Assembly: GCF_002210285.1 (NCBI RefSeq)
Contig: NZ_MWQE01000001.1
Span: 558,001-622,000, forward strand
Length of the DNA: 64,000 bases
Direction: 5' to 3'
Source of the DNA: Fibrobacter sp. UWR2
GTDB lineage: Bacteria; Fibrobacterota; Fibrobacteria; Fibrobacterales; Fibrobacteraceae
In this document: positions 1-64,000 of the stretch, one piece after another
Position numbering within the stretch: the first letter of the stretch is position 1
Layout: each line of letters starts with the position of its first letter
Made by a program: the position numbers and the translations under genes
The notes under the pieces: generated by a model
What the model was told of the DNA's origin: nothing
Seen by the model: the letters and a program-made list of their open reading frames with translations, nothing else
The model's database searches: none

Positions 1-2115
1 GACTTGTGCGACAACACCTACTTTGATCAGTGGTATTCCGATGGAAACGGTTTTGCCAAGCGCAGTAACACGATTCTTGTGCTCCCGGCAGTAAACACGG
101 GTACGTCTTCGAAGAACATCTATTCCATTGACTACAACTACAGTAACGGTGGTTACTTCCCGCTCGATATCGTTGATACGACGACGCAGGTCCGTTCGGG
201 CATGGCGACCAAGGCGAATGGCGGCTGTACAACGGACCAGTGTGACCAGTGGGGCCCGCAGACATACTCCATCTTCTGCCCGCCGTACAAGTACGAATAC
301 GACTCTACCCAGACCGACATGATGGGTACCAACACGTTTAACCTGTGCCAGCGTTGGCTCGCTGCCGGTGGCCCGAGGGATCCGAACGCCGCTCTGAACG
401 CATTCCAGATGGGCTCTGATGTCGATGCTCGCCACTTGCGCAACTACGGCTTCACCATGATGGGCTACGCCAAGTTCAAGTACCATTCCAAGAACCAGGT
501 CAATGCCACCACAGGCCAGCCTGATCCGGAAATCTTCGAGTTCACGGGTGACGACGACATGTGGATCTTCGTGGACGGCGTGCTGGTGGTGGACCTCGGC
601 GGTACTCACCTTGCTACTCCGGGCCGTGTGGATATTTCCGTGCTTGCCAAGAATGGCCACGGCTGCTCGACCGACCCGATGCTTGGTGCTGCAGGCTATG
701 GCCTTCCGCCGCTTTCCGACCAGACCGCGACGGGCCAGAACTGCCAGTTGAAGCCTGATGGCTCTTGGGCCGACAACACCTGGCACCACTTGCACTTCTT
801 CTATGCTGACCGTCAGTCCGATGGTTCCAACATGTACATGCGTACGTCCCTTGCTGAAATTGCCCCGACCAAGTATGGTCAGCCGACGGTTACCGGTGCC
901 GAAGTGACCGTGACCGACGGTGTTGCGACGACAAGCCTTATCTTGAATACCGAACTCTCTGATGAGACCTTGGCTGCTATGATGGCCGGAGGCCAGAGCG
1001 AAACGGTTCCGTCCCTCGTTGTTACTCACTGCTCTAACTTCGATATCGCGTCGTCTTCTTGCTTGGCCTACGATACTTTGGGCCTGTACGTCAAGGACAT
1101 TCACTTCGTTATCGACAAGGGTGCCGACGGTATCGTTTACGACATCCAGGGTGTCGTGAAGGACAAGGCGGGTAACGAAGTTACCATCCAGTCGGGTGAC
1201 CAGATTGCGTTCAACTACCCGAACCAGGATCCGCTGAGCGAAACCTACAACGTCTGGACGCAGTCGATGACTTTCTACATTACCTCGAAGGCCGGCAAGG
1301 TTGTGGATGCCTTCCCGACGGAATGGGCTACGGCGACATTGCTCGTGAACCCGACGACGGTTATCGAGATGAAGGATACGACCCTTGTGCGTCCGGAATT
1401 CGACAACAAGACTCTCACCGACAAGGCTAGCAGCAATGGCGGAGACCTCGAACCTAATTCTACGGGTGAACTCCTGATTACGCCGCTTCCGGCTGCATTC
1501 ATTGACGGCGGTGACCAGAATACTTGGCTCAAAGATCACTGGACTGACATCACTGCTGCTGCAACGGGTGCAAATGGACATCCTGCTGGCGGTGTGAGCG
1601 ACAGGCTTTTCCCGGGTGTGATGATTGATGACGACAATCCCAATGGCGCCGTTTCCGCTCGTTGTTATGCCGATGCCGCTGGCACCGAAAGCTGCTCTAG
1701 CATTTCGTTCCGTACATCGCAGCCGTTCCAGGTTAACGTGCGTGTGTTCGACCACCTCGGCCACTTCATTGGCCAGTACACGGAAGGTGTTACCGATGTG
1801 ACGAAGTTCCAGACTATGATGAAGGCCCAGACTGTCCCCAATGCAACGTCGAACGTTTGTGTTGACGCTTCTACTGGTCAGTCGGCAGAAGTGACTGGTG
1901 TTGGTGAAATGATGGTCACGATCAAGATGTACCCGATTTCCCAGCAGGGTCGCAAGATTGCTACTGGCCCGTACATCTACCAGGTGTCCATTATTAAGGA
2001 ACACTATGTGTACTGTGCCTACATGGGTAACGGTGGCTTCCAGCTCGTTGACGCTCCGTACCAGAGAGCATCCCTTACCACGACGCGTGGCTACCGCCGT
2101 ACAACCAAGAAGTAA
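1..2115 (+). CDS. Fibro-slime domain surface protein, 5'-truncated
   Basis: The reading frame is already open at base 1, so the N-terminus and any signal peptide lie outside the window. Around residues 180-205 it carries the fibro-slime/PA14-like signature FTGDDDMWIFVDG followed by VVDLGGTH, then a WHHLHFFYADR strand typical of this domain, which is named from Fibrobacter. The C-terminal half looks like Ig/FlgD-type strands (NVRVFDHLGHFIGQY; GRKIATGPYIYQV) and ends in a basic tail (RGYRRTTKK), as in the large exported proteins further along. Many cysteines suggest an exported, disulfide-containing protein. A role in adhesion or surface slime is inferred from the family name and not shown here. 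Confidence 0.85.
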   Translation, partial: DLCDNTYFDQWYSDGNGFAKRSNTILVLPAVNTGTSSKNIYSIDYNYSNGGYFPLDIVDTTTQVRSGMATKANGGCTTDQCDQWGPQTYSIFCPPYKYEYDSTQTDMMGTNTFNLCQRWLAAGGPRDPNAALNAFQMGSDVDARHLRNYGFTMMGYAKFKYHSKNQVNATTGQPDPEIFEFTGDDDMWIFVDGVLVVDLGGTHLATPGRVDISVLAKNGHGCSTDPMLGAAGYGLPPLSDQTATGQNCQLKPDGSWADNTWHHLHFFYADRQSDGSNMYMRTSLAEIAPTKYGQPTVTGAEVTVTDGVATTSLILNTELSDETLAAMMAGGQSETVPSLVVTHCSNFDIASSSCLAYDTLGLYVKDIHFVIDKGADGIVYDIQGVVKDKAGNEVTIQSGDQIAFNYPNQDPLSETYNVWTQSMTFYITSKAGKVVDAFPTEWATATLLVNPTTVIEMKDTTLVRPEFDNKTLTDKASSNGGDLEPNSTGELLITPLPAAFIDGGDQNTWLKDHWTDITAAATGANGHPAGGVSDRLFPGVMIDDDNPNGAVSARCYADAAGTESCSSISFRTSQPFQVNVRVFDHLGHFIGQYTEGVTDVTKFQTMMKAQTVPNATSNVCVDASTGQSAEVTGVGEMMVTIKMYPISQQGRKIATGPYIYQVSIIKEHYVYCAYMGNGGFQLVDAPYQRASLTTTRGYRRTTKK

Positions 2116-2136
2116 GGCGACAAGCAAACTTTAAAA

Positions 2137-2164
2137 GGACCCGGCGAAAAACCGGGTTTCTTTT
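2137..2164 (+). terminator. Rho-independent terminator after the fibro-slime gene
   Basis: A 6-bp stem (ACCCGG/CCGGGT) around a CGAAAAA loop is followed by TTTCTTTT, 22 bases after the stop codon of the upstream gene. Confidence 0.8.
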
Positions 2165-2459
2165 ATATTATGTTGGCTACGTGCATGCCGAACACACTCA
2201 CACTATCACTTCGTTCCGGGGTTCTGTGGCGATCCGTTCGCGCTAGATGTTGAATAAATACTATGGTTTGCGCTCACTCTCGCAACAAGCTTCGACATGC
2301 TGCTCCGCCAAGAATAAGCGAGGGCTCCGGTAGAAAATGGCTTATCGCTTTTACGCTTGTATGAAATGAACTGCGGGAGGATGCCCTAGTGACTGTTAGT
2401 CCCTACGGGCTTCCTTTAAACTGCAGGACGAATAATAAACTGCTTTTTTAATGTTGGTT
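2165..2459. other. Intergenic stretch without a recognisable gene
   Basis: About 295 bases between the terminator of the fibro-slime gene and the 3' end of mtaB. I see no open frame with a ribosome binding site and no tRNA. An imperfect inverted repeat (AGGATGCCC near 2381, GGGCTTCCT near 2408) might serve as a weak 3' structure for the minus-strand operon, but it has no clear U-tract. Confidence 0.5.
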
Positions 2460-3809
2460 TTAAATGTTGGCTTCGCCGATGAGTGCGAACGGTTCTGCGC
2501 CAGTAATGCGTGCAGTAAGGCGTGTGCCTGCAGGGATGTCGCCCACGAGGGCTACCGGGCGGTAGGCCTCGTTCCGCGCGATGGAGGTGCCTGCGCGATG
2601 CCCGGGCTTTTCGACCACCACGTCACAGGTCTTGCCGACCCACGGGATATTGTTCCCGCGGGCTATCTTCTGGAAGGCTTCTGCCAGTATGGCGGAACGT
2701 TCGTGTTTGACGCTATCCGGTATGCGGAGGTTTGCATCGGCCTCCATCCGCGCGGCGCCCGTTCCGGGCCGGGCGACAAAGCGGGTGATGTTGCAGACCG
2801 TCGGGCGGGTTTCTTCAAGCAGCCGCAGTGTTTTGCGGAAGTCGCTGTCCGTTTCGCCGGGGTAGCCTACAATCAGGTCGGTACTGAGGGTCGCTAGCGG
2901 GAATCGCGTGTTGAATTCTTCGGCGAGGTGGCGGAAGTCGCTTGCGGTGTGCCTCCGGTTCATCGCCTTCAGGACATTGTCGCTCCCGCTCTGTACGGGA
3001 ATGTGGATGAACTTGTAGAGGCGATTGTCCTGGAAGCATTCGAGCAAGGAGTCTGCGTAACCGAATAGGTGCCGCGGGTTACCCATGCCTAGGCGAATCC
3101 GGTAGTTGCCGGGAACATGCGCAAGAATGCCTTGAGTGAGGATGGCGAGGTCTGTGCCGATATCGAACCCGTAGCAGGCACAGTCCTGGCCGGTAAGCTG
3201 TATTTCGGTGCAACCGTCTGCGACGAGGTCGCGGACCTGCTGTTCTATGACTTCGGGTGCAAAGCTCCTGAGACGCCCCTTCACGAGGTGCGTGCTACAG
3301 AAGGCGCAGGCATCGAGGCAGCCCTCCTCGATGTTCACGATGCCTACATAGGGCGATTCGCGCAGAGTACTTGACTTTGTAGGCCTGGATTCTTCGTGCT
3401 CCGCACTCAGAATGACGTTTGCTGCGTTGTCCTGTGGCCTCGGAATGGCGATGTCGGCGAGGCTTGTGAACTTGACTTGCGGTGCGATTTTCAGGGCTTC
3501 TTCGCGGAAGTCCTTCGGTGCGCAACCCGTGATGAACAACGGCACATCTGGGAACATCTCGAACGCAGTACGTAGCAACTTCAGTGCGCCCGCGTTTCCC
3601 TTGACGGTACAGACGTTCAGGTAGATGGCGTCCGGCATATCCTGTAAAGCAGGAGCGCGTTTTGTGGCATCTTGAACGCCGGGTAGATGGAAGATTACAT
3701 GGCAATTCGGGTGCCCTGCAGAAAGAGCGCGTGCGATGCGTTCCCCGTCCCCGAAGTTTGCTGCACACCCCTGGCTGATTACGGCAAATACCGGACTTTC
3801 GGAGATCAT
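2460..3809 (-). CDS. mtaB: tRNA t6A37 methylthiotransferase, MiaB/MtaB family (radical SAM)
   Basis: Predicted to convert N6-threonylcarbamoyladenosine at tRNA position 37 to its 2-methylthio form in the cytoplasm. The 449 residues have the family layout: an N-terminal UPF0004 domain with the three cluster cysteines (C15 in SQGCAAN, C67 in NVCTV, C96 in TGCAP), a radical SAM core with CLDACAFC (C164, C168, C171), and a C-terminal TRAM-like region. The N-terminus reads closer to the CDKAL1/archaeal-type MtaB than to MiaB, so t6A is the more likely substrate, but this is an inference. The start codon overlaps the stop of the upstream SpoIID-like gene by four bases (ATGA), so the two are translationally coupled. 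Confidence 0.85.
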   Translation of the reverse strand: MISESPVFAVISQGCAANFGDGERIARALSAGHPNCHVIFHLPGVQDATKRAPALQDMPDAIYLNVCTVKGNAGALKLLRTAFEMFPDVPLFITGCAPKDFREEALKIAPQVKFTSLADIAIPRPQDNAANVILSAEHEESRPTKSSTLRESPYVGIVNIEEGCLDACAFCSTHLVKGRLRSFAPEVIEQQVRDLVADGCTEIQLTGQDCACYGFDIGTDLAILTQGILAHVPGNYRIRLGMGNPRHLFGYADSLLECFQDNRLYKFIHIPVQSGSDNVLKAMNRRHTASDFRHLAEEFNTRFPLATLSTDLIVGYPGETDSDFRKTLRLLEETRPTVCNITRFVARPGTGAARMEADANLRIPDSVKHERSAILAEAFQKIARGNNIPWVGKTCDVVVEKPGHRAGTSIARNEAYRPVALVGDIPAGTRLTARITGAEPFALIGEANI

Positions 3810-5236
3810 TTCTCGAACCGCTCCAGCGTGATTCCGGGGTAATAGTGCGTAAGGATTGTCGCGAAGTCCTGGCCTGCGGCGCTACGGCCGCGTACACCCA
3901 TCTGGCACATGCCGACTCCGTGCCCGAAGCCTTTGCCGGTGATTATCCATTCGCTTTTCTTGTTTGCAATCCTGAAAAAGGATGACGGAAGGATGGCCCC
4001 GTTCTTCTTGAAAAGCCAGCGGACTTTGTCGCCCTTGACATCAAACTTACCTTTGTCCGTGTCGACGACGAGCGTTAAGATTCTGCCGCTCGCGAGAGTG
4101 TCCTTGACAGTAATGTTCTTAATCCTCTTGAAGTCTGGGGCTTTTGCCTTTGCTTCTTTTGCGTTCTTCTTTACAAGCGATTCCAGTTCCTTTTCGCCGA
4201 ACTTGCGTTCCCACTTGCTGTAGCTCGATTCGCTGCACCACGGCGTTCCGTCTTTGCGCAGGTCGGGCTTGCTTTGCAGGTAGGGCAGGTTGGGGCGTTC
4301 CCAGGTAGCAAGCGTTTCCGTTTCGCCCCCGCAGGTGGAATGGTAGTAGGCGATGATGAATTCGCCGTTGTAGGTCATCACGATTCCGGCGGTCGCCTTC
4401 ACGGCACTGTCGGTGAGCGGGGTTGCGCTCTGCAGGCCTTTGTACACTTGGTCCTTGGTGTCGGCGTAAACGTCGAACCCCATGGATTCGCGACTGCCGA
4501 AATGCTTGTAGGCGTACGTGCGTGCGGCAATTGCCTGCGATTCGAGCGCGCTAAAGCGGCTGCTGTCGAGCTTGCCTATTTCGTAAGGCACGACTCCGCG
4601 CAGGTAGTCTTCTACGTCGACCACGTTCACTGCGTTTATGAGCCCCTTGCTTGCGCTTACGTAGAAGTGCCCGGGGTAGCAGGCGATGGCAAGTTCCTTT
4701 TTAGTCGGCGCGATGGAAATGCAGTTCCCTTCTCCGTAGATTTCCTTGTTGTCGAGCGTGACGGAGTTTTCCTTGCCCTGGAATTTTACCATGTTGCCCG
4801 ATGGCGTCATGTGTATGGTCTCGCCTTCGAGTTTCAGGTAGAGTTCCTTTACGCCGATGTACACGCCTACTTGCAGGGGGCGGTTCAGGTCTTCGGGAAT
4901 TTTCTTCGGGACGATTTTTCCGCTGCTGTTCGAGGCGCCTTTGCCGTCGGAGACGCTTGAAGCCTCGATGGGCGCGAAGTTTACGGGGCCGTCGTAATCC
5001 GATTGCTCCGGCACATTTTTCGCCGGCACATCTTTAGACACATCTTTAGAAATATCTTTAGCCGCATTTTTCGCCGGCACATCTTTAGCCGCTTCTTTAG
5101 AAGTGTCTTTAGGAGCCTCTTTAGGTGTGGGGAGATCCGGCAGCTCGAAATCATCTTCGGCAGCAAACGCATTAACCGCGTTTGGCGCGAACGAGGCGAA
5201 AATGGATATCGCGATGATGGACCGGAGCGTAAGCAC
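3806..5236 (-). CDS. SpoIID/LytB-domain exported protein (amidase-enhancer-like)
   Basis: A 476-residue exported protein with an N-terminal signal peptide (LRSIIAISIFASFAPNAVNAFA). It is followed by a lysine/aspartate/proline-rich linker of roughly 4-residue repeats (KDVP, AKDI, SKDV) at about residues 40-75. The rest is a SpoIID-like domain: ESQAIAARTYAYKHF, the conserved YHSTCGGETE segment, and the C-terminal GFGHGVGMCQMGVRG. Family members act on peptidoglycan, either by enhancing amidases or as lytic transglycosylases. This organism shows no other sporulation genes here, so a cell-wall role in division or growth is more likely. It is the second-last gene of the long minus-strand run and overlaps mtaB. 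Confidence 0.85.
   Translation of the reverse strand: MLTLRSIIAISIFASFAPNAVNAFAAEDDFELPDLPTPKEAPKDTSKEAAKDVPAKNAAKDISKDVSKDVPAKNVPEQSDYDGPVNFAPIEASSVSDGKGASNSSGKIVPKKIPEDLNRPLQVGVYIGVKELYLKLEGETIHMTPSGNMVKFQGKENSVTLDNKEIYGEGNCISIAPTKKELAIACYPGHFYVSASKGLINAVNVVDVEDYLRGVVPYEIGKLDSSRFSALESQAIAARTYAYKHFGSRESMGFDVYADTKDQVYKGLQSATPLTDSAVKATAGIVMTYNGEFIIAYYHSTCGGETETLATWERPNLPYLQSKPDLRKDGTPWCSESSYSKWERKFGEKELESLVKKNAKEAKAKAPDFKRIKNITVKDTLASGRILTLVVDTDKGKFDVKGDKVRWLFKKNGAILPSSFFRIANKKSEWIITGKGFGHGVGMCQMGVRGRSAAGQDFATILTHYYPGITLERFEK
5011..5124. repeat. In-gene 12-bp repeats encoding a KDxx linker
   Basis: Imperfect 12-base units built on CATCTTTAGA (plus strand) recur through this stretch of the SpoIID-like gene and encode the charged four-residue repeats of its linker. 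Such a tract can expand or contract in frame. Confidence 0.75.
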
Positions 5237-5254
5237 GTGTACTCCGGAGTACTT

Positions 5255-5794
5255 TTATTTCTTCTTCAGCTTCGCCTGGGTCTCTTTCGCCATCTTGCGA
5301 AGCTTGGACTGGTTCATCGTGCGGTCTGCCGTAGAAATCTTGTCGACGAACAGGTCGCCGTTCAGGTGATCCGTCTCGTGCTGGATGCAGCGGGCAAAGA
5401 GCCCTTCGCAGTTATGGATTTCTTGCGGCTCGCCGTTGATGTCGAAAAAGCGGACGCACACCTTGTCGGGGCGTACCACGTTGCAGAAGATGTCCGGAAG
5501 CGAGAGGCAGCCTTCGTCGTAGTCCGTGGGCTTCGCGTCTTCTTCTGCTTCCCATTCCGGGTTGAACATGATATAGGGGCGCGGGTCCTCCTCGCCGGGG
5601 ATGGCCGTGTCGATGACCACGAGGCGGATGTTCCTGCCTATCTGCGGGGCGGCAAGGCCGCAGCCCGGCGCGTCGTACATGGTTTCAAGCATGTCCTGTG
5701 CCAGCTGGCGCAGTTCCGGAGTGATTTCGGTAATCGGCTCGCTCTTCTTGCGGAGCACCGGGTCACCGTAAATGCGGATAGGGAGAATCGCCAT
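5255..5794 (-). CDS. def: Peptide deformylase
   Basis: Removes the formyl group from the N-terminal methionine of new proteins in the cytoplasm. All three signature motifs of the family are present in 179 residues: GCGLAAPQ (44-51), EGCLSLP (94-100, metal ligand C96) and QHETDH (138-143, metal ligands H139 and H143 with catalytic E140). The length is normal for a bacterial deformylase. The gene sits 22 bases after yajC and 18 bases before the SpoIID-like gene, in the same direction, so it is probably co-transcribed with them. Confidence 0.97.
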   Translation of the reverse strand: MAILPIRIYGDPVLRKKSEPITEITPELRQLAQDMLETMYDAPGCGLAAPQIGRNIRLVVIDTAIPGEEDPRPYIMFNPEWEAEEDAKPTDYDEGCLSLPDIFCNVVRPDKVCVRFFDINGEPQEIHNCEGLFARCIQHETDHLNGDLFVDKISTADRTMNQSKLRKMAKETQAKLKKK

Positions 5795-5816
5795 TTATCT
5801 TGTTCCTTGTCGCGGA

Positions 5817-6185
5817 TTACTTCTTCTCTTCGGTCTCGGCGTTCATCACGCGGACGATGGCAGACTTGTCGAAGTCGATAAACGTAGTGGAACCCGTGCG
5901 GACGGTAATGATGTTCGAATTGTCTTCGATGGAGGTGATGGTTCCGATGATGCCGGCCGTGGTGATAATCTTGTCACCCTTCTTGAGGGCCTTGCGCATT
6001 TCTTCCATCTTCTTCCTTTCCTTGCTCTGCGGGCGGATGAAGAAGAGCCACATCACGACGAACAGGAGGATAATGGGAAGGAATCCCGTGATGCCGCCAC
6101 CGGGCTGCTGTTCGGCGGATTCTGCGGCTTCCTGTGCGAAAGCGGCGATGGAGGAAAGGGTCACGAGGAGTGCGGAAAGTTTCAT
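5817..6185 (-). CDS. yajC: Preprotein translocase subunit YajC
   Basis: A small accessory subunit of the Sec translocon in the inner membrane. The 122 residues begin with a signal-like segment (KLSALLVTLSSIAAFAQ). A single membrane span ends in the family signature FFIRPQSKERKKMEEM, followed by the usual KKGDKIITTAGIIGTI strand region. A TTTTCTATATTT motif about 40 bases upstream may be its own promoter, besides read-through from the upstream regulators. Confidence 0.95.
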   Translation of the reverse strand: MKLSALLVTLSSIAAFAQEAAESAEQQPGGGITGFLPIILLFVVMWLFFIRPQSKERKKMEEMRKALKKGDKIITTAGIIGTITSIEDNSNIITVRTGSTTFIDFDKSAIVRVMNAETEEKK

Positions 6186-6224
6186 GTTAGGCCTTATTTT
6201 AAGGTGAATGTTTATTTCGTGCGT

Positions 6225-6236
6225 AAATATAGAAAA
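6225..6236 (-). promoter_or_regulatory. Candidate -10 promoter element for yajC
   Basis: The minus strand reads TTTTCTATATTT, ending about 40 bases before the yajC start. The same motif recurs upstream of several other genes in the window. No convincing -35 box is seen. Confidence 0.4.
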
Positions 6237-6240
6237 TCCG

Positions 6241-7170
6241 CTATACGAGTTTCTTGTCTAGTAGCGGGAAAATGCGGTTCAGTTCGAGCAGGTCGAGTAT
6301 CCTGTCGAAGTCGCCAGATATGCTCTCGATGGAGTCGAGGCTGGAATTCTCGTTGAAGGCAGGTTCGGACTGCAGCATGCCGCTTTGCAGGAGTGGTGCG
6401 AGCGTACGCATGGAAAGCGTGCTCCCGAACATGGTCTTCTTTGCCTGCTGTTGGAAAAGTTCCTTGCTGACTGTGGCGTGCCCGCTCTTGATCGAAATGC
6501 CGTTCTCGCTTACGGCCTTTACGAAGGAGGTGAGTACGAGCTGTTCCGTGATAGAGAGTATATTGGGTGATACCTGCTTATTGATTGCCCGGTAACGGAG
6601 TGCCTCGTACAGGAGCGGGATAATCTGCAGGTTCGATACGCGTACGGTTTCGCCTTCGATTTTGAGTATGCCGAATTCCTCGAGCAACTGTAGGAGTCTC
6701 TCGGTTTCGGAAAATTCTGTGTTGTCCAGCATGAGCATCTTTTTCTGGAGGAGAGCGAGCGTTATGTTGTCTGAACCGCTTGCCTCGAGATGCTTGCTGA
6801 ATAGGAACAGCAGTGCGGGAAGGGCCTGCACTATCTTGCTCTTTTTCTGGTTTTCTTCGGCGATATGGCAGTGGTTTGCGAGGAACGAAAGCGTCGACTG
6901 GAACCAGCCCGGCTTGAGTTCGAGTTCGCGCTGGAGCGCCGACTGCTCGATGAAGATGACTTCGCTGTTCTCTGCAGCGCGCAGGGTGTATTCCCTGGGC
7001 TTGCTTTCGAGCAGGCTGAATTCCCCGATGATGGAACCTGGCCCGAAATTGCGCCAGTGCCTCTGGCGCAGTTGCTTGGACATGCCGACCAGCATGCCCG
7101 ACTTGACTACGACGAGGCTTGTACCCTTGTCGCCTTCGAGGAACAGGTATTCGCCTTCTCGGACTTGCAT
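6241..7170 (-). CDS. Cyclic-nucleotide-binding-domain protein (second of a tandem pair)
   Basis: A 309-residue protein whose first ~110 residues form a cNMP-binding fold (EGEYLFLEGDKGTSLVVVKSG, then GPGSIIGEFSLLE and RAAENSEVIFIE). The remaining ~200 residues are mostly helical, with no helix-turn-helix that I can name. The phosphate-binding cassette is not a canonical CRP-type RxA motif, so whether cAMP or another ligand binds is open. Its start overlaps the stop of the upstream paralogue by one base (TGATG), so the two are probably made in fixed proportion. A regulatory role is inferred. Confidence 0.75.
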   Translation of the reverse strand: MQVREGEYLFLEGDKGTSLVVVKSGMLVGMSKQLRQRHWRNFGPGSIIGEFSLLESKPREYTLRAAENSEVIFIEQSALQRELELKPGWFQSTLSFLANHCHIAEENQKKSKIVQALPALLFLFSKHLEASGSDNITLALLQKKMLMLDNTEFSETERLLQLLEEFGILKIEGETVRVSNLQIIPLLYEALRYRAINKQVSPNILSITEQLVLTSFVKAVSENGISIKSGHATVSKELFQQQAKKTMFGSTLSMRTLAPLLQSGMLQSEPAFNENSSLDSIESISGDFDRILDLLELNRIFPLLDKKLV

Positions 7171-8081
7171 CAGACGGCCCCCCTCAGGTTAGAGTCGTAG
7201 CGCAGCGCTGTAAGGAAGTATTCGATCTTCTTCATGTCCACGTGGAACTTGTTCGAGAGTCCCTGCTTGAAGCATCCGAGATCCTGCAGCGTAATCCACT
7301 GGGCCACGTCGATGGGCAGTTCGCGTTCGTTCAGGAGGCGAATCCATTCGGGAGCTTCCATCTCGACGCCTTCCTTTAGCGTGGTAAGGTGCACCAGGAT
7401 GCGCTTTTGCGGGAGGCTCAGGCGGAGCGGTTCCCATACGAGCCCTTCTTCGCGGGCGTACAGGTAGTCCGAATAGATCTGCAGGAGCATGGCGTTGTGG
7501 ACGACCAGCTGGAGCGTGTCACCTTCCTTTATGAGCCCGATGAAGTTGCGGCGCAGGAGTGCCTTGAGGTCGGCTTTGATGGTCACGGGCGGGATGCGGG
7601 TGAGCCAGTTGAATTCGCGGGTGAGCGTGTCGACGGGGTACTTCACGCCCGAGTCGAGATGTGCGCAGTATTCCGCGAGACTCATCAGTGTGTTCTCTAC
7701 GGGGGTCTTGCGTGCGGATTCCTTGTGCAGGCGCGTGTTGACGGAAAGGCTCCGGATGATGGCGAGCAGCCAGAGGGGGATATTCTTGAGTTCGGATTCC
7801 AGGCATTCCTCAGAAATGATGGTGACCGTGGAATCCTCGGCCGCCTCAATGGTGTAGCGGAATGGCTCGTTTTCGAAGAGGGAGGCTACGCCGACGATGT
7901 CGCCCGCGTGCATGTGGAACTTGATATCGCGCATGCCACCCGACTTGTCGACGGCGACAAGTTCACCTTCGTCCAGGATGACCAGTTCGCGGTTGCCTGA
8001 GTCCGGAGAGTATACAACAAAACCCGCCTTCACGCGGGAGCGCGTGGGCGGGATAACTTGCTGTCGGGAATTCCCGTTCAT
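7170..8081 (-). CDS. Cyclic-nucleotide-binding-domain protein (first of a tandem pair)
   Basis: A 303-residue paralogue of the next gene. The N-terminal ~120 residues read as a cNMP-binding domain (ELVILDEGELVAVDKSGG, HAGDIVGVASLFENEPF, IEAAEDSTVTIISEE). The C-terminal part contains a possible winged-helix-like region (LTREFNWLTRIPPVTIKADL) but no motif strong enough to call DNA binding. It follows rplS by 25 bases in the same direction, placing a putative nucleotide-responsive regulator in the ribosomal/tRNA-modification operon. Confidence 0.75.
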   Translation of the reverse strand: MNGNSRQQVIPPTRSRVKAGFVVYSPDSGNRELVILDEGELVAVDKSGGMRDIKFHMHAGDIVGVASLFENEPFRYTIEAAEDSTVTIISEECLESELKNIPLWLLAIIRSLSVNTRLHKESARKTPVENTLMSLAEYCAHLDSGVKYPVDTLTREFNWLTRIPPVTIKADLKALLRRNFIGLIKEGDTLQLVVHNAMLLQIYSDYLYAREEGLVWEPLRLSLPQKRILVHLTTLKEGVEMEAPEWIRLLNERELPIDVAQWITLQDLGCFKQGLSNKFHVDMKKIEYFLTALRYDSNLRGAV

Positions 8082-8106
8082 CGGGAAAAGACCCTTTGAA
8101 GCCTAA

Positions 8107-8454
8107 TTAGGCTTCGCGTTCTTCGATACGGGCAGCCTTGCCGCGGAGGTTGCGCATGTAGTAGATGCGAGACTGGCGGACCTTACCGGCGCGGTCGAGA
8201 ACGATGGAGTCGATACGGGGGCTGTTCACCGGGAAGATGCGTTCGACGGCAACGGAGCCGGACATCTTGCGGACGGTGAGCGTCTTGGAAACGCCCGAGT
8301 TCTTGAGCTGGATGACAACACCCTTGAACGGCTGGATACGTTCCTTGGTGCCTTCAATGACCTTGACGTTGACAGTGACGGTATCGCCAGCGCGGAAGGC
8401 GGGCACGTCGGACTTAACGTTTTCGCTATGGATAGCTTCGATGTTCAGGGACAT
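8107..8454 (-). CDS. rplS: 50S ribosomal protein L19
   Basis: A structural protein of the large ribosomal subunit near the subunit interface. The 115 residues show the L19 pattern: PAFRAGDTVTVNVKV near the N-terminus, ERIQPFKGVVI, the KMSGSVAVERIFPVNSP segment and the basic end RQSRIYYMRNLRGKAARI. It follows trmD by 16 bases, the classical rpsP-rimM-trmD-rplS order. Confidence 0.98.
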   Translation of the reverse strand: MSLNIEAIHSENVKSDVPAFRAGDTVTVNVKVIEGTKERIQPFKGVVIQLKNSGVSKTLTVRKMSGSVAVERIFPVNSPRIDSIVLDRAGKVRQSRIYYMRNLRGKAARIEEREA

Positions 8455-8470
8455 AATGTGTACCTCTTAA

Positions 8471-9178
8471 TTATTTGTCGCCAAATTTAGCATTTAATTT
8501 GATTTTTTCAAGGATGTCGGGGCGTCTTTCCTGCGTTCTTTTCAGGGATTCCTGCTTCCGCCATTCAGAAATGTTCTTGTGATGGCCCGAAAGGAGCACT
8601 TCGGGCACTTTTTTGCCCTCGAATTCCTCCGGACGCGTGTAGACCGGCCATCCCAGTACGCCCTGCGCGAAGGAATCGGTATCGCCGCTTTCGCGGTTCC
8701 CGAGGGCGCCGTCGATGAGCCTCACGACTGCGTCGGTCACCAGCATTGCGGGCAGTTCGCCGCCGCTGACCACGAAATCGCCTATGGAAATCTCCATGTC
8801 GACCTCGGTCTGGCGTATGCGGTCGTCGATGCCCTTGTAGTGCCCGCACACGAGTACCAGGTGGCTCTCTTGCGAGAGTTCCTCTGCGATCTTGTGCGTG
8901 AAGGGCACGCCGTCTGCCGTGAGGTAGATGACCTTTCCGCCGTCCTGCTTCACGCCTGTGCTGCGGATAGCGGCGGCGAGCGGTTCGGGCCGGAGCACCA
9001 TGCCCGGTTCGCCCCCGTAGGGCACGTCGTCCACCTGGCCGTAGTCGTTTATCGCGAAGTCGCGCAGGTAGACCGTGTTGAATTCCAGCAGGCCCTTTGC
9101 CTGTGCGCGGCCCATGATGGACTGCTTCATCGGGGAAAACATCTCGGGGAATATGGTGATGCAGTCGATGACCATCAT
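8471..9178 (-). CDS. trmD: tRNA (guanine37-N1)-methyltransferase
   Basis: Methylates G37 of tRNAs reading CNN codons, which prevents frameshifting. The 235 residues carry the SPOUT-family features of TrmD: the N-terminal IFPEMFSPM, DDVPYGGEPGMVLRPEP, the cofactor-binding knot (LVCGHYKGIDDRI; IGDFVVSGGELPAM) and the conserved C-terminal LSGHHKNI. The ATG overlaps the rimM stop by four bases, as expected for translational coupling in this operon. Confidence 0.98.
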   Translation of the reverse strand: MMVIDCITIFPEMFSPMKQSIMGRAQAKGLLEFNTVYLRDFAINDYGQVDDVPYGGEPGMVLRPEPLAAAIRSTGVKQDGGKVIYLTADGVPFTHKIAEELSQESHLVLVCGHYKGIDDRIRQTEVDMEISIGDFVVSGGELPAMLVTDAVVRLIDGALGNRESGDTDSFAQGVLGWPVYTRPEEFEGKKVPEVLLSGHHKNISEWRKQESLKRTQERRPDILEKIKLNAKFGDK

Positions 9179-9768
9179 GCCTCCCCGTCGCTTTCCGGGC
9201 GAGCCTCGGAACTGTGGTCCTCGGGGCAGAGCGCCTTAAGGTAGGCCGCGTCGCACACGATGAACTCGCCTTCGTCGTCGATGTCGAGCACACAGTCGTC
9301 AATCCACGGGGCGAAGACCGGCTTCTTGCTGAATTCGGACTGGAATGCCTCGTCGAACCTGATATTGAACGCGTTGACCGTCGGGAGTTCTTCTACGGAG
9401 AGGACTTCGCCGATGTCGCGGCCGTCTTCCGTATGGACGCGGTAGCCTTCCAGGTCGTCGATGTAGTACTCGCCCTCGGGTGCGGGGAGCCTCTCGGACT
9501 CGGGAATCATCACGTCGCCGTTCACGAAATGTACGAGCGATTCGGGCGTGTCGTAGCCTTCGAACTTCAAGAGCCAGATGTCGTTCGCCTGCTTGGAATC
9601 CTCGATACGCAGGTCCAGTTCCTCGCCGTTCGTCTTCTTCAGGCGCACGTCCTTAAGGCTCTTGTGGCGCGTAATGTCGTGGGTGAGGGGCATCGCCTTG
9701 ATGTAACCCTTCACGCCATGCGTGCGCATGAGCTGGCAGACGGTTATGTACTCTTCGGAATCAGACAT
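9175..9768 (-). CDS. rimM: Ribosome maturation factor RimM
   Basis: Assists late assembly of the 30S head by binding S19. The 197 residues show the N-terminal RimM barrel (TVCQLMRTHGVKGYIKAMPLT) and a C-terminal PRC-barrel (EYYIDDLEGYRVHTEDGRDIGEV split over two strands), plus an acidic tail of about 20 residues. It lies between rpsP and trmD. A strong hairpin with a U-tract separates it from rpsP, so its expression may be lower than that of S16. Confidence 0.95.
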   Translation of the reverse strand: MSDSEEYITVCQLMRTHGVKGYIKAMPLTHDITRHKSLKDVRLKKTNGEELDLRIEDSKQANDIWLLKFEGYDTPESLVHFVNGDVMIPESERLPAPEGEYYIDDLEGYRVHTEDGRDIGEVLSVEELPTVNAFNIRFDEAFQSEFSKKPVFAPWIDDCVLDIDDEGEFIVCDAAYLKALCPEDHSSEARPESDGEA

Positions 9769-9812
9769 CGGTTAGTACGTGTTAGGTGCGGGTTTGGTTG
9801 CGTTCGCGGGAT

Positions 9813-9844
9813 AAAAAAAGTCCCGTGCGCGGGGCACAGGACTC
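9813..9844 (-). terminator. Terminator/attenuator between rpsP and rimM
   Basis: On the minus strand a ~10-bp stem (AGTCCTGTGC pairing with GCACGGGACT, one wobble) is followed directly by seven T. It lies inside an operon that is otherwise continuous, so it probably acts as a partial terminator that favours rpsP mRNA. Confidence 0.75.
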
Positions 9845-9859
9845 TTTAGAAAAGCAAGA

Positions 9860-10309
9860 TTATGCTTCGGCAGGAGCCTCGGCAGCGGCTTCGGCCGGAG
9901 CTTCGGCGGCAGCGGCAGCTTCAGCAGCGGCGGCTTCCTTGGCAGCCTTTTCGGCTTCAATCTTGGCGAGGGCCTTGGGGCCGAGCTTCACGGCCTTCTT
10001 CTTTTCGGCACGCGGAGTGGCGGTCTTGCCTTCGATGGAACGGCCGGCCTTGATCTCGTGGAACAAGTCGAGGATGCCGACCTGCTTCAGGAGGTTGCGG
10101 ACGGTGTCGGACGGCTGGGCACCGACGGAGAGCCACTTGAGGACCTTTTCCTGATCGAAACGGATTTCGGCCTTCTTCATGTTCGGGTTGTAGAAACCGA
10201 CCTGTTCGATAAAGCTGTCGTCACGAGCCTTGCGGTTGTCGATGACGATGGCGCGGTAGATCGGGTTGTGGCGCTTGCCGAAGCGAGCGAGACGGATAAC
10301 AGTTGCCAT
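9860..10309 (-). CDS. rpsP: 30S ribosomal protein S16 with long Ala-rich tail
   Basis: A small-subunit ribosomal protein. The start at 10309 gives the standard N-terminus MATVIRLARFGKRHNP and has AGAGG about seven bases upstream; the in-frame codons further upstream do not look coding. The S16 core covers roughly residues 1-85 (RIVIDNRKARD-type strand, FYNPN, GAQPSDTVRNLL). The protein is 149 residues, much longer than a typical S16, because of a tail of lysine- then alanine/glutamate/proline-rich sequence. A short perfect hairpin (CCCGT-CTA-ACGGG) lies in the leader just before the ribosome binding site. Confidence 0.97.
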   Translation of the reverse strand: MATVIRLARFGKRHNPIYRAIVIDNRKARDDSFIEQVGFYNPNMKKAEIRFDQEKVLKWLSVGAQPSDTVRNLLKQVGILDLFHEIKAGRSIEGKTATPRAEKKKAVKLGPKALAKIEAEKAAKEAAAAEAAAAAEAPAEAAAEAPAEA

Positions 10310-10364
10310 TTTAACCTCTTTGTTGGGGTTCCCGTTAGACGGGGGTTGTTGTTTTTGCAGGGGC

Positions 10365-10374
10365 AATATAGAAA
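10365..10374 (-). promoter_or_regulatory. Candidate -10 element for the rpsP operon
   Basis: TTTCTATATT on the minus strand, 56 bases before the rpsP start. It is the same motif seen before yajC, thrC and others. No clear -35 box is visible. Confidence 0.4.
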
Positions 10375-10381
10375 TAAACCA

Positions 10382-10431
10382 TTTGTGTGTAAAGGACGGA
10401 AATGTAAATTTTTCCGTTCTTTACATACAAA
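10382..10431. repeat. 21-bp imperfect inverted repeat upstream of rpsP
   Basis: Left arm 10382-10402 and right arm 10411-10431 match in 19 of 21 positions around an 8-base loop. It sits directly upstream of the candidate -10 element of the ribosomal operon. It could be an operator, or a hairpin acting as a second transcription stop after gmk. Confidence 0.7.
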
Positions 10432-10447
10432 CTAACGTACAAAATTA

Positions 10448-10481
10448 CAAAAAATGGCGAAATTTTGTCAAAATCGCCAAA
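10448..10481 (-). terminator. Terminator downstream of gmk
   Basis: On the minus strand the stem TGGCGA/TCGCCA, extended inward by AT pairs, is followed by TTTTTTG. It begins about ten bases after the gmk stop codon. Confidence 0.75.
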
Positions 10482-10488
10482 ATTTGAA

Positions 10489-11055
10489 CTATTTCGCCTC
10501 GCCCTTGAGGATGGCCCGGAGCTCGTTTGCGGCCTTCTCGAGGTCGTCGTTCACGATAGTGAACTCGTATTTTCCCTGCGTTTTTGCGAATTCCATCTCC
10601 TTTTTTGCGTTGTGGAGGCGCGTCTGGATGACCTCCTCGCTGTCGGTACCGCGCCCGCGGAGCCTGCGTTCGAGTTCCTCCTCGCTCGGTGGGAGGATAA
10701 GGATGCCCGTCGCCTCGGGGTAGACCTTGTCGAAGTTCACCTTGCCGAACACGTCGATGTCGAACAGGACGCGCTTGCCCTGCTTGAGCATGTCTTCCAC
10801 GAAGAACTTGGGCGTGCCGTAGTAGTTGCCGTGCACCAGGTTGTATTCCACCAGCGCGTCGTCCTTGATCATCTGCTCGAACTCTTCCTTCGTCTTGAAG
10901 AAGTAGTGCACGCCGTCGACTTCGCCTTCGCGGGGCTTGCGCGTCGTTGCCGAGATGGAATACACGATGTCCGGGAATTCGCCGATGACCTTGTCCTTGA
11001 GGGTGGTCTTGCCCGCGCCGCTCGCGGCGCTCATCACGAAGAGCTTGTTTTTCAT
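10489..11055 (-). CDS. gmk: Guanylate kinase
   Basis: Phosphorylates GMP to GDP with ATP in nucleotide metabolism. The P-loop SAASGAGKTT lies at the N-terminus, followed by the GMP-binding STTRKPREGEVDGVHY-like segment (here SATTRKPREGE) and the FDIDVFGK strand. The start at 11055 (MKNKLFVMSAASG) gives the usual 188 residues; the longer upstream frame would collide with the divergent gene and adds no family sequence. The divergent start codon is only 27 bases away, so the two promoters must overlap or lie inside the opposite genes. Confidence 0.95.
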   Translation of the reverse strand: MKNKLFVMSAASGAGKTTLKDKVIGEFPDIVYSISATTRKPREGEVDGVHYFFKTKEEFEQMIKDDALVEYNLVHGNYYGTPKFFVEDMLKQGKRVLFDIDVFGKVNFDKVYPEATGILILPPSEEELERRLRGRGTDSEEVIQTRLHNAKKEMEFAKTQGKYEFTIVNDDLEKAANELRAILKGEAK

Positions 11056-11082
11056 GTGGCAAAATGTAGTTAAATTTGGGGC

Positions 11083-11349
11083 ATGTTTTGCAACAGGATT
11101 CTCGGAACCACACATCACGGAACCTACAAGAAGGTTGTCGATGTCCCGCTCTTGCGCGAGGAACTCACGGCGCGGTCGGTGCGCTGCATTGCCCGCGACG
11201 GCGTGGAAATAGAAATCGAGCTGTACGAGGACCTACAGGAAGGCGACATTGTGGCGGAGACGGAACAGAACGTCTATGCCATCAAGGTGTATGTGCCGAA
11301 GAAACAGCACGAGACGGAAGTCCCGCGCATGAACAAGAGCTACCTCTGA
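11083..11349 (+). CDS. Small orphan protein resembling the UreE N-terminal domain
   Basis: An 88-residue protein with GGGG shortly before the ATG. The central part (ELTARSVRCIARDGVEIEI, then LQEGDIVAETEQNVYAI) follows the pattern of the N-terminal domain of the urease nickel chaperone UreE: an R-rich helix, a G-[ILV]-x-[IL]-x-L strand and an L-x-x-GD turn. The metal-binding C-terminal domain is absent and no urease gene is in the window. It may be a substrate- or peptide-binding module used in another role. The resemblance is my reading of the pattern and is not backed by a search. Confidence 0.6.
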   Translation: MFCNRILGTTHHGTYKKVVDVPLLREELTARSVRCIARDGVEIEIELYEDLQEGDIVAETEQNVYAIKVYVPKKQHETEVPRMNKSYL

Positions 11350-11404
11350 TTTTTTTTGCGCTTACGAGATACGCGCGAAATTTGAGTATAAAATGCGCTG
11401 CCCG

Positions 11405-12517
11405 CTAGTCTTTAATATTTAGGCTTTCGCGGGCGCTAATTTTTTGTTTGCCGAGAAGTTTGTAGAGCTTGCAGCGGAATAGCGGAATGGCTCCAATCAC
11501 GACCGCGATGACGACGGGGATGGCAAGGTAGGCGATTCCCGGCCTGTTGATTTCGGTCTTGAACAGTAGCCGCATCACGAGCAGGGTGTACCAGTGCACG
11601 GCGAGGATGACGAGTGCGTTGCGCGAGATGTTGCGGAGTATTCCCTTTGCGAATCGGACGGGGACTGCGTTCGGCAGCCTGTCGGCGAGAACGAATGTTC
11701 CTATAAGGCCCGCGATGCCGAAGAAGGAACTGGCGACAAAAATCCGCAGGTCTTTTCCGAGGTCGTTGTTCATGATGCTGAAGTTCGGGTCTGGAACTTC
11801 GAGATAGGCGTAGGCGGCGAAAGAGACGATGGTCGCTGCTGCCAATAAGGCGTTCCTTTTATTGTCATTTCCGCCTTTTAACAAGCCCTTGCACAGCCAG
11901 CCGTTTGCAAAGAAGAACAGTACGGTCAAGTCGCGCTCAATCCCGAGCGGCAGACGGATGTGGTTTGCGTACAGGATCCAACCGCCGGCGAGGCTTGCCA
12001 GTGAAACGAAGAAGATGGCGCGTCTCGGAAAGATCTTTTGAACCCCGTAAAATATAAGGCTCACGGAATACAGCGTGAACACGAACCAGAGCGGCCCCGA
12101 CCCGATGGAGGATTTTCCTGCTACGAAAATCTTCGCGAGGTTCCAGTAGATGTAGTCCCAGACGCTCGCAATATGCGGGCGGATGTTCATGACGGTCATG
12201 CGCGGCGCCTTCGGGAACAGGTCGAAGTTGTACAAGACCGGGTCAAGCGCGAGGAAAAGGAGCGAAAGCAATATATAGGGAACGAGCAGGACACGCGTCT
12301 TGTGGATAAAGTAATCCATGAAATTGCCGAAGCGCCGCGTGCTGAAAAGCATTCCCGAGATGAAGAAGAAGGCCGACATGCGGAGCGCGCTCAGGTGCAA
12401 CATGCCCATTTGCGCCTGCGGGAACGACTGTTCCACATGGTATAGGCAGACGAGCAACAGGATGAATCCCTTGAACTCGTCAATCCACCCGATTCTTGTT
12501 TGGTTGCCTAGTACCAT
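11405..12517 (-). CDS. Acyltransferase 3 family membrane protein
   Basis: A 370-residue integral membrane protein with about ten hydrophobic segments. The start has the family signature WIDEFKGFILLLVCLYHV, where the histidine is the expected catalytic residue, followed by ALRMSAFFFISGMLF. Members of this family (OafA, fucose 4-O-acetylase-like) transfer acetyl or other acyl groups to sugars of surface polysaccharides or lipids. The actual acceptor cannot be told from the sequence. The start overlaps the end of the upstream MBL hydrolase gene by 10 bases, so the two are co-translated. Confidence 0.85.
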   Translation of the reverse strand: MVLGNQTRIGWIDEFKGFILLLVCLYHVEQSFPQAQMGMLHLSALRMSAFFFISGMLFSTRRFGNFMDYFIHKTRVLLVPYILLSLLFLALDPVLYNFDLFPKAPRMTVMNIRPHIASVWDYIYWNLAKIFVAGKSSIGSGPLWFVFTLYSVSLIFYGVQKIFPRRAIFFVSLASLAGGWILYANHIRLPLGIERDLTVLFFFANGWLCKGLLKGGNDNKRNALLAAATIVSFAAYAYLEVPDPNFSIMNNDLGKDLRIFVASSFFGIAGLIGTFVLADRLPNAVPVRFAKGILRNISRNALVILAVHWYTLLVMRLLFKTEINRPGIAYLAIPVVIAVVIGAIPLFRCKLYKLLGKQKISARESLNIKD

Positions 12518-13164
12518 CGCCTCTCATCCCCGATGCTTGTCATCGGTCCGTGTCCGGGGAAAACGACTGTCTCTTTCGGGAGCGTGAGCAGTTTGCTCTT
12601 GATTCCGTTTACAAGTGCATCGTCATCCCCGCCGAAGAGGTCGCTGCGCCCGCGGCTGCCTGCAAACATGATATCGCCGGGGAACAGCAGGGGAGGAACA
12701 TCTTTCTGCCCGTTCACTTCGCCCGGGTTTTCGCAGTAAAACGCGATGCCGCCGGGGGAGTGCCCTGCGATGTGGAAAACCTGCAACTTGATACCGGGCA
12801 CCTCGACGGCATCGCCCTCGGCAAGGAAGTTGCCGAGTCCGGGCGAAGGGGAGCGCATCGGGAGGCCGAACATCTGGCTCTGTTCTTCTTGCAGGTCAAG
12901 CAGGAAGGCGTCTTCTTCGTGAGCCTCGGGCTGCACCCCATAAGTCTTGGCGACAAACGCATTGCCCAGCACATGGTCCAGGTGCAGGTGCGTGTTCAGC
13001 AGGTGGCGCACGGTCAGGTTGTTTGTGGCAATATAGTTCGCCAACGCCGCTTCTTCGCGCTCGTTGCAGACACTCGGGTCGATGAGAATCGCATCGCCGG
13101 CGTCGTTGCTCAGGATAAAGCAGTTCACGCCGAAGGGGTTCACGACAAATTGCTTGATGTTCAT
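12508..13164 (-). CDS. MBL-fold metallohydrolase (glyoxalase II-like)
   Basis: A 218-residue cytoplasmic hydrolase with the metallo-beta-lactamase zinc motif THLHLDH. Further metal ligands are in HIAGHSPGG, the aspartate of LFPGDIMFAG and the histidine of VFPGHGP. This set matches the glyoxalase II-like subgroup that acts on thioesters such as S-lactoylglutathione, but the substrate is not determined. It starts beyond the cysS terminator and overlaps the acyltransferase gene by 10 bases. Confidence 0.9.
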   Translation of the reverse strand: MNIKQFVVNPFGVNCFILSNDAGDAILIDPSVCNEREEAALANYIATNNLTVRHLLNTHLHLDHVLGNAFVAKTYGVQPEAHEEDAFLLDLQEEQSQMFGLPMRSPSPGLGNFLAEGDAVEVPGIKLQVFHIAGHSPGGIAFYCENPGEVNGQKDVPPLLFPGDIMFAGSRGRSDLFGGDDDALVNGIKSKLLTLPKETVVFPGHGPMTSIGDERRWY

Positions 13165-13173
13165 ACCGTTAAT

Positions 13174-13207
13174 ATAAAAAAGGAGATGGCGGCTCTGGGG
13201 CCGCCAT
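13174..13207 (-). terminator. Terminator downstream of cysS
   Basis: A perfect 8-bp stem (ATGGCGGC/GCCGCCAT, 13186-13193 and 13200-13207) with a 6-base loop. On the minus strand it is followed by CTCCTTTTTTATATT. It separates cysS from the MBL hydrolase gene. Confidence 0.8.
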
Positions 13208-13259
13208 GACGATTAGGTGGCGGCGCTTCTCGCAGCCGTCATCCCTTGATTCTAGTCTA

Positions 13260-14714
13260 TTACGCCTTTATTTCCCAGGTCGTGCCTTCCTTGCTGTCCT
13301 TGATGACAACATTCATCGCGGCGAGTTCGTCGCGGATGCGGTCACTTTCGGCCCAGTTCTTGGCGGCGCGCGCTTCCTTACGGGCGGCAATCAGCGCTTC
13401 AATCTTCGCGACATCGACGCCGTCGTTGGCACCCTTCTTGGCGTATTCTTCGCGGGGCTCGTCGAGCTTCAAACCGAAAATCTGGTCGAAGTCGGCCACG
13501 AGTGCAGCCTTCTCGCCGTCATCGATATCGCTCTTGAGCATCGTGTTCATGATACCGAGGGCGCGCGGCATGTTCAGGTCGTCGCCGATGGCGTCCTTGA
13601 ATTCCTGCTGGAATGCCTTGGCGGCTTCGCTTGTAATCGCGGTGGCCTTACCGATCAGCGGGTCCGTCTTCTTGTGCAAGCTCTTCAGGCCTTCCTTGGC
13701 GCCTTCCAAAGCTTCCCACGTGAAGTTCAGGTAGTTGCGGTAGTGGCTGCCAATCGCGAAGAAGCGGTAGTCGAGCGGGTTGAAGCCGCGATCCATGAGG
13801 AGCGAAACCGTCAGGAATTCGCCGCTGGACTTGCTCATCTTGCCGAACTTCTGTTCGGTCGTGCCGTCTTCCAACTTTTCTTCGCTAGCGGTGCGCAGGA
13901 ATTCGCCGTGCATCCAGAAGCGGGCGAACGTTACGCCGTTGGCGCATTCGCTCTGGGCGATTTCGTTCGTGTGGTGCACGCGGATGTGGTCGGTACCGCC
14001 GCAGTGAATGTCGAGGGTCGGGCCGTTGTACTTCATGGCCATGGCGGAGCATTCGATGTGCCAGCCGGGGAAACCGACACCCCACGGGCTGTCCCATTCC
14101 ATAGCGCGCTTCTTGTCCTTCGGGCTGAACTTCCACAGGGCAAAGTCGGTGGCGTTCTTCTTTTCGCCCATGTCGATACGGCTACCCTTGCGGAGGTTTT
14201 CCACGTCGAGGCGGGCAAAGTCGGCATAGCGCGGGAACTTGAGGCTGTCGAAGTAGATGCCGTCGCTGGTGCGGTAGGTGTAGCCCTTTTCTTCGAGGGT
14301 CTTCACCAGGTCAATCTGTTCCTGGATGTGCTGTGTCGCCGGCGTCCAGCGGGTCGGTTCCTGGATGTTGAGGCGGTGCCAGTCGGCCATAAACGCGTCG
14401 GTGTAGAACTTCGCGATGTCCCAGACGGACTTGCCTTCGCGGGCGGCTCCCTTTTCCATCTTGTCGTCGCCGGAGTCGGCGTCGCTGGTGAGGTGGCCCA
14501 CGTCGGTGATGTTCACGATGTGGTTCACCTTGTAGCCGTAGTACTTGAGCGTACGGACCAAAAAGTCTTCGAAAATGTAGGTGCGGAGGTTACCGATGTG
14601 GGCGAAATGGTACACCGTCGGGCCACAACAGTACATGCGCACGGCGGGAACGCCTTCCGGGAGAGTGAATACTTCTTTCTTGCGCGATGCGGTGTTGTAG
14701 AACTGTAGAGCCAT
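13260..14714 (-). CDS. cysS: Cysteine--tRNA ligase
   Basis: Charges tRNA-Cys. With the start at 14714 (MALQFYNTASRKK; GGAGG six bases upstream) the protein is 484 residues, a normal length. Class I signatures are present: CCGPTVYHFAHIGN (zinc cysteine C30 plus the HIGH-type motif) and GKMSKSSGEF (KMSKS). Further zinc ligands are in HIECSAMA and the HCGGTDHIRVHH block. The C-terminal region contains the usual anticodon-binding helices and ends IKDSKEGTTWEIKA. Confidence 0.98.
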   Translation of the reverse strand: MALQFYNTASRKKEVFTLPEGVPAVRMYCCGPTVYHFAHIGNLRTYIFEDFLVRTLKYYGYKVNHIVNITDVGHLTSDADSGDDKMEKGAAREGKSVWDIAKFYTDAFMADWHRLNIQEPTRWTPATQHIQEQIDLVKTLEEKGYTYRTSDGIYFDSLKFPRYADFARLDVENLRKGSRIDMGEKKNATDFALWKFSPKDKKRAMEWDSPWGVGFPGWHIECSAMAMKYNGPTLDIHCGGTDHIRVHHTNEIAQSECANGVTFARFWMHGEFLRTASEEKLEDGTTEQKFGKMSKSSGEFLTVSLLMDRGFNPLDYRFFAIGSHYRNYLNFTWEALEGAKEGLKSLHKKTDPLIGKATAITSEAAKAFQQEFKDAIGDDLNMPRALGIMNTMLKSDIDDGEKAALVADFDQIFGLKLDEPREEYAKKGANDGVDVAKIEALIAARKEARAAKNWAESDRIRDELAAMNVVIKDSKEGTTWEIKA

Positions 14715-14774
14715 TTTAGCCTCCGTTAAATGCCTGTGCAACCTGCACAAGTCGCGCCAAAGATAGCATTTTTT

Positions 14775-16190
14775 TTACTTGATGGCGATACGTTTCGCCA
14801 AACTTGCCGACCCAGAGCGCACACGTGCCACGTAGAGCCCTTCCGGAATGCCGTTCAATTCAACGAAACCCTTTTCACACTTGCCGCTGAATACCGAGCG
14901 GCCCTGCATGTCGAACACGTCGACCTTCGCTGCCTTTGCGCCTGCGATAAACAGTGTGTGTCCGGAAACATGCATGGAAAGGCTACCGGCAAGGCCGGCG
15001 ACCGTCCTAACCGCAATAGTTGAGTCCCCGACGTCGGTCGAATCCGTCCCGGTGGTGTCTATCGGGTCGACGATTTCTATGTCGCTATACGGGGAGACGA
15101 CATTTGCGGCCGGGTGTTCCTTGAGGCTTACCATGATGCTGTCATAAGCGGGCTTGGGCTTGTATTGCTTGTCGTAGAGGAGGCCTTCCGTCTTGCCCTG
15201 CTGCTCGTCGAGCCAGCTGTGCGCATCGGTCAGTCCCCAGATTACGAATTCGCCCATATTCGGTTCTTCGAGGAACACGTCCATGAACTGGCGATACAGA
15301 TGTCCCTGCTTTGCATAGTCGGCGGCGGTGAGTTTGCCGGATTCTCCTTTCGGGAATCCGATGTCAAGTTCGGTGATGTTGAGCGTCACGCCGAGTTCGG
15401 CGAACGCCTTGGCGAGGGCGCGGACATTCTGCGGTGTCGTTTCGTGCGCAATCTCGATGTGCGTCTGCGTGCCTACGCAGGTGATGGGAATGCCGTTCTT
15501 TTTCCAGCGTTTCACCTGTTCCACGACAAAGCTTGCCTTGGAGCCTTCGCGCAGCCCCCATTCGAGGGAATAGTCGTTGTAGCAGAGTTCTGCATTCGGG
15601 TCGGCTTTGTGCGCCCAGACAAATGCGGAATCGAGGAACTCGGCGCCGATGCCTTCGTACCATACGGAACCGCTGGAGCGCCAGTCGGCGTTATACTCGT
15701 CGTTTATGGCCTCGTTCACTACGTCCCATTCGGCGACCTGTCCCTTGTAATGCCCCACTACCTTCTCGATGTGGTTCTTGAGGACGGCGAGCAGTTTCTC
15801 CTTTTGCCCGGCGTAGTTGCTGCTGACCCATGCGGCAACCTGGCTGTGCCAGGCGAGGGCGTGGCCGCGCACGCGAATCTTGTTCGCCTTCGCGTATTCG
15901 ACCATCTTGTCGCCCTTGGTGAAGTTGAATTCGTTTTCGGCCGGTTCGGTGGCGTCGAACTTCATTTCGTTTTCCGCAACGACCACGTTGAACTGCGTCT
16001 TGTGAATTTCTTCGAATTCCGGTTCGATATCGTCGTTGAACCATTCGCTGTTCAGGATGGTGCCGATAAAGCGGCCGCGTTCCTTGGCGAGTTCCCTGAT
16101 GGTCGGTTCTGCGGCAATGGCGCTGGTGAATCCTGCGCCCAAGAGGGTTGCGCCGAGTGCGATTCCTATTGCGGATTTTTTGAATGTCAT
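14775..16190 (-). CDS. Secreted GH10 endo-1,4-beta-xylanase, copy 1
   Basis: Cleaves internal beta-1,4 bonds of xylan outside the cell. The start at 16190 has GGAGAGAA upstream and gives a signal peptide (KKSAIGIALGATLLGAGFTSAIA). The GH10 catalytic domain runs from about residue 30 to 350, with the acid/base glutamate in WDVVNEAIND and the nucleophile in ITELDIGFP. After a threonine-rich linker, the last ~70 residues (VDVFDMQGRSVFSG ... GLYVARVRSG) form a sorting-type domain like those used by type IX secretion. It is a tandem paralogue of the next gene, apparently from local duplication. Confidence 0.95.
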   Translation of the reverse strand: MTFKKSAIGIALGATLLGAGFTSAIAAEPTIRELAKERGRFIGTILNSEWFNDDIEPEFEEIHKTQFNVVVAENEMKFDATEPAENEFNFTKGDKMVEYAKANKIRVRGHALAWHSQVAAWVSSNYAGQKEKLLAVLKNHIEKVVGHYKGQVAEWDVVNEAINDEYNADWRSSGSVWYEGIGAEFLDSAFVWAHKADPNAELCYNDYSLEWGLREGSKASFVVEQVKRWKKNGIPITCVGTQTHIEIAHETTPQNVRALAKAFAELGVTLNITELDIGFPKGESGKLTAADYAKQGHLYRQFMDVFLEEPNMGEFVIWGLTDAHSWLDEQQGKTEGLLYDKQYKPKPAYDSIMVSLKEHPAANVVSPYSDIEIVDPIDTTGTDSTDVGDSTIAVRTVAGLAGSLSMHVSGHTLFIAGAKAAKVDVFDMQGRSVFSGKCEKGFVELNGIPEGLYVARVRSGSASLAKRIAIK

Positions 16191-16293
16191 CGTTCTCTCC
16201 GATTTTTTGCTAAAAATAAACCCAAAAAAGGAGAAAAAGGCCGTCGGGCGCGGCAAAAGTGTTGTAAGTCGTTGTTTTGCCTGTTTAAAATAC

Positions 16294-16326
16294 GGAAAAA
16301 GGCTACGACTGGAGTCGCAGCCTTTT
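16294..16326 (-). terminator. Terminator between the two xylanase genes
   Basis: A stem of AAAGGCT/AGCCTTT extended by CGACT/AGTCG, followed on the minus strand by T-rich sequence. It lies 20 bases after the stop of xylanase copy 2. The nearly symmetrical A/T flanks would let it work on both strands. Confidence 0.8.
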
Positions 16327-16345
16327 AGTGTAGAGGTGTAATGTC

Positions 16346-17752
16346 TTATTTTATGGCGATTTTTTGCACTAGGTTTCTAGAACCTTCGCGCACACGCACC
16401 ATGTAGAGCCCTTCGGCGACGTTCAGGTCGACAGCGCCCTTTTCGCACTTGCCGCTGAATACCGGGCGACCCTGCATATCGAACACGTCGACCTTCGCGG
16501 ACTTCATGCCGGTAATGAACAGTGTATGTCCGGCAACGTGCATGGTGACACTGCCCGGGCCTGCAGTCTGCGGAATCGCGATGGAGGTGTCCTGCACAGT
16601 CGTGTCCTTCTTGGTCGTGTCGGTGACGGTCGTATCGTTTGCAGTCGTATCTGTAGCGGCGGTGTCCTGCGGTGGCTCGAAGTTTTGGAGCCTCACCATA
16701 ATGCTGTCGAATGCCGGCTTCGGTTTCAAGTTGTCGTCGTAGATAAGTCCTTTTTGCCTGTTGAGCCCGCCAAGCCAGCTCCATTTGTCAGATACGCCCC
16801 AGATCAGGTACGTGTCCGCATTCGGCTCTTCGAGGATAATGTCCAGGTATTCACGGAAGGTCTTTCCCTGGCGTTCGAGGTCGCTCTGGCTCACGTTGAT
16901 GCCGCTCTTGAATCCGATATCGAGCTCGGTGATTTTCAGCTTGATGTTGAGCTTTGCAAGTTCCCTGGCAAGCGAGCGGAGGCTGTCCGGCGAACCGATA
17001 AAGTGCTTGTCGGTAGTGGTGTCCTCGACGTGCGTCTGTGAACCCACGCAATGGATAGGAATGCCGTTTGCGACCCAGCGCTTCACCTGTTCCAGCAAGA
17101 ACCCTGCCTTGGCTTTCGGGTTGACACCCTGCTCGAGGTTATAGTCGTTGTAGCAGAGTTCCGCATCGGGGTCGGCGGCGTGCGCCCACACGAAGGCAGA
17201 GTCAATGAACTCGGGGCCGATTCCCTGGTACCATACGGAGTAACCGCGCCACTGGGGCTCGTTGTTGCTGATGGCCTCGTTCACCACGTCCCATTCGTCC
17301 ACCTGGCCTTTCCAGTGGCCGACCACGTTGTTGATGTGGTTCTTGAGAACGGAGAGCAATTTTTTCTTGTCGTTCTTGTAGTTGTTTACCCAGTTCGGGA
17401 CTTGGCTATGCCAGGCGAGGGCGTGGCCGCGGATGCGCATGCCGTTCTGCTTCGCGTACTTGACCATCTTGTCACCGTTGCCGTAACTGAACCTGTTTTC
17501 GCTAGGTTCGGTCGCGTCGAACTTCATCTCGTTTTCGGCGACGACAATATTAAATTGCGTCTTGTGAATTTGTTCGTAGTTGCCTGGAAGGCCGCCACCA
17601 AACCACTGCGAGTTCAGAATGGCGCCGATGTAGATGCCGTTTTTTTCGGCGAGGGATCTTAGGGTTTCATCTGCGGCGAAGGTGGTTGAGAAGCCAACGC
17701 CAAGAAGGGTCACGCCAAGCGCGAGACCAGAGATTGTAAGTCTCTTTTTCAT
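16346..17752 (-). CDS. Secreted GH10 endo-1,4-beta-xylanase, copy 2
   Basis: A 468-residue paralogue of the neighbouring xylanase with the same order of parts: signal peptide (LTISGLALGVTLLGVGFSTTFA), GH10 domain with acid/base WDVVNEAISN and nucleophile ITELDIGFK, a linker of aspartate/threonine repeats (DTTANDTTVTDTTKKDTT), and a C-terminal domain containing VDVFDMQGRPVFSG and GLYMVRVREG. The C-terminal domain is nearly the same as in copy 1, while the catalytic domains have diverged more, notably in the loop after GSQTHVE. It has its own upstream region of about 220 bases shared with the divergent lipoprotein gene. Confidence 0.95.
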   Translation of the reverse strand: MKKRLTISGLALGVTLLGVGFSTTFAADETLRSLAEKNGIYIGAILNSQWFGGGLPGNYEQIHKTQFNIVVAENEMKFDATEPSENRFSYGNGDKMVKYAKQNGMRIRGHALAWHSQVPNWVNNYKNDKKKLLSVLKNHINNVVGHWKGQVDEWDVVNEAISNNEPQWRGYSVWYQGIGPEFIDSAFVWAHAADPDAELCYNDYNLEQGVNPKAKAGFLLEQVKRWVANGIPIHCVGSQTHVEDTTTDKHFIGSPDSLRSLARELAKLNIKLKITELDIGFKSGINVSQSDLERQGKTFREYLDIILEEPNADTYLIWGVSDKWSWLGGLNRQKGLIYDDNLKPKPAFDSIMVRLQNFEPPQDTAATDTTANDTTVTDTTKKDTTVQDTSIAIPQTAGPGSVTMHVAGHTLFITGMKSAKVDVFDMQGRPVFSGKCEKGAVDLNVAEGLYMVRVREGSRNLVQKIAIK

Positions 17753-17945
17753 TGTTACTCCTTGTTTTGCCCTAATCCACTATTATAAAAATACTCTAAA
17801 AATATAGGGAAAGGTGTAAACAAACTGAAACAAAAAGTTCCGATTTTTTAATTGTCCGTTTTTAGCGATTTTTCGCGATCTCAGAGGGAATTTCTTGTAA
17901 AAAATAAATTGTTTCGCCCGTGGCGCAATAGCCCCACGAAAATAT

Positions 17946-17951
17946 TATAAT
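17946..17951 (+). promoter_or_regulatory. Candidate -10 box for the flavodoxin/cystatin-like lipoprotein
   Basis: TATAAT, 24 bases before the ATG at 17975 and followed by the strong GGAGG site. The -35 region is not obvious. Confidence 0.45.
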
Positions 17952-17974
17952 TGAAAAAAAACCGGAGGATTCCT

Positions 17975-18862
17975 ATGAAGTATAGAATCGGTTTGATGGT
18001 GGCAGCCGCGTTTGCGCTGTGTGCTTGCAATCAGGGGCAGGAACAGTCCAAGGCGGGCGAGGGTAACGCACAGCCTGCTGCAGAGGCGGCAAAGCCTGTT
18101 GCGTCGAAGTCGGTTGTCGTGTATTATTCGCAGACGGGAACCACGAAAAAACTTGCTGGGGTCCTGCAGCAGGCGGTGAAAGCCGACGAAATTGAACTCC
18201 AGCTGGTGAACGCTTACCCCTCGACGTACGATAGCACGATTGCCGCGGTGGGTGCCCAGCGCGAAAGCAAGCAGTGGCCGGAACTTGCCAACGCAAGACT
18301 CGACCTTGCGAAGTACGATACGGTCTATCTGGGGTACCCCATCATGTTCGGGAGTTTTGCCCCGCCGATTTACACGTTCCTCGATTCGAACGACCTTTCG
18401 GGCAAGGTGGTCGTGCCGTTCTGCACATACGGAAGTGGCGGACGCAAGGCGTCTGCTGCCGAACTCAAGACGCTTGAACCGAATGCAAACGTGACGCTTG
18501 CGATGGGTGTTTCTAACAAGCGCATGTCCAGGGACGATGGCGATTCGATTGCGAAGGCCGAAGTGGAAACGTTCCTCGCGAACCTTGCCGCGGGCAAGAC
18601 GGACGAGATGCTCATGGGAGGCTATTCTGACCAGCGCCCGCTTACGGCGGAAGATTCTGCGGTGTTTGCCGCCGCGACAAAGGATTACGCCTACCTGAAG
18701 CTGCGCCCGCTGAGTGTCGCGACACAGGTCGTTGCCGGTACGAATTTCCTCTTTGTTTGCGAGACGAGCGGGTTCAACCGTCCACCGACCGAGACGATGG
18801 TGAAGATCTTCAGGCCTCTCCCTGGCCGTGGAGAGCCTGAACTGATTGTCATGGAAAAATAA
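17975..18862 (+). CDS. Lipoprotein with flavodoxin domain fused to a cystatin-like domain
   Basis: A 295-residue protein; the start at 17975 has GGAGG at the right distance. The signal peptide ends in a lipobox (LCAC, lipidated C18), followed by an alanine-rich linker. Residues 46-205 are a flavodoxin domain with the FMN phosphate loop VVYYSQTGTTKKLA, the strand YDTVYLGYPIMFG and the segment FCTYGSGG. Residues 211-295 look like a cystatin/stefin inhibitor domain: a glycine pair near its start (MLMGGYSD), the exact QVVAG motif (251-255) and the VKIFRPLPG hairpin. The flavodoxin part probably carries electrons at the periplasmic face of a membrane. The cystatin-like part suggests binding to a cysteine protease, but this is inferred from motifs only. 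Confidence 0.75.
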   Translation: MKYRIGLMVAAAFALCACNQGQEQSKAGEGNAQPAAEAAKPVASKSVVVYYSQTGTTKKLAGVLQQAVKADEIELQLVNAYPSTYDSTIAAVGAQRESKQWPELANARLDLAKYDTVYLGYPIMFGSFAPPIYTFLDSNDLSGKVVVPFCTYGSGGRKASAAELKTLEPNANVTLAMGVSNKRMSRDDGDSIAKAEVETFLANLAAGKTDEMLMGGYSDQRPLTAEDSAVFAAATKDYAYLKLRPLSVATQVVAGTNFLFVCETSGFNRPPTETMVKIFRPLPGRGEPELIVMEK

Positions 18863-18921
18863 ACAAAAAAGAAAGTAAAAAGAAACTAAAAGCAAACTAA
18901 ATAAAAGTTGTACAAAGTAAC

Positions 18922-18950
18922 AAAGGCTTCCCGCTGAGGGGAGCCTTAAT
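18922..18950 (+). terminator. Terminator after the flavodoxin/cystatin-like gene
   Basis: Stem AAGGCT(T)CCC/GGGGAGCCTT around GCTGA, followed by AATTTG. It lies about 60 bases after the stop codon. The U-tract is weak. Confidence 0.6.
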
Positions 18951-19022
18951 TTGTAAGAAAAAAAGATGTTGCCGCGCATTAGGCAATTGCTAGATTTGGC
19001 ACGCCTTTGAAAAGGAGGAACA

Positions 19023-19976
19023 ATGAATAAGAATATTCTTACAACCTTGAGCGCTGCACTTGTCTTTGGCCTTGTGTCTGCCGCATGGGCGGAAAGGCCC
19101 ACTGGAACGCCTGATTGTGAATTTGATGGCGGTGTTTTCTATAAGTCCAACAACACGCTTTACCTGGAATCGTTCAATAAGGATTCTGCAACTGTGGAAA
19201 TCACCTCTTATGCAAAAGAGTGCGTGAGTACGAACGCCAAGAAGCCCTACAACGTTGTCGTTGAACGCAATACGAAACTGGCTGCCAACTCTACCATCGT
19301 GCTTCCGCTTGATTACAGCCTGAAGAGCGATTGTGTCAAGTTGTATGAACCGGTGCAGATGGGCAAGGACAAGAGCGGTAAGTGGAATTTTACCGCGAAG
19401 AATTCGAAGGGGACCGGTAACGCCAAGAAGCCCATGCTGATGATTGCCGATACCGAAAAGGAAGCTTGCAGCGATATCAAGGAAATCACTTTCACTTCGC
19501 AGACCGATTTGGATGATACCCCGAGACAGCATCTGATTACGAATGTCCAAATCTACAATAGTGAAAGCGGACAGAGTGACTGGTCTCTCGAAGGTACGTA
19601 TTCGTACATCCAGTGGGAAGAATACCACCCAGATCTGGGTACAGTCTACGGCTATGCCGCCAAGGACAAGGGTGAGGTCAAGGCCGGCCAGTTTGTCAAG
19701 GTCGGTTCCGGTGCTTCCGTGGCTCCGTTGCGCGCCTATCTGAAATATATGGGCACCAAGTCGCTTGCCAAGAGTGCAAGCCCGGCTGAACTTCCCGAGA
19801 CAATCGATGTTTTGCTTATTGACGGTGAAGGCGGCACGACCCGCATGGTCCGCTGGAACATGGCTACCGGCGAAATCACGAAGGTGAACGGCTGGTATGA
19901 CCTGAATGGCCGCAAGCTCAATGGGAAGCCCGAAAACAAGGGCATGTTTGTCGGCAAGAAGACTATCCAGAAGTAA
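19023..19976 (+). CDS. Exported protein with surface-protein-type C-terminus
   Basis: A 317-residue protein with a clear signal peptide (ILTTLSAALVFGLVSAAWA) and AAGGAGG before the start. I do not recognise an enzymatic domain. The middle (GEVKAGQFVKVGSGASVAPLRAYLKY) and the end (WYDLNGRKLNGKPENKGMF) match the pattern found at the C-termini of many surface proteins of Bacteroidetes, such as leucine-rich-repeat adhesins, so it is probably anchored or exported by the same kind of pathway. Four cysteines lie in the N-terminal half. The small acidic peptide gene follows 17 bases later. Confidence 0.75.
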   Translation: MNKNILTTLSAALVFGLVSAAWAERPTGTPDCEFDGGVFYKSNNTLYLESFNKDSATVEITSYAKECVSTNAKKPYNVVVERNTKLAANSTIVLPLDYSLKSDCVKLYEPVQMGKDKSGKWNFTAKNSKGTGNAKKPMLMIADTEKEACSDIKEITFTSQTDLDDTPRQHLITNVQIYNSESGQSDWSLEGTYSYIQWEEYHPDLGTVYGYAAKDKGEVKAGQFVKVGSGASVAPLRAYLKYMGTKSLAKSASPAELPETIDVLLIDGEGGTTRMVRWNMATGEITKVNGWYDLNGRKLNGKPENKGMFVGKKTIQK

Positions 19977-19993
19977 TTATTGGGAGAAGAAAA

Positions 19994-20143
19994 ATGATGA
20001 AGAAAGAATATCAGGCTCCGAAAATGGAAATCGTCGACCTCAAACACCAGGCTTGCCTGCTGAGCGCCAGCGATTGTGATGATGGCGATTACTGCGACGA
20101 ACTGGGTTTCGACGCCAGCAAGGCCGCCAATTCCAAGGTCTAG
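19994..20143 (+). CDS. 49-residue acidic peptide with three cysteines
   Basis: A short gene between an exported-protein gene and a strong terminator. GGGAG lies seven bases before the first of two adjacent ATG codons. The product starts MMKKEYQAPKMEIVDLK. It then has QACLLSASDCDDGDYCDELGF, whose second half is very acidic and holds two of the three cysteines. The beginning (MKKxYxxPxxxxxxL, then LLSAS) resembles small proteins of unknown role that are common in Bacteroidetes. It might be a precursor peptide, but no modifying enzyme is adjacent. Co-transcription with the upstream gene is likely. Confidence 0.65.
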   Translation: MMKKEYQAPKMEIVDLKHQACLLSASDCDDGDYCDELGFDASKAANSKV

Positions 20144-20171
20144 TCGAAGTTTATCCATACTCCTACAGAAA

Positions 20172-20207
20172 GACAAGTCCCGAAAGCTTCTGCTTTCGGG
20201 ATTTGTC
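20172..20207. terminator. Bidirectional terminator between the peptide and helicase genes
   Basis: A 16-bp stem (left arm GACAAGTCCCGAAAGC, one wobble) around TTCT, between two convergent genes. It can serve both strands, although its U-tracts are short. Confidence 0.75.
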
Positions 20208-20243
20208 GTATAGTCGCTTTGGCGGAGGGAACTGCCTTTCGGG

Positions 20244-22031
20244 CTATCCCCTGGCGGCGAGTTCTTCGGGCGTGCGCGATAGGACATCCCAGTCGCCGCG
20301 CTTGATGATCTTGTAGGCGTAACCCTGCTCGGTGAGAAACAGCTGGCGGTTCATTGCGAATTCCTGTTCCTTGGAATCCTGCGTAACGATGCTGTAGAAG
20401 TGCGCCGCACCGCCGTCGCTCTTGGGGCGCAGCACGCGGCCGAGTCGCTGGGCTTCTTCCTGGCGGCTTCCGAACGTTCCCGAAACCTGGATAAGCACGT
20501 TGGCGTCAGGCAGGTCGATGGCGAAGTTGCCAACCTTCGAAACCATGAGGTTCTTCTGGCTTCCGTCGCGGAAGGCGGCGTACAGGCGTTCGCGCTCCTT
20601 GTTCGGGGTCTTGCCCGTGATGAGCGGAATCTGCAGGTCGTCGGAGAGGGCTTCGAGCTGGTCGATGTACTGCCCGATAATCAGTACGCGGTCGTCGGGC
20701 TTGTCGAAATGCTTGAGAAGGCGTTCCACAATGTCCGTCTTCTCGGGGTTCGTGCTTGCGAGCGTAATCTTCTCGCGGATAGGCGCGAGGGCGTACTTCA
20801 TCTTGAGTTCCGCTTCCATCGGGATGCGGATCTCGTTACAGTCGGCGGTCGCAATCCAGCCCTGCGCTTCGAGAATGCGCCACGGGATATCGTACTTCTT
20901 GGGTCCGATAAGGCTGAATACTTCCGTTTCCTTGTGGTCTTCGCGCACGAGCGTCGCCGTAAGGCCAAGGCGGCGGGTCGCCTGCATTTCGGTACTCAGG
21001 CGGAACACCGGGGCAGGGAGCAGGTGCACCTCGTCGTAAATCATGAGGCCCCATTTCTGCTGGCTGAAGAGCGGGAAGTTGGCAAGTTCCTTCTTGACTT
21101 CTTCGTCGCTCATCTCGAGGTCTTCGGTAGTGCTTGCGTTTTCGTCTTTCTTGACGCGCTTCCTCTGCGTCAGAATCTGGTAGGTCGCGACGGTCACCGG
21201 GCCGATTTCCTTGATTTCGCCGGAGTATTCCTTCACCTGGTCGATGGTGAGGTCGGTCTTGTCGCAGATTTCGCGGATCCACTGGCGGCTTGCCGAAATG
21301 TTCGGGGTCAGGATGAGTGTCTTGGTCTGGATGAGCGCCATCGTGGCAAGGCCAATCACTGTCTTGCCTGAACCGCAGGGGAGCACGATCACGCCCGAAC
21401 CGCCCTTCTCGGAACCGCTTGCATAGAAGATCTGTGCGGCTTCCTTCTGGTAGTCGCGTAGTTCGAACGCCTTGCCCGAAAGGGTCGTCTTCCTCAGGTT
21501 GATGGGGAGCGGGTCGCCCACGGTGTAGCCCGCGAGGTCCTCGACCGGGAACCCGGCGTTCGTGAGGGCCATCTTGATGTGGCCACGGCGTTCACCGTCC
21601 ATTATTGCGTGCGTGTCGTCGATGAATTCCTTCACGTATTCGGCGACTTCGGGCAACTTGCAGATTTCGACGAACATGATCTTGTCGTCGGATTCCATGA
21701 TGAGGTTGCCACAGTCGTCCTTCTTGAGGCGCAGCAGGCCGTAGCGGGCCATGTAGTCTTCGATCTCGGTAATGACGCTCTGCGGGATGGGGTAGCGGCT
21801 CTGGGATTCGAGGCGTTCCAGTACTTCGGGCGCGCGGAGCCCGGTCGCCGCGGCGTTCCACAGGCTCAGGTGCGAAATCTTGTAGGTGTGCAGGTGCTCG
21901 GGGCTCTTAACCAGCTCGGTGAAGGGTGCAATCGCATCGCGTGCCGCTTCGTAGGAGGGGGAATCGACCTCGACCATGATTTCGAGGTTGCTCTGAACAA
22001 TAATGGCGCCATTCGGATTCATAGGCGCCAA
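20244..22031 (-). CDS. XPB/Rad25-type superfamily 2 DNA helicase
   Basis: A 595-residue helicase. The first ~190 residues resemble the XPB N-terminal region. They are followed by the ATPase core: Walker A LPCGSGKT, Walker B YDEVH, GLTATLVREDHKETE (including the RED motif that marks XPB proteins) and the C-terminal lobe with DDRVLIIGQY, SKVGNFAIDLPDA and QRLGRVLRPK. In archaea and eukaryotes XPB opens DNA in repair and transcription; bacterial versions are patchily distributed and their role is little known. No obvious nuclease partner lies next to it. The start may be at 22031 or three codons later (MNPNG). Confidence 0.93.
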   Translation of the reverse strand: MAPMNPNGAIIVQSNLEIMVEVDSPSYEAARDAIAPFTELVKSPEHLHTYKISHLSLWNAAATGLRAPEVLERLESQSRYPIPQSVITEIEDYMARYGLLRLKKDDCGNLIMESDDKIMFVEICKLPEVAEYVKEFIDDTHAIMDGERRGHIKMALTNAGFPVEDLAGYTVGDPLPINLRKTTLSGKAFELRDYQKEAAQIFYASGSEKGGSGVIVLPCGSGKTVIGLATMALIQTKTLILTPNISASRQWIREICDKTDLTIDQVKEYSGEIKEIGPVTVATYQILTQRKRVKKDENASTTEDLEMSDEEVKKELANFPLFSQQKWGLMIYDEVHLLPAPVFRLSTEMQATRRLGLTATLVREDHKETEVFSLIGPKKYDIPWRILEAQGWIATADCNEIRIPMEAELKMKYALAPIREKITLASTNPEKTDIVERLLKHFDKPDDRVLIIGQYIDQLEALSDDLQIPLITGKTPNKERERLYAAFRDGSQKNLMVSKVGNFAIDLPDANVLIQVSGTFGSRQEEAQRLGRVLRPKSDGGAAHFYSIVTQDSKEQEFAMNRQLFLTEQGYAYKIIKRGDWDVLSRTPEELAARG

Positions 22032-22091
22032 ATTTAGTAAAAAATGAGTTTCTTGGTTAGGGGGCGATATTGGCGATGGTGCAGGCGATGC

Positions 22092-22125
22092 AAAAGAAAA
22101 ACCCCAGTTCCTTGCGGGAACCGGG
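22092..22125 (-). terminator. Terminator downstream of tRNA-Thr
   Basis: On the minus strand CCCCGGTTCC pairs with GGAACTGGGG around CGCAA, followed by TTTTTCTTTT. It begins seven bases after the mature tRNA end. Confidence 0.85.
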
Positions 22126-22131
22126 GCTTCG

Positions 22132-22204
22132 AGCCACCCAGCAGATTTGAACTGCCGACCTGCTGATTACGAATCAGCTGCTCTACCAGCTGAGCTAGAG
22201 TGGC
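22132..22204 (-). tRNA. tRNA-Thr (anticodon CGT)
   Basis: The minus strand folds into a full cloverleaf of 73 bases: acceptor GCCACTC/GGGTGGC, D arm with AGCTGGTA, anticodon stem GCTGA/TCAGC with loop TTCGTAA (anticodon CGT), variable AGGTC, and T arm GGCAG-TTCAAAT-CTGCT. The discriminator base is T and CCA is not encoded. It is followed by its own terminator. Confidence 0.95.
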
Positions 22205-22323
22205 ATAGCGGGGTCAAAAATAGCAATACGGGTCGTTTTTGTCAAGATAAAAGAGCCTTCGGTTGGCAAAGTCCCTCGTTTTTTCTATGTTTGGTTCACG
22301 AATTTTTAACATGGAAGTCTAAA

Positions 22324-23010
22324 ATGGCTAACGAATCTAATCAGAGCAATTCCGAAATCAAGGAGTTTTTTGTCCAACACGGATCCAAGGTCCTCGTGGC
22401 ACTTGCCATTATTCTCGTGGTTGTCGCCGGCGTGGTCCAGTTCAAGGATAGCCGCAAGGCTGCTGCTGCAGAGCAGGCCGAACTCCTCGGTACGGGTCTT
22501 ACTTATCTCTATGTGAACGACAAGGACAACGCCCTCAGCGAATTCGAGTCGAAAATCAATTCTGGCAAGCTGAGCGGTCTCGCCCTTGCAAAGGCAGCCC
22601 TTTTCGCTGGCAACATCAAGTACGAAAAGTCCGACTTCGATGGCGCAATCGCACTGTTCCAGAAGTCTATCGACAATGCCGGGTCTGTCGCGCTGGTCCG
22701 TTCCGCCGCCATTCATGGCCTTGCCTCCGCCAAGATGGAGAAGGCTGACTACTCCGCTGCCGCCAAGCTGCTCGAAGATTTCGTGAAGGAATTCGGCAAG
22801 CGCACGGGCGATAAGGAAGACCGTTACCAGAAGGAAGAACCGCAGGACGAAACTCCGCTCGTCGCGGACGCCATGTGGAAGTTGGTGCTCCTGCACAACG
22901 AACTCGGTTCCAAGAACAAGGCCAAGTCCGTTGCCGAACGCCTCGTCGAAGTCTACGGCGATACTCAGCCTTATGCTGACAGGGCGAAGAAGTTCCTCGC
23001 TAGCTTCTAG
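22324..23010 (+). CDS. Single-span membrane protein with TPR repeats (YfgM-like)
   Basis: The start at 22324 follows GGAAG. Upstream in-frame codons run through the tRNA-Thr gene and are not coding. The product is 228 residues: a short cytoplasmic N-terminus, one membrane span (VLVALAIILVVVAGVVQF) and an exported part with tetratricopeptide-like helices (LALAKAALFAGNIKYEKSDF; LVRSAAIHGLASAKMEKADY). This layout is that of the YfgM/TPR_21 family, which works near the Sec translocon and periplasmic chaperones. The assignment to this family is by architecture. Confidence 0.8.
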   Translation: MANESNQSNSEIKEFFVQHGSKVLVALAIILVVVAGVVQFKDSRKAAAAEQAELLGTGLTYLYVNDKDNALSEFESKINSGKLSGLALAKAALFAGNIKYEKSDFDGAIALFQKSIDNAGSVALVRSAAIHGLASAKMEKADYSAAAKLLEDFVKEFGKRTGDKEDRYQKEEPQDETPLVADAMWKLVLLHNELGSKNKAKSVAERLVEVYGDTQPYADRAKKFLASF

Positions 23011-23028
23011 TTTTGATGGGTCTGCGGG

Positions 23029-24066
23029 CTAGGCGAGTGCGAACTTCCAGCCCACGATGAAGATGGCGAAATAGATAGCGACCCATACGAGGTCGGCAAG
23101 TGTAGTAGGCGTTCCCCAGCGGAGCGTCTTTTTTTGTGGGATGAGCCCGCAGATGGCGCCCGCGATGAAGCCGTAGGCGTGGCCGAGAATGTCGGCGTTT
23201 TCGCCGAGCCCGAGGAATACGGCGAGCGAGGCCGCGCCGCACAGGGGTGCGAAGCGCCGGAGCATTCCGTGGGTTTCCTTGGGCATGAGCCGGAACTCGA
23301 TGACGGCAAGGGAGCCTATGGCTGCAAACACGAAGGTAGAGAACCCGAGGGCACGGTAATCGCTCTGGACGGTGAATGCGACAAAGAAGTTCGCGACGGC
23401 GCTTGCTACGGCGAGGAAGGGCGCCATGCGCGCGAGCGGGATCCTGTACGACATGAGGTTTAAGACGATGTAGCCGCTCACGAGGTTCGATGCGATGTGG
23501 CGGGCGTCCCCGTGCAGTGTGAGTGCAGTGATAGTGCGCCACCATTCTCCGTGCAGAACCTTGGAGGCATCGGAAAGCCCGGCAAAATGCATGCGGTCGA
23601 CAAAGTTCCCGAAGTCGAGAATGGTGCAGACCACGGGTACCAGTAGAACCCATGCGGGCTGAATGCTTAGGCTTAAAGGGAGTGGCGGGTTTTCTTCCTT
23701 GGGCGGGTTTTCCCTGCTGTAGAGTTCCAGCTGCTCGCGGGCGCGTGCTTCGACTTCGGGCACGACAAAGATTTCGAACGGGCCTTCTTCGGAACGCAAG
23801 AAGCGGTGCACGATTCCCTGCGAGAGGAGTACCAGGCTGTAGTCGCGAATTTGTCTGTAGGTACCGGTGGCGATGCGTGCGGATTCTTCGGGTTCCTCGA
23901 AGGCGGGAGGTTCCTGCTCGGGAGCCGGCGGTTCTGGTGCGCGTCGCAGTTCAGGTGCTTGCGACGGCTCTTGCCCGCGTGATGCTTCCTGTCCGCGCAA
24001 CGGTTCTTCGTCACGTAGGGGCGGCAAGGGCCTTCTCCGGATCATGGGGGACATGAGGCGCGGCAT
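23029..24066 (-). CDS. Rhomboid-family intramembrane serine protease
   Basis: A 345-residue membrane protein. The start at 24066 has a GGGGG site upstream; the longer frame would run into the preceding gene. An arginine/proline/glutamate-rich cytoplasmic region (about residues 1-75) precedes six or seven membrane spans. Rhomboid signatures are EWWRTITALTLHGDARHIASN (WR motif, HxxxN; read as two parts), GFST as the catalytic serine motif instead of the usual GxSG, and DILGHAYGFIAG with the catalytic histidine. It is the last gene of the minus-strand cluster that begins with bamD, starting one base after the PHP gene stop. Confidence 0.88.
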   Translation of the reverse strand: MPRLMSPMIRRRPLPPLRDEEPLRGQEASRGQEPSQAPELRRAPEPPAPEQEPPAFEEPEESARIATGTYRQIRDYSLVLLSQGIVHRFLRSEEGPFEIFVVPEVEARAREQLELYSRENPPKEENPPLPLSLSIQPAWVLLVPVVCTILDFGNFVDRMHFAGLSDASKVLHGEWWRTITALTLHGDARHIASNLVSGYIVLNLMSYRIPLARMAPFLAVASAVANFFVAFTVQSDYRALGFSTFVFAAIGSLAVIEFRLMPKETHGMLRRFAPLCGAASLAVFLGLGENADILGHAYGFIAGAICGLIPQKKTLRWGTPTTLADLVWVAIYFAIFIVGWKFALA

Positions 24067-24067
24067 G

Positions 24068-25675
24068 TTACCCCCTTTCAAAAGTTGCTGCCGACGTGAG
24101 CGCAAAATGGCCTGTGGCCGATTCGCATTCGGCGCGCAGGTAGGCGAAGTTGTCGATGCTTACGGGAATGTCTGTTTTGGCGGGTGCGGCGACGAGGCTT
24201 TCCATACGGAGTTCCTCTTCTTTCGCGAGCTTGCCGTTGCTCAGGTAGCGGCGCCCGAAGATGCGGATATAGCGGAAGCCTTCTCCGAAATCCTTAGTGT
24301 TGCGGGCGTGGAAAACGACGCTCTTTATGCCGTGGACTTCGGCGTGTTCCCACCAGAGGGCGGGGCCGTCGGTGATGTAGCAGTTGTCGCCGGCAAAGGC
24401 CACATGCAGGGACTCGCGAGAAAGCCCGTTGCCGGCAGCCGTTGGGTCCATTTTCACAACGGTGCGCACCTTCCCGAAAACGTGGTCGCGGGAATGCTTG
24501 AGCGAAACCAGCGGGGTTGAGACGGCGGTCGTATCGTTCAGGTCGCCGTGCGCGTCGTTGCCGCCAATAGGCAATAAATAGTTCCCCTTGCCGAGTTGCT
24601 CAATCCAGAATTCGCGCCCGAGCTTGAAGCCTTCGTCGCGGACGCCGTTCCAGAACTGCAGCCCGCGTATGGCGTGCGGCTTGTCGGCATGCAGGTCCTT
24701 GTCTGTCCAGTATCCGCGGCGGAACACGAACTTCTCGACTATCCCCATCTGCTGGAAGGGGTGCGCCGCAAAGCAGTGTGCGGTGGTATCTTGCAGGATC
24801 TGAGCGATGCTCCGCGTAGGCTTGTTTTCGAGCCAGTAGCGCCCGCAGTCCCCGAGTCCGGGGAGGTAGGCGTCGGGAGCGAACACCGTGACGTGAACGT
24901 TTTCTCCCTTGCTGTTGCCGGCGGAGACTTCTTCGCCCGCGAGTAGCAGTGGGAGGCCTTCTCCTTTGGGGAGTGCCGCAATTTCATCGCACAGGGCCTG
25001 AAACCGCGGCGCCGGGGACCGCGCCTCCTTGGTGTAGTCCTCGTCGGTAAATGCAAAGTCGTAGGCGTGGTCGGTGCAACAGGCAAAGTCGAGGCCGACA
25101 GAGGCGGCCGCCTGTTGCAATACGGCAGGCGTAGCCCCGAATTCCACGTGGTCGCGCGAATAGTGGGTATGGCAGTGCATCTCGCCTGCCGCATACCCCG
25201 GCGCCTTCGGGGGCTGTTCCGCAAGCACGTGCAGCTTGAGCGGTTGCGGCTTCAGGCCGGGGAGACTCCAGCGCGTGAACGTGCGACGCTCATTCTTGGC
25301 ACCCTCGTCCACATTCTTTTTCACAGTCGTTACTTTCGGTGTAATCCTGTATTTCCCCGGTTTAAGCCCTGCGAGCGGAACGGGGTAGAATGCGAATGGC
25401 TTGTCGGCTTCAATGTCGAGTGTGATGGTCCTTTTTTCGGAATTTGTTCCCGTGCTTTCGCTACTCTCAATCTCGATTTCGGCAGACTCGAGGGTCACGG
25501 GGAATCGGTCGGCATCGCGCACCACGATCCACATCGTGGGCTCTGTTCCGGGAACCGCCTGGAAGGGCATATCGAAAATGATTTCAGGCCAGGGCCTGTA
25601 CAAAAGCGACCAGGGGAGCCTGAACTTGAAATGCGTTTCGGCGTAACGCAGTTTTTCCCCCGGCCAGAAACTCAT
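24068..25675 (-). CDS. PHP-domain metallohydrolase (CehA/McbA-like)
   Basis: A 535-residue protein with no clear signal peptide. After ~160 residues of beta-rich sequence comes a PHP domain: GEMHCHTHYSRDH (metal ligands), FACCTDHAYDF, LLAGEEVSAG, and later HPFQQMG and GGNDAHGD. This arrangement fits the CehA/McbA family of hydrolases that cleave phosphoester or amide bonds; the substrate is unknown. The start overlaps the stop of the upstream OMP gene by four bases and it is followed by the rhomboid gene, so the set is one operon. Confidence 0.85.
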   Translation of the reverse strand: MSFWPGEKLRYAETHFKFRLPWSLLYRPWPEIIFDMPFQAVPGTEPTMWIVVRDADRFPVTLESAEIEIESSESTGTNSEKRTITLDIEADKPFAFYPVPLAGLKPGKYRITPKVTTVKKNVDEGAKNERRTFTRWSLPGLKPQPLKLHVLAEQPPKAPGYAAGEMHCHTHYSRDHVEFGATPAVLQQAAASVGLDFACCTDHAYDFAFTDEDYTKEARSPAPRFQALCDEIAALPKGEGLPLLLAGEEVSAGNSKGENVHVTVFAPDAYLPGLGDCGRYWLENKPTRSIAQILQDTTAHCFAAHPFQQMGIVEKFVFRRGYWTDKDLHADKPHAIRGLQFWNGVRDEGFKLGREFWIEQLGKGNYLLPIGGNDAHGDLNDTTAVSTPLVSLKHSRDHVFGKVRTVVKMDPTAAGNGLSRESLHVAFAGDNCYITDGPALWWEHAEVHGIKSVVFHARNTKDFGEGFRYIRIFGRRYLSNGKLAKEEELRMESLVAAPAKTDIPVSIDNFAYLRAECESATGHFALTSAATFERG

Positions 25676-26718
25676 TGTGCCGCCTTTTCCTTAGTAGCGT
25701 TCGTTTCGCTCTCGGGCGGTTTTGCGGCAGGCGGTTCTTCCACTGCAACAGGGGGCTTTGCGTTTGCTGCAGGAGGTTCTGCGCTTGCAGAAGGTGGCTC
25801 TGTACCAGCGGCAGGATTTTCTGCGCCTGTGGCGGGCATTACCCTGGCCTTCGGGGGGGTCATTTCTGGATTGCTTGCGGTACGGACTTTCGCCGTGGTA
25901 TCCTTTACCGCGGTCGTATCGCCCAGCGTAATCTTCTTGTTTATGATTCCGAAACTCGCGCGTATCTGCAGCTGTAGGCCGCCGATATTCCACTGCGCCT
26001 TTTCGGTCGGACCGTCGGGCACGATGTCGGCAAACCTTTCCTTCGATTTTACGGAGATGGTGCTGTAGCCGATATCGCCATAGAGGTTTATTCCGTTCCA
26101 GCTTGCAAACAGATATCCGAGACTTACGCCGAATCCTGCGCCCCAGGGCTTGTTCTCGGCCTCGAGCTTGCCCCATGAGGTATAGATTTCTGTGCCGGGG
26201 AGTGTCCAGTACCAGCGAAACGCGAGGCTAAAGAGTCCGCCGTTCGAAAGCGTAATCAGGCTCGTGGGGATGGCGAATCTGTATTCCAGGAACATCGGTA
26301 CGCCCTGGATGGTGTAGCTGTAGTTGTGCGCCTTGTTCTTGCGGTCGGTTAGCACCACGGATTCGTTGTCGTAGATAAATCCGATTCCGGCACTGATGAA
26401 GTGGTCGTCCATGACTTGGTACTGAAGGCCGCCCATGATAGGGAAGCAGAAATTGACTTTCTGGAAGTTCTGCTTGGCGACATAGAGGGATTCTTCGGCA
26501 TCTACGGCCTGTGACTTGAAGTCGGCGTAGATGGTGTCGATGGCGTTCTGGAAATAGCTGCGTTCTTCGAAATCCAGGAAAGAGATGGAAGCCTGCCCGA
26601 AAATGGAGAGCCTTGCACGGTCATGCTCTATTTTCGTCTCGTCGTCGGCGAATGCGCCCGCTGCAAGGAACAGCGTCGCAACTACAAAAAGAACCGACTT
26701 GAAACCTGCATGACCCAT
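25672..26718 (-). CDS. Predicted outer-membrane beta-barrel protein with Pro/Ala-rich tail
   Basis: A 348-residue exported protein with a signal peptide (VLFVVATLFLAAGAFA). The body alternates hydrophobic and polar residues with many aromatic strand ends (GLFSLAFRWYWTLPG, WGAGFGVSLGYLF, NLYGDIGYSTISV), as expected for an outer-membrane barrel. The last ~90 residues are a proline/alanine/glutamate-rich tail that could reach through the periplasm. I do not recognise a specific family. It lies between bamD and the PHP gene in the same operon. Confidence 0.65.
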   Translation of the reverse strand: MGHAGFKSVLFVVATLFLAAGAFADDETKIEHDRARLSIFGQASISFLDFEERSYFQNAIDTIYADFKSQAVDAEESLYVAKQNFQKVNFCFPIMGGLQYQVMDDHFISAGIGFIYDNESVVLTDRKNKAHNYSYTIQGVPMFLEYRFAIPTSLITLSNGGLFSLAFRWYWTLPGTEIYTSWGKLEAENKPWGAGFGVSLGYLFASWNGINLYGDIGYSTISVKSKERFADIVPDGPTEKAQWNIGGLQLQIRASFGIINKKITLGDTTAVKDTTAKVRTASNPEMTPPKARVMPATGAENPAAGTEPPSASAEPPAANAKPPVAVEEPPAAKPPESETNATKEKAAQ

Positions 26719-26725
26719 CTAGAAC

Positions 26726-27580
26726 CTAGTTCAGCATTTCGCGCTCTTCTTTCTGGACGCGCTTCTTTTCGGCATCCTTCTTGATGCGCTTTTCAAAATT
26801 CTTTTCCGCCTTGGCAATCTTCTTCTCGGTCTTCTCGAGCAGCTTGTGGCCGTCCTTGTCGTCTTCCTTGAGTTCCTGCTTGGCGAGGTCTAGGTATTCA
26901 CGTGCGCTCTCGAACTGGTCGAGGTCGGTGTATGCCTGCGAGGTGAGGAACAGGGCTTCCTTGCGGCGCTTGGACTGCTTGTAGGTCTCGAGGAATTCCT
27001 TGAAGTAGATAACGGCTGCCTGCGGCTTGTCCATGCGCAGGTACAGGCGTGCGGTCTGGAATTCCTTTTCGGCGAGGCGTTCGACCAGGAGGCCGTAGTA
27101 GTAGTTGATGGAGTCGCGGAGCGGGGTATCCGGATGGTTCGAAAGGTAGCGTTCGAAATCCTTCATGGCGACCGTCGTATTCGCGTCGTCGCGGCTCACG
27201 CGGAATTCCATGTTGAACGATGCGATTGCCTTGCGGAATTCGGCGGTCTCGGCGTACGGGGAACCGGGGAAGTTCATGACGAAGCTGCCGTATTCGCCAC
27301 GGGCCTCGATCCAGTTCTCGAGATTGAAGTGGCTTTCGGCGAGCAGGAACGAGGTCTGTTCCAGGTAGCCCGTGCCGGCGCAGTAGCTCATGATTTCTTC
27401 GAGCTTGTCGATGACGCGGCCGTACTTTTCCTTCTTGAAGAGTTCTTCCGCCTTGTCCAGTTTGTTCTTGCAGAACTGGGTGTGCGTGATTCTTTCGGAT
27501 GAATTGGACGAACAAGCGCCGAGCAAGGCGACAGAAAGGAAAAGGCTAAGGAACAGGGCTGTCTTTAGAGAAAGTTTCAT
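26726..27580 (-). CDS. bamD: Outer membrane protein assembly factor BamD
   Basis: A lipoprotein of the BAM complex that inserts beta-barrels into the outer membrane. The 284 residues begin with a signal peptide and lipobox (LLGAC) and continue with the TPR pattern of BamD: CKNKLDKAEELFKKEKYGRVI, FLLAESHFNLENW, FPGSPYAETAEFRKA and a YLSNHPDTPLRD segment. The C-terminus is a long charged helix rich in lysine and glutamate. It is divergent from lptF, with only 64 bases between them, so two outer-membrane assembly systems share a control region. Confidence 0.9.
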   Translation of the reverse strand: MKLSLKTALFLSLFLSVALLGACSSNSSERITHTQFCKNKLDKAEELFKKEKYGRVIDKLEEIMSYCAGTGYLEQTSFLLAESHFNLENWIEARGEYGSFVMNFPGSPYAETAEFRKAIASFNMEFRVSRDDANTTVAMKDFERYLSNHPDTPLRDSINYYYGLLVERLAEKEFQTARLYLRMDKPQAAVIYFKEFLETYKQSKRRKEALFLTSQAYTDLDQFESAREYLDLAKQELKEDDKDGHKLLEKTEKKIAKAEKNFEKRIKKDAEKKRVQKEEREMLN

Positions 27581-27644
27581 TTTTTTTCTTCGGTTAATTC
27601 TAATTTTTCACTGTTAAAGTAGAAAAATTAGACCGACGGGAAAA

Positions 27645-29045
27645 ATGATTTTAGTTCGTTATGTGTTGAAAGAACTTATTGGCCCCTTTTTGGCGGCGCT
27701 TTTTGGCATAACGTTTTTGTTCGTCGTCGATTTTCTGGTGAAAATATTGGACAACGTGCTCTCGAAGGGGCTTCCCGCATCGACGGTCCTCGAGATTTTC
27801 GTACTGAACCTGGCATGGATGCTTTCGCTCTCTATTCCGATGGCGGTGCTTGTCGCATGCCTCATGGCGTTCGGTCGCCTTTCGGGTGACCATGAGATTA
27901 CTGCAGTGAAGGCTGCGGGTGTTTCTCCCTTGTCGCTCATGCGGCCGGTGATGCTCGTGGCGCTTCTGGTTACGGTCCTGATGATACTTTTCAACAACTG
28001 GATATTGCCCGAGGCAAATCACCGCTCCGTGGAACTGATGAATGCCGTCTCGCGCAAGAAGCCCCATGTGTTTATCGATGCAGGTAGGCTCATCACGCAG
28101 TTCCCTGACGTGCAACTCTGGGTGAACCGCATCGATCCTGTGTCGGGTGTGCTATACGGCATCCAGGTCTACGAGATGGAAAAGAAGGGCGCACCGAGAG
28201 TTGTATATGCAGACAGTGCGACTCTCGACTACGTGGATAACGGTGCTACCCTCATGTTCCGCATGCGTAGCGGCGAGACGCATATTGTCGATCCTGACAA
28301 GCCGGAGAACTACTTCCGTATCAGGTTCTTCTCGCAGGACCTCGCCATGCAGAACGTGGACGACCGCTTGGAACGCCGGAGCCGTAGTTACCGCAGCGAC
28401 CGCGAGATGCCGGTCGAGATGATGATGGACGTGGTGAACGAGGCTCGTGCAAAATACGATACGGTTTCGGCGTTTGCCCGTGAGAAGAGGCTCGGCTCGC
28501 TTGTCTCGACAAGGAACATTGTTCTCGGGGATAGCGTCGTTCCCGATGGGGCGAACGGGACGGAACCGCTCGATTCTATCCAGGGGCGGCGGTCGCTTCA
28601 GCGTATCCGCATGCAGGAAATCTCGAATCTGCGGACGACGGAGAGGCTGTGGGGGAGAATGGAATCCGAGCAGAAGCGTGCGGCTCAGTACCTCGTCGAA
28701 ATTCACAAGAAGTTCAGTACTTCGTTTGCGTGCTTTATCTTTGTGCTCATTGGCGCTCCTCTCGGAATCATGGCACGCAAGGGCGGCATCGGCACGGGTA
28801 TCATCTACAGCCTTGCGTTCTTTGTCATCTACTGGATCTGCCTTATCGGCGGCGAGAACCTGGCGGACCGTCTTATCATTTCTCCCGAACTTGCCATGTG
28901 GGCTTCGAACATCATCATTGGCGCGTTCGGCATATTCATTACCATCGCGATGGTGCGCGACCGCTTTACGGGTGATTCCAAGTTCTTCAGGGCCATGCGA
29001 GCCATAGGCCGCTGGTTCCGTTCCATCGGCAGGGGGCGCGCATGA
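27645..29045 (+). CDS. lptF: LPS export permease LptF (YjgP/YjgQ family)
   Basis: An inner-membrane subunit of the Lpt transporter that extracts lipopolysaccharide for export. The 466 residues show the family layout: three N-terminal spans (IGPFLAALFGITFLFVVDFL; LSIPMAVLVACLMAFGRLSGDHEITAVKAAG in two parts), a large periplasmic beta-jellyroll domain (about residues 120-340) and three C-terminal spans with the GAPLGIMARKGG motif. The stop overlaps the start of lptG by four bases. Which of the two is F and which is G follows gene order and is less certain. Confidence 0.88.
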   Translation: MILVRYVLKELIGPFLAALFGITFLFVVDFLVKILDNVLSKGLPASTVLEIFVLNLAWMLSLSIPMAVLVACLMAFGRLSGDHEITAVKAAGVSPLSLMRPVMLVALLVTVLMILFNNWILPEANHRSVELMNAVSRKKPHVFIDAGRLITQFPDVQLWVNRIDPVSGVLYGIQVYEMEKKGAPRVVYADSATLDYVDNGATLMFRMRSGETHIVDPDKPENYFRIRFFSQDLAMQNVDDRLERRSRSYRSDREMPVEMMMDVVNEARAKYDTVSAFAREKRLGSLVSTRNIVLGDSVVPDGANGTEPLDSIQGRRSLQRIRMQEISNLRTTERLWGRMESEQKRAAQYLVEIHKKFSTSFACFIFVLIGAPLGIMARKGGIGTGIIYSLAFFVIYWICLIGGENLADRLIISPELAMWASNIIIGAFGIFITIAMVRDRFTGDSKFFRAMRAIGRWFRSIGRGRA

Positions 29046-30184
29046 AGTTCTCGCGTTACCTGATCTGGAACTTCGTGAAGATGTTCCTCATCGTGACTAT
29101 CGGCGCTATCTTCATGTTTGCCGTTATTGACTTCGTTGGCAACATCAAGACGTGGCTTGCCCGCGAAACGAAGGATGCGCTCGACTACTATGTGAGCTAT
29201 ATCCCGTACATGCTCTACCTCATCACGCCGGTATCCATGTTCATCGCGGTGCTTGCCTCGGTCGGGAACATGTCGCGCCATCTGGAAATGAGCGCCATGC
29301 AGAGTTCCGGCCAGAGCCCGCTCAAGACTCTGTTTCCCATATTCTTCCTGGGCATACTTGTTTCTGTCGGTTCGTACGAGATGAGCGAGCATTGGCTTCC
29401 GGATGCAAACCACAAGCGCCTCGAAATCATGGAGACGAATGCGCAAAAAAAGAAGAACCCGCGCATCAAGGAAAAGAGCGACTTCACTTTCATCGATAGC
29501 GAGAGGGCGAGTTGGTTCTTCAAGTTCTATTCGGGCAAGGCGAAGGTGGGCCGTGACGTGGTGCTCCTTTTGCGTGAACAGGGCCGCCTTACGGAACGTT
29601 ACGACGCCAAGACGGTCCGCTGGGTAGAACCGGACACTTCCTCGCTCGACAGTGCCGTGCGCGATAGCGTGATCAAGACTTTTGCAGAACAGTCCTACTG
29701 GCTGTTCGAACACGGAATGAAGCGTGTCTTCAACAAGGACGGCTCGGTGACGGTCATTCAGTTCCGCCGCGAAAAGATGAACGGCAAGGTGTCGACACGC
29801 CCGGCCGACCTCATCAACGACCGCCAGGTTCCCGACGAGATGGATTCCAAGATGGTCTGGGAACGTATCGAGGTGCTAAAACGCTCCGGCGAAGACACCC
29901 GCGCCATGGAGACGGCGCTACACTTCAAGCTTTCTGCCCACTGGATGAACCTTATCGTGCTGCTCATCGGGGCGGCCCTCTGTCACCGGTATAGTCGTTC
30001 TGGAGGGCTTTCCCAGAAATTCGGTATTGGCCTTCTTCTCGTTTTTAGTTATTATATTCTAGAGAGAATCGGATTGAAGATGGGTGAAAATGGGGCCCTG
30101 TCGCCGTTCTTGGCGGCATGGATAAGCCATTTCATCTTTGGCGGCGTCGCGTGCGCTATGCTTTACCGTTCATTCCGGCTTTAA
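29042..30184 (+). CDS. lptG: LPS export permease LptG (YjgP/YjgQ family)
   Basis: The partner permease of the upstream gene, 380 residues with the same arrangement: N-terminal spans (MFLIVTIGAIFMFAVIDFV; YMLYLITPVSMFIAVLA with SAMQSSGQSPL after it), a periplasmic domain, and C-terminal spans ending at residue 380. The C-terminal part (LIVLLIGAALCHRYSRSGG; LLLVFSYYILER) matches the family. Translation is coupled to lptF by an ATGA overlap. Confidence 0.88.
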   Translation: MKFSRYLIWNFVKMFLIVTIGAIFMFAVIDFVGNIKTWLARETKDALDYYVSYIPYMLYLITPVSMFIAVLASVGNMSRHLEMSAMQSSGQSPLKTLFPIFFLGILVSVGSYEMSEHWLPDANHKRLEIMETNAQKKKNPRIKEKSDFTFIDSERASWFFKFYSGKAKVGRDVVLLLREQGRLTERYDAKTVRWVEPDTSSLDSAVRDSVIKTFAEQSYWLFEHGMKRVFNKDGSVTVIQFRREKMNGKVSTRPADLINDRQVPDEMDSKMVWERIEVLKRSGEDTRAMETALHFKLSAHWMNLIVLLIGAALCHRYSRSGGLSQKFGIGLLLVFSYYILERIGLKMGENGALSPFLAAWISHFIFGGVACAMLYRSFRL

Positions 30185-30200
30185 GTGTAAGAGGATGCAG

Positions 30201-32078
30201 ATGCAGATATCGATGATTATGTTCGCTGTTGCAGGCTTGTTCCTGGGAGTCGCTTTCCAGGGGGGCATGTTCCTGTTCCTCATCCCGTTTGCAGGTGTCG
30301 CCGCTGCCCTGGGCTACATGAACCTGCCTCGCGTCCCCGGCGGGAAGACCGCTTCGCTCCCTGTGGTGGGATCTGCGGTGAAGGCGACCGGAATCTCGCC
30401 CGCGGTGACTCCGGAACTCAAGAATTCCTTCGACGATTCTGCTGCCGACTATAACGAGCCCGGTTCTACGCTGCGTGTAAACCAGGTATGGGCCCGCGCC
30501 GATGCCGACGTGAAGAAGGCTTTCAGCGACATGCTCGAGGGCCTGAAGCGCATTGTCCCGAACGTTCACACGCTAGTTCTCTTTTCGCCCCTCAATTCCA
30601 TGAAGGAATGGGGCATCCGTGCATATGCCTGCGTAAGTCCCGAGGCGAAGATTGCGACCGACGTGAAGATTACGGAGAACGCGGGGCTTATCAGTCAGCT
30701 GTTCCGCATGGACGTGAACCGTCTGCTCGAAGGTGACCTTTCGGGCGGTAAGCCCCTGCTCTACTACATCGATAATCCGATGGTCAAGTCCGTGGTGGCG
30801 GTCCCGATGCTCGACCGCGGCAAGAACCGCGTTGGCGCTCTTGTTATGGACTCGCTCTACCCGAATGCGTTCAACCAGCATACGGCGCAGGCGCTTACCT
30901 ATATCGCAAGTACGCTCTACACGCTTTACTTCAAGAGCTTTGTCTCGGCTAAAAACTACATCGAGCAGCAGCAGTTCAGCGTGCTTTACCATTACCAGCA
31001 CCAGTTCTTCAAGAACATGACGGTGAAGGACGTGTTCCGCCAGATTTTCGAATACGTCAAGGGCAACATCCCGTTTGACCGCATGATGATCTTGGCACTC
31101 GACCGCCAGAACGACAACAACCTGCACCAGGAACGTATGGGGCGTGTCGTCTGCTGCGACGGTATCGATGCCGACCAGTTCGTCAACAAGAAGTTTACGC
31201 TTTCGGACAAGGGCCTTGCCATCCTGGCCCTGTACCACAACCGCCCGGTGGAGCGGACCTTCAACCAGTCCGCGTTCAATGCCTACATTCCGCGCATCGA
31301 CAGCCAGGAAAAGAAGAACATGGAGTTCCGCCAGCTGTTCGTGATGCCTGTGCCCACGGAACCGACTGCGGAACAGGCCGAAATGGCCATCTGCCTCGAA
31401 AGCCGCAGGAACGACCGCTATTCCGAACACGAGATGAACTTGCTCAAGGCGTTTGCCGGTGTCGCAGGCTTTGCGTATGCCCGTGCATGCCAGGCGGAAC
31501 AGGACAAGGACCTCGCGACGCGTGACGGCCTTACCGGGCTTATCAACCACCGCACCTTGCACGAGAACCTCCGCACCGAGAAAATCCGCGCCGACCGCCA
31601 GAAGTACAATATCGGTGTGCTCATGATGGACATCGACCACTTCAAGAGCGTGAACGATACCTACGGCCACCCGATTGGTGATGTGGTCATCAAGGGAATC
31701 GCCGGCGCCATCAGTGGCGAAATCCGCAAGGAAATCGACGTGGTCGCTCGCTATGGCGGCGAGGAATTCGTGGTGGGCCTTATCGACACGACTGCGGAAG
31801 GCATGATCGAGACTGCGGAACGCATCCGCCATGCGGTGATGAAACTCGAGTTCGACGTGCATCGCCAGGAACCGCTGCGTGTGACGGTGAGTATCGGAGC
31901 CTATCTCGTGACTCCGGAATTCCACGACATGAAGAAGGCCGTGAACTATGCCGACCAGGCGCTCTACAAGGCGAAGGAAGGCGGCCGCAACCAGGTCATC
32001 CAGTATACGGAAATTCCTGTCGAGACATCTGCCCCGGCAGACGAGATTCCCGTCCTTACCTCTACACTGAAGGTCTAG
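30201..32078 (+). CDS. Membrane-bound diguanylate cyclase (GGDEF domain)
   Basis: Makes cyclic di-GMP from GTP. The start at 30201 is chosen because GAGG lies six bases before it; the ATG at 30195 abuts that site. The 625 residues comprise two N-terminal membrane spans, a long sensory part with GAF-like sequence (ALVMDSLYPNAFNQHTAQALTYIA; a second such segment around residues 270-440) and a C-terminal GGDEF domain. The active site is YGGEEF, with DIDHFKSVNDTYGHPIGD upstream, so it should be active. The usual RxxD inhibition site reads KEID, so product feedback may be absent. It follows lptG closely. Confidence 0.92.
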   Translation: MQISMIMFAVAGLFLGVAFQGGMFLFLIPFAGVAAALGYMNLPRVPGGKTASLPVVGSAVKATGISPAVTPELKNSFDDSAADYNEPGSTLRVNQVWARADADVKKAFSDMLEGLKRIVPNVHTLVLFSPLNSMKEWGIRAYACVSPEAKIATDVKITENAGLISQLFRMDVNRLLEGDLSGGKPLLYYIDNPMVKSVVAVPMLDRGKNRVGALVMDSLYPNAFNQHTAQALTYIASTLYTLYFKSFVSAKNYIEQQQFSVLYHYQHQFFKNMTVKDVFRQIFEYVKGNIPFDRMMILALDRQNDNNLHQERMGRVVCCDGIDADQFVNKKFTLSDKGLAILALYHNRPVERTFNQSAFNAYIPRIDSQEKKNMEFRQLFVMPVPTEPTAEQAEMAICLESRRNDRYSEHEMNLLKAFAGVAGFAYARACQAEQDKDLATRDGLTGLINHRTLHENLRTEKIRADRQKYNIGVLMMDIDHFKSVNDTYGHPIGDVVIKGIAGAISGEIRKEIDVVARYGGEEFVVGLIDTTAEGMIETAERIRHAVMKLEFDVHRQEPLRVTVSIGAYLVTPEFHDMKKAVNYADQALYKAKEGGRNQVIQYTEIPVETSAPADEIPVLTSTLKV

Positions 32079-32087
32079 TACAAGATT

Positions 32088-33557
32088 ATGTTTACCGTTA
32101 TCGACTGGATCGTCCTTGCGGCGTATCTGCTCTTTTCCCTGTTTATCGGGCTCTGGGTTTCCCGCGGCAACAAGAATCTCAAGGAATACATGTTCGGTGG
32201 CGGTGCCATGCCGTGGGTGGCCGTCGGCATAAGCCTCATCGCGACATCTGTCAGCGCGACGACCTTCCTCGGGGCGCCTGCCGATGTTTTCGGCGACGAC
32301 ATGACCTTCCTCATGTTCCAGATAGGCGCGCTCATCAGTATCATTGTCGTGGGCCTAGTCTTCATCCCGAGGTTCAGGACCGCGGGTATCAATAGCGCGT
32401 ACGAACTATTCGAAGTGCGTTTCGGCTCGAAGACCGTCCGCAGGCTTGCCGCTGTGTTCTACTGCCTGCATCTTTTGCTCCGAACGGGTATCCTGCTCTA
32501 TGGGCCATCCCTCGTGCTTGCGCAGATTCTGCACGTCGACATGAAGGTTGCGATAATCGTGTCCGCCGCGGTGGCGATATTCTACACCTGGTTCGGCGGC
32601 ATCAAGGCTGTCATATGGACCGACGTGCTGCAGTTCTGCGTGTTCTTTGGCGGCGGCGTGGTGGTGCTTATCCTTATATCCAATGCCGTTGGCGGCTTTG
32701 GCGAGATGGCGACGCTTGCATCCGAGGCGGGCAAGACCCGCTGGTGGAACCCCTCGTTCGATATTTCTGATGCGCGCACGCTTGTGTCGGCAGGTTTTGC
32801 CTATGCAATTCTTGAAATCGCCATCCGCGGGTGCGACCAGCAGTTTGTACAACGTTATCTGAGCTGCAAGGACGTGAAGGCGGCAAACCGTTCGAGCATC
32901 CTTTCGATGGTGCTCGGGTGCGCGGTCTCTATCTTGTTCTACTGGGTGGGCGCGGCCCTCTACGTTTACTACAAGGCGGCGCATACGGCAACCCTTCCCG
33001 AAGGTATCGGGCAGAACGACGTGTTCCCCTACTTTATCGTGAATGCGCTTCCGCAGGGCCTTACCGGCTTGATTGTCGCGGCCATCTGTGCGGCTGCCAT
33101 GAGTAGCCTTTCCGGTGCCATCAATTCTCTCAGCAATACGTCGGAACACGACTTCTTGGGCTGGGAAGAATCCAAGGGCATGGGCGGACTCAAGCGTGCG
33201 AAAATCTGGACGGTTGTCTGGGGCGTGCTCGGCGTATTCTTTGCGCTCTTTGCCGCCACGCAGCAGGGAAGCCTCCTCAAGAACGCCCTCTTCTTTACGG
33301 GCCTCTTTACGGGTCCCTTGCTTGGCATGTTCCTGCTCGCCTTCTTCGTGAAGGGCCTCAAGAGCTGGCAGGTGATTGCGGCTGTCCTTTGCGGCATGGC
33401 AAGCCTCGTACTCGTGCAGGGAATTCCTGCATTTGGCGTGCCTGCAGTGCTTGGCGATATCTTCAGCTGGCCGTGGATGCCGTTCATCAGCATGACGACA
33501 ACGGTGCTTATAGCCGTCGTGCTCAAGTATGCGACGCTCCTGTTCGCGAAGAAGTAA
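32088..33557 (+). CDS. Sodium:solute symporter (SSS family)
   Basis: A 489-residue inner-membrane transporter with about 13 spans. Family features include the N-terminal IDWIVLAAYLLFSLFIGLW, NLKEYMFGGGAMPW, SLIATSVSATTFLGAPADVF and, in the middle, SAAVAIFYTWFGGIKAVIWTD. It imports a solute, such as a sugar or an acid, with sodium; the substrate is not clear from the sequence. It starts nine bases after the diguanylate cyclase gene and is followed by a terminator, so it ends this plus-strand operon. Confidence 0.9.
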   Translation: MFTVIDWIVLAAYLLFSLFIGLWVSRGNKNLKEYMFGGGAMPWVAVGISLIATSVSATTFLGAPADVFGDDMTFLMFQIGALISIIVVGLVFIPRFRTAGINSAYELFEVRFGSKTVRRLAAVFYCLHLLLRTGILLYGPSLVLAQILHVDMKVAIIVSAAVAIFYTWFGGIKAVIWTDVLQFCVFFGGGVVVLILISNAVGGFGEMATLASEAGKTRWWNPSFDISDARTLVSAGFAYAILEIAIRGCDQQFVQRYLSCKDVKAANRSSILSMVLGCAVSILFYWVGAALYVYYKAAHTATLPEGIGQNDVFPYFIVNALPQGLTGLIVAAICAAAMSSLSGAINSLSNTSEHDFLGWEESKGMGGLKRAKIWTVVWGVLGVFFALFAATQQGSLLKNALFFTGLFTGPLLGMFLLAFFVKGLKSWQVIAAVLCGMASLVLVQGIPAFGVPAVLGDIFSWPWMPFISMTTTVLIAVVLKYATLLFAKK

Positions 33558-33604
33558 AAAGCATATTCTAGATTAGACTATAAAATCCAGTAAAATTCTT
33601 TTTG

Positions 33605-33636
33605 CCCGAAAGCCTTTGCTTTCGGGATTCCTTTTT
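33605..33636 (+). terminator. Terminator after the symporter gene
   Basis: A perfect 9-bp stem CCCGAAAGC/GCTTTCGGG followed by ATTCCTTTTT. Confidence 0.85.
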
Positions 33637-33673
33637 GTGTAGATTGAAAATGAATTACAACAGGGAGGTTCCT

Positions 33674-35083
33674 ATGCAGAACAAAGTATCATACGTCGTC
33701 ATTATCGTGCTTGCGTTCGTGTGCCTTGTACTTTCACTCAGTATCGGGCGTGCCTCCGATGTTGCGGCACAAACGAATGTGTCGTCACTGGATCCGGTTC
33801 CAGAAGAAGAAGGCTTGCCTTCTGCTGGCGTGGCCGTTTCGAGCGAAGAGAAAAAGAACTTCTTCGCCGACGAGTACGTCACCAGTTTCAAGATGGTTCT
33901 AAAGGACAAGAACAAGGACGTCGCCTACAAACGCCTGAACGAGAGTCGCGAAAAGATTCTCGCCTTGCTGCAGAAACATTCCGTAGGCCCGCAGGAGTAT
34001 GAACTTCTCAGTTCGTCGCTCGAGAAGGAATGGGATTACGCGAAGGGCAAGAGGCTTTTCCTGGGGTATGCGGCATCGCAGATGGTAAAGGTGGTTTCGC
34101 ATAGCAAGCAGGAATCGGATTCCTTGGAATTCGACTTGACCGGTTTTGCATTTATCGATAACGTATCTACTCAGTCCCGGCTCAAGAACGCCGAAGCACT
34201 GGAAGTCGATGTTATCAAGAGCGCCTGCAAGAAGGCGTCCCGCCTGGCCGAAGTGAATGCACGGAGTGTAGGCACGAAGGCCGGGAAGGTGATATCGGTG
34301 GAAGGTTCTTCGGAGGTGGAAAAGCTGAGTTCCTCGGATTCCGTGGAGGTGTCGGCATCGGTCTCTGCGACGCTTTCCCTGGACGGTGTGGAAAATGACG
34401 GCAAGTCGTATGTCCGCGTTACCCAGATCGAGAACAAGAAGTTCCTTGCAGACAAGTTTGTCGTGACCGCGAATATCGTGTTTGACGGAACCGACAAGGA
34501 AACTCTCTTTAAGCAGATGGGCGCACGTCGGGGTGACGTGGTGCAGATGGCGAAAGACCTGGGTGTTGCCGAATCGGAGATAGAAGCGCAGTCCATGACG
34601 CTACGCAAGAAGCAGAAGTACGAGTTCTACGGCAATGAATCCCAGAAGAAAGCCTTCAGGGCAATTCAGAGGATTGTGGTCAACTTTACGTCCAAGGATG
34701 CCGCCGGGGCTTTCCTGGATGGAATCGTCGGCCTTGAAAACGTCAACGTGTATAAGGCAGAGCCTGTCCTGAAGAACGAGGACTCGCTTAGGGTACAGGT
34801 CACAAACATTGCCGGCAAAAAGGCGATGGCGCGCGCCAAGGCGATTGCAGAGGGCTTTGACGGTTCCCTGGGCAAGGTCGTCGCGGTAAGCAACAAGCCT
34901 GCAGACGAGTTCGGGATGACCGTTCTCGGTGCACGCGCTAACGATTTCTCCCTGCGCAAGGCCAGGGGGAAGTATGCGCCGGCTTATGATCTGTTGTCGA
35001 ATTCCCCGCAGGAATCCAAGATGAACATCGCCGATTCCGTATCCGTCTCGGCATACCTGTCCGTCATGGCCGAGATTGAGTAA
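33674..35083 (+). CDS. Exported protein with two SIMPL (DUF541) domains
   Basis: The start at 33674 has AGGGAGG at the right distance, better than the ATG 24 bases upstream. The 469 residues have an N-terminal membrane anchor or signal (VVIIVLAFVCLVLSLSIG) and then two copies of one domain, at about 60-245 and 270-465. Shared segments are FFADEYVTSFKMVLKDKNK and FLADKFVVTANIVFDG at the domain starts, and ACKKASRLAEVNARSVG and AMARAKAIAEGFDGSLGKV near their ends. This is the SIMPL/DUF541 pattern, whose function in bacteria is largely unknown. The duplicated arrangement suggests an internal pseudo-dimer. Confidence 0.8.
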   Translation: MQNKVSYVVIIVLAFVCLVLSLSIGRASDVAAQTNVSSLDPVPEEEGLPSAGVAVSSEEKKNFFADEYVTSFKMVLKDKNKDVAYKRLNESREKILALLQKHSVGPQEYELLSSSLEKEWDYAKGKRLFLGYAASQMVKVVSHSKQESDSLEFDLTGFAFIDNVSTQSRLKNAEALEVDVIKSACKKASRLAEVNARSVGTKAGKVISVEGSSEVEKLSSSDSVEVSASVSATLSLDGVENDGKSYVRVTQIENKKFLADKFVVTANIVFDGTDKETLFKQMGARRGDVVQMAKDLGVAESEIEAQSMTLRKKQKYEFYGNESQKKAFRAIQRIVVNFTSKDAAGAFLDGIVGLENVNVYKAEPVLKNEDSLRVQVTNIAGKKAMARAKAIAEGFDGSLGKVVAVSNKPADEFGMTVLGARANDFSLRKARGKYAPAYDLLSNSPQESKMNIADSVSVSAYLSVMAEIE

Positions 35084-35125
35084 AAGGTGGCGGTATAAGT
35101 ATAAAAGCATCTTTTTGTCAAGGAG

Positions 35126-35150
35126 AGGGGGCTCGAAAAAGCCCCCTTTA
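35126..35150 (+). terminator. Terminator after the SIMPL gene
   Basis: A 7-bp GC stem GGGGGCT/AGCCCCC around CGAAAA, followed by TTTA. It lies about 40 bases after the stop codon. Confidence 0.8.
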
Positions 35151-35153
35151 CCC

Positions 35154-35349
35154 TGTTGATATCTCCACCTGGCGATAAGTGCTTGCAAAATAGGGAGTTA
35201 TCGGCGGACCGAACTGGCACCCCTAGTTCGATGTTGATAAACTGGGACGGACGCTGTTGATAAGTTTAAGGCTTTATTACAAAAAAAATACATCTTTTTT
35301 TAGGAAAACCTCCCTTTTTACAAAATCTTTTATTATCTTGTTATCTACA
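35154..35349. promoter_or_regulatory. DnaA-box-like motifs and candidate promoter upstream of nrdD
   Basis: This part of the ~360-base stretch without a gene holds TGTTGATAA twice (35232-35240 and 35255-35263; reverse complement TTATCAACA), TGTTGATAT at 35154 and TTATCTACA at 35341. All are close to the DnaA box TTATNCACA. An A/T-rich run with TATTAT at 35331-35336 could be the -10 box of nrdD. Confidence 0.4.
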
Positions 35350-35390
35350 TCTTGTGGTGCTGGTTCGACCTTCGGCACAAGATATAGTAG
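35342..35390. promoter_or_regulatory. Pair of putative NrdR boxes upstream of nrdD
   Basis: Two 16-base half-palindromic sites, 35342-35357 (core CTACATCTTGTG) and 35375-35390 (CACAAGATATAGTA), resemble the NrdR box. They are separated by 17 bases, about three helical turns centre to centre, as known for NrdR repressor sites before RNR genes. They lie between the candidate -10 box and the nrdD start. Confidence 0.6.
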
Positions 35391-35444
35391 ATTTGAACTT
35401 CTTTTGAAACATTGAAAAATGCCGAAAGAATCAAGGATTTGGTG

Positions 35445-37775
35445 ATGATTTTTACAGTCAAGAAGCGTGACGGCCGCGAAATGCCGTTCAACATTGAGAA
35501 GATCTCCGACGCCATTATCAAGGCGTTCCGTGCCTCCGGTGAACTCAACGACCAGATCAAGGCTTCCCAGGAACAGATCGACCTCCTCGGACATGAAGAC
35601 ATTTTGAGCAGTACTGCCCTGAAGGTCGCTGCTTATGCTGTTGGCCGCCTCGAGGCCGAAGGCAAGACCAAGCCGGACATCGAAGAGATCCAGGACGCCG
35701 TTGAAAAGGCCCTTACCGACAACAACTACGCCGATACCGCCAAGAGCTACATCCTTTACCGTGCCGAGCGCACCCGCATCCGCGAGGTGAACACTCGCCT
35801 CATGCACACGCTCCGCGACATCACGTTCAGCTCTGCCAAGGAATCCGACCTCAAGCGCGAAAACGCGAACATCGACGGCGATACCGCGATGGGCACGATG
35901 CTCAAGTACGGTTCCGAATCGGCAAAGCACTTCTACACGATGATGATGCTCAAACCCGAGCATAGCCAGGCCCACATGAACGGGGACATCCACATCCACG
36001 ATTTGGATTTCTATTCCCTCACCATGACCTGCTGCCAGATCGACCTGATTAAGTTGTTCAAGAACGGCTTCAATACGGGTCACGGCCACCTCCGTGAACC
36101 CAAGGACATCCGCAGCTACGCTGCCTTGGCGGCGATTGCCATACAAAGTAACCAGAACGACCAGCACGGTGGCCAGTCGGTGCCGAACTTTGACTACGCG
36201 ATGGCCGACGGCGTGCGCATCACTTACCGCAAGGCCTACCTCTCCAACATGGTGAAGGCGCTTATGCTCTTTACCGGCAAGGAAGAGGAAGAAATCCAGC
36301 CTGTCGTGAAAAAGCTCCATTCCGAAATGGCCGAGATGGGCATGGTGGCGACCCTCGTGCCGAACGAGAAGTTTGTAGAAACTGAAGCTCGCGAACTTAC
36401 CAAGACCTTCGATACCGAAATGGTGATGAAGGCCCAGAAGTTTGCCGAAAAGCAGGCCTACGAAGAGACTGACAAGGCTACCTTCCAGGCCATGGAAGCG
36501 TTTGTACACAACCTGAACTCCATGCACAGCCGCGCTGGTGCGCAGACTCCGTTCTCTAGCATCAATTACGGTATGTGCACCGATCCAGAAGCCCGCATGG
36601 TCATGAAGAACCTCCTCCTCACCACGGACGAGGGCCTGGGCGGTGGCGAAACGGCCATCTTCCCGATCCAGATTTTCCGCGTGAAGAAGGGCGTGAACCT
36701 GAACGAGGGCGACCCGAACTACGATTTGTTCAAGCTCGCCTGCAAGGTGAGCGCAAAGCGCCTGTTCCCGAACTTCAGCTTCCAGGATGCTCCGTACAAC
36801 CTGCAGTACTACAAGCCGGGCCACCCCGAAACGGAAATTTCTTACATGGGTTGCCGTACCCGCGTTATCGGTAACAACTACGACCCGAGCCGCGAAATCT
36901 CGTACGGCCGTGGCAACTTGAGCTTCACCTCCATCAACTTGCCCCGCATCGCCATCAAGATGCGTTCGATTGACCTGTTCTTCAAGGAACTCGACCGCAT
37001 GCTGCAGCTCGTGAGCGACCAGCTCATGGAACGCTTCGCCGTGCAGAGCCGCCGCAAGGTCAAGAACTTCCCGTTCCTCATGGGGCAGGGCGTGTGGATC
37101 GATTCCGACAAGCTCGGCTGGGAAGATACCGTGGGCGAAGTCATCAAGCACGGTACGCTCTCCATCGGTTTCATCGGCCTTGCCGAAACCCTGGTGATGC
37201 TCACGGGCAAGCACCACGGCGAATCTGAATCCTCGCAGCAGCTCGGCCTCAAGATTATCGGCCACATGCGCGATTTCTGCGACAAGGAAAGCAAGCGCCT
37301 CGGCCTCAATTTCAGCTTGCTCGCCACGCCTGCCGAAGGCCTTTCGGGCCGCTTCGTGCGCATGGACAAGAAGAAGTACGGCATTATCCCGGGCGTTACC
37401 GACCGCGACTACTACACCAACTCGTTCCACGTGCCGGTGTACTACAAGATTTCGGCCTTCAAGAAGCTCGCTCTCGAAGCCCCGTACCACGCGCTCACCA
37501 ACGCGGGCCACATCAGCTACATCGAGCTCGATGGCGACCCGACGCAGAACCTCGACGCGTTCGAGAAGATTGTGCGCTACATGGCCGAGGTGGGCATCGG
37601 TTACGGTTCCATCAACCACCCGGTTGACCGCGACCCGGTCTGTGGTTTCGTCGGTGTCATCGGTGACACCTGCCCCCGCTGCGGACGTAGCGACGGCCAT
37701 TACATTTCTGAAGAAAAACTGAATGAACTCCGCAAGAAGTTCCCGGGAATGCCGGCGTTCCGCGGCATCAGATAA
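35445..37775 (+). CDS. nrdD: Anaerobic ribonucleoside-triphosphate reductase, large part lacking the glycyl-radical domain
   Basis: Reduces ribonucleotides to deoxyribonucleotides without oxygen. The ATG at 35445 follows AAGGA; a TTG 33 bases upstream is less likely. The 776 residues comprise an ATP-cone (FTVKKRDGREMPFNIEKIS, up to about residue 105) and the class III catalytic barrel with the finger-loop cysteine region (YMGCRTRV) and MTCCQIDL. The C-terminal zinc-ligand region has C733, C743 and C746 (CGFVGV..., TCPRCG). The protein then stops at MPAFRGIR, so the RVxGY glycyl-radical segment that normally ends NrdD is missing. It is supplied by the next gene. Only three zinc cysteines are seen where four are usual. 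Confidence 0.93.
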   Translation: MIFTVKKRDGREMPFNIEKISDAIIKAFRASGELNDQIKASQEQIDLLGHEDILSSTALKVAAYAVGRLEAEGKTKPDIEEIQDAVEKALTDNNYADTAKSYILYRAERTRIREVNTRLMHTLRDITFSSAKESDLKRENANIDGDTAMGTMLKYGSESAKHFYTMMMLKPEHSQAHMNGDIHIHDLDFYSLTMTCCQIDLIKLFKNGFNTGHGHLREPKDIRSYAALAAIAIQSNQNDQHGGQSVPNFDYAMADGVRITYRKAYLSNMVKALMLFTGKEEEEIQPVVKKLHSEMAEMGMVATLVPNEKFVETEARELTKTFDTEMVMKAQKFAEKQAYEETDKATFQAMEAFVHNLNSMHSRAGAQTPFSSINYGMCTDPEARMVMKNLLLTTDEGLGGGETAIFPIQIFRVKKGVNLNEGDPNYDLFKLACKVSAKRLFPNFSFQDAPYNLQYYKPGHPETEISYMGCRTRVIGNNYDPSREISYGRGNLSFTSINLPRIAIKMRSIDLFFKELDRMLQLVSDQLMERFAVQSRRKVKNFPFLMGQGVWIDSDKLGWEDTVGEVIKHGTLSIGFIGLAETLVMLTGKHHGESESSQQLGLKIIGHMRDFCDKESKRLGLNFSLLATPAEGLSGRFVRMDKKKYGIIPGVTDRDYYTNSFHVPVYYKISAFKKLALEAPYHALTNAGHISYIELDGDPTQNLDAFEKIVRYMAEVGIGYGSINHPVDRDPVCGFVGVIGDTCPRCGRSDGHYISEEKLNELRKKFPGMPAFRGIR

Positions 37776-37801
37776 CCATTTATTATCAAGGAGTAAAAAC
37801 A

Positions 37802-37948
37802 ATGTCTGAAAAAGAAAAATCCCTCTATGGCGAAGGCGTGTGCTTCGAACGCATCCGCCGCATCACGGGTTACCTCGTGGGTACGGTCGACCGCTTCAAC
37901 AATGCAAAGCGTGCCGAAGTCAACGACCGCGTGAAGCACGGCGTATAA
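37802..37948 (+). CDS. Stand-alone glycyl-radical domain of class III ribonucleotide reductase
   Basis: A 48-codon gene with its own AAGGAG site, 26 bases after the nrdD stop and in a different frame. The product reads ERIRRITGYLVG, then VDRFNNAKRAEV and NDRVKHGV. This aligns with the C-terminal end of E. coli NrdD (RRVCGYLG ... FNAGKQEEV ... RRVKH), and Gly23 corresponds to the radical-bearing glycine. The nrdG activase gene starts one base after its stop. The peptide therefore probably docks on NrdD and receives the radical from NrdG, as the free subunit YfiD does for damaged pyruvate formate-lyase. A single cysteine (C14) might complete the zinc site of NrdD. The split itself is visible; assembly is inferred. 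Confidence 0.88.
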   Translation: MSEKEKSLYGEGVCFERIRRITGYLVGTVDRFNNAKRAEVNDRVKHGV

Positions 37949-37949
37949 G

Positions 37950-38507
37950 ATGGACGAATACCCGCGTTTGCGGATTGCCGGAATTGTTCATGAATCCTTC
38001 GTGGACGGTCCCGGAATCCGCTTGGTCGTCTTTACCCAGGGTTGCAATCACCATTGCCCCGGCTGCCAAAACCCCCAGACCCACGATTTCAACGGGGGTC
38101 GTTTTTCTGATGTAGAAGAAGTTATCGCTGCGCTGGACGAGAACCCGCTTTATGACGGGGTCACTTTTAGCGGCGGCGACCCGATGGACCAGGCGGAAGC
38201 CCTGGTTCCCTATGCACGCGCCATCAAGGAACGCGGACTCAACCTCGTGATTTTCACGGGCTACACCTACGAACGCCTCATGGAACTTTCCGCAAGCCGT
38301 CCGGGGTTCTTTGAACTCCTCTCGTTTGCTGACATCCTCATCGACGGTCCGTTCATTATGGCGAAGAAGTCGCTTGAACTCAAGTTCCGTGGCTCCAGCA
38401 ACCAGCGCATCATCGATGTGCAGAAGAGCCTTGTCGAAGGCCACGTGGTGCTTCACAAGATCCAGCTTGAGGAGATGGCGGAACACCCCGACCTGGTGCC
38501 GGCGTAG
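37950..38507 (+). CDS. nrdG: Anaerobic RNR-activating radical SAM protein
   Basis: Generates the glycyl radical on the RNR using S-adenosylmethionine and a [4Fe-4S] cluster. The 185 residues are of usual length. The cluster motif is CNHHCPGC, in FTQGCNHHCPGCQNPQTHDF (C-x3-C-x2-C), preceded by ESFVDGPGIRLVVF and followed by GVTFSGGDPMDQ, all typical of NrdG. It starts one base after the small glycyl-radical gene, so enzyme, radical domain and activase are made from one message. A terminator follows. Confidence 0.96.
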   Translation: MDEYPRLRIAGIVHESFVDGPGIRLVVFTQGCNHHCPGCQNPQTHDFNGGRFSDVEEVIAALDENPLYDGVTFSGGDPMDQAEALVPYARAIKERGLNLVIFTGYTYERLMELSASRPGFFELLSFADILIDGPFIMAKKSLELKFRGSSNQRIIDVQKSLVEGHVVLHKIQLEEMAEHPDLVPA

Positions 38508-38536
38508 TCGAAAAGGCGTGATTTTGGATGCATAAT

Positions 38537-38566
38537 TTCCCCGCCCCGGTCCAAGCGGGGAGTTTT
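38537..38566 (+). terminator. Terminator of the nrd operon
   Basis: Stem CCCCGC/GCGGGG (38539-38544 and 38555-38560) followed by AGTTTTAG, about 30 bases after nrdG. Confidence 0.75.
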
Positions 38567-38570
38567 AGTT

Positions 38571-38577
38571 TATATTT
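38571..38577 (+). promoter_or_regulatory. Candidate -10 element for the twin lipoprotein genes
   Basis: TATATTT about 25 bases before the ATG at 38602, between the nrd terminator and a strong GGAGG site. Confidence 0.4.
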
Positions 38578-38601
38578 AAGGGTAAGATAGGAGGTCTTTC
38601 C

Positions 38602-40128
38602 ATGAAAAAACTGTTTGCCGGCTGTATTGCCGTTTCTTTTGCCGCGATGCTTGCGGCCTGCGGTGACGATTCTTCGTCCACTTCCCCTGAAACGACCGGG
38701 AACGAAAGTTCATCCTCGTCTGCCGTCATCCTGAGTGGCGACAGCCACGGAGAATCTGGTCAGTCGTCGTCCAGCGAAATGTCAATCGATACGACCTGTT
38801 GCAAGGTGACTAAGAAAAGCTTCCTCTGGGACGGTTCTACCGATGAGGAAGGTCGCGTGTTGACCGGAAGTGACGAAAAGACGGCGGGAATCTGGTATGA
38901 TTTCAATGACCGTAATGATGGAGGCTCATCGAAATTTACTTTCCCGCCGGAATATACGGACTGCAACTATTATGGCTCATGCATTCCCATGGGTTTGGAA
39001 GCCTATGGTGGACTCAAGGTAAAGGTGGAATTGGGCGATGGTGCCGATTATCCGTATGTGGGTCTTGGTTTCAATATCGTGAACGAGGAACAGGAGGGTA
39101 CGGATGTCATGGAATGGGGCGGCCTCTGCCTGGAATACTCTTCTGGACTCGATTTCAATGTCTGGCTTCAGGCAGAAGATGGTACCTTGACGACTGACTG
39201 TCAACTAGTTTACCGTCTAGGCGCTTCGGATTCCGTGAAAACGGTCGATATCCCGTGGAGCAAGTTCGGGTCGAGTTGCGGTTTTGGAGTGCCCATGGAT
39301 GCGACTGAGGTCCTTGCGAATGCGGCAGCGGTCCACCTGCGGTTCGATGGCAAGGCGGGAGATACGGGTGATTTCCTTCTCAAGAAAATCGGGTCGCTCG
39401 GGCAGTGCGGCTCCGGTAGCGCTCCGGTGTCTTCGTCCGCTGTTGCGCCGAAGTCTTCTTCGTCTAACGTTGAGGAATCGTCTTCTAGTGCCAAGGTCGT
39501 TATCGTGAATATGCTCTGGGATGGCTATAACGACCGTGGCGCAGGTCAAGTCGAAACGGGTAGCGATGAGAAGACTTCGGGTTTCTGGTATGAATTTAAC
39601 GATCGCGTTAAAGGAGGGACTTCTGCAATTCAGTTCCCGTCCGATGTTGATACGCTAGTTTTGGGTTCTCTATTCGTGGAACTCACTGAAAAACACCACG
39701 GAATTGAGTTGGGAGTCAAGTTCGGAGAAGGCTACGAAAAACCTTATGCGGGTGTGGCTTTCAATGTCTGGAGCGAGGAACAGGAAGGGGTGAATGTTTC
39801 TCCGTGGGGCGGAATTTGCCTTCAGTACAAATCATCTATTGATTTCGAGATCGAGCTTGGTCTTGAAGACGGTGCAATCCCGACGATGGGGTCGTGTAGC
39901 TTTGTGGCGAGAGTTCCGGCTTCTACAAGTGAAAAAATCAGCGATTTTGGCTGGGAAAAGTTCAAGAACAACTGTGGCGCGGGCGTGAGCCCCGATATAA
40001 TGGATGTCTTGAAGAAGGTTGCTTCTGTTAGGCTGAAGTTCTCGGGTGCGGCTGGTACCACGGGAGATTTCTTAATTCAGCGAATCGGGGCCGTGGGCAT
40101 GTGTCACGATATGATTCCTGCGCCGTAG
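38602..40128 (+). CDS. Lipoprotein with two tandem jelly-roll-like domains, copy 1
   Basis: A 508-residue lipoprotein: signal peptide with lipobox (LAACGDD, cysteine 20), a serine/threonine-rich spacer, then two homologous domains at about 70-265 and 300-505 joined by another serine-rich linker. Each domain starts with a LWDG segment, has GxWYDFNDR/GFWYEFNDR, a WGGLCLEY/WGGICLQY strand, and ends with DFLLKKIGSLGQC/DFLIQRIGAVGMC. The pattern (WY-F-D, then a strand pair with DIPWSKF) recalls jelly-roll carbohydrate-binding modules of the CBM11/CIA30 type, but I cannot assign it. It lies 24 bases upstream of its paralogue. Confidence 0.8.
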   Translation: MKKLFAGCIAVSFAAMLAACGDDSSSTSPETTGNESSSSSAVILSGDSHGESGQSSSSEMSIDTTCCKVTKKSFLWDGSTDEEGRVLTGSDEKTAGIWYDFNDRNDGGSSKFTFPPEYTDCNYYGSCIPMGLEAYGGLKVKVELGDGADYPYVGLGFNIVNEEQEGTDVMEWGGLCLEYSSGLDFNVWLQAEDGTLTTDCQLVYRLGASDSVKTVDIPWSKFGSSCGFGVPMDATEVLANAAAVHLRFDGKAGDTGDFLLKKIGSLGQCGSGSAPVSSSAVAPKSSSSNVEESSSSAKVVIVNMLWDGYNDRGAGQVETGSDEKTSGFWYEFNDRVKGGTSAIQFPSDVDTLVLGSLFVELTEKHHGIELGVKFGEGYEKPYAGVAFNVWSEEQEGVNVSPWGGICLQYKSSIDFEIELGLEDGAIPTMGSCSFVARVPASTSEKISDFGWEKFKNNCGAGVSPDIMDVLKKVASVRLKFSGAAGTTGDFLIQRIGAVGMCHDMIPAP

Positions 40129-40152
40129 GTTTTGGGGAAATAGGAGGACACG

Positions 40153-41658
40153 ATGAAAAAGCTGTTTGCCGGCTGTGTTGCCGTCTCTTTTGCCGCGATG
40201 CTTGCGGCTTGCGGTGACGATTCTTCGTCTACATCGCCGGAAACTTCCGGGAACGAAAGTTCATCGTCGTCTGGCGCCATTCCTTCGTCAAGTTCAGGAC
40301 AGGCTCTGAGTGGCGATAGCCACGAAGGGTCCGGTCCATCGTCTTCTTCGGTCGCTACGGAGTCTTCTTCCAGCGAGATTGCGAACCAGAAGGGGTTCCT
40401 CTGGGACGGTTCTGAAAGAATCTTTCGCGTGATGACGGGCTCGCCAGATGAATACTCTGGCTGGTGGTACGAATATAATGACAACAACGATTTGGGCTCG
40501 TCAACTCTGGAGTGGCCATCGGATATTGAAGATGGGTATATCAACTATTTAGAAGCGCTTATTGAGGGGTACGATGGCTTCAAGGGCAAGGTGAGGCTAG
40601 AGCCCGGCTACGATTATCCGTATGCAGGACTTGCTTTCACCACATGGAACCTTGACCAGGAGGGCACCGATATTACGGAATGGGAAGGCATTTGCGTCGA
40701 ATACGAGTCCGATGTGAATTTCCGTGTCATGATTCATGCCGAAAGTGGCACTCAGACTACGCACTGCGAACTTGCTGCCAGTGTCGGTGCCTCGAAATCC
40801 AGGAAGGTCGTCGATATCCCGTGGAGCAAGTTCGGGTCGAGCTGCGGTGCGGGAATAGGGATTGATGCTGCCAAGGTCCTTGCGAATGCCGCTGTTGTCA
40901 AACTGGAATTCTATGGCGATTCCGGAACTGTTGGGAATTTCTTCTTCACGAAGGTCGGTTCCCTCGGACGCTGCGGTGCTGCTAGTGCTCCGGAGTCTTC
41001 TTCGTCTGTTGCGCCGAAGTCTTCTAGTTCTGTAGAAAAAACGGAAGAAGATCTTGCCAAGAGTTTCTTGTGGGTAGCCCAGGAAGATGAAGAAGGGCGC
41101 GTGCAGACTGGTTCACCGGAAGAAGCTGCGGGCTGGTGGTACTTCTTTGACGACAAAAACGATGGCGGGAAGTCAAAGATTGATTTCTCCGCCATTCCTG
41201 CAACATGCGGCAACAGCGATGTATATGCTTGCATTGTAGAAGCGTATGGCGCCCTTAAGGTCGATGTCGCCTTGGGTGCTGGCGCCGAGAAGCCGTATGT
41301 CGGGTTAGGTTTCAACGTATGGAACGAAGCGCAGAAGGGGGTTGACGTTTCGGCATGGGGCGGCATCTGCCTTGTGTACGAGTCCGACTTGCCCTTTGCT
41401 GTCAGGCTTGTGCCCGAAAACGATGGTGGACTCTCGAAGTATGTTGACTTGTCTGCCTCGGTTGCGGCTTCGGGAACTGTGAAGGAAATCGATATCCCGT
41501 GGTCAAGATTCTTCCAGTGGTCCAGCGACGACGACTTGAAGAAGGTCGCTGCTCTTCAGCTGAGGTTTGAAGGTGCTGCTGGAGATACGGGAAGCTTGCG
41601 TCTTATTAAGCTCGGATCCATAGGGCAGTGCCAGACGTTTGTGCCCGCCGGGCCGTAA
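40153..41658 (+). CDS. Lipoprotein with two tandem jelly-roll-like domains, copy 2
   Basis: A 501-residue paralogue of the preceding gene. The signal peptide and first ~40 residues are almost identical to copy 1 (MKKLFAGCVAVSFAAMLAAC), while the serine-rich spacer and the domains have diverged. The two domains again carry GWWYEYNDN/GWWYFFDDK, WEGICVEY/WGGICLVY and the ending GSLGRC/GSIGQC. With copy 1, the locus holds four versions of one domain and so looks like a recent gene duplication on top of an older internal one. A role in binding plant polysaccharide at the surface is plausible in this organism but unproven. Confidence 0.8.
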   Translation: MKKLFAGCVAVSFAAMLAACGDDSSSTSPETSGNESSSSSGAIPSSSSGQALSGDSHEGSGPSSSSVATESSSSEIANQKGFLWDGSERIFRVMTGSPDEYSGWWYEYNDNNDLGSSTLEWPSDIEDGYINYLEALIEGYDGFKGKVRLEPGYDYPYAGLAFTTWNLDQEGTDITEWEGICVEYESDVNFRVMIHAESGTQTTHCELAASVGASKSRKVVDIPWSKFGSSCGAGIGIDAAKVLANAAVVKLEFYGDSGTVGNFFFTKVGSLGRCGAASAPESSSSVAPKSSSSVEKTEEDLAKSFLWVAQEDEEGRVQTGSPEEAAGWWYFFDDKNDGGKSKIDFSAIPATCGNSDVYACIVEAYGALKVDVALGAGAEKPYVGLGFNVWNEAQKGVDVSAWGGICLVYESDLPFAVRLVPENDGGLSKYVDLSASVAASGTVKEIDIPWSRFFQWSSDDDLKKVAALQLRFEGAAGDTGSLRLIKLGSIGQCQTFVPAGP

Positions 41659-41682
41659 GTGATTGCGAATTAGTTTGTGCGT

Positions 41683-41716
41683 AGCCTTGTCCAGAGTTGG
41701 ACAGGGCTTTTTTTTA
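41683..41716 (+). terminator. Terminator after the twin lipoprotein genes
   Basis: A 10-bp stem AGCCTTGTCC/GGACAGGGCT followed by eight T. Confidence 0.9.
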
Positions 41717-41768
41717 GAGCGTCAAAAGGGATTGTTGGCAATCAGTCTCCGCTGCGCGATTAATTGAG

Positions 41769-41982
41769 GAGCGGGAAAAGGGAATGCGAGGTTTTGGTCA
41801 CTCGCTGCGCGAGCCAAAACCTCGCCCTTCGGGCTCGATGCTCGTTACACTCGCATCAAGCTCAAAAACCTCCTATTGCATGCGCTTTGCGCACGGAGGT
41901 TTTTGCCGGCCCCTCTTCTCGGGTCCGGTCCCTTCCGCGAATAAACGAAAAAAGACACCGTAAAGGTGTCTTTTTCGTTTAG

Positions 41983-41996
<14 letters not shown>
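41769..41996. repeat. Hairpin-rich island bounded by copies of the tRNA-Gly 3' end
   Basis: The 15-base sequence GAGCGGGAAAAGGGA occurs at 41769-41783 and again at 41982-41996, where it spans the 3' end of tRNA-Gly. Between them lie several inverted repeats: 41787-41824 (11-bp stem CGAGGTTTTGG with an inner CTCGC/GCGAG stem), 41864-41904 (10-bp stem AAAAACCTCC with an inner TGCGC stem) and a GC-rich one near 41905-41930. No protein gene is seen. Confidence 0.7.
41950..41976 (-). terminator. Terminator downstream of tRNA-Gly
   Basis: On the minus strand GACACC pairs with GGTGTC around TTTAC, and TTTTTTC follows. It begins about ten bases after the tRNA end. Confidence 0.85.
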
Positions 41997-42055
<59 letters not shown>

Positions 42056-42078
42056 GAGGTGAGACCAATTATAGAATA

Positions 42079-43164
42079 TTAATTTAGGTCTGTCAAGGGT
42101 CTTTGCAAAGAAAAAATCAAAATTTCGTGTTTTTTTCCCTTTAATTCGAAAAATCCTTCCTTCTTGCTCAGGTAGTCGTGGGGAAGAGGCTTCGGAAGTT
42201 CGGTAAAGAGGTCCTCCGAGATGAGAAATTCCTGCCCGAGCCTGCCGCAAAGGGACTGTATGCGGCTGGTGGTGTTCAGCACGTCGCCATGGTAGGCGAG
42301 TTCGCTGCCGAAGTTACCGACCTCGGTGGTAATGACGCGCCCGCAGTGTGCCGCCGCCTTGAAATTAGGAGCTTTTCCGTACTTACGGATAAACTTGGGT
42401 GCAATCCTTTCGAGACAGACGCTGAAATCGTAGAAACAGTCTACCGGCCTTGCGCGGTGCCTGCATGCCGACGTGTGCCAGGTAAGGAATGCACCGTCGC
42501 CTGCGATCTGGTAGATTTCGCCCTGGTTCTCTTCGCAGCAGTTCGAAAGCAGCTTGTAGTAGTCCTTCATGAAGCTGCTGTACTTCACGTGACCGAGTTC
42601 TTCTGCGAGTTCGGTTGAATTTTTCAGGTCGATCATCATGAAGACGAGGTCTTCTTCGAGAGGTTCCTGTGACTTGCCGAGCAGGGTATTCCAGAACACG
42701 CGCGTGCCGAATTTCTTGTGCACGGAACGCACGAAGGTGATGAGGTATGCCGTAAGGAAGAATACGAGAACTTGCATCTGTACGGCGGGGTCGGAAATAC
42801 TTGCGATGACATCGCCCAGCCCCTCTTCGTTCATGATTCCCTCGCCGGCCTTCACCTTGAAGAGAAGGATGCATAGGAGCTTGCTGGAGCAGATGGCTGC
42901 AACGAAGTAAAGGGAGCGGATAAGCAGGGATTTCCACACAGCCCTGCAGTCCATTTCGTCCTTGAGGATAAGGATGTCGTACACCCCGTGCGAGAGCCCC
43001 ATGAACAGTGCGAACTGGAGCTTCATCAACATGTCGCCGATATCGAATGTGCCCTCGCTGGCATAGGTCGAGATGGACGAAATGCCTATGGCGGCAAGTA
43101 TCCAGCAAAGCACGTAGTAGCAGACGGCGCTAAACTTTCTCTCGGTTTGTCGTGTAAGTATCAT
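42079..43164 (-). CDS. Membrane-bound class III nucleotide cyclase
   Basis: A 361-residue protein with about four or five membrane spans in the first ~155 residues and a cytoplasmic class III cyclase domain afterwards. The domain shows DLVFMMIDLKNSTELAEELG (first metal aspartate D in MID), the second metal segment QIAGDGAFLTW, and the conserved AAHCGRVITTEVG and YHGDVLNTTSRIQSLC segments. It should make cAMP, or possibly cGMP. A small membrane protein gene lies nine bases upstream in the same direction. The two cNMP-binding proteins elsewhere in the window are possible receivers of its product. Confidence 0.88.
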   Translation of the reverse strand: MILTRQTERKFSAVCYYVLCWILAAIGISSISTYASEGTFDIGDMLMKLQFALFMGLSHGVYDILILKDEMDCRAVWKSLLIRSLYFVAAICSSKLLCILLFKVKAGEGIMNEEGLGDVIASISDPAVQMQVLVFFLTAYLITFVRSVHKKFGTRVFWNTLLGKSQEPLEEDLVFMMIDLKNSTELAEELGHVKYSSFMKDYYKLLSNCCEENQGEIYQIAGDGAFLTWHTSACRHRARPVDCFYDFSVCLERIAPKFIRKYGKAPNFKAAAHCGRVITTEVGNFGSELAYHGDVLNTTSRIQSLCGRLGQEFLISEDLFTELPKPLPHDYLSKKEGFFELKGKKHEILIFSLQRPLTDLN

Positions 43165-43173
43165 TGGCGGGGG

Positions 43174-43353
43174 TTAATGGATGAACAGGGGGAGCGCCCA
43201 GATCATGGTGATGAATATGATGTCCTTGTAGGAATCGTCCAGTAAAAGCGTGGATGCGAGGAAATACGCTATCGTGGCGATAGCGAGAAAGATGAGCAGG
43301 GGGAGTCTTTTCTTTAATCGTACGATGAATTTCTTCAGTTTCGCGTCTTCCAT
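43174..43353 (-). CDS. Small two-span membrane protein next to the nucleotide cyclase
   Basis: A 59-residue product starting MEDAKLKKFIVRLKKRL, with a very basic N-terminus and two hydrophobic segments (LLIFLAIATIAYFLAST and IIFITMIWALPLFI). I do not recognise it. The start at 43353 has no clear Shine-Dalgarno site, and neither does the cyclase start nine bases downstream. Its tight spacing to the cyclase suggests co-expression, perhaps as a membrane partner. Confidence 0.5.
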   Translation of the reverse strand: MEDAKLKKFIVRLKKRLPLLIFLAIATIAYFLASTLLLDDSYKDIIFITMIWALPLFIH

Positions 43354-43412
43354 GATACGGATATAAATTAAATTTTTACAAACAGAAGCCTGAAAACACA
43401 AAAAAATCGTTT

Positions 43413-44573
43413 ATGTCATCTCTCGGTCTATATATTCATGTCCCATTCTGTGCAAAAATCTGTGATTATTGCGATTTTCACGCATTTTCGGCACCTGAAT
43501 GGTTGCAGTTGGAATATTTGGACTTGATTTCGAGGGAAATGTCTGCCTTTGCGGGGCGCCATCCGGGGGCATTTTCGCGTGTCGGGACGCTGTATATAGG
43601 CGGAGGGACCCCTTCTGTCCTGTCGCCGGAGCGCCTGGCGAGGCTTTTCGGGATTATTGCCGATATGGGCGTGAATGTCGCCTCGTTGAAGGAGGCGACC
43701 ATGGAGTTCAATCCGGAATCCTGCGACGAGGAACGGGTTGCCGTGGCGCTTGAATCGGGCATTACGCGGGCTAGCCTTGGCTTGCAGACTCTCCGGGACG
43801 ACCTGCTGGATCGGGTGGGCCGCCAGCACGACGTGGCGACCGGCAAGCGCTCCTTGGAACTGCTGATGTCGAAGAAGGTACGGGTGAACGCCGACCTCAT
43901 GTTCAACCTCCCGGGGCAGGGTATAGCCGACATGCTCGCCGACATGGACTGGCTTACGGGCCTTCCGCTCGGTCACGTGAGCTTTTACGGGCTGAAGGTT
44001 GACCCGTCGCGCCGCCTGGGCAGGCGCATCGCGAGGGGCGAGGAATCTGTGGACGAGGACCTGTATGCGGACATGTACCTGCAGGGCGTAGAAATGCTCG
44101 AAAGCAGGGGCTTTATGCGCTACGAGACGTCTAACTTTGCGCGTGCCGGCGAGGAGAGCCTGCATAACCTCAATTACTGGCGGCGCGGCGAATACCTGGC
44201 CTTCGGGCCTAGCGCGCATGGCTTTTTCGAGGGGGTGCGGTTTTCCCTGCCGGAAAAATATGCCCCCTGGCGCGAATATGTGAAAAACGGCTGCCCCGAG
44301 GGCGCCCTGATGCTCGATCCGCTCGGGCCCGAAGACGAAATCGCCGAGATCATCCAGCTCTCGCTACGTACAAGGTATGGCCTGTCGCTGGATGCGCTTA
44401 GGGAGAGGGGGGTCGCGATTGCTCCCGATGCTATCGGGCGCTGGGTTGCTAGGGGGTTCCTCGAACAGTCGCGGGGGGCACTTCGCCTGGTGGGCGAGGG
44501 GTGGCTTTTTATGGATTCCGTGGTGCTCGACCTGTTCTCGAATTGTGTCCCTTTCTATTCCAATTTGGAATAG
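43413..44573 (+). CDS. hemW: Radical SAM heme chaperone HemW
   Basis: A 386-residue radical SAM protein formerly annotated as oxygen-independent coproporphyrinogen III oxidase. It has IHVPFCAKICDYCDF with the C-x3-C-x2-C cluster motif, YIGGGTPSVLS, EFNPES, GITRASLGLQTL and YETSNFAR, all family features of HemW, which inserts heme into proteins. The wider HemN features are absent, so a chaperone is the better call. It diverges from the small membrane protein gene, with 59 bases between starts. Confidence 0.92.
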   Translation: MSSLGLYIHVPFCAKICDYCDFHAFSAPEWLQLEYLDLISREMSAFAGRHPGAFSRVGTLYIGGGTPSVLSPERLARLFGIIADMGVNVASLKEATMEFNPESCDEERVAVALESGITRASLGLQTLRDDLLDRVGRQHDVATGKRSLELLMSKKVRVNADLMFNLPGQGIADMLADMDWLTGLPLGHVSFYGLKVDPSRRLGRRIARGEESVDEDLYADMYLQGVEMLESRGFMRYETSNFARAGEESLHNLNYWRRGEYLAFGPSAHGFFEGVRFSLPEKYAPWREYVKNGCPEGALMLDPLGPEDEIAEIIQLSLRTRYGLSLDALRERGVAIAPDAIGRWVARGFLEQSRGALRLVGEGWLFMDSVVLDLFSNCVPFYSNLE

Positions 44574-44746
44574 GTTTTTCGGCCCAAAACCGCTCGCAAA
44601 CCCCAGTAAATATGCGGTTTGTCACAGAATCGACTGTGGAAGATTCTTGTTAGGTTTTCGTACCTTCCACTTTTCCAAAAAAAAAGATACATTTAATAAT
44701 GTAAAAGCACCCGTTAGGGTGTAGTCTTTGTTTTTTGAGGTCCCCT

Positions 44747-47467
44747 ATGTGGTCTGTGAAGAAAAATATCGTGTTGTTTTTCCTGTCGGCGATGATGCCG
44801 GCGGGGCTTTGGGCGCAGGAATCCATCGACTGTATCGAGTATACCGGCTCCCCGGACCCGCTGTGCGCCTATTCCCGTATCGATGCGGGTAAGGGGATTG
44901 GACTTTTTGTCGTTCCCGAAGGCGAAGACGTCGTTTCTGCGAATGCACTCCCGAACACGGATTTCTTCATCTACATGCCCAAGGCTTCTTCGGATTCCCT
45001 TTCGGTTAAGATCAGGTCCGACAATTCCGAGGTGACCCACATGCGCAAGGTCAATTCGGGTGAAGACCGCATTGTCATAACCGACGTCCAGGGCCTCTAC
45101 CCGATATATAACGTCGTGATGGGAACGGCTGCTTCCGAGGATGGCGACATCGCCATTGCCCGCGTGTACAACTTCTATGTGCCGGACATCGAATACTGCC
45201 TCGATTACGACTGCAAGGATGTGGTGACTAGCGTCTCGAAGCTTCAACTTGAGGTGGGCGATACGCTCAAGGTCTATGTGAGAGCCGTGATTCCCGTGGG
45301 GCCGGATGCCGGACTGACGGATTCTACGCTCGAGAAGGATTTCTACATCAACACGGAAGGCGCGAGCGACAACCTCCGCTTCTACACGCTGGGTGGTACC
45401 GAATTGCCCAAGGGCGAGAAGGGTCGCCAGCTTATGTTCCATGAGGGGCGTGCTGCGTTCCTCGTCTGCGCGACCAAGGCTGTGACCGACGGTTCTACCT
45501 TCACGCTCAGCGGTTTCGAGGACCCTTCGGCAACGGGCGACGATATCCAGTTTATCGTCAATAGCGAGTTCCCGGGCAGCCTGCAGTTCGTGAATCCCGA
45601 CTTCCCGGTCCCCGACAGTGCGTTCATCTACGATACGGACGGAGACGGCGCGGGTGACAGCATCGTGGCGTTTTTCTCCGGGCGCATGGATTCCGTGGCG
45701 ATGGAAAAGTTCGCTTACAACTGGCCCGACGGCGGCAAGTTCAAGGACCATCAGGGCGAATGGGAATGGGACCCGAAGAAGGGTATCCTGGAACTCACCG
45801 GCGTGAATGTCTCCATCCCGGCGGATTCGGGCGAGGGTAGCCTCTCGGTGGCGATGTCGTCGGTAAATACCGGCGCGAAGTCCGAAGCGCAGAGCGTGCT
45901 GACCGACCGTATCGGCCCCGTCATCAAGGTGGCGAACCTCATCAAGGGCGATGCGGCTACCGATACGCTTGAACTCTTCTTCAACAAGGATATCGATACC
46001 TCGTGGACCAAGGGCAAGGGATTCATCTTGAACGGTACCCCGGTGCATCTCGAGGCAATCGAGAAGGATGGCAAGCATTGGTTCTTCGTCATCGATACCG
46101 GGCTTGTTGACTTTGGCGATTCTATCCAGATTGCGGTCAGCTGCTCCAACAAGGCCTGCCCCGATGGGCTTGTGAAGGCTGCCGACGGCAACGAGACGGG
46201 CAAGAACAACCCGGCGATAGTCCAGAATTCCGGACGTATCTATGTGGACGATGAACGCAACGCCTTCTTCGACCGCAACGGCGACGGCCGCATGGACAGC
46301 GCCTCTATTGCCTTCGATACGCCCATTACCCGTGAAGACCTCGAGAACATGGTTATCTGCTACTACTGGCTCGACAAGGATGGCAAACTCCTGAAGATTG
46401 AACCCGATGTATCCAAGCTTACGCTGTCCAGCGATGGAACCGTGGTAGGATTCGCCCTGAAGGAGGACAAGTACGGGATCAAGGAAAACCTGACTTCGAT
46501 CGATCAGTCCTACTCGAAGGATGGGGAATACGGCTATGTGTCGGTGACCTACTTCGAGACGAAGAACGGGGAGACCGAAAAGCAGACAATCGACCTTGCG
46601 ATGCACGACCGTATGGCGCCCGTGATTTCGGGAACGTTCCTCGAGCCGGAATCCTACCAGAAGATGGCATCGGACGTGTTCCGCATCGAGTTCTCCGAGT
46701 CGATTGACTACAAGAACATCTCGACGGATGAACTTTCCGATGCGCTCCGGTTCTACGTGGATGGCGAATGGGTGAAACTTCCGTTCACCTCGGTGCAGTG
46801 GGCTAAGGACGGCAAGTCTGCCGAGATCCACATGGAAAGCGGGACGAGGCTTGTGGACCGTATGAACCCTGCGGATTCCGTGAGGTTCGACCTTGCCGGA
46901 GTGGACTTTGTGGACAAGGAAGGCAACGGAATTTCGGGCCTTGCTCCGGCAAAGATGGTGGAAGGCGATCCGCGTGTCATTATGCAGAACTACTCGTTTG
47001 CCTCTAGGCGCGATGTCGATGAGACGGCTGACGATGCGATTACCTTCGAGGTGGCCGACAACCTTTCGTCCGAAGAGGCCCGCAAGGCGCTTGGCGTGCT
47101 CATGGACGTGAGTTTCTCTACCATCCTGAAAAAAGACGAAAAGACTCCCGAGATGGACCTTTCCCAGATCGGTATGGAATGGGAACTGGAAGTCTACACC
47201 AATCTCGGTAACTTTGTCGCAAGAAAATCGCAGAAAATCAAGTGTGACGATAGGGAAATCTTCGATGGCGACTGCTTCGAGAACCCTCATCAACTATATT
47301 TGCGTTGGAATATGCTTTCGGACAAGGGTCGCCGTGTAGGTGTGGGCGCTTATGTCGCACACATCAAGGCGCGTGTCTATGGAGCGAAGGAAAGTTTTAA
47401 GGTGGAAAGGTTCTACAACTGGGGCATCACCGGATCTCGCAAGATCCACTCGAGTTCCAAGAAGTAG
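44747..47467 (+). CDS. Large exported protein with DxDGDG repeats, first of a pair
   Basis: The ATG at 44747 follows GAGG; a TTG 12 bases earlier is a weaker start. The 906 residues begin with a signal peptide (IVLFFLSAMMPAGLWA). There is no catalytic motif I can name. Calcium-type loops (DTDGDGAGD, DRNGDGRMD) are each followed by strands, and modules with the pattern PVI...DTLELFFNKDID or PVIS...FRIEFSESID repeat through the middle. The end (GRRVGVGAYVAHIKARVYG, then a basic tail SRKIHSSSKK) resembles the FlgD/Ig-like ends of other exported proteins here. It is probably a surface or matrix protein and lies 20 bases upstream of a larger relative. Confidence 0.7.
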   Translation: MWSVKKNIVLFFLSAMMPAGLWAQESIDCIEYTGSPDPLCAYSRIDAGKGIGLFVVPEGEDVVSANALPNTDFFIYMPKASSDSLSVKIRSDNSEVTHMRKVNSGEDRIVITDVQGLYPIYNVVMGTAASEDGDIAIARVYNFYVPDIEYCLDYDCKDVVTSVSKLQLEVGDTLKVYVRAVIPVGPDAGLTDSTLEKDFYINTEGASDNLRFYTLGGTELPKGEKGRQLMFHEGRAAFLVCATKAVTDGSTFTLSGFEDPSATGDDIQFIVNSEFPGSLQFVNPDFPVPDSAFIYDTDGDGAGDSIVAFFSGRMDSVAMEKFAYNWPDGGKFKDHQGEWEWDPKKGILELTGVNVSIPADSGEGSLSVAMSSVNTGAKSEAQSVLTDRIGPVIKVANLIKGDAATDTLELFFNKDIDTSWTKGKGFILNGTPVHLEAIEKDGKHWFFVIDTGLVDFGDSIQIAVSCSNKACPDGLVKAADGNETGKNNPAIVQNSGRIYVDDERNAFFDRNGDGRMDSASIAFDTPITREDLENMVICYYWLDKDGKLLKIEPDVSKLTLSSDGTVVGFALKEDKYGIKENLTSIDQSYSKDGEYGYVSVTYFETKNGETEKQTIDLAMHDRMAPVISGTFLEPESYQKMASDVFRIEFSESIDYKNISTDELSDALRFYVDGEWVKLPFTSVQWAKDGKSAEIHMESGTRLVDRMNPADSVRFDLAGVDFVDKEGNGISGLAPAKMVEGDPRVIMQNYSFASRRDVDETADDAITFEVADNLSSEEARKALGVLMDVSFSTILKKDEKTPEMDLSQIGMEWELEVYTNLGNFVARKSQKIKCDDREIFDGDCFENPHQLYLRWNMLSDKGRRVGVGAYVAHIKARVYGAKESFKVERFYNWGITGSRKIHSSSKK

Positions 47468-47487
47468 GCTTTTCGGAGGATAACGCT

Positions 47488-50400
47488 ATGAAAACGACAA
47501 TGAAGACATTACTGGCTATAGCGTTTGGCTGTGGATTTGCCATGGCGGCTGATAATATGGCTCCGCCGGAGAACCCGGCGACCGGTATTTGGATTCAGCA
47601 GGTGGGCGATATCGTACCGCATGCCTCCACTAAGGCGACCTTGTACTATACGAAGTATAGTCAGGATGACCGCGTAAAGGACCTGAGCTACTACTATGAT
47701 GGTGCAGGTTATTTGCAGTTGCTCAACAAGGAAACTCTCTGTACGTCGCCCGACGGTATGGCGGGTGCCGATGGTATCGTGCACCACCCGGATGGAGACC
47801 TCCTTGTGGCCGCGCAGGGGCCGAATATTCACAAGGTGAGCAAGACCGCGAAGAAGGAAGGCACCAATGGCGGAAGGTGCGTGGTGAAGACGGCGACCCC
47901 GGCTACCAATACCGATGGCTTCTGGCACTTGATGATGGACCCGAACCAGGAATGGCTCTGGGCGGCGGGCATCCCCGGCTACCTCTATAGGTTCTCTACC
48001 AAGATAGATGAAGCTCACCCCGAAAAGAAGAATTTTGCGGACAAGGGCTACAGGGTGGAACTCGTTCCCAAGACTACGGACCGCTTGCAGAAGAAGAAAC
48101 TCGCTACGCTTATCTGGAATAAGGAAGGCAATGCATTCTTCACGTACTCCGACTACTTTGGAGGCGGATGCGAGGCCAGTTCTAATGGCACTCCCTGCTC
48201 CGAAAGGTCCAAGAAGGAGCGCAGAGCAGGAGCCTACTTCGGCTACATCACCGATACGACCTGGACCAAGGTGACAAACTCCAACAAGGATTCTATAGGT
48301 GGCGAAGTTGGCGATTCCGTGATCACCAAGCTCGGGACGACAATCCTGATTGACTCCCTTGAAGGCGCACATGGCGGTACCTACGACCCGTATTCCGAAA
48401 CCATCTTCGTGTTTGGCGGTGCGCGCATCGTGCAGATCAAGCCCGAACTGGTTGGCACAAAGATGACCGCGAACGTGATAGCGTTTATCGACCTGCGTGA
48501 TTATTTCTTCGTGGAATCCGAGGCGAACCTGACCAAGCCGAGGACACCTGATGTGGGCTGGCGCCTGGACCAGGGTACGGTTGACGGCATGGGCCACCTC
48601 TTTGTAGCTAGCAATACGGGCCACCTTGTGTTCGTGGACTATGCGGCGAATCCGGACAAGAAAATCAATGACAACGTGCTTGTGCATGTGCAGTGGATCG
48701 ACAACTACCTCGATGACCTTGCCCCGCTTTCGGGTGCTGGTGTCGTGCGTACGGGTGCAAATACCGGCGAGGACGAGGACCTTTCCAGCAGCAGCCTAGG
48801 CTTCAGTTCTTCGCGCGTCATTTACGAGGAATCCTCGTCCAGCGCGAAGTCTAGCAGCAGTGTGAAGTCTTCTTCTAGCAGCAATCCGGGTAGTTCCGGC
48901 AACACATCGTCTTCCGGTAACAATCCTGGCAGTTCCGGCAACACGTCGTCTTCTGGTGACAATCCTGGCAGTTCCGGCAACACATCGTCTTCCGGTAACA
49001 ACCCGGGCAGCTCCAGCAGCGGCAACACATCGTCTTCTGGCAACAATCCGGGTAGCTCCGGCAACACGTCCTCTTCTGGCGATAATCCGGGCAATTCCTC
49101 TGGTAACAATTCGGGATCTTCTTCGAGCAGACAGACTGGTTCCGAGGATATCGATAACAGCTCGAGTTCCTCGAGGGTGTATGTCGGCTTTGAGGACTAT
49201 GACCTCTCCAGCAGCGGCGGTATCGACTTCTACCCGTCCGACGACAAGTACGAGAAGGGCGACTCCATCGTCTCTACCGTTACCGTTCTCGTGCCGGTGG
49301 ATTCCGGGAGCGGTGTAGACCTGATCAAGATTGGCGAAAACTACTACATGGAAGAGAACAACCCGACCAGCCTGAATCTCGACCTGCGCGTGAATTCCGG
49401 ACTGGATTCTGCCCAGGTGGGCCAGGTAGTTGCCATCACGCTCGATTCTGCGAAGGTCGCCGAATACTTCGGTACCGACTTGGATAGTCTCACGTTTGCG
49501 ACGGGCTCGGGCCTTATCCTTATCGACCCGACGAACCCGCATCCGTCCGATACGATCAGGGTCAACGCCGATGGTTCCATTACCATCTGGGTGACTGCGG
49601 ATAGCGTTGTCCATGGCGGTTCCATTATCGTGCATGATCCTGTGAAGAACACGACGGTCATTATCGACAATATCAACTTCTACGACCCGATTCCCGATGC
49701 CGAACTTGGCTACATCAAGGATACCGATGGAGACAACAGGCTCGACTATGTAGAGATCGTGTTGAAGGATTCCGTCATTTCTGACCTCAAGGTGGCTTCT
49801 GTCGCTCTCGTGGTAAATGGCGATACGCTCCGGACGAAGTACAAACCGACATTGAACGATGCCCGCGATCGCATATCGCTCGAAGTTTCCGACCTCGACT
49901 TCCCGGAAAAGTTCCCGGATAACGCCTACGCCCTCATCACCTATGTCAACGTGCATGACGACGTGACATACATACGCGAAGCGAATATCGTCGAAGTCGG
50001 TAGCCGCGTTATCAAGGATGCATTTGCTATCCGCGATACGAGAGGCAAGGACTCGCTGTTTATCGAGTACAATATTGACCTTATCCCGAAGGATCTCTCT
50101 ATGCCTGAGCTGCTCGTGATGCTCAAGCAGGAGGGCGAACGCTACGGATTCAATCTGGACCAGATATCCAATGTGTACATGCCGACCAGGAACATGATTA
50201 TCCTTGTGGGTGAGAACATGGGCCTCAAGGGTAGTATGCGCGATAGTATCTCGCTGCATCCGCAGGTGCAGTTCAGTAACCTGCGTTACCTGACCTCCGA
50301 CGAATACGAGAGGGAAGTGCCTGTAACGGTTATGGACCGCCTGCCTTCTGTTGTCGATGTCGAGTACAGGGACGAAGACGGCGATGGCGTGCTAGATCAT

Positions 50401-51561
50401 ATTGTCACGAACTTCAGCGGCCCGCTGAGCGAAAAGGAAAAGAACATGATCTACGCGACGTTCCCGTGGTACAGCGAACGTGGCCTGATGATCCAGCTGC
50501 AGGCGCAGCCTTCCGACATGAAGTTCGATGGCAAGGATTCTACGCGACTCGTGTGGGAAGTGCATGCGACGACCCCGATTGCGAAGGGTGTGACCAATAT
50601 CAGCGAATCGCTGCCGAACGCGACCATATACAGCTACTACGATGTGTTGGGACAGACGTTCGTGAGCGAGGAATCTGCTCCGCTTGTAGACAAGATGTCT
50701 CCGGTGGTTGCCGGTGTTACGCTCAGTTACGGAAAGAAAGCCGACACCCTTATCGTGTACTTCTCCGAAGTCATCAAGTACAAGGACTTGAAGGGTGACG
50801 ACTTCTTCAGCTACATCCATGGCAAGGATACTATCGATATCATCCCGAAGGGAATCGACTGGGCTGCCGATGGCCTGAGCGCCAAGATTATCATTGACGG
50901 TAGCGTCTCGACTATCCTGCCGGGTGACTCGCTGATGGTGGTGAAGGGCCAGAAGAGCGTTATCCAGGATAACTTCGGAAACGTTGCTGGCGAAAAGCCG
51001 AGCCCTGTCGTGATTGCGGGCCTCCTGAACCACCTTGTCGAAGCGACCAATATGGGTACGTTCGACGGTACGGATGAAACCCTGCAGACCTTGAGTTCTG
51101 TGAACCTGCGTTATATGCCGGGCTCTACCACCAAGGAAGACATGGAGAAGGAGGGCGCCCTCGGGCAACTTGTGCAGCTAGGCGAGAGGTTTGTGCCGCA
51201 ATTGCTTGACCGCGCGCAGATTTCTGCCGACGGCACGGTGGACCCGACCGTACTTGATTCGCTTGACCCGGAAAAGGTGTTCATCACGTTTGTCGTGAAC
51301 TACTACGACCACCTCGGTCAGTACGTGAACGATACGACCATCCTGGTACCGTGTAACAGCCCGAAGTTCGGTGGAAACTGCCTTGTCTCTGACAAGAAGA
51401 TTTTCGTGAACTGGAACTTCAAGGATCACCGCGGACGCTTCGTGGGAACTGGCGTTTACATGGTGCAGTTCAAGATGGTCGTGCGCTACGAGAAGAAGAA
51501 GATCGAGGAAGAGATCAAGGATAAGTGGGGCGTACGCCGCAGCAAGAAGCATAAGAAGTAG
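47488..51561 (+). CDS. Very large exported protein with Ser-rich repeat linker, second of a pair
   Basis: A 1357-residue exported protein with a signal peptide (LLAIAFGCGFAMA) and a GGAGG site. Residues ~25-430 look like a beta-propeller-type domain (GIVHHPDGDLLVA, GFWHLMMDPNQEWLWAAG, GTVDGMGHLFVAS). Residues ~430-575 are a serine/glycine/asparagine linker containing five near-copies of NTSSSGNNPGSSG. The C-terminal ~780 residues repeat the DxDGD loops and PVV...DTLIVYFSE modules of the upstream gene and end with GRFVGTGVYMVQFKMVV and the basic tail KKHKK. The function is unknown; the shape is that of a surface adhesin or scaffold. A terminator follows. Confidence 0.75.
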   Translation: MKTTMKTLLAIAFGCGFAMAADNMAPPENPATGIWIQQVGDIVPHASTKATLYYTKYSQDDRVKDLSYYYDGAGYLQLLNKETLCTSPDGMAGADGIVHHPDGDLLVAAQGPNIHKVSKTAKKEGTNGGRCVVKTATPATNTDGFWHLMMDPNQEWLWAAGIPGYLYRFSTKIDEAHPEKKNFADKGYRVELVPKTTDRLQKKKLATLIWNKEGNAFFTYSDYFGGGCEASSNGTPCSERSKKERRAGAYFGYITDTTWTKVTNSNKDSIGGEVGDSVITKLGTTILIDSLEGAHGGTYDPYSETIFVFGGARIVQIKPELVGTKMTANVIAFIDLRDYFFVESEANLTKPRTPDVGWRLDQGTVDGMGHLFVASNTGHLVFVDYAANPDKKINDNVLVHVQWIDNYLDDLAPLSGAGVVRTGANTGEDEDLSSSSLGFSSSRVIYEESSSSAKSSSSVKSSSSSNPGSSGNTSSSGNNPGSSGNTSSSGDNPGSSGNTSSSGNNPGSSSSGNTSSSGNNPGSSGNTSSSGDNPGNSSGNNSGSSSSRQTGSEDIDNSSSSSRVYVGFEDYDLSSSGGIDFYPSDDKYEKGDSIVSTVTVLVPVDSGSGVDLIKIGENYYMEENNPTSLNLDLRVNSGLDSAQVGQVVAITLDSAKVAEYFGTDLDSLTFATGSGLILIDPTNPHPSDTIRVNADGSITIWVTADSVVHGGSIIVHDPVKNTTVIIDNINFYDPIPDAELGYIKDTDGDNRLDYVEIVLKDSVISDLKVASVALVVNGDTLRTKYKPTLNDARDRISLEVSDLDFPEKFPDNAYALITYVNVHDDVTYIREANIVEVGSRVIKDAFAIRDTRGKDSLFIEYNIDLIPKDLSMPELLVMLKQEGERYGFNLDQISNVYMPTRNMIILVGENMGLKGSMRDSISLHPQVQFSNLRYLTSDEYEREVPVTVMDRLPSVVDVEYRDEDGDGVLDHIVTNFSGPLSEKEKNMIYATFPWYSERGLMIQLQAQPSDMKFDGKDSTRLVWEVHATTPIAKGVTNISESLPNATIYSYYDVLGQTFVSEESAPLVDKMSPVVAGVTLSYGKKADTLIVYFSEVIKYKDLKGDDFFSYIHGKDTIDIIPKGIDWAADGLSAKIIIDGSVSTILPGDSLMVVKGQKSVIQDNFGNVAGEKPSPVVIAGLLNHLVEATNMGTFDGTDETLQTLSSVNLRYMPGSTTKEDMEKEGALGQLVQLGERFVPQLLDRAQISADGTVDPTVLDSLDPEKVFITFVVNYYDHLGQYVNDTTILVPCNSPKFGGNCLVSDKKIFVNWNFKDHRGRFVGTGVYMVQFKMVVRYEKKKIEEEIKDKWGVRRSKKHKK
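48901..49104 (+). repeat. Five in-gene 39-bp tandem repeats
   Basis: Units start at 48901, 48940, 48979, 49024 and 49063. Three are 39 bases, one is 45 and one is 42. They encode residues 472-539 of the large exported protein as near-copies of NTSSSGNNPGSSG. Confidence 0.85.
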
Positions 51562-51580
51562 CCCTCGAATGAATATGAGA

Positions 51581-51605
51581 AAGGCTCCGCATTGCGGAGC
51601 CTTTT
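51581..51605. terminator. Bidirectional terminator between convergent genes
   Basis: A perfect 10-bp stem AAGGCTCCGC/GCGGAGCCTT around ATT with T-rich flanks on both strands, between the large exported protein gene and thrC. Confidence 0.85.
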
Positions 51606-51624
51606 CTGTAATTGCTGGCTGGAA

Positions 51625-52965
51625 TTAGCGCCTACGTTCAGCCATCTCTTTCTTCAAGATGTCCATGACGGCGCCGAGGTCTGCCGGAGCCTTGAACACG
51701 GGGTTCGCGAACTTGGAGGCTATGTTCTCGAGTTTCTTTTCGTGGTAGCCGACCTTGAATTCGGTGAACTTGAGGCCGTGTGCCGTGCTGATGACGACCA
51801 CGTTTTCTTCCTTGTCGATCTTGCCTGCGGCCACGAGCTTTTCGAGGGCGCCGAGAGCGACACCCGTATGCGGGCAGCAGTAGAGACCGATGCGGTCGCC
51901 GCGGTGGGCGGCGTTCGCGAGTTCTTCTTCGGTGACGCTCACGACCATGCCGTTCGTCTTCTGGATGGCTCGCACAGCCTTCGGGTAGCTGACCGGGTTA
52001 CCGATCTGGATGGCGCTTGCGAGAGTCTTCTTGGCCTGCATGGGAACGAGCTTGTCGAAGCCGCGTTCATAAGCCTGGAAGAACGGGTTGGCGTTTTCGG
52101 CCTGGGCCACGATGATGCGCGGGATGCGGTCGATGAGGCCCATGGCCTTGCAGTCTTCGAAACCCTTGGCGAGGGCGCTCACGTTACCGAGGTTGCCGCC
52201 CGGGATAATCACGGTGTCGGGCACCTTCCAGCCCATTTCCTGGCAGATTTCCGGAGAAATCGTCTTCTGGCCTTCCACGCGGAGGCTGTTCATGGAGTTC
52301 GCGAGGTAGATGCGGTTGTCGGCGGTGACCTGCTGCACGATTTTCATGCAACCGTCAAAGTCGGTATCGAGGGCGAGCACGATGCTGCCGTTAGAAATCG
52401 GCTGGATCAGCTGGGCGACGCTGGTCTTCCCGGCGGGCAGGAACACGATGCTCGGAATGCCTGCCTTCGCGCAGTAGGCGCTGAGGGCTGCGGAGGTATC
52501 GCCGGTAGAGGCGCAGGCCACGGCGTCGATTTCATGAATACCCTTCTTGATGATGTGGTTCACCTGGCTCACGAGAACCGTCATGCCCAGGTCCTTGAAA
52601 GAACCGGTGTGGGAGTTGCCGCAGAGCTTCACCTTGAGGCTCTTGATGCCCATTTCCTTGGCGAGCGGGGCCGCGTCAAAGAGCGGGCTCCAGCCTTCGC
52701 GCATCGTGACGATGTCTTCGAGGGGCATGTCGGGGAGCACCATTTCGCGCTTGCTCCAGATACCGCTCATGTCGGCCGGTTCAAAGCTCATGCGGCGTTC
52801 GGCAAAGAGCTTCTTCCATTCGTCGGGGCTCTTGCTGGCAAGAGCTGCACGGTCGTGTTCGACTTCGAGCAGGCTTCCGTCCACCTTGCTACGGTAAATG
52901 ACGTCGGTCAGCGGGTAGGTGTCGTCCCCGTTGATGTTCCTGAAATGCGCGTTGAATTGGGCCAT
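51625..52965 (-). CDS. thrC: Threonine synthase
   Basis: Converts O-phosphohomoserine to threonine with pyridoxal phosphate. The 446 residues include NSHTGSFKDLGM, which contains the lysine that binds the cofactor, ACASTGDTSAALSAYC for the phosphate-binding site, IPGGNLGNVSALAKG and a C-terminal PHTGVALGAL. The length and order match the shorter bacterial threonine synthases. It is transcribed alone, with a candidate TTTTCTATATTT promoter element 26 bases upstream. Confidence 0.95.
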   Translation of the reverse strand: MAQFNAHFRNINGDDTYPLTDVIYRSKVDGSLLEVEHDRAALASKSPDEWKKLFAERRMSFEPADMSGIWSKREMVLPDMPLEDIVTMREGWSPLFDAAPLAKEMGIKSLKVKLCGNSHTGSFKDLGMTVLVSQVNHIIKKGIHEIDAVACASTGDTSAALSAYCAKAGIPSIVFLPAGKTSVAQLIQPISNGSIVLALDTDFDGCMKIVQQVTADNRIYLANSMNSLRVEGQKTISPEICQEMGWKVPDTVIIPGGNLGNVSALAKGFEDCKAMGLIDRIPRIIVAQAENANPFFQAYERGFDKLVPMQAKKTLASAIQIGNPVSYPKAVRAIQKTNGMVVSVTEEELANAAHRGDRIGLYCCPHTGVALGALEKLVAAGKIDKEENVVVISTAHGLKFTEFKVGYHEKKLENIASKFANPVFKAPADLGAVMDILKKEMAERRR

Positions 52966-52990
52966 AATGTCCTCTTGATTTTTCGGCGGT

Positions 52991-53002
52991 AAATATAGAA
53001 AA
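52991..53002 (-). promoter_or_regulatory. Candidate -10 element for thrC
   Basis: The minus strand reads TTTTCTATATTT, 26 bases before the thrC start. It is identical to the motif before yajC. Confidence 0.45.
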
Positions 53003-53034
53003 CTTGACTCCCGATTCCTAATTCCGAAAGCCTA

Positions 53035-53046
53035 TTTTTCTATATT
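53035..53046 (+). promoter_or_regulatory. Candidate -10 element for the lipoprotein operon
   Basis: TTTTTCTATATT, 36 bases before the GTG start at 53082 and divergent from the thrC element. Confidence 0.45.
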
Positions 53047-53081
53047 ATGTGCGGATTTTTAGACTAGATTTGGAGAATCGA

Positions 53082-54512
53082 GTGAAAAAGAGAAACACAG
53101 CGTTTTTGATTTTATTGGGGTTGTTTGCCGCCTTGCTTTCGGCGTGCCTGTTCGATTCCGATGATTCTGCCCTCAGCAGTTGGCTCTCGGATCAGGGCTT
53201 GCCTGATAGTTACGATGTCCAGACTCTTACCGTTGAAGGACTTGAGCCCGAGAATGCAAAGGCCTTTGTCGGGAGAACGGAATTCTACGCATCGGAAGCT
53301 GCCGTTTTCGGTACCCAGGCCGGCCTGACCCACGATATCGTTATCGATTTTGACGTGCTGGTCAAGGATTCTGCTTTCCTTGATTCTCTTGCCAATGCGG
53401 ATTCCGCGGCAGGCCATGTCGCCTTGTTTATTGACAAGGATTTCTATACCTCGAAATATTTCCCCAAGGATTCTCTTCCGTACGAGGAAACTCTCCAGCT
53501 GGAAGTGGAATGGATTCTCGAGAAGGGCAAAAAGAAATCCTTCTTCGACAGTGTCCTCAAGATACCTGACAGTACCTGGCGTCTGGAACTCCAGGATTGG
53601 GAAACGGAAAATTCTGCAGATACGACCTATGACTTGACGGTAAGCAAGAAGGATACGGTCTTGAAGTTGCCGATGCCTCTCGACCTGATTGAGGATATCA
53701 AGAGTGCGGGCAAGATTTTCCGACTGCAGTTGCGCATCTCCGCACCTGAATCGAAGCGACTCTATCGCGTGCTTGGCCCGAAGACTCTCTCTATCCCCAC
53801 GTTCTATGTGAGGGCTTCTTCGGATACGACCTACAAGCCGTTTTCTTCGTTCCGTATGAGCGAGGTCGTTACGTTCAACGATACTTGCGACGATTGCCTG
53901 CTCCTGCACGGCGGCGTTCTCGATTCTATTGTGGTGGAATACCCGACAGACAAGATTATGGATGCTCTGTCCGATCTGTACGGCGATGAATTCCCGTTTG
54001 ACGAAGGAAACGGAGTCGATGTGCGCCAGGCGGTGGTGCTTGCGCAGCTTATGCTTCCGCGTGACGATTCCGAGGGTATCAGCGAACTGGGACTGCCTAT
54101 CCAGGTTGTGGTCGCCTCGTATGTCGATAGCCTGGGTACGGAAATCCGCAAGATGGAAGAGTACAAGCCGAACCGTACGAAGATTCCTGAAACGGGCCAC
54201 CCAAACATGGTGTTCTATGATGGGGATTCGCTTGCGCTGCAGGTGACCTTCGGCGTTCGCGACCTTATCAACCAGGCGAAGGACGGCCGTAACCTGAAGA
54301 TTATGGTGCGCCTCGGCCGCCCGGTGCTGCAGGCGACGGACCCGGTTTATCAGGACTATACGGTCAAGGACAGTGTGTCGGGTAAGATAGATACGTCTTA
54401 TGTGTTCCTCCCGAATCATTTTGACTATGCCCGTTACGATTTTGGCACATCGTTCAGCCAGCCTGCGACATTAAAACTCTGGCTTGCAACCAAGCGCGGA
54501 GGTAAGAAATGA
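53082..54512 (+). CDS. Lipoprotein of unknown function, beta-rich
   Basis: The GTG at 53082 has GGAGA seven bases upstream and gives a 476-residue product with a lipobox (LLSAC, then LFDSDDSA). The rest alternates strand-like segments with many serine/aspartate-containing turns, and no catalytic motif is visible. The general look (SALSSWLSDQGLPDSYDV near the start, many DSL/DSV repeats) recalls DUF4270-type lipoproteins, but I am not certain. The last four bases overlap the next gene, a predicted outer-membrane barrel, so the two are probably functionally linked at the outer membrane. Confidence 0.65.
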   Translation: MKKRNTAFLILLGLFAALLSACLFDSDDSALSSWLSDQGLPDSYDVQTLTVEGLEPENAKAFVGRTEFYASEAAVFGTQAGLTHDIVIDFDVLVKDSAFLDSLANADSAAGHVALFIDKDFYTSKYFPKDSLPYEETLQLEVEWILEKGKKKSFFDSVLKIPDSTWRLELQDWETENSADTTYDLTVSKKDTVLKLPMPLDLIEDIKSAGKIFRLQLRISAPESKRLYRVLGPKTLSIPTFYVRASSDTTYKPFSSFRMSEVVTFNDTCDDCLLLHGGVLDSIVVEYPTDKIMDALSDLYGDEFPFDEGNGVDVRQAVVLAQLMLPRDDSEGISELGLPIQVVVASYVDSLGTEIRKMEEYKPNRTKIPETGHPNMVFYDGDSLALQVTFGVRDLINQAKDGRNLKIMVRLGRPVLQATDPVYQDYTVKDSVSGKIDTSYVFLPNHFDYARYDFGTSFSQPATLKLWLATKRGGKK

Positions 54513-55750
54513 AAAAGTTTTTAGGTCTTGTTCTTTGTTGTGCAATTTGTGCGTCGGCATCCATGATTGGCATTGACGCTCTTGGCGAGGAGCAGATTGC
54601 TGGTGGAACTGCCAGTGCTGCCGGCCGCGGCTTTGCTGGTGGAGCCAAGACGGGCGAGGCGGAAGGCTTTGTTGCGACGAACCCGGCCCGCATCGCGTTC
54701 GATACGAAGGTGGTGTTCAACCTGAACTTCCTGTTGGACCTGAACACAATCGAGTCCCATGGCGATGACTACTTCACGAAGAACATCTCGATGCCTTCGT
54801 TTAACCTCTCGTTCCCGATGGGCGATTTCGGTGCGCTTGGCGTTTCGCTGTGGCAGCACTATTCCTCGTCTATCCGCGAAAGCGTCTCGGATTCCGTGAC
54901 CAATGCGGATGCGCAGATTGAATACAGGGGCAGCGTGTACGAGATTGTCCCGACCTATGCGATAAGGCTCCCGTATTTCCGTAATGTGTCTCTCGGCGCC
55001 TCGATGCATGTCGTGATGGGTTCCCTGGTCCGCAGCCTCACGCTTGGCCCGAACAAGGAATCCGTGGCCGAAGAAGATCTCTGGGCTACGAACAACGCTG
55101 AAATTACGGATTATGTGGAGGGCTCCTGGGAAATCGAGCACCACCCGGCATACTATACTGGTTCCGTGCAGTATCGCGGTCGCCAGTCCTCGTTCTACTT
55201 CTCGTACACGACTGGGTATACGCTCTTGAACAAACTGGAATACAATTTCCGCTTCTCGGAAACCGACACGCTTGTCCCGAACAAGGTTGACCGCCTCATC
55301 GAGGTACCGGCCCTGTTTGCGACGGGTGTCAACTACCGCCTTGCCAAACGCCACAATGTGATGATGGATTTGCAGTGGCGCAACTGGGACGAAGATGTCG
55401 AAAATATCGCCCGCAGCTATAACATGAGGGCCTATACCAAGACGCAGGACGACTTTGTCGCGTCTGTCGGTTACCAGCGTGACGGAAGTTCCCTTTACTA
55501 CGACCCGTTCTGGGATAGGGTCACGTACCGTGCGGGCGCCTGGTTCAAGAACTGGTATGTCGCCGATGTCTATGAGGTGGGCGGTTCCGTTGGTGCCGGG
55601 TTCCCGCTGGGCAGGAAGGGTATCTCGCTGGATCTCGCTATCCAGGGCGGTAAGCGCTTCTCGGAGTCCGACGGGAACTGGGACGAGGTGTTCCTGGGTA
55701 TCCGTCTCGGCTTGATGGGCATAGGCAACTGGGGTCAGACCCGCAAATAG
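54509..55750 (+). CDS. Outer-membrane beta-barrel protein, OmpP1/FadL-like
   Basis: A 413-residue exported protein with a signal peptide (FLGLVLCCAICASASMIG). The segment after it (AAGRGFAGGAKTGEAEGF, ATNPARIAF) follows the start of OmpP1/FadL/TodX transporters, where a glycine-rich hatch precedes the barrel. The body has alternating strands with aromatic ends (LGVSLWQHYSSS, SFYFSYTTGYTLL, NVMMDLQWRNW) and ends in a strand (FLGIRLGLMGIG). It would carry a hydrophobic solute across the outer membrane or serve as an assembly element. The substrate is unknown. Confidence 0.65.
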   Translation: MKKFLGLVLCCAICASASMIGIDALGEEQIAGGTASAAGRGFAGGAKTGEAEGFVATNPARIAFDTKVVFNLNFLLDLNTIESHGDDYFTKNISMPSFNLSFPMGDFGALGVSLWQHYSSSIRESVSDSVTNADAQIEYRGSVYEIVPTYAIRLPYFRNVSLGASMHVVMGSLVRSLTLGPNKESVAEEDLWATNNAEITDYVEGSWEIEHHPAYYTGSVQYRGRQSSFYFSYTTGYTLLNKLEYNFRFSETDTLVPNKVDRLIEVPALFATGVNYRLAKRHNVMMDLQWRNWDEDVENIARSYNMRAYTKTQDDFVASVGYQRDGSSLYYDPFWDRVTYRAGAWFKNWYVADVYEVGGSVGAGFPLGRKGISLDLAIQGGKRFSESDGNWDEVFLGIRLGLMGIGNWGQTRK

Positions 55751-55772
55751 GTTTTATTGCAGGAGGCTAGAA

Positions 55773-56951
55773 ATGGCTACTAAGAAAACACAGAAGACGA
55801 AGGCCACCAAGAAGGTGGAGAAGGCCGTCAAGGAAACGACCTCCAAGATAAAGACCGCGGTGAAGTCCGTTGCGAAGGAGGCAGAGAAGGTCGTGTCCAA
55901 GGTTGCGACCAAGACCGCCACTGCAAAGACTGCCGCAAAGGCAGCTGTGAAGACCGCCGCAAAGAAGACTACGGCTGCGGCAAAGACTGCGGTAAAGGCC
56001 GCCACGAAGCCGGCGACTAAGGCTCCGGCGAAGAGTGCTGCGAAGTCTGCTCCGAAGGCGTCGGAACAGACCGACGTGAAGGTGAAGGCTGATGCCCGTA
56101 AGGTGGCCAAAAAGGTGGCTTCTGTGAAGGCTGCCGCAAAGCCTGTGACGAAGACCGCCAGCATGGCGCAGACTTTCGACCCGGAATACCTCGTGCTCAT
56201 GCAGAAGGATCCGAACTGGATGCAGGCCTTCTGGGAAGTTTCCGAAGACCGTATCAAGCGTGCCAAGAAGGGCAAGGGCAAACTAGTGCTTCGCCTGTTC
56301 GATATTTCGGGTGACCTTACCGTGAAGCGCAGCAAGAAGCGCAAGTTCCACGACGTGGTGGTGCCTGCCGATGCCCGCAGCTGGTATGTGGAAAACAAGG
56401 CGACCGACAATACGGTGGCCGTACTCGGCTTTGCCGAGGGCAAGAACTTTATGCCTCTTGTCGAATCCGTTCCTGTGCAGTCCTATTCTCCGGAGGGTTC
56501 TTCGGTGAATGTCGACGACGTATTCGTGAAGGCTTCGCTTGGCGGTGCCACACTCGGCGGTTTCGGCAGTTCGGGCCTTTCGAGCATGTCCGCGAAGACC
56601 TGGCTCGAACAGATGGCGAATGGACTTTCTAGTTCTTCGGGTTCCATGTTCTCGGGTGCACTCTCGAGTGCCGCCCTCAAGAGCAACAAGCTCGAACTCC
56701 CGAAGGATTCCGTGAACTACGGCAAGGATTTCTTCCTGTGGGTCAAGACCCGTTTGATCGTTTATGGCGGAACGCGCCCCGACGCCCACTTGCAGGTGCG
56801 CGGCGAGCCGTTCCCGCTGAATCCGGATGGCACGTTCAGTTTCGAAGAAGACCTGCCGGATTCCACTAAGATTATTCCGGTGTTTGCGACCGACAAGGAC
56901 GGAGATTTCCCGACGACGATTGTCCCCATCGTTGTGAAGCGCACGGAGTAA
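55773..56951 (+). CDS. H1-like Lys/Ala-rich protein with DUF4912 domain
   Basis: A 392-residue protein with no signal peptide. Residues 1-130 are almost entirely lysine, alanine, threonine and valine (KTAAKAAVKTAAKK), like the tails of histone H1. Residues 135-230 match the DUF4912 pattern, with DPNWMQAFWEVSEDRI at 146-161 and a LVLRLFDIS strand. The C-terminal part has a second small beta domain (FFLWVKTRLIVYGGTRPDAH, LQVRGEPFPLNPDG). DUF4912 is often found next to GH57 alpha-glucan enzymes, and such a gene follows here 27 bases later in the same frame. Confidence 0.85.
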   Translation: MATKKTQKTKATKKVEKAVKETTSKIKTAVKSVAKEAEKVVSKVATKTATAKTAAKAAVKTAAKKTTAAAKTAVKAATKPATKAPAKSAAKSAPKASEQTDVKVKADARKVAKKVASVKAAAKPVTKTASMAQTFDPEYLVLMQKDPNWMQAFWEVSEDRIKRAKKGKGKLVLRLFDISGDLTVKRSKKRKFHDVVVPADARSWYVENKATDNTVAVLGFAEGKNFMPLVESVPVQSYSPEGSSVNVDDVFVKASLGGATLGGFGSSGLSSMSAKTWLEQMANGLSSSSGSMFSGALSSAALKSNKLELPKDSVNYGKDFFLWVKTRLIVYGGTRPDAHLQVRGEPFPLNPDGTFSFEEDLPDSTKIIPVFATDKDGDFPTTIVPIVVKRTE

Positions 56952-56978
56952 TCTTCCACTGATTCTGGACAACTGAAC

Positions 56979-58595
56979 GTGGCTGCCCCCGGAAAGATTC
57001 ACCTGCTGCTTCACGCACACCTCCCGTTCGTGCGCGAGCCCGAATATGACCGTTTCCTAGAAGAGAACTGGTTCTTCGAGGCTATGGCGGAAACCTACCT
57101 GCCGATAGTGCAGATGCTTTCGCGCCTGGAGGAGAAGGGAGTTCCGGGGACGCTCAACCTGAGTGTCTCCTCTGCGCTGATTGCGATGCTGACGGATGCA
57201 TCGCTCCTGGGGAAGTTTACGCTCCACCTACATAAGGTGAAAGACCTCATCGAGAAGGAAAAGGTGCTCCTTGCAGGTGACCCGGAACGCCTTCCTGTAG
57301 TGGAGTTCTATTCCCATAGGCAGGATGCCCTGATTGATTTCTGGGAACGCATCTGCTGCTGCGAGATTGTACCCTCCCTCAAGAGGCTTTCGGATTGCGG
57401 CAAGCTGACGCTTCTCACCTGCGTGGGAACGCACCCGTTCTTGCCGGCATACCAGGCGGACCTCGATGCGATTCGCCTGCAGCTGGGCGTGACTGTGCGT
57501 GCTTTTGAAGAAGCCTTCGGGTGGAAACCCAAGGGCCTGTGGTTGCCGGAATGTGGCTACTTCGAAGGGCTTGATTCCATTCTCGCCGAATTCGGTTTCG
57601 AGTATTTCTTTCTCGAGACCCATGGCGTGCTTTTGGCAAAGCCCGCTCCCAAATACGGAGTATTTGCGCCAATAAAGACCCCTGCGGGGCTTTATTGCAT
57701 GGGTCGCGAGCAGGGCAGTTCCATGGAAGTATGGAGCCGCAAGACTGGCTACCCGGGGCACCCTGAGTACCGCGAGTTCTTCAAGGATATCGCACACGAA
57801 CGGCAGCCCGAATACCTGGGCGGCTATTTCATGGCGGGCAATACTCCTATCGAGACGGGCCTCAAGTATTACCGTATTACGGGTAGCGAAGACAAGCAGG
57901 TTTACCGCCCGTGGAACGCGCTTCGCCTTGCCGAAGACCACGCGAGGCTCTTTATTGCGAACCGCGAGGCGACTGTTACTGAACTACTCCCGAAGATGGA
58001 TGGCAACAAGGTCTCCATTCTGTGCCCTTACGATGCGGAACTTTTTGGTCACTGGTGGTTCGAGGGACCCTCGTTCATCGAGAAGATGTTTGAACGTGCC
58101 GCAAGCTCGAATGTCGTGGAGATGGCCTCGCTGGAATCTACGATGCATTCCTCTTGTGACCCCGAAGTCCATTGCCCGGTGTTCTCCTCGTGGGGCGAAG
58201 GCGGCTTTGGCGAAGTCTGGATGAACGACGAGGTGAGCTGGGCCTATCCGCTGTTCTTCCGCATGCGCGGCATGATGGAAGATTTCCGCCGCGCACTCGT
58301 TGCCTGCGAGAAGAAGGGCAAGACCGCCCAGACCAAACTCTTCCGCAGGTTCTACGCGCAGATGGCCCGAGAACTATTGCTGTTCCAGGCATCGGACTGG
58401 GCGTTCATGATTCACAACAAGTCCGCGGCCGACTACGCGAAGGCCCGCCAGAACGGGCATTACCGTAACGTATGTGCCCTTTATGCCGCAGGAATTTCGG
58501 GCCTAGTGATGGGCCGCAAGAAGCCCGACACGTCGCTGCTGAATAAACTCGAGAACCAGGATAACATATTCCCCTGGATTGGCGAGTTGCTTTAG
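56979..58595 (+). CDS. GH57 alpha-glucan enzyme, probably a branching enzyme (DUF1957)
   Basis: A 538-residue cytoplasmic enzyme. The GTG at 56979 is the best start in the frame after the stop of the preceding gene, although no good ribosome binding site is seen. GH57 features include LLLHAHLPFVREPE near the N-terminus, the catalytic nucleophile glutamate in GLWLPECGY, the general acid aspartate in CPYDAELFGHWWFEGP, and a C-terminal helical DUF1957 region (ELLLFQASDWAFMIHNKSAADYA). This layout is that of GH57 1,4-alpha-glucan branching enzymes of glycogen metabolism. It overlaps the 3' end of the convergent gene by four bases. Confidence 0.88.
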   Translation: MAAPGKIHLLLHAHLPFVREPEYDRFLEENWFFEAMAETYLPIVQMLSRLEEKGVPGTLNLSVSSALIAMLTDASLLGKFTLHLHKVKDLIEKEKVLLAGDPERLPVVEFYSHRQDALIDFWERICCCEIVPSLKRLSDCGKLTLLTCVGTHPFLPAYQADLDAIRLQLGVTVRAFEEAFGWKPKGLWLPECGYFEGLDSILAEFGFEYFFLETHGVLLAKPAPKYGVFAPIKTPAGLYCMGREQGSSMEVWSRKTGYPGHPEYREFFKDIAHERQPEYLGGYFMAGNTPIETGLKYYRITGSEDKQVYRPWNALRLAEDHARLFIANREATVTELLPKMDGNKVSILCPYDAELFGHWWFEGPSFIEKMFERAASSNVVEMASLESTMHSSCDPEVHCPVFSSWGEGGFGEVWMNDEVSWAYPLFFRMRGMMEDFRRALVACEKKGKTAQTKLFRRFYAQMARELLLFQASDWAFMIHNKSAADYAKARQNGHYRNVCALYAAGISGLVMGRKKPDTSLLNKLENQDNIFPWIGELL

Positions 58596-60310
58596 TACAC
58601 AATTAGGAACTTCTGCATCTTTCCACTAGAACCGGCACGGAAACGGTATACGCCCGGTGCCATCTTTGTACGCACACGGTCGGCGTCGATGCAGTGCGTT
58701 GTCTTAGTGTAGGGCTCGCGCAAGACTAGGTCGCCGCGGCCGTTTCGAATCTCGATAAACTTCCTGGATTCCGGGAGCGGCGTAAAGCAGAGGTTGCTGG
58801 TGCCACGCCAGGGAATGGGATAGGCGCGCAGTGTGGAATCCTGTACGATTTCGGGGATGCGCCTTGGATTGTCGAACCGACTGAACACCCACATGATAGA
58901 ATCGGCATAGAAGGCGTCGGTATTTATGGAATCCAGCGAACTGGTGTTGGCAATGTCGCGGATGTCGGTCCTGTCGCCCTTGAATACGAGCGCAGTCGCC
59001 TTGCCTTTGTAGCTGTCGACGATCGGTGATCCGCCTGCATAGAAACTGAATGCGAACAAGGTCGTATCCGGTTCGAACCGTTCGACGGTTTCGTCGCCGA
59101 TGCGGTGACGGCGACGGTATTCCGCCATACTCATCGGCTCGGGTGCAGGCCATCGAGGCTGGTCGTTCCATAACCAGAGGCTGCTGTCGACGGTGTTGGC
59201 CTTTTCGCCCGAAAGCGCGAGTTTTGTCGCAAAGTCGTGGAAAATGGAATCGACGGAAAGGTTCCGCTTTTCAAGAATTTTTTTCAGGTTGCCGTTAAAT
59301 GACGATTTGGGATTTTTCGCAAACAGTTCCCAAATTTCCTTGTCGAAATGCTGGTCCACATGCTTGTACAGGTACAGATAGAGCACGCTGATGCTGTATT
59401 CGTCTGAAATTTCGTCAAGGGGAATAGCCGTGCTCCTTATGAAGTCCGGGACGTATAGGAAATAGTCATCGATATCGGGAGCGCCGATTTCTTCGTTTGC
59501 GGTGGCGGAAGCCTCGACCCAGTAGCCTCCGTACAGATACACGTCCGCGTAGCGCAACTGTATCGCATGGAACATTTCATGGAATGCTGTTACGCGTATG
59601 GCGTTTGCCCAGTTCTCGCTGTAGGAGTATCCGTGGGCGTGGTTGTACAGGGTCTCGGTAGAGAGGGGATATGTACAGCTTTTTTCACCCTTGTCCATGG
59701 AGGCTGTCTGCGTGGGGAACTGGGTAATGAACATGAAGTCGTTGTCGATGATGATGGCCGACTTGTTGTGGTCTGCAGTGTCGGGGTAGGAGACACCGTA
59801 GCAGCCATTGCAGCGTGTTGCCCCGAGAACGCTTTGGGGGTCGCGCAAGAAGTTTATTTCGGCGACTTCGATAGGGTATAGCCCTTTCTTGACGGGCATT
59901 TGGTAATGATTTGTGGTGTCGATTCCTTGCGGGGTGCGCATGCCCATGGTTTTCGTATGGAAATAGAAGGCATCTTCGAGCGAGGACGCAAGTGAATCAA
60001 TGAATTCGGGGATTGTGGCGTGCGGGCCTTCGCCGAGTGTGTAGAAAATCTGGAAGTGCTCGGTTTCGCGTGTGTAGACGGAATCGTAATATTCGTGAGC
60101 GTCGCAGTTGGCTACGGATTTCGCGAAAGTCTGTGCTGGCAATACGCGAGCAGCAGAGCCGCCGGCTGCCTTTTGTTTCTGATTCTGTAGCCTGTTCTGG
60201 ATGGCAAATGCCGTTCCGCACTTGTGTGCCTGTGCCGGAACGATGCCTGCGACGAGGGTCGTGGTTGCGAATGCCAGAACCGCAATTAGGGCCGGGATCT
60301 GCCTACGCAC
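58592..60310 (-). CDS. Secreted zinc metalloprotease-like protein (MXAN_6640-type)
   Basis: A 572-residue protein with a signal peptide (IPALIAVLAFATTTLVAGIVPAQA). The zinc motif is AFHEMFHAIQLRY (HExxH), with a likely third ligand in YWVEASATANEE further on, as in zincin peptidases of the MXAN_6640 type. The N-terminal part (ETEHFQIFYTLGE) and the YGVSYPDT region are also seen in that type. The C-terminus ends with a beta domain (RTKMAPGVYRFRAGSSGKMQ) like the sorting domains of the xylanases in this window, so export by type IX secretion is likely. The gene overlaps the UbiD-family gene by eight bases. Confidence 0.8.
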   Translation of the reverse strand: MRRQIPALIAVLAFATTTLVAGIVPAQAHKCGTAFAIQNRLQNQKQKAAGGSAARVLPAQTFAKSVANCDAHEYYDSVYTRETEHFQIFYTLGEGPHATIPEFIDSLASSLEDAFYFHTKTMGMRTPQGIDTTNHYQMPVKKGLYPIEVAEINFLRDPQSVLGATRCNGCYGVSYPDTADHNKSAIIIDNDFMFITQFPTQTASMDKGEKSCTYPLSTETLYNHAHGYSYSENWANAIRVTAFHEMFHAIQLRYADVYLYGGYWVEASATANEEIGAPDIDDYFLYVPDFIRSTAIPLDEISDEYSISVLYLYLYKHVDQHFDKEIWELFAKNPKSSFNGNLKKILEKRNLSVDSIFHDFATKLALSGEKANTVDSSLWLWNDQPRWPAPEPMSMAEYRRRHRIGDETVERFEPDTTLFAFSFYAGGSPIVDSYKGKATALVFKGDRTDIRDIANTSSLDSINTDAFYADSIMWVFSRFDNPRRIPEIVQDSTLRAYPIPWRGTSNLCFTPLPESRKFIEIRNGRGDLVLREPYTKTTHCIDADRVRTKMAPGVYRFRAGSSGKMQKFLIVY

Positions 60311-62138
60311 TTTCGAGGACCTCCCTGGCTTTCTGGATAACGTTGTCCGATACTTCGAGTACTTTCTGGTGGCGCGGCTTTATGCGGGCGTCAATAACAA
60401 TTGGCGCCTGGATGGCCCAGTGCTTGTCTACGAAGTGCGCATCGATGCCGTAGGCATCCTGTGCAGGGTCGGAACGCGTGAACGTGAGCCACAAGAAGTC
60501 GTCGAGATTCTTTTGCGCATCGCCTTTACCGATGGAGGAGGTGTCGTCGACGACACTTACCCACGGGTAGCTTTCGCGGAATTCCCAGTTCTTGAAGGAT
60601 TCGAGCAGCGGCGCAATGTCGGCGGGTGCCGGCGCCTTGCCGCTGGCACTCCATTGCACGACGAGAACACCCTTCATGGCGATTTTTGGGTTTGCAAAAC
60701 CGGCGGGCAGCGCGAGGCTTGCAAGGTCGGCTGGCTCGTTGCGCAGTTCGCGACGCTTGGGGCCCGCTGCCGCCATCACGAGTTTGGAACCGTGATTGAG
60801 GCTTGTGCCGGTGTAGTCCAGCGTATCGATGGTTGTTGATGTCTGGAAATGTAGGTCGCGTGCGAAGTCGATGCGCTCCAGTACGTGTGCGAAGAATGCG
60901 GGCACGTCGCGGGCATCCAGTGACCCGCTGTCGTCTTCCTTCGCGGCCAGCATCAGGTACTTGGAAAGCGAAACCTGGTTGAAACCGAGCAATGCGTTTG
61001 CCGTCTTTAAAAGTTCCATCGGTTCGCGGTCTTCGGGCCTTGCATAAGGCACGAACCGTTCGCTTGCGACGGCGAGGCAGAGCGGGTGAACGCCCGCTGC
61101 ATCGACCGCGTGAACCGCATGTACGCCCGGAATCGATACGGGCACCATCGGCCTTGTAATCTCGTGAATGAAATCTCCGAAGATAGTGTCTTCTTTTGGC
61201 GGGCGCCCTACAGATGTGAACGGGTAGATGGCGTCTTTTTTGCAGAGCACCTTCTTTACGCGCATGTAGGGGAAGGGGTGCTTACCGGAGTAATACCCCA
61301 CGTGGTCGCCGAAAGGGCCTTCTGGTTTCAGGTCTGGTGCCATCTCGCCTAAAATACAAAATTCGGCATCGCTGGAGACAAGGTAACCGTCGTGCTCGAA
61401 ATAGCGGAATCGGCGCCCGCCGAGCATGCCCGCGAACGTCAGTTCAGACAAAGTTTCGGGCATGGGCATCACCGCCGCTACGGTATGGGCGGGCGGCCCG
61501 CCGATAAACACGCTCACCTTGAGCGGGCGGCCTTCTTCGATTGCCTTCTGGTGGTGGCGCGCGATGTCGCGCTTTATCTGGTAATGCAGCCCGCATTCGT
61601 CTGCGGCATAGTCGTTGCCGGAAATCTGCACGCGGTACATGCCCAGGTTGGTCTGCAGTATGCCTGCGCATTCACCCGGGCGCGATGCCACCTGCGGGAG
61701 CGTTACGAAAGCGCCGCCATCTTCGGGCCAGCCTACAATCTGCGGCAAATCGGCAAGTGTGCATTCCTCGAAGTCGCGAATGCTGCCGGAACGCCTTGGT
61801 AACGAATTGATACCGACGGCGGCAGCGCGGCACAGGGTTGCTATGTCCGCCTGCTTGAAGAATTCTACCGGGTTCGACTTGAACTGCACTGCTGTGCGCG
61901 TGCCTGCGAGCGTGTCGCGGAACAGGAATTCCATGCGTTCGCGCGTGCCGAATATGTTGCATGCGGCTTGGAACCTGCATCCTTTTACCTTCTCGAACAG
62001 GAGAGCGGGGCCCTTGCTGTCGAATGCCTGCCTCGCAATTTCGGCCATCTGCAGGTACGGGTCTACTTCTTCGTGGACGCGTTTAAGCATCCCCGCTTTT
62101 TCCAGATCCAGCAGGGCCTGTCTCAAGTTCTTGTACAT
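60303..62138 (-). CDS. UbiD-family prenylated-FMN decarboxylase
   Basis: A 611-residue decarboxylase of the UbiD family, which uses prenylated FMN. Typical segments are NLGMYRVQISGNDY, VFIGGPPAHTVAA, EGPFGDHVGYYSGKHPFPYMRV (the catalytic Glu/Asp/His network) and HEITRPMVPVSIPGVHAVH. At 611 residues it is at the long end of the family, as in the menaquinone-linked members. The acceptor could be an aromatic acid of quinone biosynthesis or another acid. It is the upstream partner of the metalloprotease gene, with an overlap of eight bases, and no ubiX-like flavin prenyltransferase is adjacent. Confidence 0.88.
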   Translation of the reverse strand: MYKNLRQALLDLEKAGMLKRVHEEVDPYLQMAEIARQAFDSKGPALLFEKVKGCRFQAACNIFGTRERMEFLFRDTLAGTRTAVQFKSNPVEFFKQADIATLCRAAAVGINSLPRRSGSIRDFEECTLADLPQIVGWPEDGGAFVTLPQVASRPGECAGILQTNLGMYRVQISGNDYAADECGLHYQIKRDIARHHQKAIEEGRPLKVSVFIGGPPAHTVAAVMPMPETLSELTFAGMLGGRRFRYFEHDGYLVSSDAEFCILGEMAPDLKPEGPFGDHVGYYSGKHPFPYMRVKKVLCKKDAIYPFTSVGRPPKEDTIFGDFIHEITRPMVPVSIPGVHAVHAVDAAGVHPLCLAVASERFVPYARPEDREPMELLKTANALLGFNQVSLSKYLMLAAKEDDSGSLDARDVPAFFAHVLERIDFARDLHFQTSTTIDTLDYTGTSLNHGSKLVMAAAGPKRRELRNEPADLASLALPAGFANPKIAMKGVLVVQWSASGKAPAPADIAPLLESFKNWEFRESYPWVSVVDDTSSIGKGDAQKNLDDFLWLTFTRSDPAQDAYGIDAHFVDKHWAIQAPIVIDARIKPRHQKVLEVSDNVIQKAREVLESA

Positions 62139-62156
62139 GGGAAATTCCCGTTGTCG

Positions 62157-62651
62157 CTAGCCGGCGGTGGCTCCGATGTCGAGCGCGTCGAAAGACTGCG
62201 TCTTCTTGCGGGATTCTACGGCGAGGTACACGTCGCGGGCGGCCTTGCGGGCGAATATCCCGTATACGAGGTTCGCCTTCGAGACGACTTCCGCGAAGAC
62301 CTCTTCGGGAATGGTCGTGAACCCCTGGAAGGAGAGCTCGTCATAGCAGGCGGTCATGTGACCTTCGGTAGTAAAGCTGTGCTTAGCAGTAAAGCCGCGG
62401 AAGGGACCTTGCCCGAGGCGCACGGTTACCTGGTTGTCGTTGACCGCACTGATGACCCCGGTCCAGTTGATGGCCTTGAATCCGCACTGGATATGGTAGC
62501 GGATTGTGGCTCCCGGAGCGAGTTCCTTGGGGAATGTATAGTGGATGATGGGCTCTTTGCCGATGGTCAGGTTCAGGGGCGCGTATTGAAGCGTTTCCAA
62601 AACGTTAGGAAGCGAAAATTCTTGCCAAGAAGTCTGACTAAACTGTACCAT
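62157..62651 (-). CDS. SRPBCC/START-like ligand-binding protein
   Basis: A 164-residue soluble protein with no signal peptide. The pattern of strands (HYTFPKELAPGATIRYHIQCG, WTGVISAVNDNQVTVRLGQG split over two strands) around a conserved RGFTAKHSFTTEG and a long C-terminal helix fits the SRPBCC (START-like) fold, which binds hydrophobic small molecules. No more specific family is recognised. It lies 18 bases upstream of the UbiD-family gene on the same strand and may be co-transcribed with it. Confidence 0.65.
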   Translation of the reverse strand: MVQFSQTSWQEFSLPNVLETLQYAPLNLTIGKEPIIHYTFPKELAPGATIRYHIQCGFKAINWTGVISAVNDNQVTVRLGQGPFRGFTAKHSFTTEGHMTACYDELSFQGFTTIPEEVFAEVVSKANLVYGIFARKAARDVYLAVESRKKTQSFDALDIGATAG

Positions 62652-62707
62652 ACATCAAGTAATTTAGCAAAAAAAATGCGAAATAGGTGCAAAAAGTTGT
62701 GATTTAG

Positions 62708-62732
62708 GGAAAAATCCCGCCGGAGCGGGATT
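62708..62732 (-). terminator. Terminator downstream of rpiB
   Basis: A 7-bp stem AATCCCG-type (minus AATCCCGC/GCGGGATT around TCCG) followed on the minus strand by TTTTTCC. It lies about 15 bases after the rpiB stop. Confidence 0.85.
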
Positions 62733-62746
62733 GCTTGCATTTTAGG

Positions 62747-63184
62747 TTATGCAGGTTCGAACATGTCGATGCGCTTCTTGTGCTTGCCGCCCATGAATTC
62801 TGTTTCGAGGAACTTCGTGGCGAACACTTCGCACTGCGCATAGGCGATGATGCGTGCACCCATGCAGAGCACGTTGGCGTCGTTGTGGAGGCGGGTGAAT
62901 TCGCAGGAGGTGAGGTCGCCTACGACGGCGGCGCGGATGCCTTTGTGCTTGTTTGCCGCCATGCTCATGCCGATGCCCGTGCCGCAGATGAGGATTCCGC
63001 AGTCGGCTTCCTTGCTCGTGACCTTGTTGCAGACCCTGTCGGCAAAAATCGGGTAGTCGCAGGATTCCGTGGAGTCGGTGCCCATGTCTAGGACCTTGTA
63101 GCCCTTGCCTTCCAGAAACTTGACGAGTTTTTCCTTGTATTCGAAAGCGGCGTGGTCACAACCGATGGCAATCGTCTTGAACAT
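62747..63184 (-). CDS. rpiB: Ribose 5-phosphate isomerase B
   Basis: Interconverts ribose 5-phosphate and ribulose 5-phosphate. The 145 residues match the RpiB/LacAB family: GCDHAAFEYKEKL near the start, DYPIFADRV, ADCGILICGTGIGMSMAANK with the active-site cysteine in the ICGTGIG loop, and HNDANVLCMGARI. The candidate -10 element CTATATTAT lies 50 bases upstream. It is transcribed away from the adjacent glycosyltransferase-like gene. Confidence 0.97.
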   Translation of the reverse strand: MFKTIAIGCDHAAFEYKEKLVKFLEGKGYKVLDMGTDSTESCDYPIFADRVCNKVTSKEADCGILICGTGIGMSMAANKHKGIRAAVVGDLTSCEFTRLHNDANVLCMGARIIAYAQCEVFATKFLETEFMGGKHKKRIDMFEPA

Positions 63185-63234
63185 CTTTGGTTCCTTGTTT
63201 TGATAGTGGAACAGGGCTTAAACCCCGTTATCCC

Positions 63235-63243
63235 ATAATATAG
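63235..63243 (-). promoter_or_regulatory. Candidate -10 element for rpiB
   Basis: CTATATTAT on the minus strand, 50 bases before the rpiB start. Confidence 0.4.
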
Positions 63244-63295
63244 TTAATTCATCGGGCGGTATCCGGTTTTTTGCGGGGTTGCGCGGGGGATAAAT

Positions 63296-63303
63296 CTATA
63301 TTT
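63296..63303 (+). promoter_or_regulatory. Candidate -10 element for the glycosyltransferase-like gene
   Basis: CTATATTT, 17 bases before the ATG at 63321. The short distance leaves room for only the ribosome binding site, so it could equally be part of an A/T-rich leader. Confidence 0.3.
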
Positions 63304-63320
63304 GCAGAGGAGGAAAATCT

Positions 63321-64000
63321 ATGTCCGTGAAATACCTTTTTGTCTTGACGAGTTCCCCGAAGGATTTCTACTGCGAGCAGACGCTCGTGGCAATTGCTTC
63401 TTTGCGTGTGCACAATCCGGGAGCGTTCGTCACCGTCTTGACGGATGACAAGACGGCGGCTACCCTGACGGGTAACCGTGCTGCGCTCAAGAGCGCAGTC
63501 GACGAACTGAAGGTTGTTTCCATCGACGACAAGTTCACGCCGATGCAGCGCTCGCGCTTCTTGAAGACGTCGATGCGCAACATGGTGGACGGGGACTTCC
63601 TCTTTATCGATTCCGACACGGCGATCGTGGGCGACCTCTCCATTCCCGAGGAATGGCGTGGCGGCATCTATGCGGTGCTCGACTTCCACACGAACCTCTC
63701 GAAGGCCATCAACCGCGGTACGGTTCTGAACAACGCGAAGCGCATGGGATTCTCGCCAATCCTGAACGACGAACTGTTCAACTCGGGCGTCATATTCGTG
63801 GCGGACACTCCCGAGATGCATAAGTTTTTTGAAAAGTGGCACGAACTCTGGCTTACCTGCGTGTCGAAGGGTTTCAACTTCGACATGGCATCCTTTGCGG
63901 AAACCGACTTTACCTTTGGCTACATCATCAAGAAGATGCCTGGCGAATGGAACTGCCAACTGGCGTACGGCAAAAAATACTTGCCGCAGGGGAAGGTTCT
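63321..64000 (+). CDS. Glycosyltransferase-like protein (GT-A fold), 3'-truncated
   Basis: The frame opens at the ATG after AGGAGG and is still open at the end of the window, giving at least 226 residues. It begins MSVKYLFVLTSSPKDFYCEQ and continues with ASLRVHNPGAFVTVLTDD, a pattern seen at the start of GT-A type glycosyltransferases. FLFIDSDTAIVGDLS contains a DxD metal/nucleotide-sugar motif and is followed by NSGVIFVADTPEM, where an asparagine-serine-glycine pattern is common in GT8-like enzymes. The sugar and acceptor cannot be read from the sequence. Confidence 0.7.
   Translation, partial: MSVKYLFVLTSSPKDFYCEQTLVAIASLRVHNPGAFVTVLTDDKTAATLTGNRAALKSAVDELKVVSIDDKFTPMQRSRFLKTSMRNMVDGDFLFIDSDTAIVGDLSIPEEWRGGIYAVLDFHTNLSKAINRGTVLNNAKRMGFSPILNDELFNSGVIFVADTPEMHKFFEKWHELWLTCVSKGFNFDMASFAETDFTFGYIIKKMPGEWNCQLAYGKKYLPQGKV

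Follow-up and report, generated by a model that had tools for sequence, protein, structure and literature searches.

The stefins, i.e., the family-1 cystatins (MEROPS I25A) to which stefin A and stefin B belong, have in common with the protein considered here a fold and three elements borne upon it, namely an N-terminal Gly, a QVVAG loop and a second loop of the Leu-Pro type. Classical stefins are intracellular and carry no signal peptide, and in true cystatins the second loop is Pro-Trp. The central residue of this loop, Leu in stefins as against Trp in true cystatins, separates the two types, and secreted stefins are also known (PMC9986714), such as FhCyLS-2 of Fasciola hepatica (PDB 6i1m), which comes from a ruminant parasite and bears a signal peptide. 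In Bacteria, stefins were recorded from eight phyla (17 genera) and cystatins from four genera, and a triplicated, fused cystatin was described in Polaribacter; bacterial stefins were proposed to defend against host proteases, and the Fibrobacteres were listed with neither stefins nor cystatins (Kordis and Turk, 2009; PMC2784779). As for flavodoxins, the Bacteroides Flavodoxin_4 proteins 4j8p and 4ici share domain family and fold with the other half of the present protein but have no stefin domain. Our literature search retrieved no earlier report of a stefin-flavodoxin fusion and, concerning cystatin domains in Fibrobacter, nothing relevant beyond Kordis and Turk (2009); the main text of proteomics papers on F. 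succinogenes S85 mentions neither flavodoxin nor cystatin.

The window analysed here, i.e., a stretch of 64,000 nucleotides from Fibrobacter sp. UWR2 (genome size 3.28 Mb, completeness score 100%), holds an ORF at 17975-18862 on the forward strand, with an ATG at 17975 and a stop codon ending at 18862, which encodes a flavodoxin-stefin lipoprotein of 295 aa and follows a ribosome-binding sequence, GGAGGA, read directly at 17964-17969 (+). From the N-terminus, all on the same strand, the protein comprises (i) a lipoprotein signal peptide with the lipobox LCAC (17975-18028), (ii) a variable linker reaching to about residue 43, (iii) a Flavodoxin_4 domain (residues 44-200; 18104-18574), and (iv) a stefin-type cystatin domain (residues 212-295; 18608-18859). 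Within the latter stand a glycine pair, G215-G216, the first contact element of stefins (18617-18622), a first hairpin loop, QVVAG (residues 251-255; 18725-18739), and a second hairpin loop, PLPGRGEP (residues 281-288; 18815-18838), lying between the last two strands. An earlier note made on this DNA had quoted the motifs MLMGGYSD, QVVAG and FRPLPGRGEP and called the protein a flavodoxin-bearing lipoprotein. The three motifs are present at residues 212-219, 251-255 and 279-288, respectively, and the remainder of that description also stands. The protein is a predicted lipoprotein, the cysteine to be lipidated, Cys18, being found in all 50 distinct fusion proteins aligned, with lipobox-like residues before it. 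Upstream, at 14775-17752 (-), are two adjoining genes for GH10 xylanases that weakly match type IX secretion C-terminal tails. The neighbourhood was considered as a clue and set aside: GH10 genes flank the fusion in some relatives only, the downstream gene and XPB neighbours are likewise common to some close relatives only, and the gene is thus not part of a fixed operon.

The flavodoxin half belongs to Flavodoxin_4 in both sequence and fold (Pfam, E 1.7e-18; phmmer to 4j8p, 7e-18; Foldseek to 4ici, 3.9e-12). Its phosphate loop, S-Q-T-G-T-T, is intact, and S52, G55 and T57 are each kept in 50/50 fusion proteins. The usual Trp pair, on the other hand, is replaced by Met-Phe: where the Bacteroides proteins have a YPIWW-type segment, 49 of the 50 fusion proteins read YPIMFG (PIMFG, residues 122-126; 18338-18352), a substitution which may change flavin stacking or redox potential. 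Another exported fusion of the genus, at L093 1666-3102 (-), joins an FGE-sulfatase (SUMF1-like) domain to a following Flavodoxin_4 domain, its gene clustering with others for carboxymuconolactone-decarboxylase/cupin-like and membrane proteins; a partial counterpart, L097, is present in the UWR2 genome. That a second such fusion exists in the same genus suggests that flavodoxin may simply be a customary base for envelope proteins there, and that its pairing with a stefin need not imply any particular tie between redox chemistry and inhibition.

The C-terminal 84 residues belong genuinely to the cystatin superfamily, within its stefin type. Pfam alone misses the domain, the Cystatin model giving 12.5 bits (E 0.19) for a cut-off of 22.2, and on this score the resemblance could be read as chance, i.e., a short QVVAG match within an unrelated fold. 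Against such a reading, phmmer, queried with just this domain over the whole set of PDB chains, returned stefin/cystatin A as best match (E 4e-4), in an alignment spanning MIPGG to the LPG loop, wherein the conserved Gly near the domain start (G215, 49/50) aligns to MIPGG and the Leu-centred second loop (P-L-P, residues 281-283) to LPG. Circularity was avoided by building a profile from flavodoxin-fused domains only. Searched against the PDB, it gave cystatins as top matches, at 1e-6 to 5e-5 (multicystatin, 1e-6; secreted fluke stefin, 3e-6; stefin A, 3e-5), every match below 0.01 being a cystatin; adding the tandem Fibrobacter stefins to the profile brought the best value to 8e-9. The same fusion-only profile matched the stand-alone Fibrobacter lipoproteins described below at E 7e-41 to 1e-15 and did not match the shuffled sequences used as control. 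Pfam's Cystatin model scores two of these stand-alone lipoproteins above its cut-off (1.8e-13 and 1.2e-10), so that the domain has clear homologues recognised as cystatins by Pfam itself. The lipoprotein signal, with Cys18 in 50/50 sequences, departs from the intracellular state of classical stefins; since secreted stefins are known, a signal peptide does not bar the protein from the stefin type, though it is no classical stefin.

Structure prediction agrees with the sequence searches. AlphaFold2 models the C-terminal domain alone with a mean pLDDT of 87, with four strands and a helical stretch arranged as in stefins, whose fold wraps a sheet of four to five strands around one helix. With VIA-align, comparison to stefin A and stefin B gave Z of 8.9-10.7, the value for stefin B being 10.7 with an rmsd of 1.9 over 80 residues. 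The forty best Foldseek matches, headed by FhCyLS-2, are all entries of the cystatin superfamily or structural relatives (e.g., latexin and fetuin), at E-values of about 1e-3 that are expected for so small a domain. In the model, QVVAG (model residues 44-48) sits where the chain turns from the first strand (37-45) to the second (49-57). The cystatin fold and the exposed QVVAG loop anticipated by the earlier note are thereby both borne out, and the chance reading, hardly credible at this point, is refuted by fold and profile searches together. In a model of the two domains together, the QVVAG loop is poorly predicted (pLDDT below 50) and the relative placement of the domains is accordingly not to be trusted.

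Of the 50 distinct fusion proteins, 49 retain the three elements (Gly, QVVAG and LP), and the sole exception has lost them jointly. More precisely, G215, Q251, N257, P281 and P283 are each found in 49/50, and A254, G255, L282 and G286 are invariant (50/50). The exceptional protein (L046) has lost the Gly, the N and the two second-loop prolines, and its QVVAG segment bears a deletion and is without the Q, whereas another (L047), on a longer branch, has kept the contact elements; joint loss in the one and joint retention in the other fit three parts of a single contact edge. The ratio pN/pS is lowest at loop 1 (0.14), followed by the rest of the stefin (0.23), the flavodoxin (0.26) and the signal plus linker (residues 1-43; 0.60), values which serve as comparisons only because synonymous changes are near saturation. 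One cysteine in each domain is also conserved, namely C150 in the third flavin loop (50/50) and C262 in the stefin (49/50). An interdomain disulfide between them was considered but is unsupported: the stefin Cys persists in those stefins of the genus that have no flavodoxin, and L056 has lost it.

With respect to distribution, a stefin domain occurs in 71 of the 168 Fibrobacterota genomes, i.e., 68 of the 80 from the genus of the window, two from a sister genus and one from another family of the order; in the remaining 12/80 genomes of the genus, no stefin was detected. The flavodoxin fusion itself, which the earlier note had suggested looking for in other bacteria, is present in most Fibrobacter genomes (65/80) and in three relatives. 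Among the latter, the fusion in a genome assigned to a different family (L039, G091) branches inside the main Fibrobacter group with 66% identity, as a result either of gene transfer or of a misassigned metagenome contig. Three genomes of the genus (G063, G125 and G159) lack the flavodoxin fusion and have only lipoproteins bearing one, two or three stefin domains, one of these being joined to a FISUMP domain. These stand-alone proteins (L052 5123-5701, L053 4429-5745, L054 3909-4961, L083 5028-5855 and L084 4685-5095) are confined to genus members lacking the fusion, and their existence indicates that the stefin is a unit of its own, not dependent on flavodoxin. One fusion-bearing genome also encodes, at L085 3743-4297 (+), a protein of 184 aa that lacks an obvious signal peptide and contains two repeats distantly resembling stefins (QVVNGTNY and QVTKGVNY). 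In the UWR2 genome, further weak matches to the stefin domain were dismissed as chance, one having in-frame stops (C4) and the other overlapping ftsH (C10). The named relatives returned by protein search are all Fibrobacter metagenome-assembled genomes, several of them from rumen or other ruminant stomach samples. Among phages and viral contigs, no relative was found; the plasmid search gave two stefin-type matches, in Aureibacter and Persicobacter, and with the full protein the plasmid matches cover about half its length, i.e., the flavodoxin part only, such that plasmids, phages and viral contigs yielded no instance of the fusion. The Aureibacter tunicatorum protein (L086) has two stefins, both halves being matched by the fusion-only profile, and no flavodoxin.

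The reading we favour, with a probability of roughly 0.6, is that of a lipid-anchored protein of the cell envelope in which a flavodoxin, predicted to be of the FMN type, carries a stefin that would block papain-family proteases from outside the cell. By analogy with eukaryotic stefins, papain-family (C1A) proteases would be blocked reversibly by a wedge that enters their active-site cleft and is composed of the LP loop, the QVVAG turn and the N-terminal Gly; the retention of these contact elements, while the linker varies freely, counts for inhibition. The flavodoxin would probably be an exported carrier, to which the inhibitor is attached as a portable shield. Likely targets would be ciliate cathepsins of the rumen or gut; papain-like proteases from forage plants, or enzymes of the host such as its cathepsins, are equally possible. 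As the UWR2 genome has no recognisable match to Peptidase_C1, C1_2 or C13, the inhibitor would face enzymes from elsewhere. In the transcriptome of the rumen ciliate Entodinium caudatum, C01A peptidases are highly expressed, and several highly expressed cysteine proteinases have predicted signal peptides (PMC6925433). Together with the lack of an own C1 target, this expression strengthens the idea, already put forward in the earlier note, that the protein may protect the cell from protozoal proteases of the rumen or gut. Counted against this reading are the score under the Pfam cut-off, the genus members in which no stefin was detected and the want of a signal peptide in classical stefins. Moreover, a lipoprotein facing the periplasm would miss outside proteases unless these cross the outer membrane, and a shield leaves the choice of flavodoxin as partner unexplained, the role of the flavodoxin being the weakest point of the proposal.

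The stefin fold could instead be retained for binding or docking on behalf of the flavodoxin and no longer for inhibition, e.g., to hold a redox partner or to dimerise: almost all carriers have the stefin joined to a redox domain, the structural neighbours include cystatin folds that do other work (latexin, fetuin, monellin), and the conserved C150 and C262 could hint at communication between the domains. Yet the elements kept are exactly the Gly, QVVAG and LP, with the strongest constraint at loop 1, and the flavodoxin-free stefins share the same motif and Cys, neither of which therefore needs the flavodoxin; docking alone thus appears rather unlikely, if a serious contender. A coupling of both functions, in which the stefin would dock on the protease cleft and the flavin of the flavodoxin alter the redox state of the catalytic cysteine, i.e., a redox-coupled surface inhibitor, seems very improbable.

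Inhibition could also be directed inwards, as staphostatins and chagasins are thought to guard against the cysteine proteases of their own cells. By that analogy, the stefin might restrain a protease of Fibrobacter itself, and short partial Peptidase_C1 matches do exist in a few other Fibrobacter genomes, as do full C1 enzymes in some relatives outside the genus; but the genome bearing the present gene, at a completeness score of 100%, gave no match to the three families mentioned above and most fusion-bearing members of the genus are also without C1, which makes an own target improbable. A search of the same genome for Peptidase_C10 carries no weight either way, its control having matched nowhere.

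Stefins, which have been seen as mainly eukaryotic and patchy in bacteria, are hereby extended to a whole genus of dominant fibre digesters of the herbivore gut. Should inhibition of C1A proteases hold true, it would provide a concrete and testable way for a prey bacterium to resist digestion by ciliates, or for its surface enzymes to be shielded from plant and host proteases, and would bear on the turnover of bacterial protein in the rumen. Compared with stefin A and stefin B, the Fibrobacter protein, known from sequence and model, is bacterial, predicted to be exported, lipid-anchored, and has its stefin placed behind a flavodoxin. FhCyLS-2, also among its best sequence matches, is by contrast a free secreted animal protein with two disulfides, neither fused nor lipidated. 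For the bacterial stefins surveyed by Kordis and Turk (2009; PMC2784779), distribution was patchy and no flavodoxin partner was described, whereas the fusion gene reported here is widespread in one genus; it nonetheless fits their idea of defence, to which it brings a new phylum, a new partner domain and wide conservation within a single genus.
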